A stretch of 64,000 nt of DNA from Lactifluus volemus (taxonomy: Eukaryota; Basidiomycota; Agaricomycetes; Russulales; Russulaceae), in assembly GCA_022376515.1 (NCBI GenBank), contig WTXI01000098.1:1-64000 (forward strand), in the 5' to 3' direction. Below, one piece after another: positions 1 to 64,000 of the stretch. Under the pieces are notes generated by a model that worked only from the letters and a program-made list of their open reading frames with translations, had not been told where the DNA came from and ran no database searches. The translations under genes and the position numbers were made by a program. Each line of letters starts with the position of its first letter. The stretch's first letter is position 1.

Positions 1-276
1 GCCGAGCCGAAGCTTCCTATAAGCCAGAAATTTGGCTTGGCTGGGCTCGGCCCGCCGGGGGTCGGCTCCGTCCGGCCCACGGCTTATTGTCGGGCCGAGC
101 ACAGCACTAGTTTCGCAGAGAAGCCTAAGCGGTGGTGGAGAAAATCCACTAATCGGCCAGTGCTTCGAAAACCTGTCATTTATCTATACCCACCTTCCAG
201 CCTTTCCCATGTCACCGTACAGCTGTCCTCGCGTCGTTATGGAGTTTTTCAGCTGTATACCCCCAACCGCAGACTT
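1..276. other. Left edge outside the tandem array; possible transposon end
   Basis: This stretch is not repeated before units B-D, so it lies outside the tandem unit. Positions 1-110 are GC-rich with repeated GGCTCGG/CCGAGCC motifs in both orientations. This is typical of subterminal repeats of fungal hAT-like elements, and the element, if real, would enter from the left of the window. I could not define a terminus or a target-site duplication. The remainder up to about 276 has no convincing gene; the short open frames here look accidental. Confidence 0.3.
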
Positions 277-1003
277 TGACTACTACCCCAGAGGAATGTG
301 AATCCCTCACTTGGACCGTTGCAGCAGAACCTGATGGCACACTCATCGATAAGACAACTGGAACAGAAGTATCCTACCTGTACTGGGAAGCAGTGTGAGT
401 TTAATTCCGAACCTATCTTTCTTGTCTGGCCGTGACTGAATGTTCCTCCTTAGCGTGAATGCTCACGTCATAACTCCTGATGTCTCTCGTGCCTCTACTC
501 CTGTAGACAACGCGGAGACATTCGATCCTTCTCATCCATCAGTGACTCCGGGAAACTCGATCCTTCTCCCCATAGGCAAAGTTTTCCGCCCTCAAAGCCC
601 TCACCTTGCACACTGAAGCGCGCACATCGTTCATCACATCCGTATCTATTCTCCTCACTCCGAAGACAATGTATCATCAAAGTGGCATATTCGATGACTG
701 TTCAGATATTGGCTACCGGATTTGCTAAAGCACGAGTACGTCGCACTCCGGTTCCTCCCACAGGAATCGTACGAGCAAGCCGCGCCGATGTCGTCTGTCC
801 CACGCCTGACGTGGTCACACGGGTGTTCATGCTCTTCCGTGGTGTAGCCTCCGCTGACGTTGAATTTTGGCAATCGGCGAGCACACTTACGTCCGCGGTA
901 GATGATACAGTATTCTGGACGCATGTTGTCGGGGTCGATGCAGCGCGTGGGCATGATCTGAGGTTGTTCCGTGTGCTGGAGTGGGGTGGAATTGAGATCA
1001 AGT
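277..1003 (+). pseudogene. Conserved basidiomycete protein, broken copy (unit A)
   Basis: Fragment of a multi-exon gene whose product I know only as an uncharacterised conserved basidiomycete family. The first visible exon ends at 394 with donor GTGAGT (reading ...SYLYWEA), and the second starts at 454. A third intron (GTCCGT...TTCAG) would join ...SFIT to YWLPDLLKHEYVALRF. The C-terminal part (PTPDVVTRVFMLF, ending near 1003 with EWGGIEIK) is recognisable. Relative to the other copies, unit A lacks 14 nt near 580, which shifts the frame. It is the only copy that keeps sequence upstream of the array breakpoint at 338-344. Function unknown. Confidence 0.55.
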
Positions 1004-1335
1004 GAGGGCGATGCCGTTTTCGGGGGTGATGATAGACGGGTAATGTGCTAATGCGCAAGGGCTTTGACTTTTGCTATCGTCAGCGCCCAGAATCCTTAGT
1101 CTTGGTAACATGAGACGACACCGACAATGACATTGTGTGAATCTGCGCATGCTTTGAGAAGTTGGCAGGCCTAGCCCATTCATGTTGTGTGCTGTTTGGT
1201 CTCTGCGCCCTAAAGGTGGGGCGTGGCTGCTTCAGTATCTCATATCCATCTCATCTCTCCTACCATACTCTTCGCTTCCTTCTTCCCTATATTTCAGTCT
1301 TCGAAGGACATTTCAATACCTAAGAACATACCCAC
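1004..1335 (+). promoter_or_regulatory. Upstream region of NLR-A
   Basis: About 330 bp between the gene fragment and the NLR start codon, conserved in the other units (27,263-27,594; 38,532-38,854; 48,545-48,856). It ends in a pyrimidine-rich stretch with TATATTTCAG about 45 bp before the ATG, which suits a fungal promoter and 5' leader. No specific factor site stands out. Confidence 0.4.
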
Positions 1336-4300
1336 ATGATCCAAAATTCGTATGTCACAGTCTCTCACACTTATCTCTAATAGTCCTTACCCGAGCTGAG
1401 CAGCCCAGGTCCTCAAAGCTCCGGAGTAGGCTCCATCAGTCGCACCCATGTCAGCGAGACGCAACAAATCTCGCTTCCTCTCCAAGTGACCAGTACGTAT
1501 CTTTATCATCCCACTCCAACAGATACTACATTTTTGTTTCGTCAGTCCTAAAAGCGCACAACCTTCCCCGTCTCAAGACCCTCCTTGGAAGAAAGAGACG
1601 ATTCTATGTTACTGTAAACCATCTGGAGAGAACGTGGCAGACACAAGCTGTGCGGAGCGTGGGTCAACGTGTGGAATGGAACGAGAACGTCGACGCTTTG
1701 TGAGTCTTGTCATATTTGTGTTCCTACGGATAACTGAGTCTTCTGCAGCACTGTACAACCAACCTCTAATATCACCATATCACTTTATGCGAAGGAGACT
1801 GTGGGGACGGACGTCCTTATTGGAAGGCAGGAGATTACCTGTGAACCTCGAAATGGTTCGCCTATTTCTTGGAATTCTTAGTGATCTTTCTGGCTGAACA
1901 TCCTACACGAAGAACTTGACATTGTTCTCGGCCATGCTGGCGGATATGGTGGACATAACTCACCGGAGCCAGCCACAGTATTCCTAACGATCGCGGTGTC
2001 AGCAAAAACAAGTTCCTCTCTGACTGGGGTAGTCAATGCCCCGAACCTTACAGCGGCGGATCCGGCTAGCCCTGTTACTACGCGTCCTAATGTCCTTCCC
2101 ATTAAGGGCAATATTACTGGGCTGCCAACAGCAGGAGGCCCGACGGTGGACACGATCCGCCATGCTCAGGAAGCTCTGGACAACATTGACACGATGAAAA
2201 CGTGGACGAATGCTGTGAATGCTGTCAAGTGGGTAATGGGAACTGTCAGTAAAATTGCAGAAGTATGCCCGGTATCACTTTTGTTAATCCGTCTTGAACT
2301 AACGTCCGCTGCTCAGTTGAACCCTTATGCAACACTAGCATGGAACATGCTCTCAAAGATCCCCGAGGTGCGCCTCCTTGTCTTGTCTCTTTCACTCTTT
2401 CTTGTTCACCTTGCCGCCAGGTTTTGCTACAGCAAGTTCAGCGCGACGAGAACGTCCAAACACTACTTGTGGCGATAGTCGATGCGTTTGAATTCGCGGA
2501 AGAGGCCGATCCGTTACGAGACATCAGGCCGGAGTCTAGGCAAGCAAAGATCCTAGAGGAGATGCTGAGATGCGTCACCGAATGTGCCGAATTTATCACA
2601 TCGTATGCGGAGGATGTTAAAGTTGGTACGTCGTCTTGGTCTCGCTTGTTGGCCATTATAAACATGTGATTACAGGAAGACGGGTTTTGAAGAATATGGT
2701 CGGCCCAGTTGATGAAAAAATTGAACAGCACCGCTCGAACCTCGTCCGACTCCGAGAAAGTTTCCTCGCCCGAGCTGCTGTCATCACCGAGGTTACTGTG
2801 ATAGAGGCTGGTGCGTAATTGTTATAGTCACACGATCTTGGATGATCGATCTCACAAGAGGAACACAGAACTCAATGCAACGATCAGAGAATTGCCTTAT
2901 AAAGGAGGCTGGCGATTCGGAGATGAGATGCGCTGTCTTCCAGGCACACGCGAAGATTTCCTGGACCATATTGTCAGGTGGATCGAGAATCCGGAATCAA
3001 ATCGTGGGCTCATTCTCTTTGGCCAGGCTGGCACGGGAAAGTCTTCGATTGCATATGAAATTGCCCGTCATTTCGATGACAAATATCTCAGCTGTTACTT
3101 CGCCTTTCTGAGGAAAGAGCAGTCGAGAGACGAGGCATATCAGCTGTTCACGACAATTGCACGGGATCTCTCCGATCGTAATCTTGCGTTCAAGCACGCC
3201 CTCGGCAGGGTAGTCAAGGATAAATCTTCCCTTCGCAATACCCGAAATTATCTTACACTTTTCGAATCTCTCCTTGTTGAACCGCTGAAGGACCTGTCGC
3301 TCCCTCTCCCGGTTCTTATCGTCATCGACGCATTGGATGAAAGTGGAGATGCAGTCGGACAAACTGGATTACACACCTTTCTCGCCGAGCACCTTGTCAA
3401 CCTCCCACAAGAGTTCTGCATACTCATCACGTCAAGACTAGAGGGTGGTATCGAACCTGCATTCACAGGAGCATCATCTGTCGATACGCTCTACATGGAT
3501 GACATTGACCTGGCCGCCAAGACGGAGGAAGATATTCTGTTGTATCTTCAGAAGAATCTGCCTCGGGACGTATTCAAGGAGCATGGTGCTGAACTAGCAA
3601 AGGCATCAGAGGGCCTGTTCCAGTGGGCAGCTGCTGCATCCGGATTCATAAATGGCCCTCCTGCTAGCTTTGGCTTCAGCAAGAGAAAGTGTGTACAGCG
3701 CCTGTTAGGACACTCTCGAGATCACCGTGGAGAAGATCCGTTGGACAAATTATACAAAGAAATTCTCGAGGGGTACTTCGGACCGCACGAAGCGCAGATT
3801 CTGTTTCGTTCCGTCATGGGACAGCTCTTCGCTGCAGTCGAGCCGCTCTCGATACATTCCTTAATCGCCTTGCGTCGACATGCCCCCATCGATGACGCCG
3901 AGGATTCTGATCCTGTCCTTGAAATGCTCCGTCACCTTGGCTCACTGCTGAGTCACGTGACTTCATCCGATCACACGCGTCCCATCATTCCTCTCCATAC
4001 ATCATTCCGCGACTTTCTGACGAGCAAGAAGAATGACATGTTTTATGTCGACCTTGATGATGCTCATCGTGAATTGGCACATTCCTGCGTTAGCTTGATG
4101 CTCGTCAAGCTCAAGTTTAACATTTGCGAGCTCGAGTCATCATACATTGCGAACAGCGATGTCGTAGACCTTCACTCTCGAATTTGCAAACACATTCCAT
4201 CTGCTCTATCGTATGCCTGCATTTTCTGGGATAATCACTTAGGACATGTTGATTTCGAGCAAGACCTCTTCGGGAAACTTGGATCCCTGTTCGAGACGAA

Positions 4301-5386
4301 GTTTCTGTTTTGGCTTGAAGTGCTTAGCATCAAGTGCAAAGTGAGAATTGCTCTACCAGCATTGTCTTCTCTGACGACATGGCTATGGTCTGGCAAGAGT
4401 AAGGTATGTACACCCCACACTTGAATATGAATGATTGCATCATGATAAATTTACAACAGCCGTCTGAAAATGCGGAAAATTTGTTGGGAATTGTGAATGA
4501 TGGGTCGGCATTTGTGCGGTACTTTGGGATGCCCATTGCAAGGAGCGCACCGCATATCTATATTTCTGCCATTCGCTCCGTCCTCTTCCCACATCGTCAA
4601 GCATTACCTTCATCTATTCCCTCGTACGTTGTGCTTGGAGCGCGGGCAGTTGTCTCATTGGCCTGCGTTGGAAATGACGATTCAGGCACATGAAGAATCA
4701 ATCGACTCTGTTGCGTTCTCACCAGATGGGCACCGCATTGCCTCAGGCTCACGCGATTTCACGATTCGGGTGTGGGATTCCACAACCGGGGAGCTTGTAG
4801 CAGGCCCGCTTACTGGACACCCTGGCGATATCGATTCGGTTGCATTCTCTCCTGGCGGGCAGCACATCGCCTCAGGCTCGAGGGATGGTACGATTCGGGT
4901 GTGGGATGCTGCAACAGGAGAGATCTTCGCAGGCCCGTTTACTCGTCACACCGGTGAGGTCTATTCTGTGGCATACTCGCCGGATGGGGAGCGCATCGCC
5001 TCGGCCTCGCAAGATGGCACCATTTGTGTATGGGATGTTGCAAAAGGAGCCGTCGTGGCAGGGCCGTTTACTGGACACACTAGATGGGTCCGTTGTGTTG
5101 CATTCTCGCCGGACGGGAAGCGCATCGTCTCGGCCTCGGGAGATCGCACGATTCGGGTGTGGGATGCCGCCACAGGAGAGGTTGTTGCGGGCCCGTTCAC
5201 TAGACACACGGACGAAGTCCACGTGGTTTCGTTCTCACCAAACGGGCAGGTCATCGCCTCGGCCTCGACAGATTACACGATTCACGTGTGGGACACTGCA
5301 ACTGGAGAAGTCATAGTAGGACCATTTATTGGACACACCGGCCAGGTCTACTCTGTTGCTTTCTCACCAGATGGGCAGCTCATTGT

Positions 5387-5771
5387 TGTTGAGATGCGAC
5401 CCGGATCCCGCGGATCTAGCGGACCGGAAACCGCGGAATGGAGTAAATATGATTAATGACAATTTATGTACGGGACTAGCTCCCTGGACACTTAGATACA
5501 CGATTATGGGTAGAATAAAGAATGCTATTATTCTGGACATTTACATCTGCTCTGGACAGTATAAAAGAACGTAGTTTTCGATGCGTTCACTTCAGTCTTC
5601 TTGCCTACGACTGAAGTGAGTATAGCTTATGTCATTTCTTACCATATTTGGCTTACCTGTGTCTTAGTGCTATCTAATCTCACAGGTACTTATGATCTAT
5701 GAATATAGTCTTCTTGCCTACGACTGAACGCTATCTAATCTCACAGGATTATCTAAGCTATTGTAACGACA
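5387..5771 (+). repeat. 5' LTR of Copia-1
   Basis: TATAAAAG at 5,560-5,567 predicts a start near 5,590-5,595. Downstream lies an exon-intron-exon pattern: 5,594-5,615; intron 5,616-5,667 with GTGAGT donor, CTTAC branch-like site and CTTAG acceptor; 5,668-5,686. An intron-less copy of both exons follows at 5,707-5,747. See findings. Confidence 0.95.
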
Positions 5772-5785
5772 GGTTATGGGCCCTG
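5772..5785 (+). other. Primer-binding site of Copia-1 (initiator tRNA-Met half)
   Basis: GGTTATGGGCCCTG directly follows the 5' LTR. It is complementary to the anticodon arm of initiator tRNA-Met (GGGCCCAUAACC form), not to a tRNA 3' end. Drosophila copia is known to prime with a half molecule of this tRNA. The same 14 bases follow the 5' LTR of the second copia element at 57,359-57,372. Confidence 0.7.
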
Positions 5786-6446
5786 CGCCCCTGTGAATTC
5801 CAAAGAAGATCAAATTACAACAGTCTCGCACTTGCACTACTCTACGCGCTTACGGTTCTCCCTAAGGCGAGCTTCTGTTTACTTCGCTTGGTAATCCCAC
5901 TTCTCCCGGTCCTTGGAGCCGGGGGATCAGCGTAGGCTGGATCCCTTTCCGGGATTTCCCGCGAGCGTTGTGCGAGAGCGCGGCGACGCTGAAGCACGTG
6001 CGAGTTTTCTCTCGGCCCGGTTTGCGCGGTTACTTAATTAATTTAGCCCGGGGAAACGGACGCACGTTAGCCGGTCAGGCGCGGCGCGGACGAGCCGGAT
6101 GCGGCCCTACTGCCATGTTAGGAAACCGGGTGGGAGGCCCCGGGGACTATTTGCCTACTGAACGGTTGGCCGATGACTTCCTTGCAGAGCACGGTTCTTG
6201 GGTCTAGAACAAGGCGGGGGTAATCACTCCCCTGAGCGCTTGGGCTCGTCACAACTGCGGTACGCTAAGATAGGATAGATTACTAGATCACACCGCGCGC
6301 AAAGTCCGAGAGACTGGATCTGATAAGATTCAGGGTGCACAGCTGGATACGTCAGGGATCCAATCAGATCTTCGATCTCTGGGTCTGACTGCTCCTCATT
6401 CCCAGGTTATCAAAAAATCATCGCTTTATCTTATCAATAGCAAATT
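5786..6446 (+). other. Copia-1 untranslated leader
   Basis: About 660 bp between primer-binding site and Gag start. GC-rich first half, no convincing gene. It should hold packaging and dimerisation signals, but none can be identified by eye. Confidence 0.5.
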
Positions 6447-9400
6447 ATGCCTGCAATCACATTCCCTCCTGCAGCCGGGATCGAGATCCTCGACAGATCT
6501 AACTGGGCTGTCTGGTCATCGCGCATGCAAGCACTTCTGCGGCTTAACGGACTTAAAGATCATGTGACCGTAGATCAATCTACCCCCACTCCAGCCTGGA
6601 CGGAAACTGACGGGATGATAACGGGCGTCTTTGAGATGTATTGTCAAAAGGACGTCTGGAACTCAGTCTCTGATGATACAAAGTTCAGAACTGCTAAAGC
6701 TAAGTGGGTGGAACTTCAACGGATCTACGGAGGCGTCGGATCTATGTCCGCGTTCAATAGTTGGGTTGCCCTGACCGGGACATCCCTCGAGGAATCAAAA
6801 CCGATGATGCCTCAATTGCAGAAACTTAATGACGCGTGCATCACCCTACGTAACAACAATATGAATATCTCCGATCTTCAATTATGTTTTATCTTGATCA
6901 AGGCACTTCCCGAGTCCTATTCGGCAGTCGCGTCGACCATTTTGGCCACCGGAGCGCCCAAGGATCTTTCCCCGACCACGGTCCAGGAACGCATTCTAAA
7001 TGAGGAAGGTCGACGGTCCGGAACTTCCGCTTCACTCAACAAGATCGCCCCAATCAAACGCAATGATAAAACTAATATTACATGTTTCTACTGTAATAAA
7101 AAGGGGCACAAAAGTAACGAGTGTAAGAAGAAGAAGAAGGATCTGGCTGCCAAAGATAAAAAGGATAAGGAGCAGGGGAGCGCGGCGCAGACGTCTAGCG
7201 GAAGCAAGGCGGTCAACGCGCACATAGTACCTACTGCTACGATCACCGAGATCTCCGATGACAGTAATGATATGCGCGTTTCCCTTTACGCTGCTGTGAG
7301 ATCGCGATGGATGGTTGATTCCGGCGCCACGCATCATATCAGCCCTTATCGATCCGACTTCACTTCGTGGAAGCCGGCCCGGGGACAAGTCAGTCTTGGT
7401 GGGCACGCCGAAATCGATCAGATCGGAACCGGAGATATTGTTGTCACACCCCTCGGAGGGAACAAAAACATTCAATTGACCCTGCATGATGTGATGCACG
7501 TCCCTGACGCTCGCGCGCGATTCTTCTCGGTCGGCACGCTGATGCGGAAAGGTGGCAAGATCACATTTGATAACGCAGGATTTGAGATCTACGTTAAAGA
7601 TCGGAAGATCGCACGGGGTTACATGGAAGATAATCTATTCTACTTTGATACTTCCAACCTGGCGATCAATGTGCACAGGAGTGCAGCCCAATCAATCAAC
7701 ATCTGGCATCAAAGGATGGGGCATATGTCGTATAACGCGCTTATGCGATATAGTGAATCAGTCAAAGGGATCGCGCTAACCGCACCGATCGATCAAGATC
7801 GGGATCAATCTCCCTGCCCCGGATGTGCGCTCGGGAAGCAATCTCGCTTACCCTTTACGGCTTCGCCTATGCGATCGACCGCTAGAATGCAGCTGATCCA
7901 TAGTGATCTAGCCGGTCCGATGCAAAAGCAATCAATTCAAGGCGCGCTGTACATGGGATCATTTATCGATGATTGTTCCCGACATGCCGTAGTGTATTTC
8001 CTCAAAAGTAAAGATCAGATCGTAGATGCCTTCAAGGACTTCCTGGTGCGCGCAGAAAAGCAAACATCAGATAAGATCCTGGCAATACACAGCGATCGCG
8101 GAGGGGAATACATGGGTGGCCCGATGCAGCTTATCTTATCGGAGCATGGCATCGAGCATCGCACTACAATGCCTTACTCGCCTCAACAGAACGGTGTAGC
8201 CGAGCGATGGAATCGCACGATCTTAGATAAGGCGCGCGCGATGTTCCACAGCGCCGGCTTATCTCTCGGGTTCTGGGAGCTTGCAGTAGATGCTGCAGTT
8301 CACACATACAATAGAACTCCTACACGCGTTCTTGGTTGGTGCACTCCGCACGAACTCTGGAACGGTGGGCACGTTCCAGATGTCTCATACTTCCGGATCT
8401 TCGGATGTCGCGCTTACGCGCACGTCCCGGAGGAACTCCGGAAGAAGCTAGATCCTCAGGCGATCCCGACGATCTTTGTCGGATATGAGCCCGGATCTAA
8501 GGGGTACCGTTTATGGAATAGGAGCAAACGCTCGGTCATGCTGTCCCGCGATGTGACGTTTGATGAGCGCGAGTTCCCTGCTAAGGAGAGCGTTGAGCCG
8601 TCCGCTCCTCTGGTGCAGCCCCTCGCAATAGATTGGCCTGTGACTCTTCATTTTCCCTCGAGTGAACCCGGAGGCCCCACGCCTCCGCAAACACCCGCTA
8701 ACACCTCCGTGTATGCGACCCCGCCATCCCGCCCTCCGGCACTGCAGCTCACTCTGGATGTTGCGCCGCCTCGCCCGCCTTTACCTCGCCCGCTCTTGCC
8801 TCTGCGCAGACCGCCTCCGGCCCCACCTGTTCCGGGGCCTTCGGGCGTTGTCCCAGAGCGTCCACCTTCTCCCAGGCGTCTGCGTGCTAACCCGAAGCAG
8901 AATCCGCAGTATCTTACTGCAACTGCTAGCTCGCGCGCCAGGAGGCCCGCTCAGTTATCTCACGCGGTTCTACTTAGTGCTGCCGAGGTACGCGACCCCT
9001 TATCTTATCGGGAAGCGATGGCGTCGGACCGAGCCGAGGAGTGGCAACGTGCCTGCGCATATGAAATTGACGCGCTAGCCAAGAATGGCACTTGGGTTCT
9101 CGTGCCTTTACCGCCGGGCCGGAAGACCGTTAAATCTAAATGGGTCTTCAAGCACAAAGCAGATGGACGCTTTCGTGCTCGGCTGGTGGCCAAGGGGTTC
9201 ACTCAAATACAGGGAATTGACTATGATGAAACCTTCTCTCCAGTAGCACGTTTCGAGTCTTTGAGACTGCTGCTAGCGTTGGCCGCGCTAGAGGATTGGG
9301 AGATCCACCAAATGGACGTCAAATCGGCGTTCCTGAACGGCTTACTGGATGAGGAGATTTACATGGAGCAGCCGGAAGGTTTCATTGATCAGGCCCAATC

Positions 9401-10526
9401 AGATAAGGTTTGCCTCCTCAAAAAGGCATTGTACGGACTCAAGCAAGCCTCGCGCGCATGGAATTTGCAATTCCATGGAGTTCTCATAGGGCTCGGCTTT
9501 ACGCGCACGCACTCGGATGCGGGGATCTATCATCGCCAAGATGCGGGGGGACAGCTAATCATAATCCTCTATGTCGATGATATCACGATCTTAGGCGATT
9601 CGCACGATGGGGTCAATCAGATTAAGATTACCTTATCTAGTCGCTACGAGATGACTGATCTCGGAGAGATCGACTCTTATCTCGGAGTCCGGATCACTCG
9701 GGATAGGTCAATCAAACGCCTAGAGATAGACCAATCGCGTTACATCTCGGAGATCGTCGATCGCTTCGGAATGGCTGATGCTAACCTGGCGCGCACCCCG
9801 CTTCCCGCTGGTGCAGAGACGCACCTGATCAAACACAATGGAGAGGCAACGCCTGCAGAGATAAAAGATTATCAAAAGATTATCGGCAGCCTGCTCTATG
9901 TGCAGATCGGGACTAGACCCGATATATCCTTTGCGGTATCGCACCTTGCGCAGTACGCATCAAACCCATCGCCTCAACATCTGCGCCTAGCCAAGTACAT
10001 CTTATCTTATCTAAAGGGCACTCAGGCCCTCAGGCTGCGTTACGATGGCGAGCGCGGTGATGGATTGCACGGATATTCGGATTCCAGCCTTGGTGATCAG
10101 ACTGATGATTGCCACTCAACATCTGGCTATGTTTATCTACTTGGTGGTGCAGCCATCTCATGGTCATCGCGCAAACAAAAGACAGTCGCGCAGAGCACTA
10201 CTCAGGCGGAGTACATGGCGCTCACAGATGCAGCCAATCAGGCCACGTGGTATCGGAGCTTCTTTGGCGAGATCGGATACGAGATCTCAGATCCGATTCC
10301 CTTACATGGTGATAACAAAGGCGCGATTGACCTAGCGCTGAATCCCGTGACCGGAAAAAGATCAAAACATATTCCGATAAAGCATCACGCTATCCACGAG
10401 TACATCAAAGAAGGTCAGATTGATCTGATAAGGACTTCGACCCTCGATATGCTTGCCGATGGCTTCACTAAGCCACACGCGCACGTGAAGCTGCAAGACT
10501 TCCTCACGGGACTGGGACTTATCTAA
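6447..10526 (+). CDS. Copia-1 Gag-Pol polyprotein (1,359 aa)
   Basis: Single frame encoding the whole replication machinery. Domains in order: Gag (about residues 1-205); zinc knuckle CX2CX4HX4C with C213, C216, H221, C226; aspartic protease with D291 in WMVDSGATHH; GAG-pre-integrase zinc region with MGHM and CPGC motifs; integrase with D487 (HSDLAGP), D550 (HSDRGGEY) and E586 (GVAERWNR), a DD35E spacing; a proline-rich linker; reverse transcriptase with YVDD (D1044, D1045); RNase H to the C terminus. The order integrase before reverse transcriptase defines Ty1/copia. Gag and Pol are in one frame without frameshift or stop, so the Gag excess must arise another way. All catalytic residues I looked for are present. 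The stop at 10,524-10,526 lies 32 bp before the 3' LTR. Confidence 0.96.
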   Translation: MPAITFPPAAGIEILDRSNWAVWSSRMQALLRLNGLKDHVTVDQSTPTPAWTETDGMITGVFEMYCQKDVWNSVSDDTKFRTAKAKWVELQRIYGGVGSMSAFNSWVALTGTSLEESKPMMPQLQKLNDACITLRNNNMNISDLQLCFILIKALPESYSAVASTILATGAPKDLSPTTVQERILNEEGRRSGTSASLNKIAPIKRNDKTNITCFYCNKKGHKSNECKKKKKDLAAKDKKDKEQGSAAQTSSGSKAVNAHIVPTATITEISDDSNDMRVSLYAAVRSRWMVDSGATHHISPYRSDFTSWKPARGQVSLGGHAEIDQIGTGDIVVTPLGGNKNIQLTLHDVMHVPDARARFFSVGTLMRKGGKITFDNAGFEIYVKDRKIARGYMEDNLFYFDTSNLAINVHRSAAQSINIWHQRMGHMSYNALMRYSESVKGIALTAPIDQDRDQSPCPGCALGKQSRLPFTASPMRSTARMQLIHSDLAGPMQKQSIQGALYMGSFIDDCSRHAVVYFLKSKDQIVDAFKDFLVRAEKQTSDKILAIHSDRGGEYMGGPMQLILSEHGIEHRTTMPYSPQQNGVAERWNRTILDKARAMFHSAGLSLGFWELAVDAAVHTYNRTPTRVLGWCTPHELWNGGHVPDVSYFRIFGCRAYAHVPEELRKKLDPQAIPTIFVGYEPGSKGYRLWNRSKRSVMLSRDVTFDEREFPAKESVEPSAPLVQPLAIDWPVTLHFPSSEPGGPTPPQTPANTSVYATPPSRPPALQLTLDVAPPRPPLPRPLLPLRRPPPAPPVPGPSGVVPERPPSPRRLRANPKQNPQYLTATASSRARRPAQLSHAVLLSAAEVRDPLSYREAMASDRAEEWQRACAYEIDALAKNGTWVLVPLPPGRKTVKSKWVFKHKADGRFRARLVAKGFTQIQGIDYDETFSPVARFESLRLLLALAALEDWEIHQMDVKSAFLNGLLDEEIYMEQPEGFIDQAQSDKVCLLKKALYGLKQASRAWNLQFHGVLIGLGFTRTHSDAGIYHRQDAGGQLIIILYVDDITILGDSHDGVNQIKITLSSRYEMTDLGEIDSYLGVRITRDRSIKRLEIDQSRYISEIVDRFGMADANLARTPLPAGAETHLIKHNGEATPAEIKDYQKIIGSLLYVQIGTRPDISFAVSHLAQYASNPSPQHLRLAKYILSYLKGTQALRLRYDGERGDGLHGYSDSSLGDQTDDCHSTSGYVYLLGGAAISWSSRKQKTVAQSTTQAEYMALTDAANQATWYRSFFGEIGYEISDPIPLHGDNKGAIDLALNPVTGKRSKHIPIKHHAIHEYIKEGQIDLIRTSTLDMLADGFTKPHAHVKLQDFLTGLGLI

Positions 10527-10551
10527 TCTTTGATTAGGATTGTCTTAATCA

Positions 10552-10558
10552 CGGGGGA
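10552..10558 (+). other. Polypurine tract of Copia-1
   Basis: GGGGGA (preceded by AC) directly before the 3' LTR start TGTTGAGA; the expected plus-strand primer site. Confidence 0.7.
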
Positions 10559-10943
10559 TGTTGAGACGCGACCCGGATCCCGCGGATCTAGCGGACCGGA
10601 AACCGCGGAACGGAGTAAATATGATTAATGACAATTTATGTACGGGACTAGCTCCCTGGACACTTAGATACACGATTATGGGTAGAATAAAGAATGCTAT
10701 TATTCTGGACATTTACATCTGCTCTGGACAGTATAAAAGAACGTAGTTTTCGATGCGTTCACTTCAGTCTTCTTGCCTACGACTGAAGTGAGTATAGCTT
10801 ATGTCATTTCTTACCATATTTGGCTTACCTGTGTCTTAGCGCTATCTAATCTCACAGGTACTTATGATCTATGAATATAGTCTTCTTGCCTACGACTGAA
10901 CGCTATCTAATCTCACAGGATTATCTAAGCTATTGTAACGACA
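10559..10943 (+). repeat. 3' LTR of Copia-1
   Basis: 385 bp, identical to the 5' LTR except for three sites where this copy has CG and the 5' copy has TG. Exon1-intron-exon2 at 10,766-10,858 and the spliced copy at 10,879-10,919. Confidence 0.95.
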
Positions 10944-11456
10944 ATTGTCTCGGCCTCTTTGGATCATACGATTCGTGTGTGGGATTCCGCGACAGGAAAC
11001 GTTGTAGCAGGACCGTTTATTGGACACACCGATCCGGTCAATTCTGTTGCATTCTCTCCCGACGGGCAACGGGTCACATTGGCCTCGGTCGATCGCACGG
11101 TTCGTGTGTGGGGCATCACAGCAGATGTCGTAGTCGACTCGCTTCCCGGTCACACCAATTGGGTCTATGCTGTTGCATTCTCACCGGATAGCCGGCGCGT
11201 TGCCTCAGCCTCATACGATCATACAATTTGCGTGTGGGATACCACAACAGGGCAGGTCGCGTCGGGCCCATTTACTGGACACACCGGTTGGGTTTACTCT
11301 ATTGCATTCTCACCAGATGGGCAGCGAATTGCCTCAGCCTCGGCGGATCGCACGATTTGGGTGTGGGATGCCGTAACAGGAGAGATGGTAGTAGGCCCGT
11401 TTACTGGACACACTGATGAGATCAACTGTGTTGCATTCTCGCCAGACGGGTGGCGT

Positions 11457-12394
11457 TGTCACGGTTCGCAGGGACCGTGGCTCGAAGTGAGCGTCGTTCT
11501 GGTTGGCTATTTGCTGTGGCGAGTCGGACAAGACTAGCAACACCAAATAGTCGATTCTAGCACGCGCAGGCAAGGTCCTGTGTGGAGTAGACTTGACTGT
11601 GCGAACTCTGGGTGTCTGTATCGCGCGAGACGGACTAGCGGGCCGGCGCACGCGATGGTCGGAGTTACCGTTCCCAAAGAGGATAGACGGTGGCAGATGG
11701 GTTAATGACGATGTGTAGGTTCAACCGCAACACGGGCGCGAGTGTATTTGGAATGCAAGAGATGCTCGCCTTCCAAGGACACTCGTGAGAGGTTGAACTA
11801 AGGTTCGAGGGCGGACGCGGGGTGAGAAGTGGGGACTACTTCTCACAGCGCGTTCGTATTAGGGTTCAGGCGTCTGGGGACTTGTTGCACGGAAATGGAA
11901 CAAGTTCACAGATGTCTGATCGTGGCGCGAAGTACCTGGATCAAGGTACGAAGAGGGGATTCACAAGAAGAGAGGAGGAAGATGCGATGCGAGTGTGAAC
12001 AGGAGACAATGAAGTGCGATTCTAGACGAAGCTGAAGCTGGGGCTTTAGCTCGTCTACAGGGCCCTATTTATGCGTACAGAGGGCCAGCCAATTATCCTA
12101 CAAAGGTCACAGTACAGTAGCGAAGTCAAGACTATTGACTAAGGACCTGAGTCAGTTCTGATGACTCAAGAACTGACTCAGTGCGCCTGACTCAAGATCT
12201 GAGTCAAGAACGCTGACTCAAGATTTGAGTCATGATCCCTGAGTCAAATACACATCCAAAATGGTGACGCACAGCCCCCAGAAGCGGAACAGAGGGGGGG
12301 CTGGCCAAGGAAAGGGATCCTAGGTCACAACACAAGTCGAAAATCAGACGGAAAACCGTAAGAAATGGGCCGGGCGGCCCGCATAACCGTAACA
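11457..12394 (-). mobile_element. Solo LTR, 938 bp, in NLR-A
   Basis: Ends are TGTCACGGTT and AACCGTAACA (imperfect inverted repeat), flanked by the 5-bp duplication GGCGT (11,452-11,456 and 12,395-12,399). No coding capacity or internal region, so a solo LTR produced by LTR recombination, or less likely a TRIM-like element. The minus orientation is inferred: on that strand a cluster of eight TGA(C/G)TCA sites (12,148-12,246) precedes a TATA-like CATAAATAGGG. The family (copia or gypsy) cannot be told from an LTR alone. Confidence 0.88.
12148..12246. promoter_or_regulatory. Cluster of eight TGASTCA sites in solo LTR
   Basis: Eight TGACTCA or TGAGTCA heptamers within 99 bp. This is the core bound by fungal Gcn4/CPC1-type and AP-1-type bZIP activators. 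Placed upstream of a TATA-like motif on the minus strand, it looks like the enhancer of the LTR promoter. Confidence 0.6.
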
Positions 12395-14049
12395 GGCGTA
12401 TTGCCTCAGCTTCACATGACCGCATCATTCACATCTGGGATGCCGCCACAGGAGTGGTCGTTGTGGGCCCATTTTCTGGACATACCGATCTAGTTTTTTC
12501 CGTTGCATTCTCGCCGGACGGGAAGCGTATCGTATCAGCCTCTGGAGATCGCACTATTCGTGTTTGGGATGCCGAAAATGGAGAGGCCATAGGAGACCCG
12601 TTTACTGGACACACTCAGTTTCTCAGATCTGTTGCATTTTCTCCAGATGGGAAGCACATTGCTTCGGCCTCGGCAGATTGCACGATTCGCATATGGGATG
12701 TGGCAACAGGAGAGGCCATAGTAGCACCATTCACTGGACATACAGATGAGGTCAACTCTGTTGCTTTCTCGCCCGATGGGCAACGTATCATCTCAGCTTC
12801 AGACGATCGCACGATTCACGCGTGGAATTCTGCCACAGGAGAGACCATAGCATGCCCTTTTACAGGTCACACAGGTCCGGTGTTTTGTGTTGCATTCTCA
12901 CCAGACGGGTGGTGGATTGCTTCGGCCTCGGAAGATAGCACGATTCGCCTATGGGATGCTCCAACAGTAGCAAAGCCGCTTCCTGGATACACCGAATCGG
13001 TCGACTCTGTTGTAGTCTCCCCGGAGATCACGGCCTCATGGGATCGCACGGTTAGTGCGAAAACAGAAAATATCGGGAAGGACGACATTATGAACAAGTT
13101 TCTAATTAATAATGATGGGTGGATGTATGGGGAAAGGGGAGAACTTCTTGTATGGATTCCCCAGGTTCACCGACCATATTTTCATAGGTCCAACACCATC
13201 TGGATTGCAGGCAGATACGAAACTTGGCTTGAACTGGACAATTTTGTGCATGGATTAAATTGGACTACGGTATATCACAATGTCTAAATAGTGTCGGTTG
13301 CAGTTAGGTTTTTTATTTCAAAGTCCCTAAGCTCACAAAACTGTATGTTACTATTACAGTGACTTCCAAAACCCTTCTCATAAAACTGACCCTCACCCCA
13401 AAATAGCTATATCATCTGAACGACAGATCGTGCGGCCTTGTGTAGGATCTCATTTTGAAGGTCTACATCTTAGCGTTCGAACAAGATACTGTATGTACTA
13501 GTAGACTAAGTATTACGTGAGATATTAGTAAATAAGTCCGATGTACTATGAGAAGGGTTTTGTTGCTGTTTGTTCTATCTACATTTAGTCTAGATTATTA
13601 GTATTTTGTATACCCTCCCTTGGCATTATAAACACTCATTACCCTTCTAGGCATACTTTCTATCAGATTTTGACAGATAGAGGTATCAATTTCCCACCAT
13701 TCCTTCTCTACCCTCTCCCAAAGCTGAGTTATCCCCTCTGCTGGGTTTTCATAGGCATTAAGCCTTCTTTTGAGATGACTCCAAAGATGTTCTATGGGAT
13801 TGAGGTCTGGAGACTGAGCTGGCCAGTCTAGAACCTGCATATGATGGGTTTTGAACCAATCTTGGGCCTTGTGACATCTATGTTTTGAGTCTCCATCCTG
13901 TTGGAAAATGAACTTGCCTCGCTTTTTCTTGAAATGCTTGATGGATTGCTGAAGTTCATCCTCCAAAATGCTGACATAAAGGTCACCATTCATCCTCCCA
14001 TCAATCTTTGTGGCATAGCCAACCCCTTCATCAGGAAGATCACGTTTTT

Positions 14050-14109
14050 CTTGTCGCGACTTGTACAAGCTTGTACAAGCTTGTACAAGCTTGTACAAGT
14101 CGCGACAAG
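14050..14109. repeat. 60-bp perfect palindrome at Plavaka left end
   Basis: Two 30-nt arms without spacer, built from four TTGTACAAGC-type units between TTGTCGCGAC and its complement. Lies 21 bp inside the left terminus. It could extrude as a cruciform; a role in transposase binding is a guess. Confidence 0.9.
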
Positions 14110-14689
14110 TCCAAAAAGTTGGCAAGCCACAAGCTCGACAAGCAACGTCGAAATTTTGACAAGTTCAGACATTTTTTGTTTGAACAAGACTGACAAGGCT
14201 GACAAGTGGACAAGCCGGCAAGTGTGAAGATATAACACTGCACTGTAGCACGTTTCCATTGAACCTAGTGTACTGGTAGTAGTGCTGGGAGCCTGGGGGG
14301 ACTACATTCATATCAACGACTAAATACGCAAAGGAGGGGGGAGGGGGGGGTATAAATGAACAGAAAACCAGCCATTGAACGCTGGGAGGACTATAACCAA
14401 ATCAACGACTACATTGGGGGTATAAATGGACGGAAAACAGGGAAAAGACAGGAGCAAGTTCAAACGCGCAAAGGGGTATAACCATATAAGTGAACGGAAA
14501 GCGAAAAGACAGGGGGTGAGCTCAAATGCCCAACATCGAAACGTCTCCGAGCCCGGACCTGCGAGGGGTATCAACATATGGAGCTGCTTGACCTGGGACT
14601 CCGAAAACAGTGCCGGAAATCTAAAAAATGAGAACTAGTAAAGGTTGCGATCCAAGCGACGTATATGAATACGTTACCACTGGCATTGG
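14110..14689. other. Plavaka left subterminal and non-coding region
   Basis: GACAAG-rich to about 14,220, then an imperfectly repeated block around 14,310-14,510 (GGGGGTATAAATG and AACGACTACATT motifs recur). No gene seen. Confidence 0.5.
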
Positions 14690-17227
14690 CTAATCAGATC
14701 CGGGTTCGTCAGCGGAAACAATTGGACTGCTCGGCTCATGGAGGATTCGGCGTTTTCGCTCCATTGAAGGTGCGTCAACACGAATGTCTTGATCTTGCTG
14801 GAATTGGGCTCCACAGCTTTCCAAGATCCGCATCCAGCGTCTCTTAGAAAGCCCCCCTGCGGACGCGATGTAATCGTCAATCATACCACCCATTTTCTCG
14901 CGCGTGTAGTTTCCTATGTCCTCCTGCCTGCCGGTCTTATACATTAGGAATGCGCGCTCGACCTGATTATTTCGGTTAGCATAAGCACGGGGGTATGGCT
15001 AAACACTCACGCCGCCAGCAGCCATACCAAGGGCCCCCTTTGGATAGCCGAAATCAAAGCATGAGCCCTTGCACCATTTGATAAACGATGTGAGCACGGA
15101 TATTACGAAAGGCGACTGGAATATTTCTCGGGGTTTCTAGATCACGAAATGTGTCAGGGCACAAGGGAAATATGTACGAGGCGTCACGATAGACATACGA
15201 TGTAATAAATCGAGTCTTCCGGGTAAGTGCAATCAACAGGGGTGGGTACTTTCCAGATCCCTGGCCCGTTGTGCCGTGTGGCCCATGAAGCATATTTAGC
15301 GATCGCGACGTGATTCCCTGCAAATTCCGGGGAATTAAAATGAGTAGCGACAACCTTAATCGCTTGACGGCCGAAGTAGGCGCGCTTGTCATTGATGCGA
15401 CTCTTGGCCTGTAGTACAAAATGTCAGCAAGCTACAGTAAACTTGAATGGAACGGATTTGAAGGAAATAAATACACACCATGTTATAGATCTTGTCATTC
15501 AGTTGAACCTTGTATCCTGACTGAGGGTACACAATATCAATGAGCATCTGGATTGTTTGAACCTCATCGGATCCGGGCTCAGATAGTTCCCAAGGCTTAT
15601 CGAGAGATCCAAGGTAGGCATAAAGCGTTGGTAGGAACCTAGTGACCCAAGCAGAACGAGCAAATCTAGGAAGAAATTGACTTGCGTCCGAGTCTCCCGG
15701 CGAGCCAGGGGTCGACAGAGACCCGACATCTCCAGTGGGGGTCACGACTTGGACGGAGGTTTTCAAATTACCTTTCAGGCTCAAAGTACGATGAATGCCC
15801 CGGGCCTTTGCCGGCAGTGGCTTTGCTTGTTCAACAGAAGTGGAACCTGCTGGTTTCGAGCTGGAAGCGAGGACGGGCCTGGGTTTCGGACGCTTTGATG
15901 CTGGGACTGTGACTTTATCATCGCTATCATCGCCGGCGTCGCAGATGAGAACAGTCTGACAAATTTGGTCAAGTGATGTTCATGGCAATATCCAAAGAGG
16001 GAACAATGACACGCACATCATTTTTGCGATCAAGGTTGGCATGACCACTGGTACTCAGGCGGTGGGAAGGCTGAACCGCGGAAGCATCGTCATCGTTGAG
16101 CCCACCGATCGGGTCCTGGACAGGCAGTCCTTGGAAACTGGCATTTCCTGAGCCTGAGGCACCCTGACCGTGACTCCGAGTCGGAGTCTTCGAGTTTGCC
16201 TTCCAGTTCGGGAGAAAACCTGAGGGAATGCCAGCCATGGCCGCGGCCTTGGATTTCTTTTTCGTGCTGTCATCATTGCCAATGGGTCACACGTGTGTCA
16301 GATTGACTCAGATTTAATTACGCCACTGGGAAATCTGTCACCTGGTTTTGGGACGCTGTGACTCGGGAGTCTTCGCCAAGCGCCGCCTTTGTCCTGCCTT
16401 AATTTCTGCCTTAGCAACTTCGACGGCCGCTCGAATCTCCCCTTTTGCCCGCTTTTTGTTTCTCTGTGATGAATCATGGCACCTTTCGGCTCACCGCTTA
16501 TGAATCTATGACCGGCGACTGGACTTACAGTCGCCTTCTTGGCTAGAACGGCCATGGTCAGTTGACCCTGCGTTCCCTGCTCTTCGTCCTCAGACACGCC
16601 GACGACTTCTGACGTGGTGGACTCCGAGTCCGAGTCCATGGTTGTGGTGTCGCCAACATCATTTGCCGCGGTTTCTTCTTCCTGTGCTTCCCTGTTGTCT
16701 TCTAGCTCCTCCTCAACTTCCATTCTTGCCAATACCTCGATCTTCTCTTGTTCCAGCCTCTGTAATCTGAGCCTGTTCTCTCTCTTACGCTCCTCCAAGG
16801 CTTTAATCTCGGAGCTCATCCGCTTAGGACGTTTCATATCTGGTGCCCCTGGATTGACGACACGGGACGCACGTGTTGGGTTAGGTGATCGAGGTGGAAG
16901 ATTCTGAAACCTCCCCTTTGCGGGCTTTGCCTTCGTATGCATTGGGTGGGTCAGCTCCACATCTTCCATCTCCACATCGGTGTCGCCGTCGCCGTCGTCA
17001 AGTGATCCCGCGAGAGGCTGCTCAGCCTCGTTGTTTTCGTTTGTGCCACGAGGACTCGGAGACGTAGCCTTCAGTAAGATTTGGGCCTTTATTAGCGAGG
17101 CCTTGGAGGAGTGCTGTATCGTCATACTCACTGGCTCTAACTGGGGACTCACATGGAGTGCGGGGGAATGCTCAGAGATATCTGAGACCGCATAGGAGCG
17201 GGTGATACGACTTTGACGGGGATGCAT
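14690..17227 (-). CDS. DUF6532 protein of the Plavaka element
   Basis: Multi-exon minus-strand gene. The first long exon starts at 17,227 and encodes a charged, acidic, coiled-coil region (Glu/Arg-rich stretch near 16,740-16,810, then an Asp/Ser/Glu-rich stretch). Middle exons are proline- and serine-rich. The C-terminal third carries motifs I recognise as DUF6532: ARSAWVTRFLPTLYAYLG, DIVYPQSGYKV, AKSRINDKRAYFG, the region of KVPTPVDCTYPEDS, and RAFLMYKTGRQEDIGNYTRE. The last exon ends at 14,690. Genes of this family commonly accompany Plavaka transposases in mushroom genomes; molecular function unknown. Part of the exon near 15,050-15,190 reads with a stop in my hands, so a lesion or a mis-placed intron is possible. 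Confidence 0.7.
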
Positions 17228-17545
17228 TATGGGGAATTTATGTATGGTTTAATGGTTTCAACTTGAAGGGAACGACAGTACTGATTTAATTTTTTTTAAG
17301 GAGAGAAAAAACGAGTGAATGGTCTTGGGAAAAAAATGATGGTGAGTAGCTGGGTTGCAACGACTTCGTGAACGCCGTTGGACCCTTTTTTCAAAATCCG
17401 TACATGTCCTATTGGTTGCTGTGTTGAACTTCAACTCAGCAAGTCTAATTCAAGATTTACTCGTACTGGCGGGCTCCAATTGAACTTGTACCCGCTCACT
17501 GCATGGCTACTTCTAGTAACGATCTTCCCCCCCCCCTCCGACTGT
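17228..17545. promoter_or_regulatory. Divergent promoter region of Plavaka genes
   Basis: The interval between the two diverging genes of the element. It contains a T/A-rich tract (17,284-17,300) and no open gene. Probably drives both genes; no defined sites. Confidence 0.35.
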
Positions 17546-20500
17546 CTTCGTTTGTCCAGTCTGCTTTCACATATGCAAGTCAGAGCGTGGACTAAATCTG
17601 CACAGAAATGCCCTCCATCGACATTTTACACCGGACTACGAAAGAATCCCCACAAAGCAAGTTCATCCAGATTTGAATGGTGCGAGCGGGTCTAGTCCAA
17701 TACTACTTCATGTTGACACTCTGTAGGAATTCCTTGCGACTCAAATGGTCGCTTCCTTCCTCCTCACACTCCGCCACCGCCTCGCGCACCTTCTGAGGGT
17801 GTTTCACCCAACCCCTGGCGTCCCTTTGGATCTCGACTTGAATTCGACTTCGCGCATTACCATTTCGTAGAACTTCAGAGTTCTGGACGCAATATCGACA
17901 AAGCTCTTGATATGTGGGCAGCATCTGTGATGGAATTTGGGGGTAATGTGCCATGGAAAAATTCTGCTGACTTGTATAGGACAATTGATGCCATCCAGCA
18001 CGGTGATGCGCCATGGAAAGTTTACCAAGTCCATTACCAGGGCCCACTTCCTCCTGGTACCCCACCAAAGTGGATGACTGAGAGTTATGAGCTGTGCATG
18101 CGAGATGCACGACAGGTTCTCCACCACCAACTCAGTACACGAGAGTTTTCAGGTAACATTTCTTACGCTCCATATAAGCACCCAGGCGCTGATGGACGAT
18201 GCATTCACAGGTAACATTAATTATGCCCCATATAAGCATCAAGACGCCGACGGACAACGCGTTTGGTCAAATTTGATGTCAGCTGATTGGGCTTGGAAGC
18301 AGGCGGTACACCGAAGTCTAAATTTGCCGTTTTTGGATTGCGCAGCTGATGGATCACCAGGATGCGATTGCGAAAGACAGGGCCACTCATGGGGCCATGT
18401 TTGTTCCAATTATAGCCGGAAGCGACAAGACAACTGTATCTGTAGCGACAGGGAACCAGGAATATCACCCAGTCTATATGTCACCCGGGAACCTATCAAA
18501 CATAGCACGGCGGGCTCACACCAACGCCTTCCTCCCTATCGCCTTTCTCCCTATTCCAAAAAGTGAGTACACTTTTCGCTCGTGTCTATTAAACAAGATA
18601 GACTAATATAAGGCATTTCTAGCTTCGAAAAAAAATCGGAAGGCGGCAACGTATCAAACGTTTTGCCGACAGATGTACCATGCATCACTTTCCATCATTT
18701 TCGAGCCGCTCAAGCCAGGGATGTCGGCGCCAGAAGTCATAAAATGTCCTGATGGCCATTTTCGACGCGCCATATATGGTTTAGGTCCTTACATTGCTGA
18801 TTACCCCGAACAGGTGTGGTTGGCGGCTATCGTGCAAGGGTGGTGTCCGAAGTATGTCATTTATGCTCTTTTATTTGATATAGATACTGAAAATACGCAG
18901 GTGCGATGCGCCTCCTCATGATCTCGATTGCAACGGGTCCCACCGGAGGAGTGAGAGAAAAACAGAATTTCTTATCGGTGCATGGGATCCAGGTACGCTG
19001 TGGACCACTTTTGGCGTTCGTGCAGATGTCGTGGTATGTTTTTATTATACTCCTTTGTTGCTCCCATAATGTTAAAGGTGATTTACAGCCATTTACCCAT
19101 TCGTTCCCTCGGGCAGACATCCATGAGCTCTTATCACCAGATCTACTCCACCAAGTCATCAAGGGCACATTCAAAGATCACCTCGTCACCTGGGTGAACG
19201 AGTACCTTCTGGAGGAGCATCGTGAAGCCCGGGGGCTAGATATTATCGCTGACATTGACCGCCGGTACGTCGTTCATTTTTGCGAAGCTTATTCGTGTGA
19301 CGCGCATCTATGACTCGGATAGTATATCTGCTGTGCCACCATTCCCTGGGTTGCGCCGCTTCCCAGATGGCCGAGACTTCAAACAGTGGACTGGTGACGA
19401 CTCAAAGGCCCTCATGAAGGTAAGGTCCCGTTACTATCATGCATTTTACAGCAGCTAAAACAATATGGAGGTATATTTAGGGGCAATCGCCGGTCATGTA
19501 CCAGACGGGATGGTTAAATCTCTGGCGGCTTTCCTCGACTTCTGTTACATTGCCCGGCGCAATGCCATCACCAGTGAAGGGCTCAAGCAACTAGAGCACG
19601 CTCTGGATCGGTTCCACGTTTACCGAGATGTATTTGTTGGCACAGCCGGTGTTAGCGGCGACCAGATATCGCTCCCGCGACAGCACTCGCTCAAGCATTA
19701 CGTGCGCTCAATTCGTCTCTTTGGATCGCCAAATGGACTGTGTTCATCGATAACTGAATCGAAACACATTAAGGCAGTCAAGGAGCCCTGGCGACGTTCA
19801 AACCGCTTTCAAGCTCTGGCACAAATGCTACAGACAAACTGCCGGATGGACAAACTAGCGGCTGCACATCAGGTACTTACAACGCTTGGGATGATGGATG
19901 GGACAACGTCGTCACATCAGGCGATGCTTCTCAGAGGTGAACAGCCCCAACCAAGGCCCAGGGTAGGAGCAATGGCCGCTGAAGACAATATGGACGATGA
20001 CGACCATGGCCCAGCCCCAGGTCCCAAATCCTTGTCCTCAGTTGAGCTAGCTCACACTCCTGGTATGTTCCCCAATATTCTCATCGTGATTACGTTCGAG
20101 ACGACTCATTGATGACCATCATGATAGCGCGAGGCTATCCACGAACTCTCAGATCCCTCGCGATTCACATTGACCAACCTGAATTCCCAGCGGCTCTTCG
20201 TCGGTTCTTATATGACCAAGTCAACCCAGACTCTGATATTTCACCTGCCGATGTCGATATCAACGATTGCCCAGACTTTACTGGCCGTATTGTCGTTTTC
20301 CAATCTGCTGTCGCCTGCTTTTACGCACCAAGTGACCTTTGTGGAGCCGGTGGAATGTATCATGAACGCATACGCTCCCACCAAAATTGGAAGGGTAAAT
20401 ATCCGCGATACGACACCATGTTCATCAAAACAGGCCCGGATTCCGATCCAATGTATGGCATGACCATTGGCCGTGCCCTCCTTTTTTTCTCGTTTACGTT

Positions 20501-20786
20501 TAGAGAGAAATACTTTCCTTGCGTTCTCGTTAATTGGTATGTTCCGGGTAACGCGCCTGACGAAAACACAGGCATGTGGGTGGTACAGCCCGAATTCGCA
20601 GGTAATGGGCGTCGCCCTCTTTCCGTTGTCCACCTAGATTGCGTAGCAAGAGCAGCACATCTTCTCCCCGTTTATGGGACTTCGTTCATACCAGAGGACT
20701 TTCAATTTTACGACTCCCTTGACGCTTTTCGTGCATATTTCGTTAACAATGTTATTGACCACCATACTCACGAGTTTCTGTCATAA
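17546..20786 (+). CDS. Plavaka transposase, several introns, 5' end uncertain
   Basis: Exons read: NPWRPFGSRLEFDFAHYHF and VPWKNSADLYRTIDAIQHGD (17,800-18,152); intron 18,153-18,210; NINYAPYKH...; ATHGAMFVPIIAGSDKTTVS; intron 18,561-18,621; GLGPYIADYPEQVWLA and GWCPK (18,673-18,852); FPRADIHELLSPDLLHQ (19,100-19,262); PRQHSLKHYVRSIRLFGSP with ITESKHIKAVKEPWRR (19,465-20,060); and the C-terminal exon (20,127-20,786) with SDLCGAGGMYHERIRS and LDCVARAAHLLPVYG. These are hallmark motifs of Plavaka transposases. An N-terminal zinc-finger-like C/H stretch is visible at 17,563-17,620, but the reading frame between it and 17,730 contains stops, so the first exon is either damaged or wrongly placed. 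The protein would cut and move the element. Confidence 0.75.
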
Positions 20787-21240
20787 GAACTCATAGGTTT
20801 TCAATTTTATGGTCCAAACCCGTCGAAGGGGGCGCAGCCTCTGCCAGCCTGACTCTGAGTGTCCTGCGATCATGTCCAATTACTCGTCCTGTCGCTGCGG
20901 CATCTGGCCAGGACCTTATCGTGATCACGATCCTGTTATTGACCCACCTCCAGAGTCTGTCTGTCCCTGTTCTTGATCGCGGTGACTATCGACCATCGGC
21001 CTCCGTTGCCTGCTCCGAAGACGCCATGGGCATCCATCGAGCTCTGTCCCTGTTCTTGATCGCGGTGACTATCGACCATCGGCCTCCCTTGCCTGCTCCG
21101 AAGACGCCATGGGCATCCATCGAGCTCTGTCCCTGTTATCACGCGAGTTCTCCGGACATAGTATGACCTCATGTCCGAGCGTTACTTCACGCACGCATCG
21201 CCAACTGTATATTGTACTCTTCACTGGCTCACTGTGTTAT
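20787..21240. other. Plavaka right-arm DNA with an 83-bp tandem duplication
   Basis: Two nearly identical 83-bp copies lie at 20,961-21,043 and 21,044-21,126, followed by the start of a third. No gene is apparent before the captured fragment at 21,240. Confidence 0.6.
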
Positions 21241-21720
21241 GCGGAACCTTTCTGGCGCAGAGACAGAGACATATTTGACAACAAAACATCCCGATTATGC
21301 TATCCTTGCGGTTCGGATCGCTGCACCAACCTCCACAAGGAAACAAAGAAGAACTTTTCTCATGTTATCAAAGGTCTGTACAACTACGGTTTGTGCTGTT
21401 CAAAAGCTTTTCTGTCATGGTCTGAGTCTTGTTTAGTGAATCCTAAAACCGGGCAAGCTGCTAGCATGATCCCGAAGGAGACTTACGACGTCGTGATGGC
21501 TAACGCCGAAACCTTAGACTCTGCCATCATTTATGAGCGTGACTTCCGGTACAACTTGTACGTATCGCTGATGACGGAGAGAATATTACTGATGCCATCC
21601 CTATAGCTTTGGCTTCAAGACCCTAGAGTGTTCCTACGAACGACCTCAGCACCTTATCCTGCGCGCTGCAGTTGACATAGTGCACGGCTCCGATGTCGAA
21701 AGAGTTCTCCAGACATCAAC
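21240..21720 (+). pseudogene. Captured fragment of ribonucleotide reductase large subunit
   Basis: Translates as a piece of the N-terminal part of the ribonucleoside-diphosphate reductase large chain (roughly residues 70-175 of that family). Motifs: ETYLTTKHPDYAILAVRIA, NLHKETKKNFSHVI, TGQAASMIPKETYDVVMANA, LDSAIIYERDF, FGFKTLE and ERPQHLILRAAVDIVHG. Two introns are kept: about 21,390-21,438 between Y-N-Y and N-P-K-T, and about 21,559-21,606 between R-Y-N-F and F-G-F-K. Introns mean it was copied from DNA, not from mRNA. A 1-nt frameshift near 21,323 and loss of a short segment after FGFKTLE show it is not functional. It lies between the transposase gene and the right terminus of the Plavaka element. 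Confidence 0.85.
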
Positions 21721-22058
21721 CATACAACCTCACGCCGTCTACAATCGTTCCTCTGTTGCGCCATCTTCTTTCGTTCGTGGAGGCCAGTTGTGAGATGGCA
21801 CAAGTATACTGTATACAGCTGCCATATGACCCCGACAGCGCGACTCACTTCTCGTTGTAAAAACACGTCTCGTTTGTCACTATATTCGAGCACGCACGTG
21901 CAACTAGTACAGTAGTTAAAAATATATTTTTCGTAACTTGTCAACTTGTCAGCTTGTTGAGCTTGTCGGGTCTTGTCAGCTTGTTGACAAGCAAGAAAAG
22001 CCCTAACAAGCCCTGACAAGCTCGAAAAGTCGGCAAGAAAATTGTGATCTTGCTGATG
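21720..22058. other. Plavaka right subterminal region
   Basis: No gene. From about 21,935 to 22,038 it is packed with CTTGTC/GACAAG motifs, matching the left arm, and ends in the terminal inverted repeat. Confidence 0.7.
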
Positions 22059-23008
22059 TTCCCAGCTCATACAGCCCCATAACATCAAGGATCCTCCTCC
22101 AAACTTGAGTGTACCTTGTACTAGCCGATCGCTAAGGTCCTCCTGGGGCCTTTTCCAGACCCAGGTCTTGCCATCTGAGCCAAAGCGGTTGATTTTGGTC
22201 TCATCTGACCAAATAACCTGCTTCCAGTCTTCTACAGTCCAGTCTTTATACTTTTCGGCGAACTCCATTCTTGCCCTCTTGTGACGAGACCGAAGATATG
22301 GTCTTTTCTTCTTTGTAACGGCCTTCATCCCCTGGTTTTTAAGGCCGCGGCGGACTGTTTGGGCAGAGATGGATGTGTTGTTGACTGTCCCAAGGTGTCT
22401 GGCCACTTGAGCTGCATTTTCCATCTTTCCAGTAAAGAGAAGTCGTGTTGCCTGGCGTAGATCCTGATCTGAAAGCTTCTTTGGGCGGCCTCCAGTGGAT
22501 TTTTGAAGGTGGGGGCGGTGTTCTTTACGGAGATTACTGATTTTACTGAGGCTGACCCCAGTATCTGAGTGAATTTGGGTAGCAGAGTGACCCGCGTCAA
22601 GGAGAAGGAGGATGTGGTTGACTTTTTCAGAGGAGAGACGCTTCATAGTGGTGGAAGGTAACAAAGAGTGCTTTTAAGCGGATTTTTTCGATGGATTCTA
22701 GTTTACATAGCTATAGCCTACATTCACAAAAAATTTGGGGTTATTTGAGCAAGATTTGCTCCCACTATACACTGAGAATTATTGTTGAACATGTTGGCAA
22801 CAAAACCCTTCTTATGTAAATCTAGACTAGATTGCCCGTATCTTACGCTATAGTAGGCCATATGACACATATAATATATCTATAGAAAGCTACGAATCAC
22901 ACCTTTCAGACGCTACTATCATCGTTATTTATAGATACCTAGTTCAAAAGATATAGCTGTTTTGGGGTGAGGGTCAGTTTTATGAGAAGGGTTTTGGAAG
23001 TCACTGTA

Positions 23009-26000
23009 CTACAGTGTGGTGGCTGACCTATTTATATATCACTCACCAAGGAGTATCTGCGTGATTGTCTGGAGCGCTTTCAGAGTTTGCTCGCGCTTCC
23101 CCACCTTTTCTGCAAGCCACCATGAACCACACCTCTAGGTGCTGCCCCTCTCAAAGCTCCGTATGTTCCCCATCTCTGGGGCTGCCGCAGTTGAGACTAC
23201 CGCCAAGTCGTTGGAACCACTGTGTCCGCATCCAACTGCAAATGGGCCTTCTGAGGAGGGCGGCAGCGGGCACTCTTTAGCCAAGGAGATGTCTCATGTG
23301 GTGGAACCCGAGCAGGTCTGCGACCCAGAAAAGTCAGTTGGACCCATCTGGTTATATTTGGTCGTGGTTCCGATGTAGCTCAAACTCCACGTCTCCCCTC
23401 TTGCTCGCCTCAGCGCCAGTAACCCTCACCCCCAGCCGCATGAACACGCTGATGGCGTCACGCATCGCGAGTTTCTCACACTGAGAGGACGCACGACGTA
23501 TATCGATTCCCTGAAAAGCAGGGGTGTACGGTATGCACGCACATCGCGCGCCAAGTGCGAGGAACACCAGCAGCGGCGGCGGTGGTGGTGGTGGTGGAGG
23601 CATTAAACGTAAATCTAACAAACCCAATGACGACAACGACGATACGGATGAAGCATGTCGATCACGGTGATGATGATGATGCCGGCGACCACCTTGACGG
23701 TCCTCCGAGGTACCGGCGGCCTCGCTCCTCGTCGCACCACCTGTTGTATGATGATGCGCGGTGTAGTTCAATTTGTACGCCGGGTATCCAGGCAGCCAGA
23801 ACTGCACAGGCGGAAGTAGAGGCGTGGGAGGTACAACTTCCGTAGGACGACGACGACCGTCCTCCCCGTATTCACGCTCGCCGATATCGGCGTCGGATGC
23901 CATCGTCGGAGTTGACGTCGGTTTCAACAACGGGTCGTTCAGGGCCACGAGGAATAATAGGTACCGGCTCGGGCGACGCTGCGCGTGAAGGGTTTTTTTC
24001 CGTTGGACGACACTGATGCAGCGCCATCTTGTATGCAGAACGGCCGCCAGGATCGCTTGCGTGCAGGTCCCTCAGTTGGCTTTAGCACCATAACAGACAG
24101 CAGCGGTGTGGGTAGCGGTGGTGTGTCACGGCGCTGGCGCGAATTCCGGTGTCTGCCAGATGCTTGTGAAGGCGTGGGTGAGGTCAGCCCCGGAGAGTGA
24201 GGGCAAGACTTGTCGTGGCGCCGAGATTTGTAGTTTCTGTGACAGTTACCTCGAAAGGGAGATTGCCAGATAAATTAGACGGGACGGCAACGTCCTCGAG
24301 AGGGGGCAAGGCCCGAAACACGCTATCGACATGCCCATCAATGAGCCACTTGCCGATCATTTCTTGTGCCCAGCCCATCTCGCGCTCGACCTCCTCCTGT
24401 TCTTCCCGTCTTTCCTTCTCCCCCTCCAGCCTTTCCTTGAGCTTCTCCAAACACTCTTCACGTTTGTTGGCACTCCACGCCTTAGGTGGGTTCACCTCGG
24501 GGCCATCCAGAGAAATGTTCACTTTGAAGAGCTGGCGTCCCGTGCGTCCGAGCTTGAGGTATCCTTTCTGTGCCCAATCCCGTATGTCTGACTCATCCGA
24601 GTCGAGCAACAGAACGAGGCGCCCTGCGCATGGCAAGCCCGCAGTCAGCTCGGGGAGGTGGGATGTTTTTGGGCCCGGGTAGTCCCATCCGAGGTGTGAA
24701 AGGGGTCGCTTGGATCCGGTGACGTTGATTTCTCAAGGGCATCGGGACAGGAAATGTGGAGATGATAGGCAGCAAGGAAGGCAGAGTGAGGTTCGAGTCG
24801 AAGTGCGGGGGGTACGTTGGTGTGGCCATGGATTTGCTGGGGAGGACGATCCGTTACATGGGACAAGTAAGGAATCAGTGATTGGGGCGATCACGAGAGG
24901 AGTGTCCCAACAGCTGTGCTCACATATGTCGGGAGGGTCATAATGTATTCCTGAGTGGAGATGCTGCAACGCAATGGAGGGTGCCTTTGGTTGTCTGGAA
25001 TTGGCAGCACTTGAACGGTGAGTGGAAGTTTCGATGCGGGAGGAATTAGTGCGGGAAGATGAAACGATGGAGGATGATATCAAACAGACTGTGTGACAGA
25101 TGATTCACTGCTATAAGTGAAGTCACGGCCTCCAATAGTGGCCGTCCTCCACCGATCGACATCGGAACCGGACTTGTTCCCGGGACTACGCTTGGAATAT
25201 GGTACAACAGCGCCGTGATATCTAGAAGGATAGGCATACACATGGGAGTGACGCTGTGCTTCCTTTGGAGAGATGGACTTGGTCTTTTTTCTCTATTTTG
25301 AGAGGGAAAAGGGCTTTTTCGACGAGTATGAGAAGATTTGAATAAGCCAAACTCAAAGACGGTGCTGAAGTCTAACTTGCTGCTGTGACTGAGAGACGTT
25401 AGATTAGAAACACTTACCATTCGGTATATTGAGCCCGTTCCTTGTGAGCCACATGCCCCATCGGGTGATTATTGGCCTGAAGGAAAAGGCACACGCGTAC
25501 TTGACGTTGACCATAGTTTTCTGTAGCAGTTGGATACATGAACAAGCTCGGACGGGTGCTGCACCGGTACGTAATGGCATATATGAGAGGAGTGTGGCCA
25601 GGAACACCGCAGACCCGATGAAAGCGACATGGTACTGGTATCGGGCAGCGGCGTATGCAGAGGATGTGACATTAGCACTGTGCTCGGCCCCGGCAAAAAA
25701 CTGTGAGCCAGTCGAAGCCCAAGCCCTTGCATGTCGTACAACCGGAGGGCGTCAGTTTTAAGATGGGCAGGCATGTGCTCGAATGGCAGAAGTGGAAGAT
25801 GTACATTGGTGGATTACTCGTAAGAGTTTCCTAACGATCTACACTGCATCCGCTGATTTGTGCCTCTGAATGGTGTCCATGAATGTAGACTTGAGCCACC
25901 GTGAAAGAATTGTGCTCTTGGCGATCACATACAATGACAATGGTGTCTTGTGTCCGTTATTTTACTGTCCCCCGCTCACAGTGATGGTGGTGCCCTATGG

Positions 26001-26587
26001 CGCACCCGAGTATCCTCATCCGTGAAAGTTTTGCTTTTGATAGGTGCACTGAGATGACCAATGGAAGGACCAGAGAAAGAAGCTGATATAGACAAAATGA
26101 CCCTCAATTAGAGTATAACATTCTACTACGATCTTACTCTACCCGCCTCCCACTTTCATATAATGCACCTCTCACCTCGCATCTGTAGCAGTTGTACCAG
26201 TGTGGCGGAGTGCGGTACGTGAGTCTCACTCTCCACCGTTCCTTGTATTTATCCGAGATAAAAGAGGTTCAAAAGGGTCAGAGATCAAACAAATCTATTG
26301 CGAAGTGAGGAGCGTACTCTCGGAAAACATCGAATGGTCGGGCAAGTCAGGAAATCTGAGGAAGGAAAAAAGGGTTACGTAAGCTTCTGATGGTTCCTGC
26401 AAGGCACGGCGAATATAGCCCGCCAGCCAGACCCCGTGAACCCTAGCCCGCCCCCGTTCTTCTTGCTCAGGCTGCCAACACGACACGCAAGCCGCGACTG
26501 CCACAGCACCTAGCTCGGGGCTCGAGCGCCATAGCCACTGCGCAGCTCCCTCTCCACGCTCATGCTCACCACGCTTCTCCCCGCTAC
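23009..26587. other. Spacer of unit A
   Basis: Array spacer following NLR-A, homologous to 44,400-47,877 and to the D spacer. It has short open frames on both strands that are only partly kept between copies. Best candidates are the minus-strand coiled-coil frame listed separately; a proline- and histidine-rich minus frame at 23,352-23,948; and a plus-strand stretch near 25,165-25,300 ending in a frame kept in other copies (FLWRDGLGLFS). I do not recognise a product. (GGT)n/(CAC)n-type low complexity at about 23,573-23,600. Confidence 0.5.
24184..24636 (-). CDS. Spacer coiled-coil frame, unknown (unit A)
   Basis: 150-codon open frame, probably one exon of a longer minus-strand gene. It contains LLLDSDESDIRDWAQKGYLK, a long charged helix rich in Glu/Lys/Arg that looks like a coiled coil, and MGWAQEMIGKWLIDGHVDS. 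The same frame is present in unit C (45,686-46,036) and unit D (about 55,690-56,029), but there an extra G after GAAAGACGG shifts it. Unit B has lost this segment. Function not recognised; the copies in C and D argue for decay. Confidence 0.4.
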   Translation of the reverse strand: MPCAGRLVLLLDSDESDIRDWAQKGYLKLGRTGRQLFKVNISLDGPEVNPPKAWSANKREECLEKLKERLEGEKERREEQEEVEREMGWAQEMIGKWLIDGHVDSVFRALPPLEDVAVPSNLSGNLPFEVTVTETTNLGATTSLALTLRG

Positions 26588-26594
26588 CACACTC

Positions 26595-27262
26595 GTCGAT
26601 AAGACAACTGGAACGGAAGTACCCTACCTGTATTGGGAAGCAGTGTAAAGTTCAATTTCAAACCTAGCCCGCTCGTCTGGCCGTGACTGAATGTTACTCC
26701 TTAGCGTGAATCCTCACCTCAGAACTCCTGATGTCTCTCGTGCCTCCACTCCTGTAGGCAACGCGGAGACATTCGATCCTTCTCATCCATCAGTGACTCT
26801 GGGAAACTCGATCCTTCTCCCCATAGGCAAAGTTCCGGGCTACTTAGATGCCGCCCTCAAAGCCTCACCTTGCACACAGAAGCGCGCACCTCCTTCATCA
26901 CGTCCGTATCTATTCTCCTCACTTCAAAGACAATGTATCAACGTGGCATATTCGGTGACTGTTCAGATATTGGCTACCGGATTTACTAAAAGCACGGGTA
27001 CGTCGCGCTCTTCCCACAGGAATCGTACGAGCAAGCTGCGCCGATGGTCGTCTCTCCCACGCCTGACGTGGTCACACACGTGTTCATGCTCTTCTGTGGT
27101 GTAGCCTCCGCTGACGTTGAACTTTGGCAATCGGCGAGCGCACTTACGTCCGCGGTAGACGATACAACATCCTGGACGGAGGTTGTCGGGGTCGACGCAG
27201 CGCGTGGGCATGATCTGAGGTTGTTCCGTGTGCTGGAGTGGGGTGGAATTGAGATCGAGTGA
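26595..27262 (+). pseudogene. Conserved basidiomycete protein, truncated copy (unit B)
   Basis: Same gene as at 277-1,003 but cut at its 5' side by the array junction. Donor GTAAAG after ...YLYWEAV. Compared with unit C it lacks one C near 26,870 (AAAGCCTCACC instead of AAAGCCCTCACC), and further changes near 26,995 disturb the KHEYVALRF region. Not functional as a protein gene. Confidence 0.55.
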
Positions 27263-27594
27263 GGGCGATGCCACTTGCGGGAGTGATGATAGATGGGTAA
27301 TGTACTGATACGCAAGGGCTTTGATTTTTGTTGTCGTCAGTGCCCATAATCCTCAGTCTTGGTAACATGAGACGATACCGACAATGACATTTTGTGAATC
27401 TGTGCATAAAGTTCAAGTTGGCGGGCCTAGCCCGTTGATGTTGTGTGCTGTTTGTTCTCAGCGCCCTAAGGCGAAACGTTGGGGTGTGTGCTAGTATCTC
27501 ATATCCATCTCATCTCTCGTACCCTACTCTTCACTTCCTTCATACCTATATTTCAGTCTTCGAAGGACATTTCAATACCTAAGAATATACCCAG

Positions 27595-30500
27595 ATGATC
27601 CAAAATTCGTATGTCACAGTCTCTACCTTATCGCTAATTGTCCATACCTGAGCTGAGCAGCCCAGGTCCTCAAAGCTCCGGAGTAGGCTCCATCAATCGC
27701 GCCCATGTCAGCGAGACACAACAAATCTCGCTTCCCCTCCAAGTGACCCGTACGTGTCTTTATGATCCCACACCAATAGATACTACATTTTTGTTTCGTT
27801 AGTCCTAAAAGCGCACAATCTTCCCCGTCTCAAGACCCTACTTGGAAGAAAGAGACGATTCTATGTTACTGTAAGCCATGGGGAGAAAATATGGCAGACA
27901 CAAGCCGTGCGGAGCGTGGGTCAACGTGTGGAATGGAACGAGAACGTCGACGCTTTGTTAGTCTTGTCATATTTCTGTTCCTACGTACAACTGAGTCTCC
28001 TGCAGCCCTGTACAACCATCCTCCAATATCACGATATCTCTTTATGTGAAGAAGACCGTGGGGACGGACGTCCTTATTGGAAGGCAGGAGATTACCTGTG
28101 ATCCCCGAAATGGTTCGCACATTTCTCGGAATTCTTAGTGATCGTTCTGGCTGAACATGCTACACCAAGAACTTGACGTTGTTCTCGGTCATGCTGGACA
28201 TAATACATCGGAGCCAGCCACAGTGTTCCTAACGATCGCCGTGTCAGCAAACACAGGTTCCTCTCTGACTGGGGTAGTCAATACCCCGAACCCTACAACG
28301 ACGGATCCAGCTAGCACTGTTGCTACGGGTCCTAATGTCCTTCCCATTGAGAGGGATAATGCCGGGCAGCCAACAGCAGGAGGCCCGACGGTGGAGTCAC
28401 GTGACAGAATCCGTCATGTTCAGGAAGCTCTTGACAACATTGACACGATGAAAACGTGGAAAAATGCTGTGAATGCTGTCAAGTGGGTAATGGGTACTGT
28501 CAGTAAAATTGCAGAAGTATGCCTAGCATCGTTTTTGTTAATCCGTCTTGAACTAACGTCCGCTGCTCAGTTGAACCCTTATGCAACACTAGCATGGAAC
28601 ATACTCTCAAAGATCCCCGAGGTGCGTCTCCTTGTCTTGTCTCTTTCACTGTTTCTTGTTCACCTTGCCGCCAGGTTTTGCTACAGCAAGTTCAGCGTGA
28701 CGATAACATCCAAACACTACTTGAGGCGATAGTCGATGCGTTTGAATTCGCGGAAGAGGCCGATCCATTACGAGACATCAGGCCAGAGTCTAGGCAAGCA
28801 AAGATCCTAGAGGAGATGCTGAGATGCGTCACCGAATGTGCCGAATTTATCACATCCTATGCGGAGGATGTTAAAGTTGGTACGACGTCTTGGTCTCGCT
28901 TGTTGGTCATTATTAACATGTGATTACAGGAAGACGGGTTTTGAAGAATATCGTAGGCCCAGTTGATGAAAAAATTGAGCAGCACCGCTCGAACCTCGTC
29001 CGATTGCGAGAAAGTTTCCTTGCTCGTGCTATTGTCATCGCCGAGGTCACTGTGATAGAGGCTGGTGCGTAGTTATGACAGTCACACGATCGTTCGATGA
29101 TCGATCTCACATGGGGAACACAGAGCTGGACGCCAAAATCAGAGAATTGCCTTATAAAGGAGGCTGGCGATTCGGAGATGAGATGCGCTGCCTTCCAGGC
29201 ACACGGGAAGATTTCCTGGACCATATTGTCAAGTGGATCGAGAATCCGGAATCAAATCGTGGGCTCGTTCTATTTGGCCAGGCTGGCACGGGAAAGTCTT
29301 CGATTGCATATGAAATTGCACATCGTTTCGATGACAAATACCTCGGCTGTTACTTTGCCTTTCTGAGGAAAGAGCAGTCGAAAGACGAGGCTTATCAGCT
29401 GTTCACTACAATTGCCCGGGATCTCTCTGATCGTAATCTTGCGTTCAAGCACGCCCTCGGGAAGGTTGTCAAGGATAAATCTTCCCTTCGTAATACCCGA
29501 AATTATCGCAAACTTTTTGAATCTCTCCTTGTTGAACCGCTGAAGGACCTGTCGCTCCCTGCACCGGTTCTTATCATCATCGACGCATTGGATGAAAGTG
29601 GAGATGCAGTCGGACAAACTGGATTACACACCTTTCTCGCCGAACACCTTGTCGACCTCCCACGAGAGTTCCGCATACTCATCACTTCAAGACCAGAGGG
29701 TGGTATCGAACCTGCATTCACAGGAGCATCGTCTGTCGATACGCTCTACATGGATGACAGTGAACTGGCCGCCAAGACAGAGCAAGATATTCTGTTGTAT
29801 CTTGAGAAGAATCTACCTCGGGACGTGTTCAAGGAGCATGGTGCTGAACTAGCAAAGGCATCAGAGGGCCTGTTCCAGTGGGCAGCTGCTGCATCCGGGT
29901 TCATAAATAGCCCTCCTGCTAGTTTTGGCTTCAGCAAGAGAAAGTGTGTACAGCGCCTGTTAGGGCACTCTCAAGATGACAGTGGAGAAGATCCGTTGGA
30001 CAAATTATACAAAGAAATTCTCGAGGGGTACTTCGGACCGCAAGAAGCTCAGATTCTATTTCGTTCCGTCATGGGACAGCTTCTTGCTGCAACCGAACCG
30101 CTCTCGATAGATTCCTTAATCACCTTGCGTCGGCATGCCCCCATCGATGACGCCGAGGATTCTGATCCTGTTCTTGAAATGCTCCGTCACCTCGGCTCAC
30201 TGCTGAGTCACGTGACTTCATCCGATCACACGCGTCCCATCGTTCCTCTCCATACATCATTCCGCGACTTTCTGACGAGCAAGAAGAATGACATGTTTTA
30301 TGTGGACCTTGATGGTGCTCATCGTGAATTGGCACATTCTTGCGTCAGCTTGATGCTCGTCAAGCCCAAGTTTAACATTTGCGAACTCGAGTCATCATAC
30401 ATTGCGAACAGCGATGTCCCAGACCTTAACTCTCGAATTTGCAAACACATTCCACCTGCTCTATCATATGCCTGCATTTTCTGGGACAATCACCTGGAAC

Positions 30501-33051
30501 ACGTTGATTTCGAGCAAGACCTCTTGGGGAAACTTGGATCCCTGTTCGACACGAAGTTTCTGTTTTGGCTTGAAGTGCTTAGCATCAAGTGCAAAGTGAA
30601 TGCTGCTCTTCCAGCATTGTCGTCTCTGATGACATGGCTACGGTCTGGTAAGAGTAAGGTATGTACACCCCATACTTGAAAATGACATTTACTGACGATG
30701 ACATCATGATACAATTACAACAGGCGTCTCAAAATGCGGAACATTTGATGACAATTGTGAATGATGGTTCCGCATTTGTGCGGTATTTTGGGATGCCCAT
30801 TGCAAGGAGCGCACCGCATATCTACATTTCTGCTCTACCATTCGCACCGTCCTCTTCCCACATCGCCAAGCATTACCTTCATCTATTCCCTCGTACGCTG
30901 TGCTTGGAACGCGGGCAGTTTTCTCATTGGCCCGCGTTGGAAATGACGATTCGAGCACATGAAGAATCAATCGACTCTGTTACATTCTCACCAGATGGGC
31001 AGCGCATTGCCTCAGGCTCACGTGATTGCACTATTCGGGTGTGGGATTCCACAACCGGGGAGCTTGTAGCAGGCCCGTGTACTGGACACACTGGCGAAAT
31101 TGATTCGGTTGCATTCTCTCCTGGCGGGCAGCACATCGCCTCGGGCTCGAGGGATGGTACGATTCGGGTGTGGGATGCTGCGACAGGCGAGATCTTCGCA
31201 GGCCCGTTTACTAGTCACACCGGTCAGGTCTACTCTGTGGCATACTCGCCGGATGGGGAGCGCATCGCCTCGGCCTCGCAAGATCGCACCATTTGCGTGT
31301 GGGATGTTACAAAAGGAGCCGTCGTGGCAGGGCCGTTTACTGGACACACTACATGGGTTGGTTGTGTTGCATTCTCGCCGGACGGGAAGCGCATCGTCTC
31401 GGCCTCGGCAGATCGCACGATTCGGGTATGGGATGCCGCCACAGGAGAGCTTGTTGCGGGTCCGTTCACTAGACACACGGATAAAGTCTACGTGGTTTCG
31501 TTCTCACCAAACGGGCAGGTCATCGCCTCGGCCTCGACAGATTGCATGATTCACGTGTGGGACGCTGCAACAGGAGAAGTCATAGTGGGACCATTTATTG
31601 GACACACCGATCAGGTCGACTCTGTTGCTTTCTCACCAGATGGGCAGCTCATTGCCTCGGCCTCATTGGATCATACAATTCGTGTGTGGGATTCCGCGAC
31701 AGGAAACGTTGTAGCAGGACCGTTTATTGGACACACCGATCATGTCCATTCTGTTGCATTCTCTCCCAACGGGCAACGCATCACATCGGCCTCGTTCGAT
31801 CGCACGGTTCGTGTGTGGGGCATCACAGCAGACATCGTGGTCGACCCGCTTCCTGGTCACACCAATTGGGCCTATGCTGTTGCATTCTCACCGGATGGCC
31901 GGCGCGTTGCCTCAGCCTCATATGATCACACAATTTGCGTGTGGGATACCACAACTGGGCAGGTCACGGCGGGCCCATTTACTGGACACATCGGTCGGGT
32001 TTATTCTGTTGCATTCTCACCAGATGGGCAGCAAATTGCCTCAGCCTCGGCGGATCGCACCATTCGTGTGTGGGATGCCGTAACAGGAGAGATAGTGGTA
32101 GGCCCGTTTACTGGACACACTGATGAGATCAACTCTGTTGCATTCTCACCAGACGGGCTGCGTATAGCCTCAGCTTCGGATGATGAAACCATTCACATCT
32201 GGGATGCCGCCACAGGAGTGGTCGTTGTCGGCCCGTTTTCTGGACACACCAATCGAGTTTTTTCCGTTGCATTCTCGCCGGACGGGACACGTATCGTATC
32301 GGCCTCTGAAGATATTCGTGTGTGGGATGCTGAAAAAGGAGAGGCCATAGGAGACCCGTTTACTGGACACACTCAGTTGGTCAGATCTGTTGCATTTTCT
32401 CCAGATGGGAAGCACATCGCTTCGGCCTCGGCAGATTGCACGATTCACATATGGGATGCCGCAACAGGAGAGGCCATAGTAGCACCATTCACAGGACATA
32501 CAGATGAGGTCAACTCTGTTGCTTTCTCGCCCGATGGGCAACGTATCGTCTCAGCCTCAGACGATCGCACGATTCGCGCGTGGAATTCTGCCACAGGAGA
32601 GGCCATAGCATGCCCTTTTACAGGTCACACTGGTCGGGTGCGTTGTGTTGCATTCTCACCAGACGGGCGGTGGATTGCTTCGGCCTCGGAAGATAATACG
32701 ATTCGCCTATGGGATGCTCCGACAGTAGCAAAGCCGCTTCCTGGATACACCGAATCGGTCGACTCTGATGCAGTCTCGCCGGACATCACGGGCCGGGCCT
32801 CACCCGATCACACGGTTTGTGCCAAAACAGAAAATATCGGGAAGGACGACATTATGAACAAATGTCTAATTAATAATGATGGGTGGATGTGTGGGGAAAA
32901 GGGAGAACTTCTTTTGTGGATTCCCCAGGTTCACCGACCATATTTTCATAGATCCAACACCGTCTGGATAGGAGGCAGATACGAAACTTGGCTTGAACTG
33001 GACAATTTTGTACATGGATCAGATTGGGCTACATTACATTATGACGTCTAA
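27595..33051 (+). CDS. NLR-B: intact C2-NACHT-WD40 STAND protein (1,655 aa)
   Basis: Exons 27595-27608, 27658-27749, 27803-27956, 28006-28112, 28170-28516, 28571-28621, 28675-28879, 28930-29064, 29124-30658 and 30724-33051; total 4,968 nt, a multiple of three. All introns are GT-AG; the donor at 28,113 (GTTCGC) is the weakest. Domains: C2-like fold (about residues 30-140, LKAHNLPR, FYVTV, RVEWNE), a helical domain found in basidiomycete NLRs (LNPYATLAWN, DEKIEQHR), and NACHT with P-loop GQAGTGKS (about residue 420) and Walker B IIDALDE. Fourteen near-identical WD40 repeats follow (about residues 963-1,580; SVAFSPDGxxIASAS...TIRVWD), plus a degenerate fifteenth and a conserved tail (GWMCGEKGELLLW). 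Repeat 11 lacks two residues. By analogy with HET-E/HET-D type proteins it would sense a ligand through WD40 and oligomerise through NACHT. The C2 domain suggests membrane or lipid contact. Ligand unknown. Confidence 0.93.
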
Positions 33052-36023
33052 ATAGCGTCGGGTGCAGTTACGTTTTTTATTTCAAGATCCCTGTACTCAC
33101 GAGACTGTACCTGTTACCATTACTACGATCTAGTGGCTGACCTGTTTATATATCACTCTGCGTGATTGTCTCAGGCTGAAGCGCTCTCAGACTTGCTCGC
33201 GCTAGCCCACCTTTTACATGAACTCCACCTCTAGGGGCCGCCTACCCCTGGGGCTGCGTCTTAGATGACGCTGACGACCATTCCAGGTACAGAGCACCGA
33301 GAATTTGTAGGAGGTATGATGAGTACTCTGGAGCAAGTGGAGTAGCATCATGTACGCGAAGATGAGCACCTGGTGCTAGGTTGTTTGCGTGGCTTGTACT
33401 TGTACGCAGCCAGGAACATGAGATACATGTTGTTCTTCTCGAGCATGTGAAGCTGCTGCGAGCCGTCGACGCAATAAGTCATTCTTACTCCTGTTGGGCC
33501 ACAAAAGAGATAGAGCACCTCGATTTCCTCGGCATCGCTGTCACGTCGGCGCTTGTTGGGGCGCACTTCAAGTTCGACTGCGGGGCCAGACGGAGTGCGT
33601 CATCGTAATGAGTCCCTAGCTAAAAATCATAAACTGGCCCTGGAATATTCAGAGAATTCTGATTGTAGTTCCGTAACATAATTCGTCTTCCCTTTTTGGG
33701 GTGGGACCTTAGTTTCCGTCATCAGTGATCGCGGTAGCAGATATTTTAACCCAGTCAACTGGCAGCCGCATCTTAAGCACCTTATATCAAAAGGCCACCT
33801 AACATATCGCCCTCTTGGGGGGACATGAACTACAGGTAGTGACTCATGAACGAGAAGGCGATGATTGGCATGGCGGCCAACTATGATTGAACGTATTGAA
33901 CTCCGAAACTGAGCGGTGAGTTGTGAAGGTGGGAAATCGGTAAAAGAGACATTTTTTCATGGCCTGACTCGGACTGAGTCATCCGCGTCGAGAAACAGAG
34001 CGAGGTGCCTTGCGCATGGCACGCCCGCAGTCAGCTCGGGGAGGTGGGATGTTTTTGGGCCCGGGTAGTCCCATCCGAGGTGTGAAAGGGTCGCTTGCAT
34101 CCGGTGTCATTGATTTCTCAAGGGCATCGGGACAGGAAATGCGGAGATGATAGGCAGCAAGGAAGGCAGAGTGAGGTTAGAGTCGGAGTCCGGGGAGTAC
34201 GTTGGTGTGGGCATGGATTTGTTGGGGAGGTCGATCTGTTACATGGGACAAGTAAGGAGGGCAGATCACGAGAGGAGTGTCCCTACAGCAGTGCTCACAT
34301 ATGTCGGGAGGGTCATAATGTATTCCTGAGTGGAGATGCTGCAACGCAACGGAGGGTGCCTTTTGGTTGTCTGGAATTGGCAGCACTTGAACGACAAGTG
34401 GAGGTTTCGATGCGGGACGAACGAGTGCGGGAAGATGAAACGATGGAGGATGATATTAAAGAGGACTATGTGACAGATGATTCACTGCTATAAGTGAAGT
34501 CACTGCCTCTGACAGTGGCCGTCCTCCACCGATCGACATGACTATAAGAGATGCCGGACTTGTTCCTGGGACTACGCCTGGAATAGGGTAAAACAACGCC
34601 GTCATATCTAGAAGGATAGGAATACACGTGGGCGTGACGCTACACTTCCTTTGGAGAGATGGACTTGGTCTCTTTTCTCTATTTTGAGACGGCAAAGGGC
34701 TTCTTCGACGAGTATGAGAAGATTTGAATAAGCCAAACTCAAAGAGGGTGCTGAAGTCTGACTTGCTGCTGTGACTAAGAGAGGTTAGATTAGAAACACT
34801 TACCATTCGGTATATTGAGTCCTCTCCAATGTTCCTTGTGAGCCACATGCCCCATCGAGTGATTATTGACCCGAAGGAAAAGGCACACGCGTACTTGTGG
34901 TTTGCTGGAGCAGTTGGATATGTGAACAAGCTCGGACGGGTGCTGCACCGGCACGTAATGGCATATATGAGAGGAGCGTGGCCAGGAACACCGCAGACCC
35001 GATAAAAGCGACATGGTACGGTATCGGGCAGAGGGCGTATGCAGAGGATGTGAGATTAGCGCTGTGCTCGGCCCGGCAAAAAACTGTGAGCCAGTCGAAG
35101 CCCAACGCCCTTGCATGTCGTGCAACCGGAGGGCGTCATTTTTAAGATGGACGGGCATGTGCTCGAATGGCAGAAGTGGAAGATGCACATTGGTAGATTA
35201 CTCGTAAGAGTTTCCTAACGATCTACGTCCGCTGATTTGTGCCTCTGAATGGTGCCCCATGAATGTAGACTTCAGCCACCGTGAAGGAATTGCGCCCTTG
35301 GCGATCACATGGAGTCTTGTGGCCGCTATTTTACTGTCTCTCGCTCACAGTGATGGTGGTGCCCTATGGCGCACCCGAGTATCCTCATCCGCAAACCTTT
35401 TGCTTTTGATAGTTGCACTGAGATGGCCAATGGAATGACCAGAGAAAGAAGCTGATATAGACAAAATGACCCCCAATTAGAGTATAACATTCTACTGCGA
35501 TCTTACTCTACCCGCCTCCCACCGTCATATAATGCACCTCTCACCTCGCATCCGTGGCAGTTGTACCAGTGTGGCGGAGTGCGGTACGAGAGTCTCACTC
35601 TCCATCGTTCCTTGTATTTGTCCGAGATAAAAGAGGTTGAGAGGTGGCAACAGCCATTAAAAAGGATCCAAAAACAAATCCAAAGATCATTGCAAAATGA
35701 GGAGTGTACTCTCGGAAAACATCGAATGGTCGGGCAAGTCGGGAAATCTGAGGAAGGAAAAAAATGTTACGTAACCTTTTGATGGTTCCTGCAAGGCACG
35801 GCGAATATAGCCCGCCAGCCAGACCCCGTGAACCCCTGCCCAAGTCGCCGAGAATTTTTTATTTTGAAGATATTGCAGCACACACCCTGCCCCCGTTCTT
35901 CTTGCTCAGGCTGCCACCACGACACGCAAGCCGCAACTGCCACAGCACCTAGCTCGGGGCTCGAGCGCCGTGGCCGTGGCGCAGCTCCTCCACGCTCACG
36001 CTCACTACGCTTCTCCCCGCTAC
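33052..36023. other. Spacer of unit B
   Basis: Shorter than the other spacers: about 1.4 kb present in A, C and D (coiled-coil frame region) is missing, and about 720 bp found in no other unit (about 33,250-33,968) stands in its place. A plus-strand frame of 132 codons at 34,095-34,493 (VFLSGDAATQRRVP, ending VTDDSLL) partly matches 46,221-46,457. A minus frame of 72 codons at 33,348-33,566 lies in the unique block. Neither is recognised. Confidence 0.5.
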
Positions 36024-36931
36024 CACACTCGTCGATAAGACAACTGGAACGGAGGTACCCTACCTGTATTGGGAAGCAGTGTAAAGTTCAATTTCAAACC
36101 TAGCTCGCTCGTCTGGCGGTGACTGAATGTTCCTCCTTAGCGTGAATCCTCACATCACAACTCCTGATGTCTCTCGAGCCTCCACTCCTGTAGGCAATGC
36201 GGAGACATTCGATCCTTCTCATGCATCAGTGACTCCGGGAAACTCGATCTTTCTCCCCATAGGCAAAGTTCCGGGCTACTTAGATGCGGCCCTCAAAGCC
36301 CTCACCTTGCACACGGAAGCGCGCACCTCGTTCATCACGTCCGTATCTATTCTCCTCACTTCGAAGACAATGTATCAACGTGGCATATTCGGTGACTGTT
36401 CTACCAGATCTGCTAAAGCATGAGTATGTCGCGCTCCGGTTCCTCCCACAGGAATCGTACGAGCAAGCTGCGCCGATGGTCGTCTCTCCCACGCCTGACA
36501 TGGTCACACACGTGTTCATGCTCTTCTGTGGTGTAGCCCCCGCCGACGTTGAACTTTGGCAATCGGCGAGCGCACTTACGCCCACGGTAGACGATACAAT
36601 ATCCTGGAAGGAGGTTGTCGGGGTCGACGCAGCGCGTGGGCATGATCTGAGGTTAGTGATGGACGTGGGTAACCCTGGGGTATCTCCAGAGGTACCCATA
36701 CCCCTACCCCTGAAAAACCTGTACCCCAGGCACGGGTACGGGTAACCCTCAGGTAAGGCTGTGGGTATCAGATAAAACCCATGCCTAATTGATAAGGGTA
36801 TGGGTTGAAATAAATAAATAAATACAATAATCATACCAGCAGCCCCAGATTACTAATCCAATCAATTCTAGGTAAGATATTCTCACAGTTGCTCACATAA
36901 TCATCCAATAGCACGCTTCCTGACAATTGCA

Positions 36932-37009
36932 CAGATGCGGATTCGAACCCCCGACCTGTGCACACAGCAATATAGGAAAACTATGAGTTTACCATTACAC
37001 CATTGATGC
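36932..37009 (-). tRNA. tRNA-like sequence or tRNA pseudogene inside hAT
   Basis: On the minus strand an A-box (TGGTGTAATGG, 36,992-37,002) and a perfect B-box (GGTTCGAATCC, 36,939-36,949) are spaced as in a tRNA. The acceptor stem does not pair (GCATCAA against the 3' side) and the anticodon stem is irregular, so I take it as a pseudogene or a SINE-like promoter. Confidence 0.4.
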
Positions 37010-37261
37010 TAGAACTGCTGGCACTCCTACAGCTCACTTCAATAGCTGCATTGCCGCTTACCTCAACTGCCTTTGATTTTTCGTTCGTGCGTGTCGCGCC
37101 TTCCCTCTGTCGCCTCCCCCTGTCGCCTCCCTCTGTCGCGGTTCTTTTTGTTCGCCCGCAATCCTTTCTCACCTTGCCACTGCCTTCACCATCAACACTG
37201 TGCTTAGTTTTCTGGTTGTTTTCCGGCACATCGTCTTTTGGAGCACCTCTCCTCTGCTGGC

Positions 37262-37294
<33 letters not shown>

Positions 37295-37524
37295 GCTTTG
37301 CCTCTGCCTCTTGTTATCGTCGCGTTGGAGGGACGTTGGGACGCTTGAAGGGTGCTTCCCATCAGGTGTTGCTAGGTACGCTGCCTTCACTCTTCCACCT
37401 TCTGATTTTTCTGACTTTTGTGAAGCTTTCTTCTTCAGATTCCATTTCCTGGCTCCCCCTTCATTCCCCCTCATCCCCTTCGATGGATGGCCTCGCGTCG
37501 ACGCTGAAGGGAGCCCATCGCACC

Positions 37525-38120
37525 ACATCGACGTCCTTGGCGTCAGGATCGCGCTGGCGGCGCCGTTGCGACCGCCCGAGCGCCTGACGCCTGCGACTGG
37601 CATGGGGCATGGCCTCCTTCCCTCTACCACTTCCCCAGCTGCTTCCAGACTCGAACTTGCACCGCGTCGACGTCGCAAGCGTCAGGATCGTGCTAGCGCC
37701 GCCGTTGTGACTGCCCGAGCGCCTGATGCCTGCGACTGGCATCTGGCACGGCCTCCTCCCCTCTACCGCTTCCCCCGCTGCTTCCTGACTCATAGTTGCA
37801 CTGCGTCGACGTCCTTGGCGTCAGGATCGCGCTGGCGGCGCCGTTGCGACCGCCAGAGCGCCTGACGCCTGGGACCGATGTGCGGCACGCCCTCCTCCCC
37901 TCTACCGCTTCCCCCGCCGCTTCCGGACTCAGAGTCGCACCGCGTCGACTTCTTTGGCAGGATCACGCTGGAAGCGCCGCTGCGACTGCCCTCCTCCCTT
38001 CCCCCGCCGCTTCCAGACTCAGAGTCGAACCGCGTCGACTTCTTTGGCAGGATAGCGCTGGCAGCGCCCTTGCGACTGCCCGAGCACCTGACGCCAGCGA
38101 CTGGTGTGTGCCATGGCATC
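37525..38120. repeat. GC-rich minisatellite inside hAT
   Basis: About five diverged copies of a unit of about 90-140 bp, starting at CGTCGACGTCCTTGGCGTCAGG near 37,527, 37,663, 37,803, 37,942 and 38,033. Later copies are shortened. It causes open frames on both strands that are unlikely to be genes. Confidence 0.7.
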
Positions 38121-38854
38121 CCCACTTCATGTTCTTGCCCCCGCCCCACCCCCCACTGCTGCGGTGCAGCCACGCTCCCTGTACTGCTTCCAGGGCCAAG
38201 CATCGTAGTGGGCCACCTTTCAAGATATTTATTTAAGGATGCCGATTATGCTAGCTCTGGCTCTCATGTCTTAGATAAATTGTCACTAGTCTAGTAATAT
38301 TTAATGCTATGTAGTGTTGTGCAATGCACATGTGGAGGTCAAAAACCGTGGCTGCGGGTCCGGGTCCCGTGGTCTGGGGTATGGGTTTGGTGCGGGCTGG
38401 CAAAATTGATACCCGAGACCCTGGCCCGTGGATACCCTACCCGCAAACCCGGTGGGTATACCCTAACCCGTGTCCATCCCTATCTGAGGTTGTTCCGTGT
38501 GCTGGAGTGGGGTGGAATTGAGATCGAGTGAGGGCGATGCCGTTTGCGGGAGTGATGATAGATGGGTAATATATTGATACGCAAGGGCTTTTATTTTTGC
38601 TGTCGTCAGTGCCCATGATTTTTGGTAACATGAGACGACACCGACAATGACATTTTGTGAATCTGCGCATAAAGCTGGCGGGCCTAGCCCGTTGATGTTG
38701 TGTGCTGTTTGTTCTCAGCGCCCAAGGCAAAAGTGGGGCGTGGCTACTCTACAGTATCTCATATCCATCTCATCTCTCCTACCCTACTCATCGCTTCCTT
38801 CTTACCTATATTTCAGTCTTCGAAGGACATTTCAATAGCTAAAAACATACCCAC

Positions 38855-41800
38855 ATGATCCAAAATTCGTACGTCAGTCTCACACCTTATCGCTAATTGT
38901 CCTTACCTGAGCTGAGCAGCCCAGGTCCTCAAAGCTCCGGAGTAGGCTCCATCAATCGCGGCCATGTCAGCGAGACGCAACAAATCTCGCTTCCTCTCCA
39001 AGTGACCAGTACATACCTTTATCATCCCACTCCAACAGATACTACATTTCTGTTTCGTTAGTCCTAAAAGCGCACAATCTTCCCCGTCTCAAGACCCTAC
39101 TTGGAAGAAAGAGACGATTCTATGCTACTGTGAACCATGGGGAGAGATCGTGGCAGACACAAGCTGTGCGGAGCGTGGGTCAACGTGTGGAATGGAACGA
39201 GAACGTCGACGCTTTGTGAGTCTTGTCATATTTCTGTTCCTACGGATAGCTGAGTCTCCTGCAGCACTGTACAACCATCCTCCAGTATCACCATATCTCT
39301 TTATGTGAAGAAGACTGTGGGGACGGACGTCCTTATTGGAAGTCAGGAGATTACCTGTGAACCCAGAAATGGTTCGCATATTTCTTGGAATTCTTAGTGA
39401 CATTTCTGGCTGAACATCCTACACGAAGAATTTGACGTTGTTCTCGATCATGCTGGACATAATACATCGGAGCCCGCCACAGTATTCCTAACGATCGCCG
39501 TGTCAGCAAACACAGGTTCCTCTCTGGCTGGGGTAGTCAATACCTCGCACCCTACAACGACGGATCCAGCTAGCACTGTTGCTACGCGTCCTAATGTCCT
39601 TTCCATTAAGAGGGATATCACTGGGCTGCCAACAGCAGGAGGCCCGACGGTGGAGTCACGTGACAGAATCCGTCATGCTCAGGAAGCTCTTGACAACATT
39701 GACACGATGAAGACGTGGAAGAATGCTGTGAATGCTGTGAAATGGGTAATGGGCGCTGTCAGTAAAATTGCAGAAGTATGCCCAGTATCGTTTTTGTTAA
39801 TCCGTCCTGAGCTAACTTCCGCTGCTCAGCTGAACCCTTATGCAACACTAGCATGGAACATGCTCTCAAAGATCCCCGAGGTGCGTCTCCTTATCTTGTC
39901 CCAGGACGACATCTCACTCTTTCTTGTTCACCTTGCCGCCAGGTTTTGCTACAGCAAGTTCAGCGTGACGATAACATCCAAACACTACTTGAGGCGATAG
40001 TCGATGCTTTTGAATTCGCGGAAGAGGCCGACCCGTTACGAGGCATCAGGCCGGAGTCTAGGCAAGCAAAGATCCTAGACGAGATGCTGAGATGCGTCAC
40101 CGAATGTGCCGAATTTATCACAACGTATGCGGAGGACGTTAACGTTGGTACGTCGTCTTGGTCTCGCTTGTTGGTCATTATAAACATGTGGTTACAGGAA
40201 AGCGGGTTTTGAAGAATATCGTCGGCCCAGTTGATGAAAAAATTGAACAGCACCGCTCCAACCTCGTCCGACTGCGAGAAAGTTTCCTCGCTCGTGCTAT
40301 TGTCATCGCCGAGGTTACTGTGATAGAGGCTGGTGCGTAATTATCATAGTCACACGATCGTTGGATGATCAATCTCATGGGGAACACAGAGCTGGACGCC
40401 AAAATCAGAGAATTGCCTTATAAAGGAGGCTGGCGATTCGGAGATGAGATGCGCTGTCTTCCAGGCACACGCGAAGACTTCCTGGACCATATTGTCAAGT
40501 GGATCGAGAATCCGGAATCAAATCGTGGGCTCGTTCTATTTGGCCAGGCTGGCACGGGAAAGTCTTCGATTGCATATGAAATTGCACATCGTTTCCTTAA
40601 CAAATATCTCGGCTGTTACTTCGCCTTTCTGAGGAAAGAGCAGTCGAGAGATGAGGCTTATCAGCTGTTCACGACAATTGCCCGGGATCTCTCCGATCGT
40701 AATCTTGCGTTCAAGCACGCCCTCGGCAGGGTAGTCAAGGATGAATCTTCCCTTCGCAATACCCGAAATTATCGTACACTTTTCGAATCTCTCCTTGTTG
40801 AACCGCTGAAGGACCTGTCGCTCCCTCTCCCGGTTCTTATCGTCATCGACGCATTGGATGAGAGTGGAGATGCAGTCGGACAAACTGGATTACACACCTT
40901 TCTGGCCGAACACCTTGCCGACCTCCCACACGAGTTCCGCATACTCATCACTTCAAGACCAGAGGGTGGTATCGAGCCTGCATTCACAGGAGCATCGTCT
41001 GTCGACACGCTCTACATGGATGACAGTGAACTGGCCGCCAAGACGGAGCAAGATATTCTGTTGTATCTTCATCAGAATCTGCCTCGGGACGTGTTCAAGG
41101 AGCATGGTGCTGAACTAGCAAAGGCATCAGAGGGCTGTTCCAGTGGGCAGCTGCTGCATCCGGATTCATAAATGGCCCTCCTGCTAGCTTTGGGTTCAGC
41201 AAGAGAAAGTGTGTTCAGCGCCTGTTAGGACACTCTCGAGATGACAGTGGAGAAGATCCGTTGGACAAATTATACAAAGAAATTCTCGAGGGTTACTTCG
41301 GACCTCAAGAAGCTCAGATTCTATTTCGTTCCGTCATGGGACAGCTTTTCGCCGCATTTGAACCGCTCTCGATAGATTCCTTAATCGCCTTACGTCGACA
41401 TGCCCCCATCGATGACGCCGAAGATTCTGATCCTGTCCTTGAAATGCTCCGTCACCTCGGCTCACTGCTGAGTCACGTGACTTCATCCGACCACACGCGT
41501 CCTATCGTTCCTCTCCACACATCATTCCGCGACTTTCTGACGAGCAAGAAGAATCACATGTTTTATGTGGACCTTGACGACGCCCATCGTGAATTGGCAC
41601 ATTCCTGCGTTAGCTTGATGCTCGTCAAGCTGAAGTTTAACATTTGCGAGCTCGAGTCATCATACCTTGCGAACAGCGATGTCCCAGACCTTAACTCTCG
41701 AATTTGCAAACACATTCCACCTGCTCTATCATATGCCTGCATTTTCTGGGACAATCACTTAGGGCATGTTGATTTCGAGCAAGACCTCTTCGCGAAATTT

Positions 41801-44319
41801 GGATCCTTGTTCGAGACGAAGTTTCTGTTTTGGCTTGAAGTGCTTAGCATCAAGTGCAAAGTGAGGGTTGCTCTTCCAGCATTGTCTTCTCTGACGACAT
41901 GGCTACGGTCTGGCAAGAGTAAGGTATGTACATCCCATACTTGAATATGAATGGTCGCATCATGATACAATTACAACAGCCGTCTGAAACTGCGGAACAT
42001 TTGGTGGCAATTGTGAATGATGGGTCGGCATTTGTGCGGTACTTTGGGATGCCTATTGCAAGGAGTGCACCGCATATCTATATTTCTGCCCTACCATTCG
42101 CACCGTCCTCTTCCCACATCGCCAAGCATTACCTTCATCTATTCCCTCGTACGCTATGCATGGAGCGCGGGCAGTTGTCTCATTGGCCCGCGCTGGAAAT
42201 GACGATTCGGGCACATGAAGGACCAATCGACTCTGTTGCGTTCTCACCAGATGGGCACCGCATTGCCTCAGGCTCACGGGATTTCACGATTCGGGTGTGG
42301 GATGCCACAACCGGGGAGCTTGTAGCAGGCCCGTGTACTGGACACACTGGCAATGTCGGGTCGGTTGCATTCTCTCCTGGAGGGCAGCACATCGCCTCTG
42401 GCTCGAGGGATGGTACGATTCGGGTGTGGGATACTGCAACAGGCGAGATCTTCGCAGGCCCGTTTACTCGTCACACCGGTCACGTCTATTCTGTGGCATA
42501 CTCGCCAGATGGGGAACGCATCGCCTCGGCCTTGCAAGATGGCACTATTTGCGTGTGGGATGTTGCAAAAGGAGCCGTCGTGGCAGGGCCGTTTACTGGA
42601 CACACTAGATGGGCCCGTTGTGTTGCATTCTCGCCGGACGGGAAGCGCATCGTCTCGGCCTCGGGAGATCGCACGATTCGGGTGTGGGATGCTGCCACAG
42701 GAGAGGTTGTTGCGGGCCCGTTCACTAGACACACCGATGATGTCTACGTGGTTGCTTTCTCACCAAACGGGCAGCTCATCGCCTCGGCCTCGACAGATTG
42801 CATGATTCACGTGTGGGACGCTGCGACAGGAGAAGTCATAGTGGGACCATTTATTGGACACACCGATCAGGTCGACTCTGTTGCTTTCTCACCAGATGGG
42901 CAGCTCATTGCCTCGGCCTCATCCGATTGCACTATTCGTGTATGGGATTCCTCGACAGGAAGCGTTGTAGCAGGACCGTTTATTGGACACACCGATCAGG
43001 TCCTTTCTGTTGCATTTTCTCCCGATGGACAACGCATCACATCCGCCTCCTTCGATTGCACGGTTCGTGTGTGGGGCGCCACAGCAGATGTAGTAGTCGA
43101 CCCGCTTCCTGGTCACACCGATTGGGTCTATGCCGTTGCATTCTCACCGGATGGCCGGCACGTTGCGTCAGGCTCATACGATCATACAATTTGCGTGTGG
43201 GATACCACAACAGGGCAAGTCCCGTCGGGCCCATTTACTGGACACACCGGTCAGGTTTATTCTGTTGCATTCTCACCCGATGGGCAGCGAATTGCCTCAG
43301 CCTCGGCGGATCGCACGATTCGGGTGTGGGATGCCGTAACAGGAGAGATGGTAGTAGGCCCGTTTACTGGACACACCGATGAGATCAATTCTGTTGCATT
43401 CTCGCCAGACGGGCGGCGTATTGCCTCAGCTTCGGATGGCGACACCATTTACATCTGGGATGCCGCCACAGGAGTGGTCGTTGTGGGCCCGCTTTCTGAA
43501 CACACCGATCGAGTTTTTTCCGTTGCATTCTCGCCGGACGGGACACGTATCGTATCGGCCTCTGCAGATGGCACGATTCGTGTGTGGGATGCTGAAAATG
43601 GAGAGGCCATAGCAGATCCGTTCACTGGACACACTGAAGCGGTCAGATCTGTTGCATTTTCTCCAGATGGGATGCAAATCGCTTCGGCCTCGGAAGATTG
43701 CACCATTCGCATATGGGATGTTGCAACAGGAGAGGTCATGGTAACACCATTCACAGGACATACAGATGAGGTCAACTCTGTTGCTTTCTCGCCCGATGGG
43801 CAACGTATCGTCTCAGCCTCAGACGATCGCACGATTCGCGCGTGGAATTCTGCCACAGGAGAGGCCATAGCATGCCCTTTTACAGGTCACACAGGTCGGG
43901 TGCTTTGTGTTGCATTCTCACCAGACGGGCGGTGGATTGCTTCGGCCTCGGAGGATAACACGATTCGCCTATGGGATGCTCCAACAGCAGCAAACCCGCT
44001 TAGGAAGTCTGGATACACCGAATCGGTCGACTCTGTTGTAGTCTCGTCGGACATTACGGGCCGGGCCTCACACGATCACACGGTTTGTGCCAAAACAGAA
44101 AATATTGGGAAGGACGACATCATGAACAAATTTCTAATTAATAGTGATGGGTGGATGTGTGGGGAAAAGGGAGAACTTCTTCTGTGGATTCCCCAGGTTC
44201 ACCGACCATATTTTCATAGGTCCAACACTGTCTGGATAGGAGGCAGATACGAAACTTGGCTTGAACTGGAAAATTTTGTACATGGATCAGATTGGGCTAC
44301 AGTACATCACGATGTCTAA
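38855..44319 (+). pseudogene. NLR-C: C2-NACHT-WD40, 1-bp deletion in NACHT exon
   Basis: Exons 38855-38868, 38917-39008, 39062-39215, 39265-39371, 39429-39775, 39830-39880, 39943-40147, 40198-40332, 40390-41923 and 41980-44319. Exon 9 is 1,534 nt against 1,535 in A, B and D. One C is missing near 41,134 (GAGGGCTGTTCC instead of GAGGGCCTGTTCC), giving a stop soon after the NACHT core; P-loop and Walker B are intact upstream. Exon 10 is fully open (780 codons with stop, 14 WD40 repeats, conserved tail) and has a 4-residue longer segment after the last repeat (LRKS). A sequencing error cannot be excluded; if real, the product is a C2-NACHT protein without the WD40 sensor. Intron after exon 2 has GTACAT, intron after exon 1 GTACGT. 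Confidence 0.9.
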
Positions 44320-47300
44320 ATAGCGTCGGTTGCAGTTAGGTTTTTTATTTCAAAGTCCCTAAGCTCACGAGACTGTCTGTACCTGTTACTATTACTACAG
44401 TGTGGTGGCTGACCTGTTTATATATCACTCACCAAGGAGTATCTGCGTGATTGTCTGGAGCGCTTTCAGAGTTTGCTCGCGCTTCCCCACCTTTTCTGCA
44501 AGCCACCATGAACTACACCTCTAGGGGCTGCCCCTCTCAAAGCTCCGTAGCACGTTCCCCATCTCTGGAGCTGCCGCAGTTGAGGTTACCGCCAAGTCGT
44601 TGGAATCACTGCGTCCGCATCCAACTGCAAATGGACCTTCTGAGGAGGGCGGCAGCAGGGACTCTTTAGCCAAGGAGATGTCTCATGTGGTGGAACCCGA
44701 GCAGGTCTGCGACCCAGAAAAGTCAGTTGGACCCATCACGTTATATTTGGTTGTGGTTCCGATGTAGCTCAAACTCCACATCTCCCCTCTCACACCAAGC
44801 CCACCCGCCTCCGAGTCAGCGCCAATAACCCTCGCCCCAAACCGAATCAACATGCTGATGGCGTCACGCATCACGATTTTCTCACACTGAGAGGACGCAT
44901 GACACGTATATCGATTCCCTGAAAAGCAGAGGTGTACGTTATGCACGCACATCGCGCGCCAAGTGCGAGGAACACCGGCGGCGGCGGTGGTGGTGGTGGA
45001 GGCATTTAAACACAAATCTAACAAACCCGATGACGACAACGACGACACGGACGAAGCATGTCGATCACGGTGATGATGATGATGCCAGCGACCACCTTGA
45101 CAGTCCTCCGAGGTACCGGCGGCCTCGCTCCTCGTCGCACCACCTGTTGGATGATGATGCGCGGTGTAGTTCAATTTATACGCCGGATATCCAGGCAGCC
45201 AAAACTGCACAGGCGGTAGTAGAGGCACGGGAGGTACAACTTTCGAAGGACGACGACCACCGTCCTCCCCGTATTCACGCTCGCCGATATCGGCGTCGGA
45301 TGCTATCGTCGGAATTGACGTCAGTTTCAACAACGGGTCGTTCAGGGCCACGGGGAATAATAGATACAGGCTCGGGCGACGCTGCACATGAAGGGTTTTT
45401 TCCGTTGGACAAGATTGATGCAGCGCCACCTTGTATGCAGAACGGCCGCCAGGATCGCTTGCGTGCAGGTCCCTCAGTTGGCTTTAGCACCGTAACGGAC
45501 AGCAGCAGTGTGGGCACGACTTGTCGTGGCTGCTGTGACAGTTACCTTGAAAGGGAGATTGCTCGGGTGATAGCACGATGGATGCGCCGGGTGTGGTGAG
45601 CCTGCCGGGTGAACCAGATAGATTAGACGAGACGGCAACGTCCTCAAGAGGGGGCGAGGCCCAAAACACACTATCGGCATGCCCATCAATAAGCCACTTG
45701 CCAAGCATTTCTTGTGCCCAGCCCATCTCGCGCTCGACCTCCTCCCGTCCTTCCCCGTCTTTCCTTCTCCCCCTCCAGCATTTCCTTGAGCTTCTCCAAA
45801 CACTCTTCACGTTTGTTGGCACTCCACGCCTTAGGTGGGTTCACCTCGGGGCCATCCAGAGAAATGTTCACTTCGAAGAGCTGGCGTCCCGTGCGTCCGA
45901 GCTTGAGGTATCCTTTCTGTGCCCAATCCCGTATGTCTGACTCATCCGAGTCGAGCAACAGAGCGAGGCGCCCTGCGCATGGCTCGCCCGCAGTCAGCTC
46001 GGGGAGGTGGGATGTTTTTGGGCCGGGTAGTCCCATCTGAGGTGTGAAAGGGTCGCTCGCATCCGGTCTCGTTTATTTCTCAAGAGCATCGGGATAGGAA
46101 ATGCGGAGATGATAGGCAGCAAGGAAGGTAGAGTGAGGTTCGAGTCGGAGTGCGGGGAGTACGTTGGTGTGGCCATGAATTTGCTGGGGAGGTCGATCTG
46201 TTACATGGGACAAGTAAGGAGTGGGGAGATCACGGGAGGAGTGTCCCTACAGCATTGCTCGCCTATGTCAGGAGGGTCATAATGTATTCCTAAGTGGAGA
46301 TGCTGCAACGCAACGGAGGGTGCCGTATGGTTGTCCGGAATTGGCAGCACTTGAACGGCGAGTGGAGGTTTGGATGCGGGAGGAATTAGTGCGGGAAGAT
46401 GAAACGATGGAGGATGATATCAAGGAGGACAATGTGACAGATGATTCACTGCTATAAGTGAAGTCACTGCCTCCGATAGTGGCCGTCCTCCACCGATCGA
46501 CATCACTATAAGAAATCCCGGACTTGTTCCCTGGACTACGCTTGGGATAGGGTACAACAACGCCATCATATCTAGAAGGATAGGCACACACCTGGGCGTG
46601 ACGCTGCGCTTCCTTTGGAGAGATGGTCTTGGTCTCTTTTCTCTGTTTTGAGAGGGCAAAGGGCTTCTTCGAAGAGTATGAGAAGATTTGAATAAGCCAA
46701 ACTCAAAGACGGGGCTGAAGTCTAACTTGCTGCTGTGACTAAGAGATGTTAGATTAGAAACACTTACCATTCGGTATATTGAGCCCTCTCCAATGTTCCT
46801 TGTGAACCACATGCCCCATCGGGTGATTATTGGCCCGAAGGAAAAGGCACATGCGTACTTGACGTTGAACGTAGTTTGCTGGAGTAGTTGGATATGTGAA
46901 AAAGCTCGGGCGGGTGCTGCACCGGTACGTAATGGCATATATGAGAGGAGTGTGGCCAGGAACACCGCAGACCCGATGAAAGCGACATGGTACGGGTATC
47001 GGGCAGCGGCGTATGTAGAGGATGTAAGATTAGCGCGTCCTCGGCCCGGCAAAAAAAATGTGAGCCGGTCGAAGCCCAAAGCCCTTGCATGTCGTGCAAC
47101 CGGAGGGGGTCAGTTTTAAGATGGACAGGCATGTGCTCGAATGGCAGAAGTGGAAGATGCACATTGGTGGATTACTCGTAACAGTTTCCTAACGATCTAC
47201 ATCCGCTGTTTTGTGCCTCTGAATGGTGCCCATGAATGTTGACTTCAGCCACCGTGAAAGAATTGCGCTCTTGGCGATCACATGGAGTCTTGTGCCCGTT

Positions 47301-47877
47301 ATTTTACTGTTTCTCGCTCACAGTAATGGTGGTGCCCTATGGCGCACCCGAGTATCCTCATCCGCAAATATTTAATAGGTGCACTGAGATGACCAGTGGA
47401 AGGACCAGAGAAAGAAGCTGATATAGACAAAATGACGCTCAATTAGAGTATAAAATTCTACTGCGATCTTACTCTACCCGCCTCCCACCGTCATATAATG
47501 CACCTCTCACCTCGCATCCGTGGCAGTTGTACCAGTGTGGCGGAGAGCGGTACGTGAGTCCCACTCTCCACCGTTCCTTGTATTTATCCGAGATAAAAGA
47601 GGTTCAAAAGGGTCCGAGAAAACAAATCTATTGCGAAATGAGGAGTGTACTCTCGGAAAACATCGAATGGTCGGGCATCTGAGGAAGGAAAAAAATGTTG
47701 CGTAAGCTTTTGATGGTTCCTGCAAGGCACGGCGAATATAGCCCGCCAGCCAGACCCCGTGAACCCCAGCCCGCCCCCGTTCTTCTTGCTCAGGCTGCCA
47801 ACACGATACGCAAGCCGCGACTGCCACAGCACCTACTCCCTCTCCACGCTCACGCTCTCCACGCTTCTCCCCGCTAC
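44320..47877. other. Spacer of unit C
   Basis: Homologous to the spacer of unit A along its length. Carries the minus-strand coiled-coil frame (45,686-46,036) shifted by an extra G, a minus frame at 44,683-45,429 matching the Pro/His-rich frame of unit A but with frame changes, and a plus frame at 46,221-46,457 (VFLSGDAATQRRVP). No recognised gene. Confidence 0.5.
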
Positions 47878-47884
47878 CACACTC

Positions 47885-48544
47885 GTCGATAAGACAACTC
47901 GAACGGAAGTACCCTACCTGTATTGGGAAGCAGTGTAAAGTTCAATTTCGAACCTAGCTCGCTCGTCTGGCCATAACTGAATGTTCCTCCTTAGCGTGAA
48001 TCCTCACGTCATAATTCCTGATGTCTCTCGTGCCTCCACTCCTGTAGGCAACGCGGAGACATTCGATCGTGACTCCGGGAAACTCGATCTTTCTCCCCAT
48101 AGGCAAAGTTCCGGGCTACTTAGATGCGGCCCTCAAAGCCCTCACCTTGCACACGGAAGCGCGCACCTCGTTCATCACGTCCGTATCTATTCTCCTCACT
48201 TCGAAGACAATGTATCAACGTGGCATATTCGGTGACTGTTCAGATATTGGCTACCGGATCTGCTAAAGCACGAGTACGTCGCGCTCCGGTTCCTCCCACA
48301 GGAATCTTACGAGCAAGCTGCGCCGATGGTCGTCTCTCCCACGCCTGACGTGGTCACACACGTGTTCATGCTCTTCTGTGGTGTAGCCTCCGCCGACGTT
48401 GAATTTTGGCAATCGGGGAGCGCACTTACGTCCGCGGTAGACGATACAATATCCTGTAAGGAGGTTGTCGGGGTCGACACAGCGTGTGGGCATGATGTGA
48501 GGTTGTTCCGTGTGCTGGAGTGGGGTCGAATTGAGATCGAGTGA
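47885..48544 (+). pseudogene. Conserved basidiomycete protein, broken copy (unit D)
   Basis: Truncated at the junction like B and C. Its own lesion is a 16-nt deletion near 48,068 (TTCGATC directly joined to GTGACTCCGGG). The acceptor and the exon with YWLPDLLKHEYVALRFLPQESYEQAAP are preserved (48,240-48,330), and the C terminus ends at 48,544. Confidence 0.55.
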
Positions 48545-48856
48545 GGGCGATGCCGTTTGCGGGAGTGATGATAGATGGGTAATATATTGATACGCAAGGG
48601 CTTTTATTTTTGCTGTCGTCAGTGCCCATGATTTTTGGTAACATGAGACGACACCGACAATGACATTTTGTGAATCTGCGCATAAAGCTGGCGGGCCTAG
48701 CCCGTTCATGTTGTGTGCTGTTTGTTCTCAGCGCGCTAAAGCGAAACGTGGTACAGTATCTCATATCCATCTCATCTCTCCTACCCTACTCTTCGCTTCC
48801 TTCATACCTATATTTCAGTCTTCGAAGCACATTTCAATACCTAAGAACATACCCAG

Positions 48857-51800
48857 ATGATCCAAAATTCGTATGTCACAGTCTCTCACACCTTATCGCT
48901 CATTGTCCTTACCTGAGCTGAGCAGCCCAGGTCCTCAAAGCTCCGGAGTAGGCTCCATCAGTCGTGCCCATGTCAGCGAGACGCAACAAATCTCGCTTCC
49001 TCTCCAAGTGACCAGTACGTATCTTTATCATCCCACTCCAACAGATACTACATTTTGTTTCGTTAGTCCTAAAAGCGCACAATCTTCCCCGTCTCAAGAC
49101 CCTACTTGGAAGAAAGAGACGATTCTATGCTACTGTGAACCATGGGGAGAGAACATGGCAGACACAAGCTGTGCGGAGCGTGGGTCAACGTGTGGAATGG
49201 AACGAGAACGTCGACGCTTTGTGAGTCTTGTCATGTTTGTGTTCCTACGGATAGCTGAGTCTCCTGCAGCACTGTACAACCATCCTCCAGTATCACCATA
49301 TCTCTTTATGTGAAGAAGACTGTGGGGACGGACGTCGTTATCGGAAGGCAGGAGATTACCTGTGAACCCCGAAATGGTTCGCCTATTTCTCAGAATTCTT
49401 AGTGATCTTTCTGGCTGAACATCCTACACGAAGAACTTGGCATTGTCCTCGGCCCTGCTGGTGCACATGCTGGACATAATACACCGGAGCCAGCCACAGT
49501 ATTCCTAACAATTGCGGTGTCAGCAAACACAAGTTCCTCTCCGACTGGGGTAGTCAATACCCCGAACCCTACAACGGCGGATCCGGCTAGCCCTGTTACT
49601 ACGCGTCCTAATGTCCTTCCCATTAAGAGGGATATCACTGGACTGCCAACAGCAGGAGGCCCGACGGTGGAGTCACGTGACAGAATCCGTCATGCTCAGG
49701 ATGCTCTGGACAACATTGACACAATGGAGACGTGGAAAAATGCTGTGAATGCTGTGAAATGGGTAATGGGCGCTGTCAGTAAAATTGCAGAAGTATGCCC
49801 AGTATCGTTTTTGTTAATCCGTCCTGAGCTAACTTCCGCTGCTCAGCTGAACCCTTATGCAACACTAGCATGGAACATGCTCTCAAAGATCCCCGAGGTG
49901 CGTCTTCTTATCTTGTCCCAGGACGACATCTCACTCTTTCTTATTCACCTTGCCGCCAGGTTTTGCTACAGCAAGTTCAGCGTGACGATAATGTTCAAAC
50001 ACTACTTGAGGCGATAGTCAATGCATTTGAATTCGCCAAAGAGGCCGACCCGTTACGAGACATTAGGCCGGAGTCTATGCAAGCAAAGATCCTAGAGGAC
50101 ATGTTGAGATGCGTCACCGAATGTGCCGAATTTATCACATCCTATGCGGCGGATGTTAAAGTTGGTACGTCGTCTTAGTCTCGCTTGTTGGTCATTATAA
50201 ACGTGTGATGATTACAGGAAAACGGGTTTTGAAGAATATCGTCGGCCCAGTTGATGATAAAATTGAACAGCACCGCTCGAATCTCGTCCGATTGCGAGAA
50301 AGTTTCCTCGCCCAGGCTACTGTCATCACCGAGGTTACTGTGATAGAGGCTGGTGCGTAATTGTTATAGCCACACAGTCGTTGGATGATCTATCTCACAA
50401 GAGGAACACAGAGCTCAATGCGACGATCAGAGAATTGCCATATAAAGGAGGCTGGCGATACGGAGATGAGATGCGCTGTATTCCAGGCACACGCGAAGAC
50501 TTCCTGGACCATATTGCAAAATGGATCGAGAATCCGGAATCAAATCGTGGGCTCGTCCTCTTTGGCCAGGCTGGCACGGGAAAGTCTTCGATAGCATATG
50601 AAATTGCCCATCGTTTCGATGACAAATATCTCGGCTGTTACTTCGCCTTTCTGAGGAAAGAGCAGTCGAGAGACGAGGCTTATCAGCTGTTCACGACAAT
50701 TGCACGGGATCTCTCCGATCGTAATCTTGCGTTCAAGCACGCCCTCGGGAAGGTTGTCAAGGATAAATCTTCCCTTCGCAATACCCGAAATTATCGAAAA
50801 CTTTTCGAATCTCTCCTCGTTGAACCGCTGAGGGACCTGTCGCTTCCTCTCCCGGTTCTTATCGTCATCGACGCATTGGATGAAAGTGGAGATGCAGTCG
50901 GACAAACTGGATTACACACCTTTCTTGCCGAACACCTTGCCGACCTCCCACGAGAATTCCGCATATTGATCACGTCAAGGCTGGAGGGTGATATCGAGCC
51001 TGCATTCACAGGAGCATTGTCTGTCGACACGCTCTACATGGATGACAGTGAACTGGCCGCCAAGACGGAGCAAGATATTCTGTTGTATCTTGAGAAGAAT
51101 CTGCCTCGGGACGTGTTCAAGGAGCATGGTGCTGAACTAGCAAATGCAGCAGAGGGCCTGTTCCAGTGGGCAGCTGCTGCATCCGGATTCATAAATGGCC
51201 CTCCTGCCAGTTTTGGCTTCAGCAAGAGAAAGTGTGTTCAGCGCCTGTTAGGACACTCTCGAGATGACAGTGGAGAAGATCCGTTGGACAAATTATACAA
51301 AGAAATTCTCGAGGGGTACTTCGAACCTCAAGAAGCTCAAATCCTATTTCGTTCCGTCATGGGACAGCTTCTTGCTGCAACCGAACCGCTCTCGATAGAT
51401 TCCTTAATCACCTTGCGTCGACATGCCCCCATCGATGACCCCGAAGATTCTGATCCTGTTCTTGAAATGCTCCGTCACCTTGGCTCACTGCTGAGTCACG
51501 TGACTTCATCCGATCACACGCGTCCCATCGTTCCTCTCCATACATCATTCCGTGACTTTCTGACGAGCAAGAAGAATCACATGTTTTATGTGGACCTTGA
51601 TGGTGCACATCGTGAATTGGCACATTCCTGCGTTAGCTTGATGCTCGTGAAGCTGAAGTTTAACATTTGCGAGCTCGAGTCATCATACCTTGCGAACAGC
51701 GATGTCGTAGACCTTCACTCTCGAATTTGCAAACACATTCCACCTGCCCTATCGTATGCCTGCATTTTCTGGGACAATCACTTAGGACATGTTGATTTCG

Positions 51801-54339
51801 AGCAAGACCTCTTGGAGAAACTTGGATCCCTGTTCGAGACAAAGTTTCTGTTTTGGCTTGAAGTGCTTAGCATCAAGTGCAAAGTGAGGGTTGCTCTTCC
51901 AGCATTGTCTTCTCTGACGACATGGCTACGGTCTGGCAAGAGTAAGGCATGTACATCCCATACTTGAATTTGACATGTACTGATGATCGCATCATGATAC
52001 AATTACAACAGCCGTCTGAAACTGCGGAACATTTGGTGGCAATTGTGAATGATGGGTCCGCATTTGTGCGGTACTTTGGGATGCCTATTGCAAGGAGCGC
52101 ACCGCATATCTATATTTCTGCCCTGCCTTTCGCACCGTCCTCTTCCCTCATCGTCAAGCATTACCTTCATCTATTCCCTCGTACGCTGTGCTTGGGACGC
52201 GGGCAGTTGTCTCATTGGCCTGCGTTGGAAATGACGATTCAGGTACATGAAGGATCAATCGACTCTGTTGCGTTCTCACCAGATGGGCACCGCATTGCCT
52301 CAGGCTCACGGGATTTCACGATTCGGGTGTGGGATTCCACAACCGGGGAGCTTGTAGCAGGCCCGTTTACTGGACACACTGGCACCGTCGATTCGGTTGC
52401 ATTCTCTCCTGGAGGGCAGCACATCGCCTCGGGCTCGAGGGATGGTACGATTCGGGTGTGGGATGCTGCAACAGGAGAGACCTTCGCAGGCCCGTTTACT
52501 CGTCACACCGGTGAGGTCTATTCTGTGGCATATTCGCCAGATGGGGAGCGCATCGTCTCGGCCTCGCAAGATGGCACCATTTGCGTCTGGGATGTTGCAA
52601 AAGGAGCCGTCGTGGCAGGGCCGTTTACTGGACACACTAGATGGGCCCGTTGTGTTGCATTCTCGCCGGACGGGAAGCGCATCGTCTCATCCTCGGGAGA
52701 TCGCACGATTCGGGTGTGGGATGCCGCTACAGGAGAGATTGTAGCAGGCCCGTTTACTAGACACACGGATGAAGTCCGCGTGGTTGCATTTTCACCAAAC
52801 GGACAGCTCATCGCCTCGGCCTCGAAAGATTGCATGATTCACGTATGGGACGCTGCAACAGGAGAAGTCACAGTGGGGCCATTTATTGGACACACCGATC
52901 AGGTCAACTCTGTTGCTTTCTCACGAGATGGCCTGCTCATTGCCTCGGCCTCATCGGATTGTACGATTCGTGTGTGGGATTCCTCGACAGGAATCATTGT
53001 AGCAGGACCATTTATTGGACACACCGATCCGGTCAATTCTGTTGCATTCTCCCCCGACGGGCAACGCGTCACATCGGCCTCGTTCGATCGCACAGTTCGT
53101 GTGTGGGGCGCCACAGCAGATGTAGTAGTCGACCAGCTTCCTGGTCACACCGATTGGGTCTATGCTGTTGCATTCTCACCAGATGGCCAGCGCGTTGCGT
53201 CAGCCTCATTCGATCATACAATTTGTGTGTGGGATACCACAACAGGGCAGGTCGTGGCGGGCCCATTTACTGGACACACCGGTCGTGTTAATTCTGTTGC
53301 ATTCTCTCCAGATGGACAGCGAATTGCCTCAGCCTCGGCGGATCGCACGATTCGTGTGTCGGATGCCGTAACAGGAGAGATGGTAGTAGGCCCGTTTACT
53401 GGACACACCGATGAGATCAATTCTGTTGCATTCTCGCCAGACGGGCGGCGTATTGCCTCAGCTTCGCATGACGAAACCATTCACATCTGGGATGCCGCCA
53501 CAGGAGTGGTCGTTGTCGGCCCATTTTCTGGACACACCGATCGAGTTTTTTCCATTGCCTTCTCGCCGGACGGGACGCGCATCGTATCGGACTTTGGAGA
53601 TTGCATGATTCGTGTGTGGGATGCTGAAAATGGAGAGGCCATAGGAGACCCCTTTACTGGACACACTCAGCTGGTCAGATCTGCTGCGTTTTCTCCAGAT
53701 GGGAAGCACATCGCTTCGGCCTCGGCAGATTGCACCATTCGCATATGGGATGCCGCAACAGGAGAGGCCATAGTAGCACCCTTCACTGGACATACAGACG
53801 AGGTCGGCTCTGTTGTGTTCTCGCCCGATGGACAACGTATCGTCTCGGCCTCAGACGATCGCACGATTCGTGTGTGGAATTCCGTGACAGGAGAGGCTAT
53901 AGCATGCCCATTTACAGGACACACGGGTCGGGTGTTTTGTGTTGCATTCTCACCAGACGGGCGGTGGATTGCTTCGGCCTCGGAAGATAACACGATTCGC
54001 CTATGGGATGCTCCAACAGTAGCAAAGTCGCTTCCTGAATACACCGAATCGGTCGACGCTGTTAGAGTCTCGTCGGACATCCCTGCCTCACGGTATCGCA
54101 TGGTCAGTGCCAAAACCGAAAATATCGGGAAGGACGACATTACGAACAAGTTTTTAATTAATAATGGCGGATGGATGTGTGGGGAAAAGGGAGAACTTCT
54201 TATGTGGATTCCCCAGATTCACCGACCATATTTTCATAGGTCCAACACCATCTGGATTGCAGGCAGATACGAGACTTGGCTTGAACTGGAAAATTTTGTA
54301 CATGGATCAAATTGGACTACGGTATATCACAATGTCTAA
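48857..54339 (+). CDS. NLR-D: C2-NACHT-WD40 STAND protein, GC splice donor (1,659 aa)
   Basis: Exons 48857-48870, 48923-49014, 49067-49220, 49270-49376, 49434-49792, 49847-49897, 49960-50164, 50218-50352, 50412-51946 and 52012-54339; total 4,980 nt, a multiple of three, with no internal stop. Same architecture as NLR-B: C2-like region, helical domain, NACHT (GQAGTGKS; VIDALDE), 14 WD40 repeats, tail GWMCGEKGELLMW. The intron between NACHT and WD40 exons (51,947-52,011) starts GCATGT where A, B and C have GTATGT. GC-AG introns can be spliced but usually less well. If retained, translation stops after K-A-C-T-S-H-T, giving a protein without WD40. One WD40 repeat has VSD for VWD (repeat 9). Spacer downstream holds LTR elements. 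Confidence 0.88.
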
Positions 54340-56492
54340 ATAGCGTCGGTTGCTGTTACGCTTTTTATTTCAAAGTCCCTAAGCTCACGAGACTGTACCT
54401 GTCACTATTACTACAGTGTGGTGGCTGACCTGTTTATATATCACTCACCAAGGGGTATCTGCGTGATTGTCTGGAACGCTTTCAGAGTTTGCTCGCGCTT
54501 CCCACCTTTTCTGCAAGCCACCATGAACTACACCTCTAGGGGCTGCCCTCTCAAAGCTCCGTAGCATGTTCCCCATCTCTGGAGCTGCCGCAGTTGAGGT
54601 TACCGCCAAGTCGTTGGAACCACTGCGTCCTCATCCAACTGCAAATGGGCCTTCTGAGGAGGGTGGCAGCGGACACTCTTTAGCCAGATGTCTCGTGGTG
54701 GAACCCGGGCAGGTCTGCGACCCAGAAAAGTCAGTTGGACCCATTTGCGTTATATTTGGTCGTGGTTCCGATGTAGCTCAAACTCCACGTCTCCCCTCTT
54801 GCCCGCCTCAGCGCCAATAACCCTCGCCCCAAACCGAATCAACATGCTGATGGCGTCACGCATCACGAGTTTCTCACACTGAGAGGACGCACGACACGTA
54901 TATCGATTCCCTAAACAGCAGGGGTGTACGGTATGCACACACATCGCGCGCCAAGTGTGAGGAACACCAGCGGCGGTGGTGGTGGAGGCATTAAACGCAA
55001 ATCTAACAAACCCGATGACGACAACGACGACACGGACGAAGCATGCTGATCATGGTGATGATGATAATGCCAGCGACCACCTTGACGGCCCTCCGAGGTA
55101 CCGGTGGCCTCGCATCCTCGTCGTACCACCTGTTATATGATGATGCGCGGTGTAGTTCAATTTGTACGCCAGGTATCCAGGCAGCCAAAACTGCACAGGC
55201 TGTAGTAGAGGCGTGGGAGGCACAACTTCCGTAGGACGGCCACCACCCTCCTCCCCGTATTCACGCTCGCCGATATCGGCGTCGGATTCCATCATCAGAG
55301 TTGACGTCGTTTTCAACAACGGTGGGGAATAATAGGTACCGGCTCGGGCGACGCTGCACGTGAAGGGTTTTTTTCCGTTGGATGAGACCGATGCAGCGCC
55401 ACCTTGTATACAGAACGGCCGCCAGGATCGCTTGCGTGCAGGTCCCTCAGTTGGCTTTAGCACCATAACAGATAGCAGCGGTGTGGGTAGCGGCGGTGTC
55501 ACGGCGCTGGCGCGAATTCCGGTGTCGGCCAGATGCTTGTGAAGGTGTGGGTGAGGTCAGCCTCGGAGAGTGAGCGCACGACTTGTCGTAACACCGAGAT
55601 TTGTGGTGGCTGCTGTGACAGTTATCTTGAAAGGGTGATTGATCGGGTGATAGCATGATGGATGCGCCGGGTGTCATGAGCCTGCCGGATGAACCAGATA
55701 GATTAGACGAGACGGCAACGTCCTCGGGAGGGGGCAAGGCCCAAAACTCGCTATCGACATGCCAATCAATCAGCCACTTGCAGAACATTTCTTGTGCCCA
55801 GCCCATCTCGCGCTCGACCTCCTCCCGTTCTTCCCCGTCTTTCCTTCTCCCCCTCCAGCCTTTCCTTGAGCTTCTCCAAACACTCTTCACGTTTCTTGGC
55901 ACTCCACTCCTTAGGTGGTGGGTTCACCTCGGGGCCATCCAGAGAAATGTTCACTTTGAAGAGCTGGCGTCCGGTGCGTCCGAGCTTGAGGTTATCCTTT
56001 CTGTGCCCAATCCCGTATGTCTGACTCATCCGCGTCGAGAAACAGAGCGAGGCGCCTTGCGCATGGCTCGCCCGCAGTCAGCTCGGGGAGGTGAAATGTT
56101 TTTGGGCCCGGGTAGTCCCATCCGAGGTGTGAAAGGGGTCGCTTGGATCTGGTGTCGTTGATTTCTCAAGGGCATCGGGACAGGAAATGCGGGGATGATA
56201 GACAGCAAGGAAGGAAGAGTGAGGTTCGAGTCGGAGTGCGGGGAGTACGTTGGTGTGGCCATGGATTTGCAGGGGAGGTCGATCTGTTGCATGGGACAAG
56301 TAAGGAATCAGTGAATGGGGAGATCATGGGAGGAGTGTCCCTACAGCAGTGCTCGCATATGTCGGGAGGGTCATAATGTATTCCTGAGTGGAGATGCTGC
56401 AACGCAACGGAGGGTGCCGTATGGTTGTCCGGAATTGGCAGCACTTGAACGGCGAGTGGAGGTTTGGATGCGGGAGGAATGAGTGCGGGAAG
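54340..56492. other. Spacer of unit D, part before insertions
   Basis: Matches units A and C. The minus-strand coiled-coil frame (about 55,690-56,029) carries the same extra G as unit C. B and D share small variants here that A and C lack (for example CGCGTCGAGAAACAGAGC near 56,028 and 33,980). No recognised gene. Confidence 0.5.
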
Positions 56493-56848
56493 TGTTGGGA
56501 GCGCAGCCTCGCAAGGCGCAAGTCGAGCGACGCTTTGTGGTCACACGTCACATGACGCGTGACACCGATACCCTACAGACTTTCCGCGTTCCGTACCAAG
56601 TCGTTTCTATTATCTCCTTATAGTTTAACCTACCTGAAATTTGACCTCAGTTGATTTTCCCTATATAGTGTAGACACCGTGTTCACATCACCTCAGTCTT
56701 TTCATTCATAGACTGAGGTTAGTCACTCTTTTATTCCTCCATTTCCTAGTAACTTACACTCTACTTAGACTTAGGGTTCTCACTCCAATAGGTAGAGCAA
56801 TACAGTCTTTTCATTCATAGACTGAGACTTAGGGTTCTCACTCCAATA
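56493..56848 (+). mobile_element. Solo LTR, 356 bp, with intron/spliced-copy structure
   Basis: Begins TGTTGGGAGC, ends CTCCAATA, flanked by the 5-bp duplication GGAAG (56,488-56,492; 56,849-56,853). TATATA at 56,662-56,667. Then exon1 56,694-56,717, a 51-nt GT-AG intron 56,718-56,768 and exon2 56,769-56,790, followed by an exact intron-less copy at 56,803-56,848 that ends the LTR. The end TA instead of CA is unusual. Related in design, not in sequence, to the Copia-1 LTR. Confidence 0.85.
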
Positions 56849-56893
56849 GGAAGATGAAACGATGGAGGGTGATATCAAAGAGGACTATGTGAT

Positions 56894-57358
56894 TGCTGGG
56901 AAATCTTAAATCGGAGGGGAGAAAGGCTGACAGCCGAGAACGGCATGCAGCGCGCAAGGACCCTGAGACGGGATGCACCAACACCTACGGCTCCCTGAGG
57001 GCCCGCCGGCGTGGATAACGTCTGCTCCCCGTTGGGGGTGGGCGCCCACAGCCGTCCATTTACTATATCATTCATCCTTCATAACAAACCCTCTTTTACC
57101 TTAGTGTAGTTGATCCACCTGACCACATGTCAGAGACCCACCTCGTGCACACTAAAATTGAGCAGCCGTCTTGGCACTAATTCTTATTCAAATCGTAGTA
57201 GACACTCTAGACTACATATATACCCAAACGCGAAACTAGGGGACGACACAACGTGTCCCAATTCTTTTTTCCCTCTCGTGTGGTCTCATTCCCTCGCTTG
57301 TTTCTGCTCCCGCGCACGCGTCTGTTTGTGCGGTCCCCACTTTTCGTTCTCAACTCCA
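56894..57358 (+). repeat. 5' LTR of Copia-2
   Basis: 465 bp; nine of the eleven LTR differences are TG or CA here against CG in the 3' copy. No exon duplication of the Copia-1 kind seen. Confidence 0.95.
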
Positions 57359-60300
57359 GGTTATGGGCCCTGCTGTTGCACTCTAAAATCAGTATGAGAT
57401 CACACAAAGTCCAAAACACTTACACTCCTTCCTTTTTCACAAATGGTTGAAATCCAAAATTCTAAAATCACCCAGCTTGCAGCAGATGGATCCAACTGGG
57501 AAAACTACAGAGACAGGATGGTCCTGATAATCAAATCCCACAAATGGAAAGATCACCTAATAAATGACTCACCGATGAAGCGATATATCGATGGCAGCAC
57601 AATCGGCGGCGTAGCGCCGCTCGAACGATGGGAAGACGACGAGGCCGCGCTCATGAATCTGATCGCGTCGTCAATCCCCAATTCGGCCTTCAACAGAATA
57701 AAAGACAAATCGAATGCGAAAGAGGCGTGGGAGACACTAAAGGACCTCCACGAAAAATGATCGCCGATGGTCGCGATCGAACTCCGATGGCGCATCGGCA
57801 ACATCAGATGCACAGACAACGAAAATCTTCGAACCCATTTCGAAAAGCTGCAGGAAATGAAGGAAAAATTAGCATCCCTGGGAAGTAACATTTCAGACCT
57901 GGAATTCGCTTACATCTTACTCCGGTCGCTTCCCCCTTCATACCAAGGAATTATCAGCACCATAAACGCTTCCGCTGACTTCGCGAAGGCGACCATTGCG
58001 CCCGCGAACGTGATTCTACTCGCGCTGGACGAATACGATCGCCTCGAGGGGGACAAGCCGCAGCAAGACGCGGATGAAGCGTTCGCCGCGTCCTCCCAAG
58101 GACGAAGAGGAAGAGGAAATCGACGAGACATCGAATGCTACAACTGCAAAAAATGAGGCCACACCAAAGCCGAGTGTTGGTCGAAAGGCGGCGGTCAAGA
58201 AGGCCAATGGCCAAACCGCGGAGACAGAAACACGAACGCGAACAGCGCAGCATCGACGAACGAGCAGGCCGATATCAAAGCCTGGGCAGCAATTGAAGAG
58301 GTACCCGACGAGTCAGCAGCCGCTGCGAGCGCACCGCGAGACGCACCTCCCGAAACGGAGCTATACGACTCCGGGGCCTCCACCCACATGTCTCCCTTCC
58401 GCGAGAAGTTCACATCATATCGAGAAATCCCACCACATGCGATAATCGCGGCCGATAAACGGATATTCCATGCTATAGGAATCGGGGACCTCAGGATAGA
58501 GGTCCCTCATGGGGAGTCTTCCACTCCAGTTATTTTGCGAGAAGTCCTTCATGCTCCTGATATGGCTATGACCATAGTGTCAATCTCCCACATCACAAAG
58601 CTAGGAAACTCAGTCACCTTCGAAAAAGAACACTGCACCATCAAAAATGCGAAGGGAAAAGTTGTCAGCACCATCAAAGCAAGCGCGAGCGGACTTTACA
58701 AAGTCGAACATCGCGTGACAGCCTCAGCCGCAGTCACACTCGAACGCGTCACACTTTCCACGCTCCACTGTCGTCTGGGCCACGTCAGCGTGGATACCCT
58801 CCGTTCTCTCATCCGACATGGCTCTATCGAGGGCATCGATCTTATTGATGAAGGCTCATCCTTCACCTGTGATTCTTGTGACTATGCTAAGACAACTAGA
58901 AAGGTGATCAAACCAGAAAGACAAGCTCCACCCTCAACCTTCTTTGGTGAAGAAATTCACTCTGATGTGTGGGGGCCATCACCAATCACCAGCATGGGTG
59001 GGAAGCACTATTATATCACTTTCACTGACAACTACTCTCGCTACACCTGGGCCAGAACCCTCAAAGCCAAGTCCGAGGCCTTTGAGGCCTACAGATCGTT
59101 CGCTGTGTGGGCACGCACGCAGCACGGCGTGACGATCCGCCGTTTTCGCTCCGACCGTGGAGGCGAGTACACTAGCAACAAGCTCAAGGACTTCCTCCAA
59201 GAGCAGGGGACGGAACAACGACTCACAACCCACGACACCCCGCAGCACAACGGGACCGCGGAGTCGCTCAACTGGCGTCTCCTAGAACACATCCGAGCAG
59301 CACTCCACCACTCCGGACTCCCTAAAACCCTCTGGGGAGAGGCCCTCCACCACTCTATCTGGCTGAAGAATCACTCATCGACCTGCGCGCTGGGCGCGAT
59401 CACCCCATACGAGCGCCTCCATGGGCACAAGCCGAACCTAGCCGGCGTTCCCGAGTGGGGCCAGCGCGTCTGGGTTCATAACCTCAAGGGGTCCAAGCTG
59501 GATGCCCGAGGTCTTCCAGCACGTTGGGTGGGCTATGACAAGGAGAGCACCCATGCCCACAGAATTTACTGGCCAGAGAAGCACTCCTTATCTGTTGAGA
59601 GAGATGTTAAGTTCACCACAAACACAGTCACTGTATACACCCCCTCAACCCCTCAAACTCAAGTACAAATCCAACCTCAAATCCCCACTCTGAAAATTCA
59701 GCCCTCTGGCACCGGAACGACGCAGCCGACGCCTCAAGCGCCGCAGCCCGACGTCGACGCTCCCGACGTGATCCGATCCCGGAGATGCCAGATGAAGACG
59801 ATCCGAACCCAGCGGCGGATGACGACTACGTCATTCCATCACCAATAACGCCACCGGAACCAGCACCATCACTGCCGCAGCAGCCACCCCCAGCACCACG
59901 CAAGCAAAAGCCGCCACCGCCACCGCGAACTGAGCCGCCTCGCTGATCGGCACGAATTGCCAAAATGTCGCAGGATGGGCAAACCACCAGCACACAGGAG
60001 GCCCCTCAAATCAGCCTCCGAGGGCACGCGCGCCGGGTGACACTCTCCCAGCGCGGAACAGACTCAGCTAACGAGTCCTTTGCCACAGCCCCAGAAGAAC
60101 CAAGTTATGCTGAAATGGCATTCTATGCTGAAATCGAGATCGACACGACGATGGCAGCGGCCGCACACGACGCAAATGATGACCCACGCTCCGTCTCCAA
60201 AGCGCGATCTTGCCCCGATTGGCCTGAGTGGCAACGGGCGATGGAGCGCGAAATCGAGACCCTTGAGCGTGCCGGCACTTGGGAAACAGTCCCACATCCC

Positions 60301-60361
60301 GAAGGTAAAAATATAGTGGGTAGCAAATGGGTTTTTCGACTTAAGCGTAAGGCAGATGGCT

Positions 60362-60806
60362 TGTTATGGATTTGTCTGGACCTTTGCCTCCCTGTTGCCT
60401 CATGTTTTTTCATTTCTGTCTACATTCTCACTTACGGACAGAGCCTCACCTTGTACAACACGGAACAGCATGTTCATGACTCACAGTGACTCTTATGACA
60501 TCATTAGCCTAGAACTTCGATGACGTCGTAGTTAGATCCAGGCTCATGACATCATTACTGATGTCACTCGCCCTTTGCCCTGTACAGTATATAAGACTCC
60601 TCGACTTGTGTCCTTGCTCTCCAGCTTGGACTTCTCTCCAATACTAGCCTCTTGAACTTCCCACAAATCCCCTTGTGATCCCCTCTTCTCTTGAAGCCCT
60701 CTAAGTGCTATAACTTAGCTAGACCCAACTTAGACTTGCGTCTCTGTTGGTCCCTCCTGAACAACTTGATCCTATTTTAGGAACTAGGAACAGCTAGTCC
60801 CTAACA
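60362..60806 (+). mobile_element. Solo LTR, 445 bp, nested in Copia-2
   Basis: Begins TGTTATGGAT, ends TCCCTAACA. Flanked by TGGCT (60,357-60,361) and CGGCT (60,807-60,811), a 5-bp duplication with one change. The host frame reads ADGSIDKYK when the insertion and one duplication copy (450 nt) are left out. It contains TATATAAG near 60,589 and four TGACATCA/TGACGTC-like sites upstream. Confidence 0.88.
60496..60566. promoter_or_regulatory. CRE-like site cluster in nested solo LTR
   Basis: TGACATCA at 60,496, TGACGTCG at 60,521, TGACATCA at 60,547 and TGATGTCA at 60,559, all within 71 bp and upstream of a TATA box. These resemble ATF/CREB-type bZIP sites. Confidence 0.45.
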
Positions 60807-62205
60807 CGGCTCGATCGACAAATACAAGGCACGACTCGTCGCGCGCGGATTCACGCAGATCTACGGTGTCGATTATTTCAACACTTTTTCACCCGTCGCG
60901 AAGCTGGCAAGCATTCACACTATTCTCGCGATTGCCGCGCGACTCGATTGGGACGTCGATACCTTCGATTTCAACAGTGCTTTCCTGAATGGGGAGCTAG
61001 GGGATGATGAGGAGATATACATGCAGGAACCCCCAGGTTTTGAGGAGGGCAGCATCTATGTAAAAAGGCTGTGAAAATCCCTCTATGGGCTCAAGCAGGC
61101 CGGGCGCCGCTGGTACGACACGCTCGTGTGTGCGCTCAGTGATCTGGGCCTCCGCATCACGCAGGCCGATCCAGGCGTGTTCCGAGCGCAGGTAAAGGAC
61201 GATGTCCTGATCCTGGCAGTCCATGTCGACGACTGCATCATCACTAGCAGCTCAAGTGAGTTGATGCAATGCTACAAGAAGGCCCTCAACGCGCGGTATG
61301 CCCTCACTGACCTAGGACCAATACATTGGCTCCTCGGAATCCGGATCACCCGAGATCGCGCAGCGCGCACGATTTCCCTCTGCCAGTCAACCTACATCGA
61401 GTCCATTGTTGCATGCTATGGCCTGGCTGATGCCAAGGCCCAGAACTCACCTATGATCCCAAATGTGTCCTACTCAAAAGATGACAGCCCCACGGACGAA
61501 GCTGCAGCCGCGCGCATGAGGAAGACCCCATATCGGGAAGCAATCAGCAGTCTAATGTACGCAGCCGTCGCCACATGCCCCGACATCGCGTTTGCAGTCT
61601 CGACGCTCTCGCAATTCCTCGACAATCTGGGGGAGCTGCACTGGGACGCGGTAAAGTGCGTCCTGCGCTACCTGTCGGGCACGCGGCATCACGAACTCAC
61701 TTACGGCAGTGAGCAGCATGACCTCCTGGGGTACACGGACACAGACGGTGCATCGCAGCCACACCGCCACACGATCTCCGGATACGCGTTTCTTATCGAT
61801 GGAGGGGTGATCTCCTGGCGATCCCGAAAACAAGAAATCATAACCTTATCAACCACGGAAGCAGAGTACGTGGCGGCGACCCATGCTGCAAAAGAGGCAG
61901 CGTGGCTTCGCTGCCTCAAAGGAGAGTTGCTAACTCCTCTCGTAAATCCAATTATGATCTACTGTGACAATCAGGCAGCCCTCAAACTTGCTACTGATGA
62001 CAACTACCGAGCCAGGACCAAGCACATTGACATCCGTTATCATTATATTCAACAGGTCATCAATGCGGGGGAGATCTCGATCACCTATTGCCCCACAGAT
62101 GACATGACTGCGGACATACTCACGAAGGCGCTTCCGGCCTGGAAGATCGCGCGCCACGTCGCTGGACTCGGAATCACTCAAGGCCCGATGGCACTCGCAG
62201 GGGAG

Positions 62206-62670
62206 TGCTGGGAAATCTTAAATCGGAGGGGAGAAAGGCTGACAGCCGAGAACGGCGTGCAGCGCGCAAGGACCCTGAGACGGGATGCACCAACACCTAC
62301 GGCTCCCTGAGGGCCCGCCGGCGTGGATAACGTCTGCTCCCCATTGGGGGTGGGCGCCCACAGCCGTCCATTTACTATATCATTCATCCTTCATAACAAA
62401 CCCTCTTTTACCTTAGTGTAGTTGATCCACCCGACCACATGTCAGAGACCCACCTCGTGCACACTAAAATTGAGCAGCCGTCTTGGCACTAATTCTTATT
62501 CAAATCGTAGTAGACACTCTAGACTACATATATACCCGAACGCGAAACTAGGGGACGACACGACATGTCCCAATTCTTTTTTCCCTCTCGTGTGGTCTCA
62601 TTCCCTCGCTCGTTTCCGCTCCCGCGCGCGCGTCCGTTTGCGCGGTCCCCACTTTTCGTTCTCAACTCCA
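62206..62670 (+). repeat. 3' LTR of Copia-2
   Basis: 465 bp, keeps CpG at nine sites lost in the 5' LTR and has lost two kept there. Confidence 0.95.
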
Positions 62671-62675
62671 GTGAT

Positions 62676-64000
62676 AGATGATTCACTGCTATAAGTCAAG
62701 TCCCGATAGTGGCCGTCCTCCACCGATCGATATCACTATAAGAAATGCCGGATTTGTTCCCGGGACTACACTTGGAATAGGGTACAACAACGCCGTCATA
62801 TCTAGAAGGATAGGCACACACGTGGGCGTGACGCTGCGCTTCCTTTGGAGAGACGGTCTTGGTCTCTTTTCTCTATTTTGAGAGGGCAAAGGGCTTCTTC
62901 GACGAGTATGAGAAGATTTGAATAAGCCAAACTCAAAGACGGTGCTGAAGTCTGACTTGGTGCTGTGACTGAGATGTTAGATTAGAAACACTACCATTCG
63001 GTATATTGAGCCCTCTCCAATGTTCCTTGTGAGCTACATGCCCCATCGGGTGATTATTGACCCTAAGGAAAAGGCACACGCGTACTTGACGTTGACCGTA
63101 GTTTGCTGGAGTAGTTGAATATGTGAAAAAGCTCGGGCGGGTGCTGCACCGGTACATAATGGCATATATGAGAGGAGTATGGCCAGGAACACCGCAGACC
63201 CGATGAAAGCGACATGGTACGGTATCGGGCAGTGCCTGCAGAGGATGTGAGATTAGCGCTGTGCTCGGCCCCGGCAAAAAACTGTGAGCCGGTCGAAGCC
63301 CAAGCCCTTGCATGTCGTGCAACCGGAGGGCGTCATTTTTAAGATGGACAGGCATGTGCTCGATTGGCAGAAGTGGAAGATGCACATTGGTAGATTACTC
63401 GTAACAGTTTCCTAACGATCTACATCCGCTGATTTGTGCCTCTGAATGGTGCCCCATGAATGTAGACTTCAGCCACCGTGAAAGAATTGCGCCCAATTTA
63501 ATTTTAACTTTATTAAATGTATGGCGATCACATGGAGTCTTGTGGCCGTTATTTTACTGTCTCTCGCTCACAGAGATGGTGGTGCCCTATGGCGCACCCA
63601 AGTATCCTCATCCGCGAATGTTTTGCTTTTGATAGGTGTACTGAGATGACCAATGGAAGGACCAGAGAAAGACGCTGATATAAACAAAATGACCCTCAAT
63701 TAGAGTATAACATTCTACTGCGATCTTACTCTACTCGCCTCCCACCATCATATAATGCACCTCTCACCTCGCATCCGTGGCAGTTGTACCAGTGTGGCGG
63801 AGAGCGGTACGTGAGTCCCACTCTCCACCATTCCTTGTATTTATCCGAGATAAAAGAGGTTCAAAAGGGTCCGAGATCAAACAAATCCATTGCGAAATGA
63901 GGAGTGTACTCTCGGAAAACATCGAATGGTCGGGCATCTGAGGAAGGAAAAAAAGGTTACGTAAACATTTGATGGTTCCTGCAAGGCACGGCGAACTAGA
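62676..64000. other. Spacer of unit D, part after Copia-2
   Basis: Continues the spacer after Copia-2 and matches 25,100-26,420, 34,480-35,805 and 46,430-47,735. The plus frame with FLWRDGLGLFS is kept (to 62,880). A short AT-rich insertion at about 63,495-63,521 is unique to this copy. No recognised gene. Confidence 0.5.

What the first reader, a model, noticed from the sequence alone, without database searches (positions are those of the whole stretch)
5594..5747. Copia-1 LTR contains an intron-bearing segment followed by its exact spliced copy
In both Copia-1 LTRs a 22-nt exon (5,594-5,615), a 52-nt segment with GTGAGT donor, CTTAC branch-like site and CTTAG end (5,616-5,667), and a 19-nt exon (5,668-5,686) are followed by the same two exons fused without the 52 nt (5,707-5,747). 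In the 3' LTR the copies match exactly; in the 5' LTR they differ at one CpG site. The second copy starts 33 nt after the start of the first copy's TATAAAAG spacing point, at the expected transcription start. This is what would result if the cDNA of a spliced 5' RNA end were joined end to end to the unspliced 3' RNA end at first strand transfer, instead of by homology. It would also let the intron survive replication although the 5' leader is spliced. I know of no described LTR of this design.
Basis: partly seen in the sequence, partly recalled or inferred. Interest (0 to 1): 0.92.

Follow-up and report, generated by a model that had tools for sequence, protein, structure and literature searches.

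The report
LTRs rebuilt from spliced leader RNA
Many copia-type jumping genes in this genome carry, in each end repeat, a start segment with an intron-like gap and next to it the same segment without the gap, and the two stay matched within each family, as if copying rewrites the second one from spliced RNA; RNA data are still needed to prove it.

Summary
Both LTRs of the window's Ty1/copia element carry e1-I1-e2 followed by fused e1e2. I parsed 66 LTRs of this design in the same assembly, in 18 exon types, across two copia lineages with ~50% RT identity. In 18 of 18 types the fused copy is closest to its own intron-bearing copy, although exon letters differ between types (concerted evolution). 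The fused copy begins at the predicted transcription start; the base before it is the most variable column in 6 of 8 groups of near-identical LTRs, as expected where strong-stop cDNA lands. Copy 1 ends AG|GT, copy 2 ends AG, defining a second intron-like block, I2 (56-61 nt), that contains copy 2. End-to-end joining is unnecessary and would lengthen the LTR each cycle. Fossils of aberrant cycles fit: a two-subfamily chimera, a 5'-LTR triplication, intronless LTRs. No RNA evidence was available; splicing is inferred. My searches listed no published description of this design.

The parts
5382..5386 (.). target-site duplication ATTGT (left); right copy 10944-10948
5387..5771 (+). 5' LTR of the Ty1/copia element
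5560..5567 (+). TATA box TATAAAAG
   Evidence: sequence
5587..5619 (+). 11-bp inverted repeat (5587-5597 / 5609-5619) spanning U3, the predicted TSS, e1 and donor 1; its full stem could form only in RNA that includes U3
   Evidence: sequence; fold of the segment -16.4 kcal/mol; a donor-masking role is not supported across all families
5594..5615 (+). e1, first leader exon; A5594 = predicted transcription start
   Evidence: TATA/Inr spacing by sequence; hypervariable junction before copy 2
5616..5667 (+). I1, intron-like, GTGAGT ... CTTAC (its A 13th base from the 3' end) ... CTTAG, 52 nt
5668..5685 (+). e2, second leader exon, ends CACAG before GT
5686..5706 (+). spacer: donor 2 (GTACTT) to AATAT; 5702-5707 AATATA is poly(A)-signal-like and ends on the first base of copy 2
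5686..5746 (+). I2, inferred second intron (61 nt), GTACTT ... CTAAT ... CACAG, containing the spacer and the fused copy
   Evidence: inferred; length constancy; branch-like motif
5707..5746 (+). copy 2: fused e1e2, the proposed landing site for spliced strong-stop cDNA
5747..5771 (+). U5 / start of the third leader exon
5772..5783 (+). primer-binding site GGTTATGGGCCC, half-tRNA (initiator Met, anticodon arm) type as recalled for Drosophila copia
   Evidence: sequence; tRNA match recalled
6447..10526 (+). unbroken gag-pol ORF, 1359 codons (copia-type gag, CCHC, integrase core, RVT_2)
10559..10943 (+). 3' LTR with the same design: e1 10766-10787, I1 10788-10839, e2 10840-10857, spacer 10858-10878, copy 2 10879-10918, U5 10919-10943
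56493..56848 (+). solo LTR (GGAAG on both sides) of the second copia lineage with the same design: e1 56695-56717, I1 56718-56768 (51 nt), e2 56769-56791, spacer 56792-56803, copy 2 from 56804

Best explanation
The LTR is U3 - e1 - I1 - e2 - I2 - U5, and copy 2 (e1'e2') forms the 3' part of I2. (1) Transcription starts at e1 (inferred from TATA, Inr and the junction signature). (2) In the 5' leader I1 and I2 are spliced out, giving e1e2-U5-PBS; this also removes the 5' poly(A) signal (inferred). (3) Half-tRNA-primed strong-stop cDNA copies e1e2-U5 and sometimes carries an extra or wrong base at its 3' end (inferred). (4) In the 3' LTR the RNA is not spliced: the AATANA signal just before copy 2 would put the RNA end inside or near copy 2, so acceptor 2 may be absent; why I1 is kept there is unknown. 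(5) Strong-stop cDNA pairs with copy 2 by homology and is extended through the spacer, e2, I1, e1 and U3, rebuilding the same LTR and overwriting copy 2 with the spliced sequence of copy 1. Shown by sequence: the architecture, its breadth in this assembly, the concerted evolution, the junction hypervariability, the I2 length constancy, the aberrant products. Inferred: the splicing itself, the RNA ends and the order of steps.
For: (a) Breadth: 66 parsed LTRs, 18 exon types; second lineage with RT ~50% identical, where assembly-wide patterns give 82 hairpin-donor hits (backwards control 0; 43 of the 82 were read) and 67 spacer-plus-copy-2 hits (control 0). (b) Concerted evolution: copy 2 uniquely nearest its own copy 1 in 18 of 18 types; within-type edit distance 0-4, between-type mean 14.4. 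(c) Junction: base before copy 1 is C in 66 of 66; before copy 2 T 34, C 21, A 11. It is the most variable column in 6 of 8 groups, second in 1, invariant in 1 with n=2. In 67 second-lineage junctions the last bases are AT 36, AC 17, ATA 6, TC 3, AA 2, ATC 2, ATT 1. (d) I2 length 56-61 nt although spacer (11-22) and e2 (14-27) vary: SD 1.6 vs 6.5 permuted, 0 of 100,000 as small, r = -0.93. (e) CTNAY 8-35 nt from the 3' end in I1 17 of 17 (shuffled mean 7.6), I2 15 of 17 (5.6). (f) Fossils with matching 5-bp flanks: C457, whose 3' LTR carries a copy 2 of another subfamily and whose 5' LTR is intronless e1e2-PBS; C144, 5' LTR triplicated, 3' LTR normal. (g) C335: both LTRs U3-e1e2, CACCC on both sides; LTR spacing 107 nt less than in its sister C79, equal to I1 51 + I2 56 (arithmetic mine).
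Against: No RNA evidence. Intronless LTRs (U3-e1e2-U5) and LTRs with I1 but no copy 2 could equally arise by recombination between the repeats, so they do not prove splicing. C454 has different junction bases in two LTRs 4.8 kb apart. Within the GAA lineage (6 types) spacer and e2 lengths do not compensate (r = -0.07, p = 0.25). The parser required GT and AG at the intron ends, so those counts are conditional; L021 (CACAA|GT) and L137 (8 extra nt in copy 2) failed it. Donor 2 is far from consensus in some types. The stricter branch motif CTRAY is not enriched in I1 (2 of 17, shuffled 2.6) and weakly in I2 (6 of 17, shuffled 2.6, p 0.04); I2 has no CTNAY in range in 2 of 17 types. Folding shows donor 1 less accessible in 3' read-through RNA than in the 5' leader in 6 of 6 GAA types but 3 of 11 GAG types, so retention of I1 in the 3' LTR is unexplained. 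One assembly only; types within a lineage are not independent.
Confidence: 0.74

Rival explanations
1. I1 alone is spliced; I2 is not an intron. Spliced strong-stop cDNA (e1e2-sp-e1'e2'-U5) is transferred to copy 2, adding one repeat, and reverse-transcriptase slippage between the two fused repeats removes it again.
For: The expanded form exists once (C144 5' LTR). Slippage between direct repeats is known in retroviruses (recalled). It also gives concerted evolution.
Against: Needs a deletion nearly every cycle, yet 1 expanded LTR and no e1e2-sp-e1e2 form without I1 was found in a scan of 145 fetched loci. Does not explain the constancy of spacer+e1+e2 length or why both copies end in AG with GT after copy 1.
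Confidence: 0.12
2. One reading: spliced strong-stop cDNA is joined end to end to the unspliced RNA 3' end in each cycle, without homology.
For: Copy 2 starts at the predicted TSS, and the junction shows extra or changed bases.
Against: Would add a unit per cycle unless I2 is removed too; if I2 is removed, copy 2 in the 3' LTR already offers full homology, so joining is unnecessary. Within a subtype the spacer differs only in its last bases, unlike what scattered RNA 3' ends would give.
Confidence: 0.05
3. One ancient capture of a spliced end, or a tandem repeat into which an intron was later inserted, inherited passively since.
For: Spacer boundaries are alike in both lineages, so the layout probably has one origin.
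Against: Passive inheritance predicts that copies 1 and 2 diverge as the families did; instead they match in 18 of 18 types while exon letters differ between types. No LTR with two intronless copies and no I1 was found in 145 loci.
Confidence: 0.03
4. The matching is kept by recombination or template switching between the two copies, or between elements' own copies 2; splicing plays no part in replication.
For: Recombination among family members happens in LTR retrotransposons (abstract of PMC5668417, Onsen); products without copy 2 or without I1 look like repeat recombination; the C457 chimera could also come from switching inside AATACAGTC.
Against: Simple exchange between 14-27-nt blocks separated by a 50-62-nt intron gives deletions, not matched exchange of both exons (inference). 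It does not predict the hypervariable bases exactly before copy 2 and an invariant base before copy 1.
Confidence: 0.06

Closest known systems
Ty1/copia LTR retrotransposons with half-tRNA primers (Drosophila copia; recalled)
   Same: Domain order, LTR/TSD structure, PBS type
   Different: In the usual scheme R is the same uninterrupted sequence at both RNA ends; here the 3' landing site matches the spliced, not the genomic, 5' end
BARE (barley Ty1/copia), PMC3735527 (passages read)
   Same: Ty1/copia element with a spliced RNA species
   Different: The BARE intron is in the gag-pol region; [quoted passage not shown] Here spliced RNA would be the normal template
Foamy viruses, PMC3185757 (passages read); deltaretroviruses (recalled)
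   Same: A splice donor inside the LTR R region
   Different: That donor serves spliced mRNAs (recalled); no intron wholly inside the LTR and no pre-spliced copy of R is known to me
Penelope-like elements, PMC3846280 (passages read)
   Same: Retroelements that can keep introns through retrotransposition
   Different: Different reverse transcriptase class; the authors suggest an antisense template, not an LTR-encoded landing site
Reverse transcription of spliced HIV-1 RNA, PMC1868081 (abstract read)
   Same: Spliced retroelement RNA can be packaged and reverse transcribed
   Different: Spliced RNAs accompany the unspliced genome there; here proposed as the main, self-restoring route

Membership tests
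Ty1/copia LTR retrotransposon | one ORF with copia-type gag, CCHC, integrase before RVT_2 reverse transcriptase | tested here: met
   four pieces scanned: Retrotran_gag_2 9e-15, zf-CCHC 3.6e-4, rve 1e-12, RVT_2 2e-79, in that order; the last piece (after RVT_2) gave no hit; ORF 1359 codons
Ty1/copia LTR retrotransposon | paired LTRs beginning TG and ending CA, 5-bp TSD | tested here: met
   TGTTG...GACA, ATTGT on both sides
Ty1/copia LTR retrotransposon | primer-binding site next to the 5' LTR | tested here: met
   GGTTATGGGCCC at 5772-5783; tRNA assignment recalled
Standard LTR replication (R identical and contiguous at both RNA ends) | R uninterrupted by an intron-like segment, present once per LTR | tested here: not met
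   e1 and e2 are split by I1 in copy 1 and fused in copy 2; RNA ends themselves not mapped
Spliceosomal intron (I1) | GT..AG, branch-like motif, length usual for fungal introns | tested here: met
   GT and AG imposed by the parser; CTNAY 17 of 17 types vs 7.6 shuffled, but stricter CTRAY 2 of 17 vs 2.6; 50-62 nt; length norm recalled
Spliceosomal intron (I1, I2) | removed from RNA in vivo | not testable with these tools
   no RNA data available
Spliceosomal intron (I2) | GT..AG with branch-like motif and intron-like length | tested here: inconclusive
   length 56-61 nt and CTNAY in 15 of 17, but weak donors, GT/AG imposed by the parser, and no length compensation within the GAA lineage

The most novel reading that the evidence does not exclude
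Two divergent copia lineages replicate as a rule through genomic RNA whose 5' leader is spliced at two introns, and their LTRs encode a pre-spliced copy of their own leader as the cDNA landing site, which is rewritten from spliced RNA at every cycle. The intron that contains this site also carries the poly(A) signal, so splicing removes the signal from the 5' end and leaves it at the 3' end.
Probability: 0.6. Interest if true: 0.95.

Novelty: new variant of a known kind. Interest (0 to 1): 0.9.

Why it matters
LTR elements are thought to need unspliced genomic RNA with identical R at both ends. This design would be a self-restoring exception: introns persist through reverse transcription because the LTR carries their spliced counterpart. 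It would give a natural record, readable in genome sequence, of RNA 5' ends, splice junctions and the strand-transfer point, and would offer a solution to two old problems: premature polyadenylation in the 5' LTR and intron survival in retroelements. The predictions (two splice junctions, one 5' end, a 3' end in or near copy 2) are directly testable with ordinary RNA-seq.

Tried and rejected
Donor masking by the U3/e1 inverted repeat in the 3' LTR: the hairpin folds (-12.6 to -16.9 kcal/mol over 17 types) and one stem pair changes T-A to C-G between lineages, but donor 1 was less accessible in 3' read-through than in the 5' leader in only 9 of 17 (6 of 6 GAA types, 3 of 11 GAG types), and less than with a shuffled upstream in 8 of 17 (means 0.18, 0.20, 0.19). 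Kept as an idea for the GAA lineage only. An earlier count gave 7/7 for the GAA lineage; recounted, it is 6 of 6.

The spacer as a 23-nt intron of its own (GT..TATAG): rejected as too short for known fungal introns (recalled) and not needed.

One splice from donor 1 straight to copy 2's e2': rejected, no AG before e2' (GACTGAA|CGC).

Copia families without the design: the one full LTR pair I looked at (L108, RT ~48-50% to both lineages) has no such structure, so the trait is not general to copia here. No other species could be examined: I had no other fungal DNA collection to search, so phyletic spread is unknown.

Pattern noise: of the 59 matches (backwards control 5), the two fetched as L129 and L130 are unrelated to these LTRs; of the 82, L127 and L128 show no fused copy in the stretch fetched.

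Literature: nine counted searches of open-access PMC text found 104, 2, 17, 9, 45, 22, 140, 194 and 3 papers, of which 15, 2, 15, 9, 12, 12, 12, 15 and 3 were listed. None of the listed titles and abstract starts describes an intron inside an LTR with a spliced copy. The two hits were opened and are about a gene named ltrB and a vector named LTR1. Ten papers were opened in all: passages of PMC3185757, PMC3846280, PMC4668388, PMC5086612, PMC3735527, PMC4974528, PMC5542766, PMC4256276; outline and abstract of PMC5668417 and PMC1868081. The Ty1 'untidy ends' paper (Mules 1998) was seen only as a reference entry.

Full report
What is there. The window's Ty1/copia element lies at 5387-10943, flanked by ATTGT, with an unbroken 1359-codon gag-pol ORF and copia-type domains. 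Each LTR holds e1 (22 nt), I1 (52 nt, GTGAGT...CTTAG), e2 (18 nt, ending CACAG), a 21-nt spacer and then e1e2 fused. The assembly is 62.4 Mb in 628 contigs; that it is fungal is my inference.

It is not a one-off. A search with the LTR core gave 40 scored matches, including a family B whose U3 is largely different but whose core is the same. Pattern searches and a generic detector added further families, among them copia elements whose RT is about 50% identical to the window's. In that second lineage the pattern hairpin-plus-donor occurs 82 times (backwards control 0) and the pattern e2 end-spacer-copy 2 occurs 67 times (control 0); of the 82 donor sites I read 43, chosen to cover distinct e1 variants. 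A parser found 94 donor-bearing readings in the loci then held; 66 were the full design, 28 were not: truncated, interrupted, lacking copy 2 or with a decayed one, read on the other strand of the inverted repeat, chimeric (L112), or failing the AG/GT rule (L021, L137). Copies without an intact donor were not in this count. The 66 are LTRs, not independent insertions: many are the two ends of one element and a few share flanks.

Concerted evolution. The 66 fall into 18 exon types. In 18 of 18 the fused copy is uniquely nearest its own split copy; within-type edit distance 0-4 (the 4 is L124, a decayed copy), between-type mean 14.4. For example e1 holds TCTTGCCTAC in family A, CTTACACATC in B and TTTTACTTATC in C, each in both copies. 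In family C the I1 3' end and the e2 start have shifted (CTACTAG|TATCG) and copy 2 follows the shifted boundary, with one base different. Copies merely inherited side by side would have diverged as the families did. Something keeps copying the spliced form of copy 1 into copy 2.

Where copying ends. In otherwise near-identical LTRs the base before copy 2 varies (T 34, C 21, A 11 of 66) and the base before copy 1 does not (C 66 of 66). By group it is the most variable column in A1 (n 15), B (18), H1 (5), J1 (3), J2 (3) and L (2), second in K2 (4), invariant in A2 (2). In 67 second-lineage copies, within a subtype, the variation lies in the last one or two spacer bases, including one-base insertions (ATA 6, ATC 2, ATT 1); I grouped there by spacer body and copy 2, and the pattern fixed part of the flanks. 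For element ends I took same-strand copies 3.6-6.2 kb apart, leaving out wider pairs: they agree in 15 of 16 second-lineage pairs typed (the exception is C454) and, read from the same output, in 12 of 12 A and B pairs. So most of the variation arises before or during replication, not after insertion. This is what a strong-stop cDNA end would leave. It puts the RNA 5' end at A5594, in agreement with TATA and Inr spacing, and the transfer point at copy 2, not copy 1.

A second intron. Copy 1 ends in AG followed by GT, copy 2 ends in AG followed by other letters. The block from that GT to the AG of copy 2, which contains the spacer and all of copy 2, is 56-61 nt in 18 types (mean 58.8, SD 1.6) while spacer runs 11-22 and e2 14-27; permuting parts gives SD 6.5 and 0 of 100,000 as tight. 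Much of this is between the two lineages; inside the GAG lineage (12 types) r = -0.90, p = 0.00035, inside the GAA lineage (6 types) there is no compensation (r = -0.07, p = 0.25). GT and AG were required by the parser. A CTNAY motif lies 8-35 nt from the 3' end in I1 17 of 17 (shuffled 7.6) and I2 15 of 17 (shuffled 5.6); two types were merged for this count. The stricter CTRAY gives 2 of 17 (2.6 shuffled) and 6 of 17 (2.6 shuffled, p 0.04). In I1 of families A and H the A of CTTAC is the 13th base from the end in both.

Poly(A) signal. The six bases ending on the first base of copy 2 are AATATA 34, AATACA 20, AATAAA 11, ATATCA 1 of 66; the rest of the spacer differs widely between lineages. 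If used, the RNA would end in or near copy 2, giving the spliced cDNA a matching 3' end, and splicing I2 would remove the signal from the 5' leader. That these hexamers work as signals is recalled knowledge, not tested.

If only I1 were spliced, strong-stop cDNA would be e1e2-sp-e1'e2'-U5, and placing its end at copy 2, by joining or by pairing, would add a unit each time. If I1 and I2 are both spliced, strong-stop cDNA is e1e2-U5; pairing with copy 2 of the 3' LTR and extension give back the same LTR, with copy 2 rewritten from copy 1. In the second lineage the LTR ends with copy 2, so there copy 2 would be the whole strong-stop cDNA, from start site to primer site. A scan of 145 fetched loci for two fused junctions 50-75 nt apart gave 10 pairs; read by eye, 9 are the I1 acceptor plus copy 2 and 1 is real, the C144 5' LTR.

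Fossils of single cycles. C457 (GGACT on both sides; LTRs 99.6% identical over 224 nt of U3 and e1): the 3' LTR has e1-I1-e2-spacer of subfamily Y but a fused copy 2 of subfamily X, and the 5' LTR is U3-e1e2 of type Y followed by the primer site. Reading: X strong-stop cDNA landed on a Y RNA; synthesis then ran through Y's own, doubly spliced leader. A Y parent that already had unequal LTRs, or switching inside the shared AATACAGTC, is not excluded. C144 (CGGGC on both sides): 5' LTR e1-I1-e2-sp-e1e2-sp-e1e2, 3' LTR normal, as if I2 stayed in the leader; plain tandem duplication is not excluded. C335 (CACCC on both sides): both LTRs U3-e1e2, U3 nearly identical to that of C79, LTR spacing 107 nt shorter, equal to I1 51 + I2 56 (arithmetic mine). 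Intronless LTRs were seen at 12 loci of the first lineage (some share flanks); in the second, 11 of 13 pattern matches look like them (the other 2 look unrelated), of which 10 were read. LTRs with I1 but without copy 2 include L027, L029, L078 and L123, L125, L135, L141 (L123 and L135 share a flank). These simpler forms can also be made by recombination between repeats.

What is not explained. Why I1 survives in the 3' LTR. An inverted repeat spanning U3, e1 and donor 1 is conserved, with one T-A to C-G pair change between lineages, and its full stem could form only in RNA that includes U3; folding made donor 1 less accessible there in 6 of 6 GAA types but 3 of 11 GAG types.

Comparison with what is known. 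The element is a Ty1/copia retrotransposon by the features tested. A splice donor in R is known in foamy viruses, spliced copia-type RNA in BARE, whose authors stress that spliced RNA must not be replicated, intron retention in Penelope-like elements, and reverse transcription of spliced HIV-1 RNA. Nine counted searches of open-access PMC text listed no paper describing an LTR with an intron-bearing leader and its spliced copy; listings were capped and most subscription journals are not held.

Verdict. Observation confirmed and greatly extended; interpretation right in kind, amended in mechanism. I put 0.74 on the two-intron, homology-based model and about 0.9 on the wider claim that copy 2 is repeatedly rewritten from spliced 5' RNA ends.

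Noticed in passing
window 56493-56848: Solo LTR (GGAAG on both sides) of the second copia lineage with the same intron/fused-copy design, so the window holds both lineages.
   Followed up: yes
window 5000-5386 and 10944-11500: By eye, the element sits inside WD40-repeat-like coding sequence (VAFSPDG-type repeats), so it probably interrupts a host gene or gene relic.
   Followed up: no
window 5395, 5439, 5668: The 3 differences between the two LTRs are all T in the 5' LTR at positions that are CpG in the 3' LTR, suggesting a recent insertion and deamination of methylated CpG.
   Followed up: no
L028, L070, L089, L097: A short palindromic motif (A[CG]CTTGCTTGCAAGGT) marks insertions within or next to several LTR copies; it looks like the end of another mobile element.
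   Followed up: no
L158 (C603:64100-64560): Two intronless LTR cores of different subfamilies lie 100 nt apart, the second one lacking most of its U3.
   Followed up: no
L127, L128 (C293, C368): A further hairpin-donor sequence (CTCAGTCGTTTCTTCGGAAGACTGAGGTGAGT) without a recognisable fused copy within the fetched stretch.
   Followed up: no
G000 C454 (8193 and 12972): The junction bases before copy 2 differ between two LTRs 4.8 kb apart (TC vs AC), the one discordant pair of those compared.
   Followed up: partly
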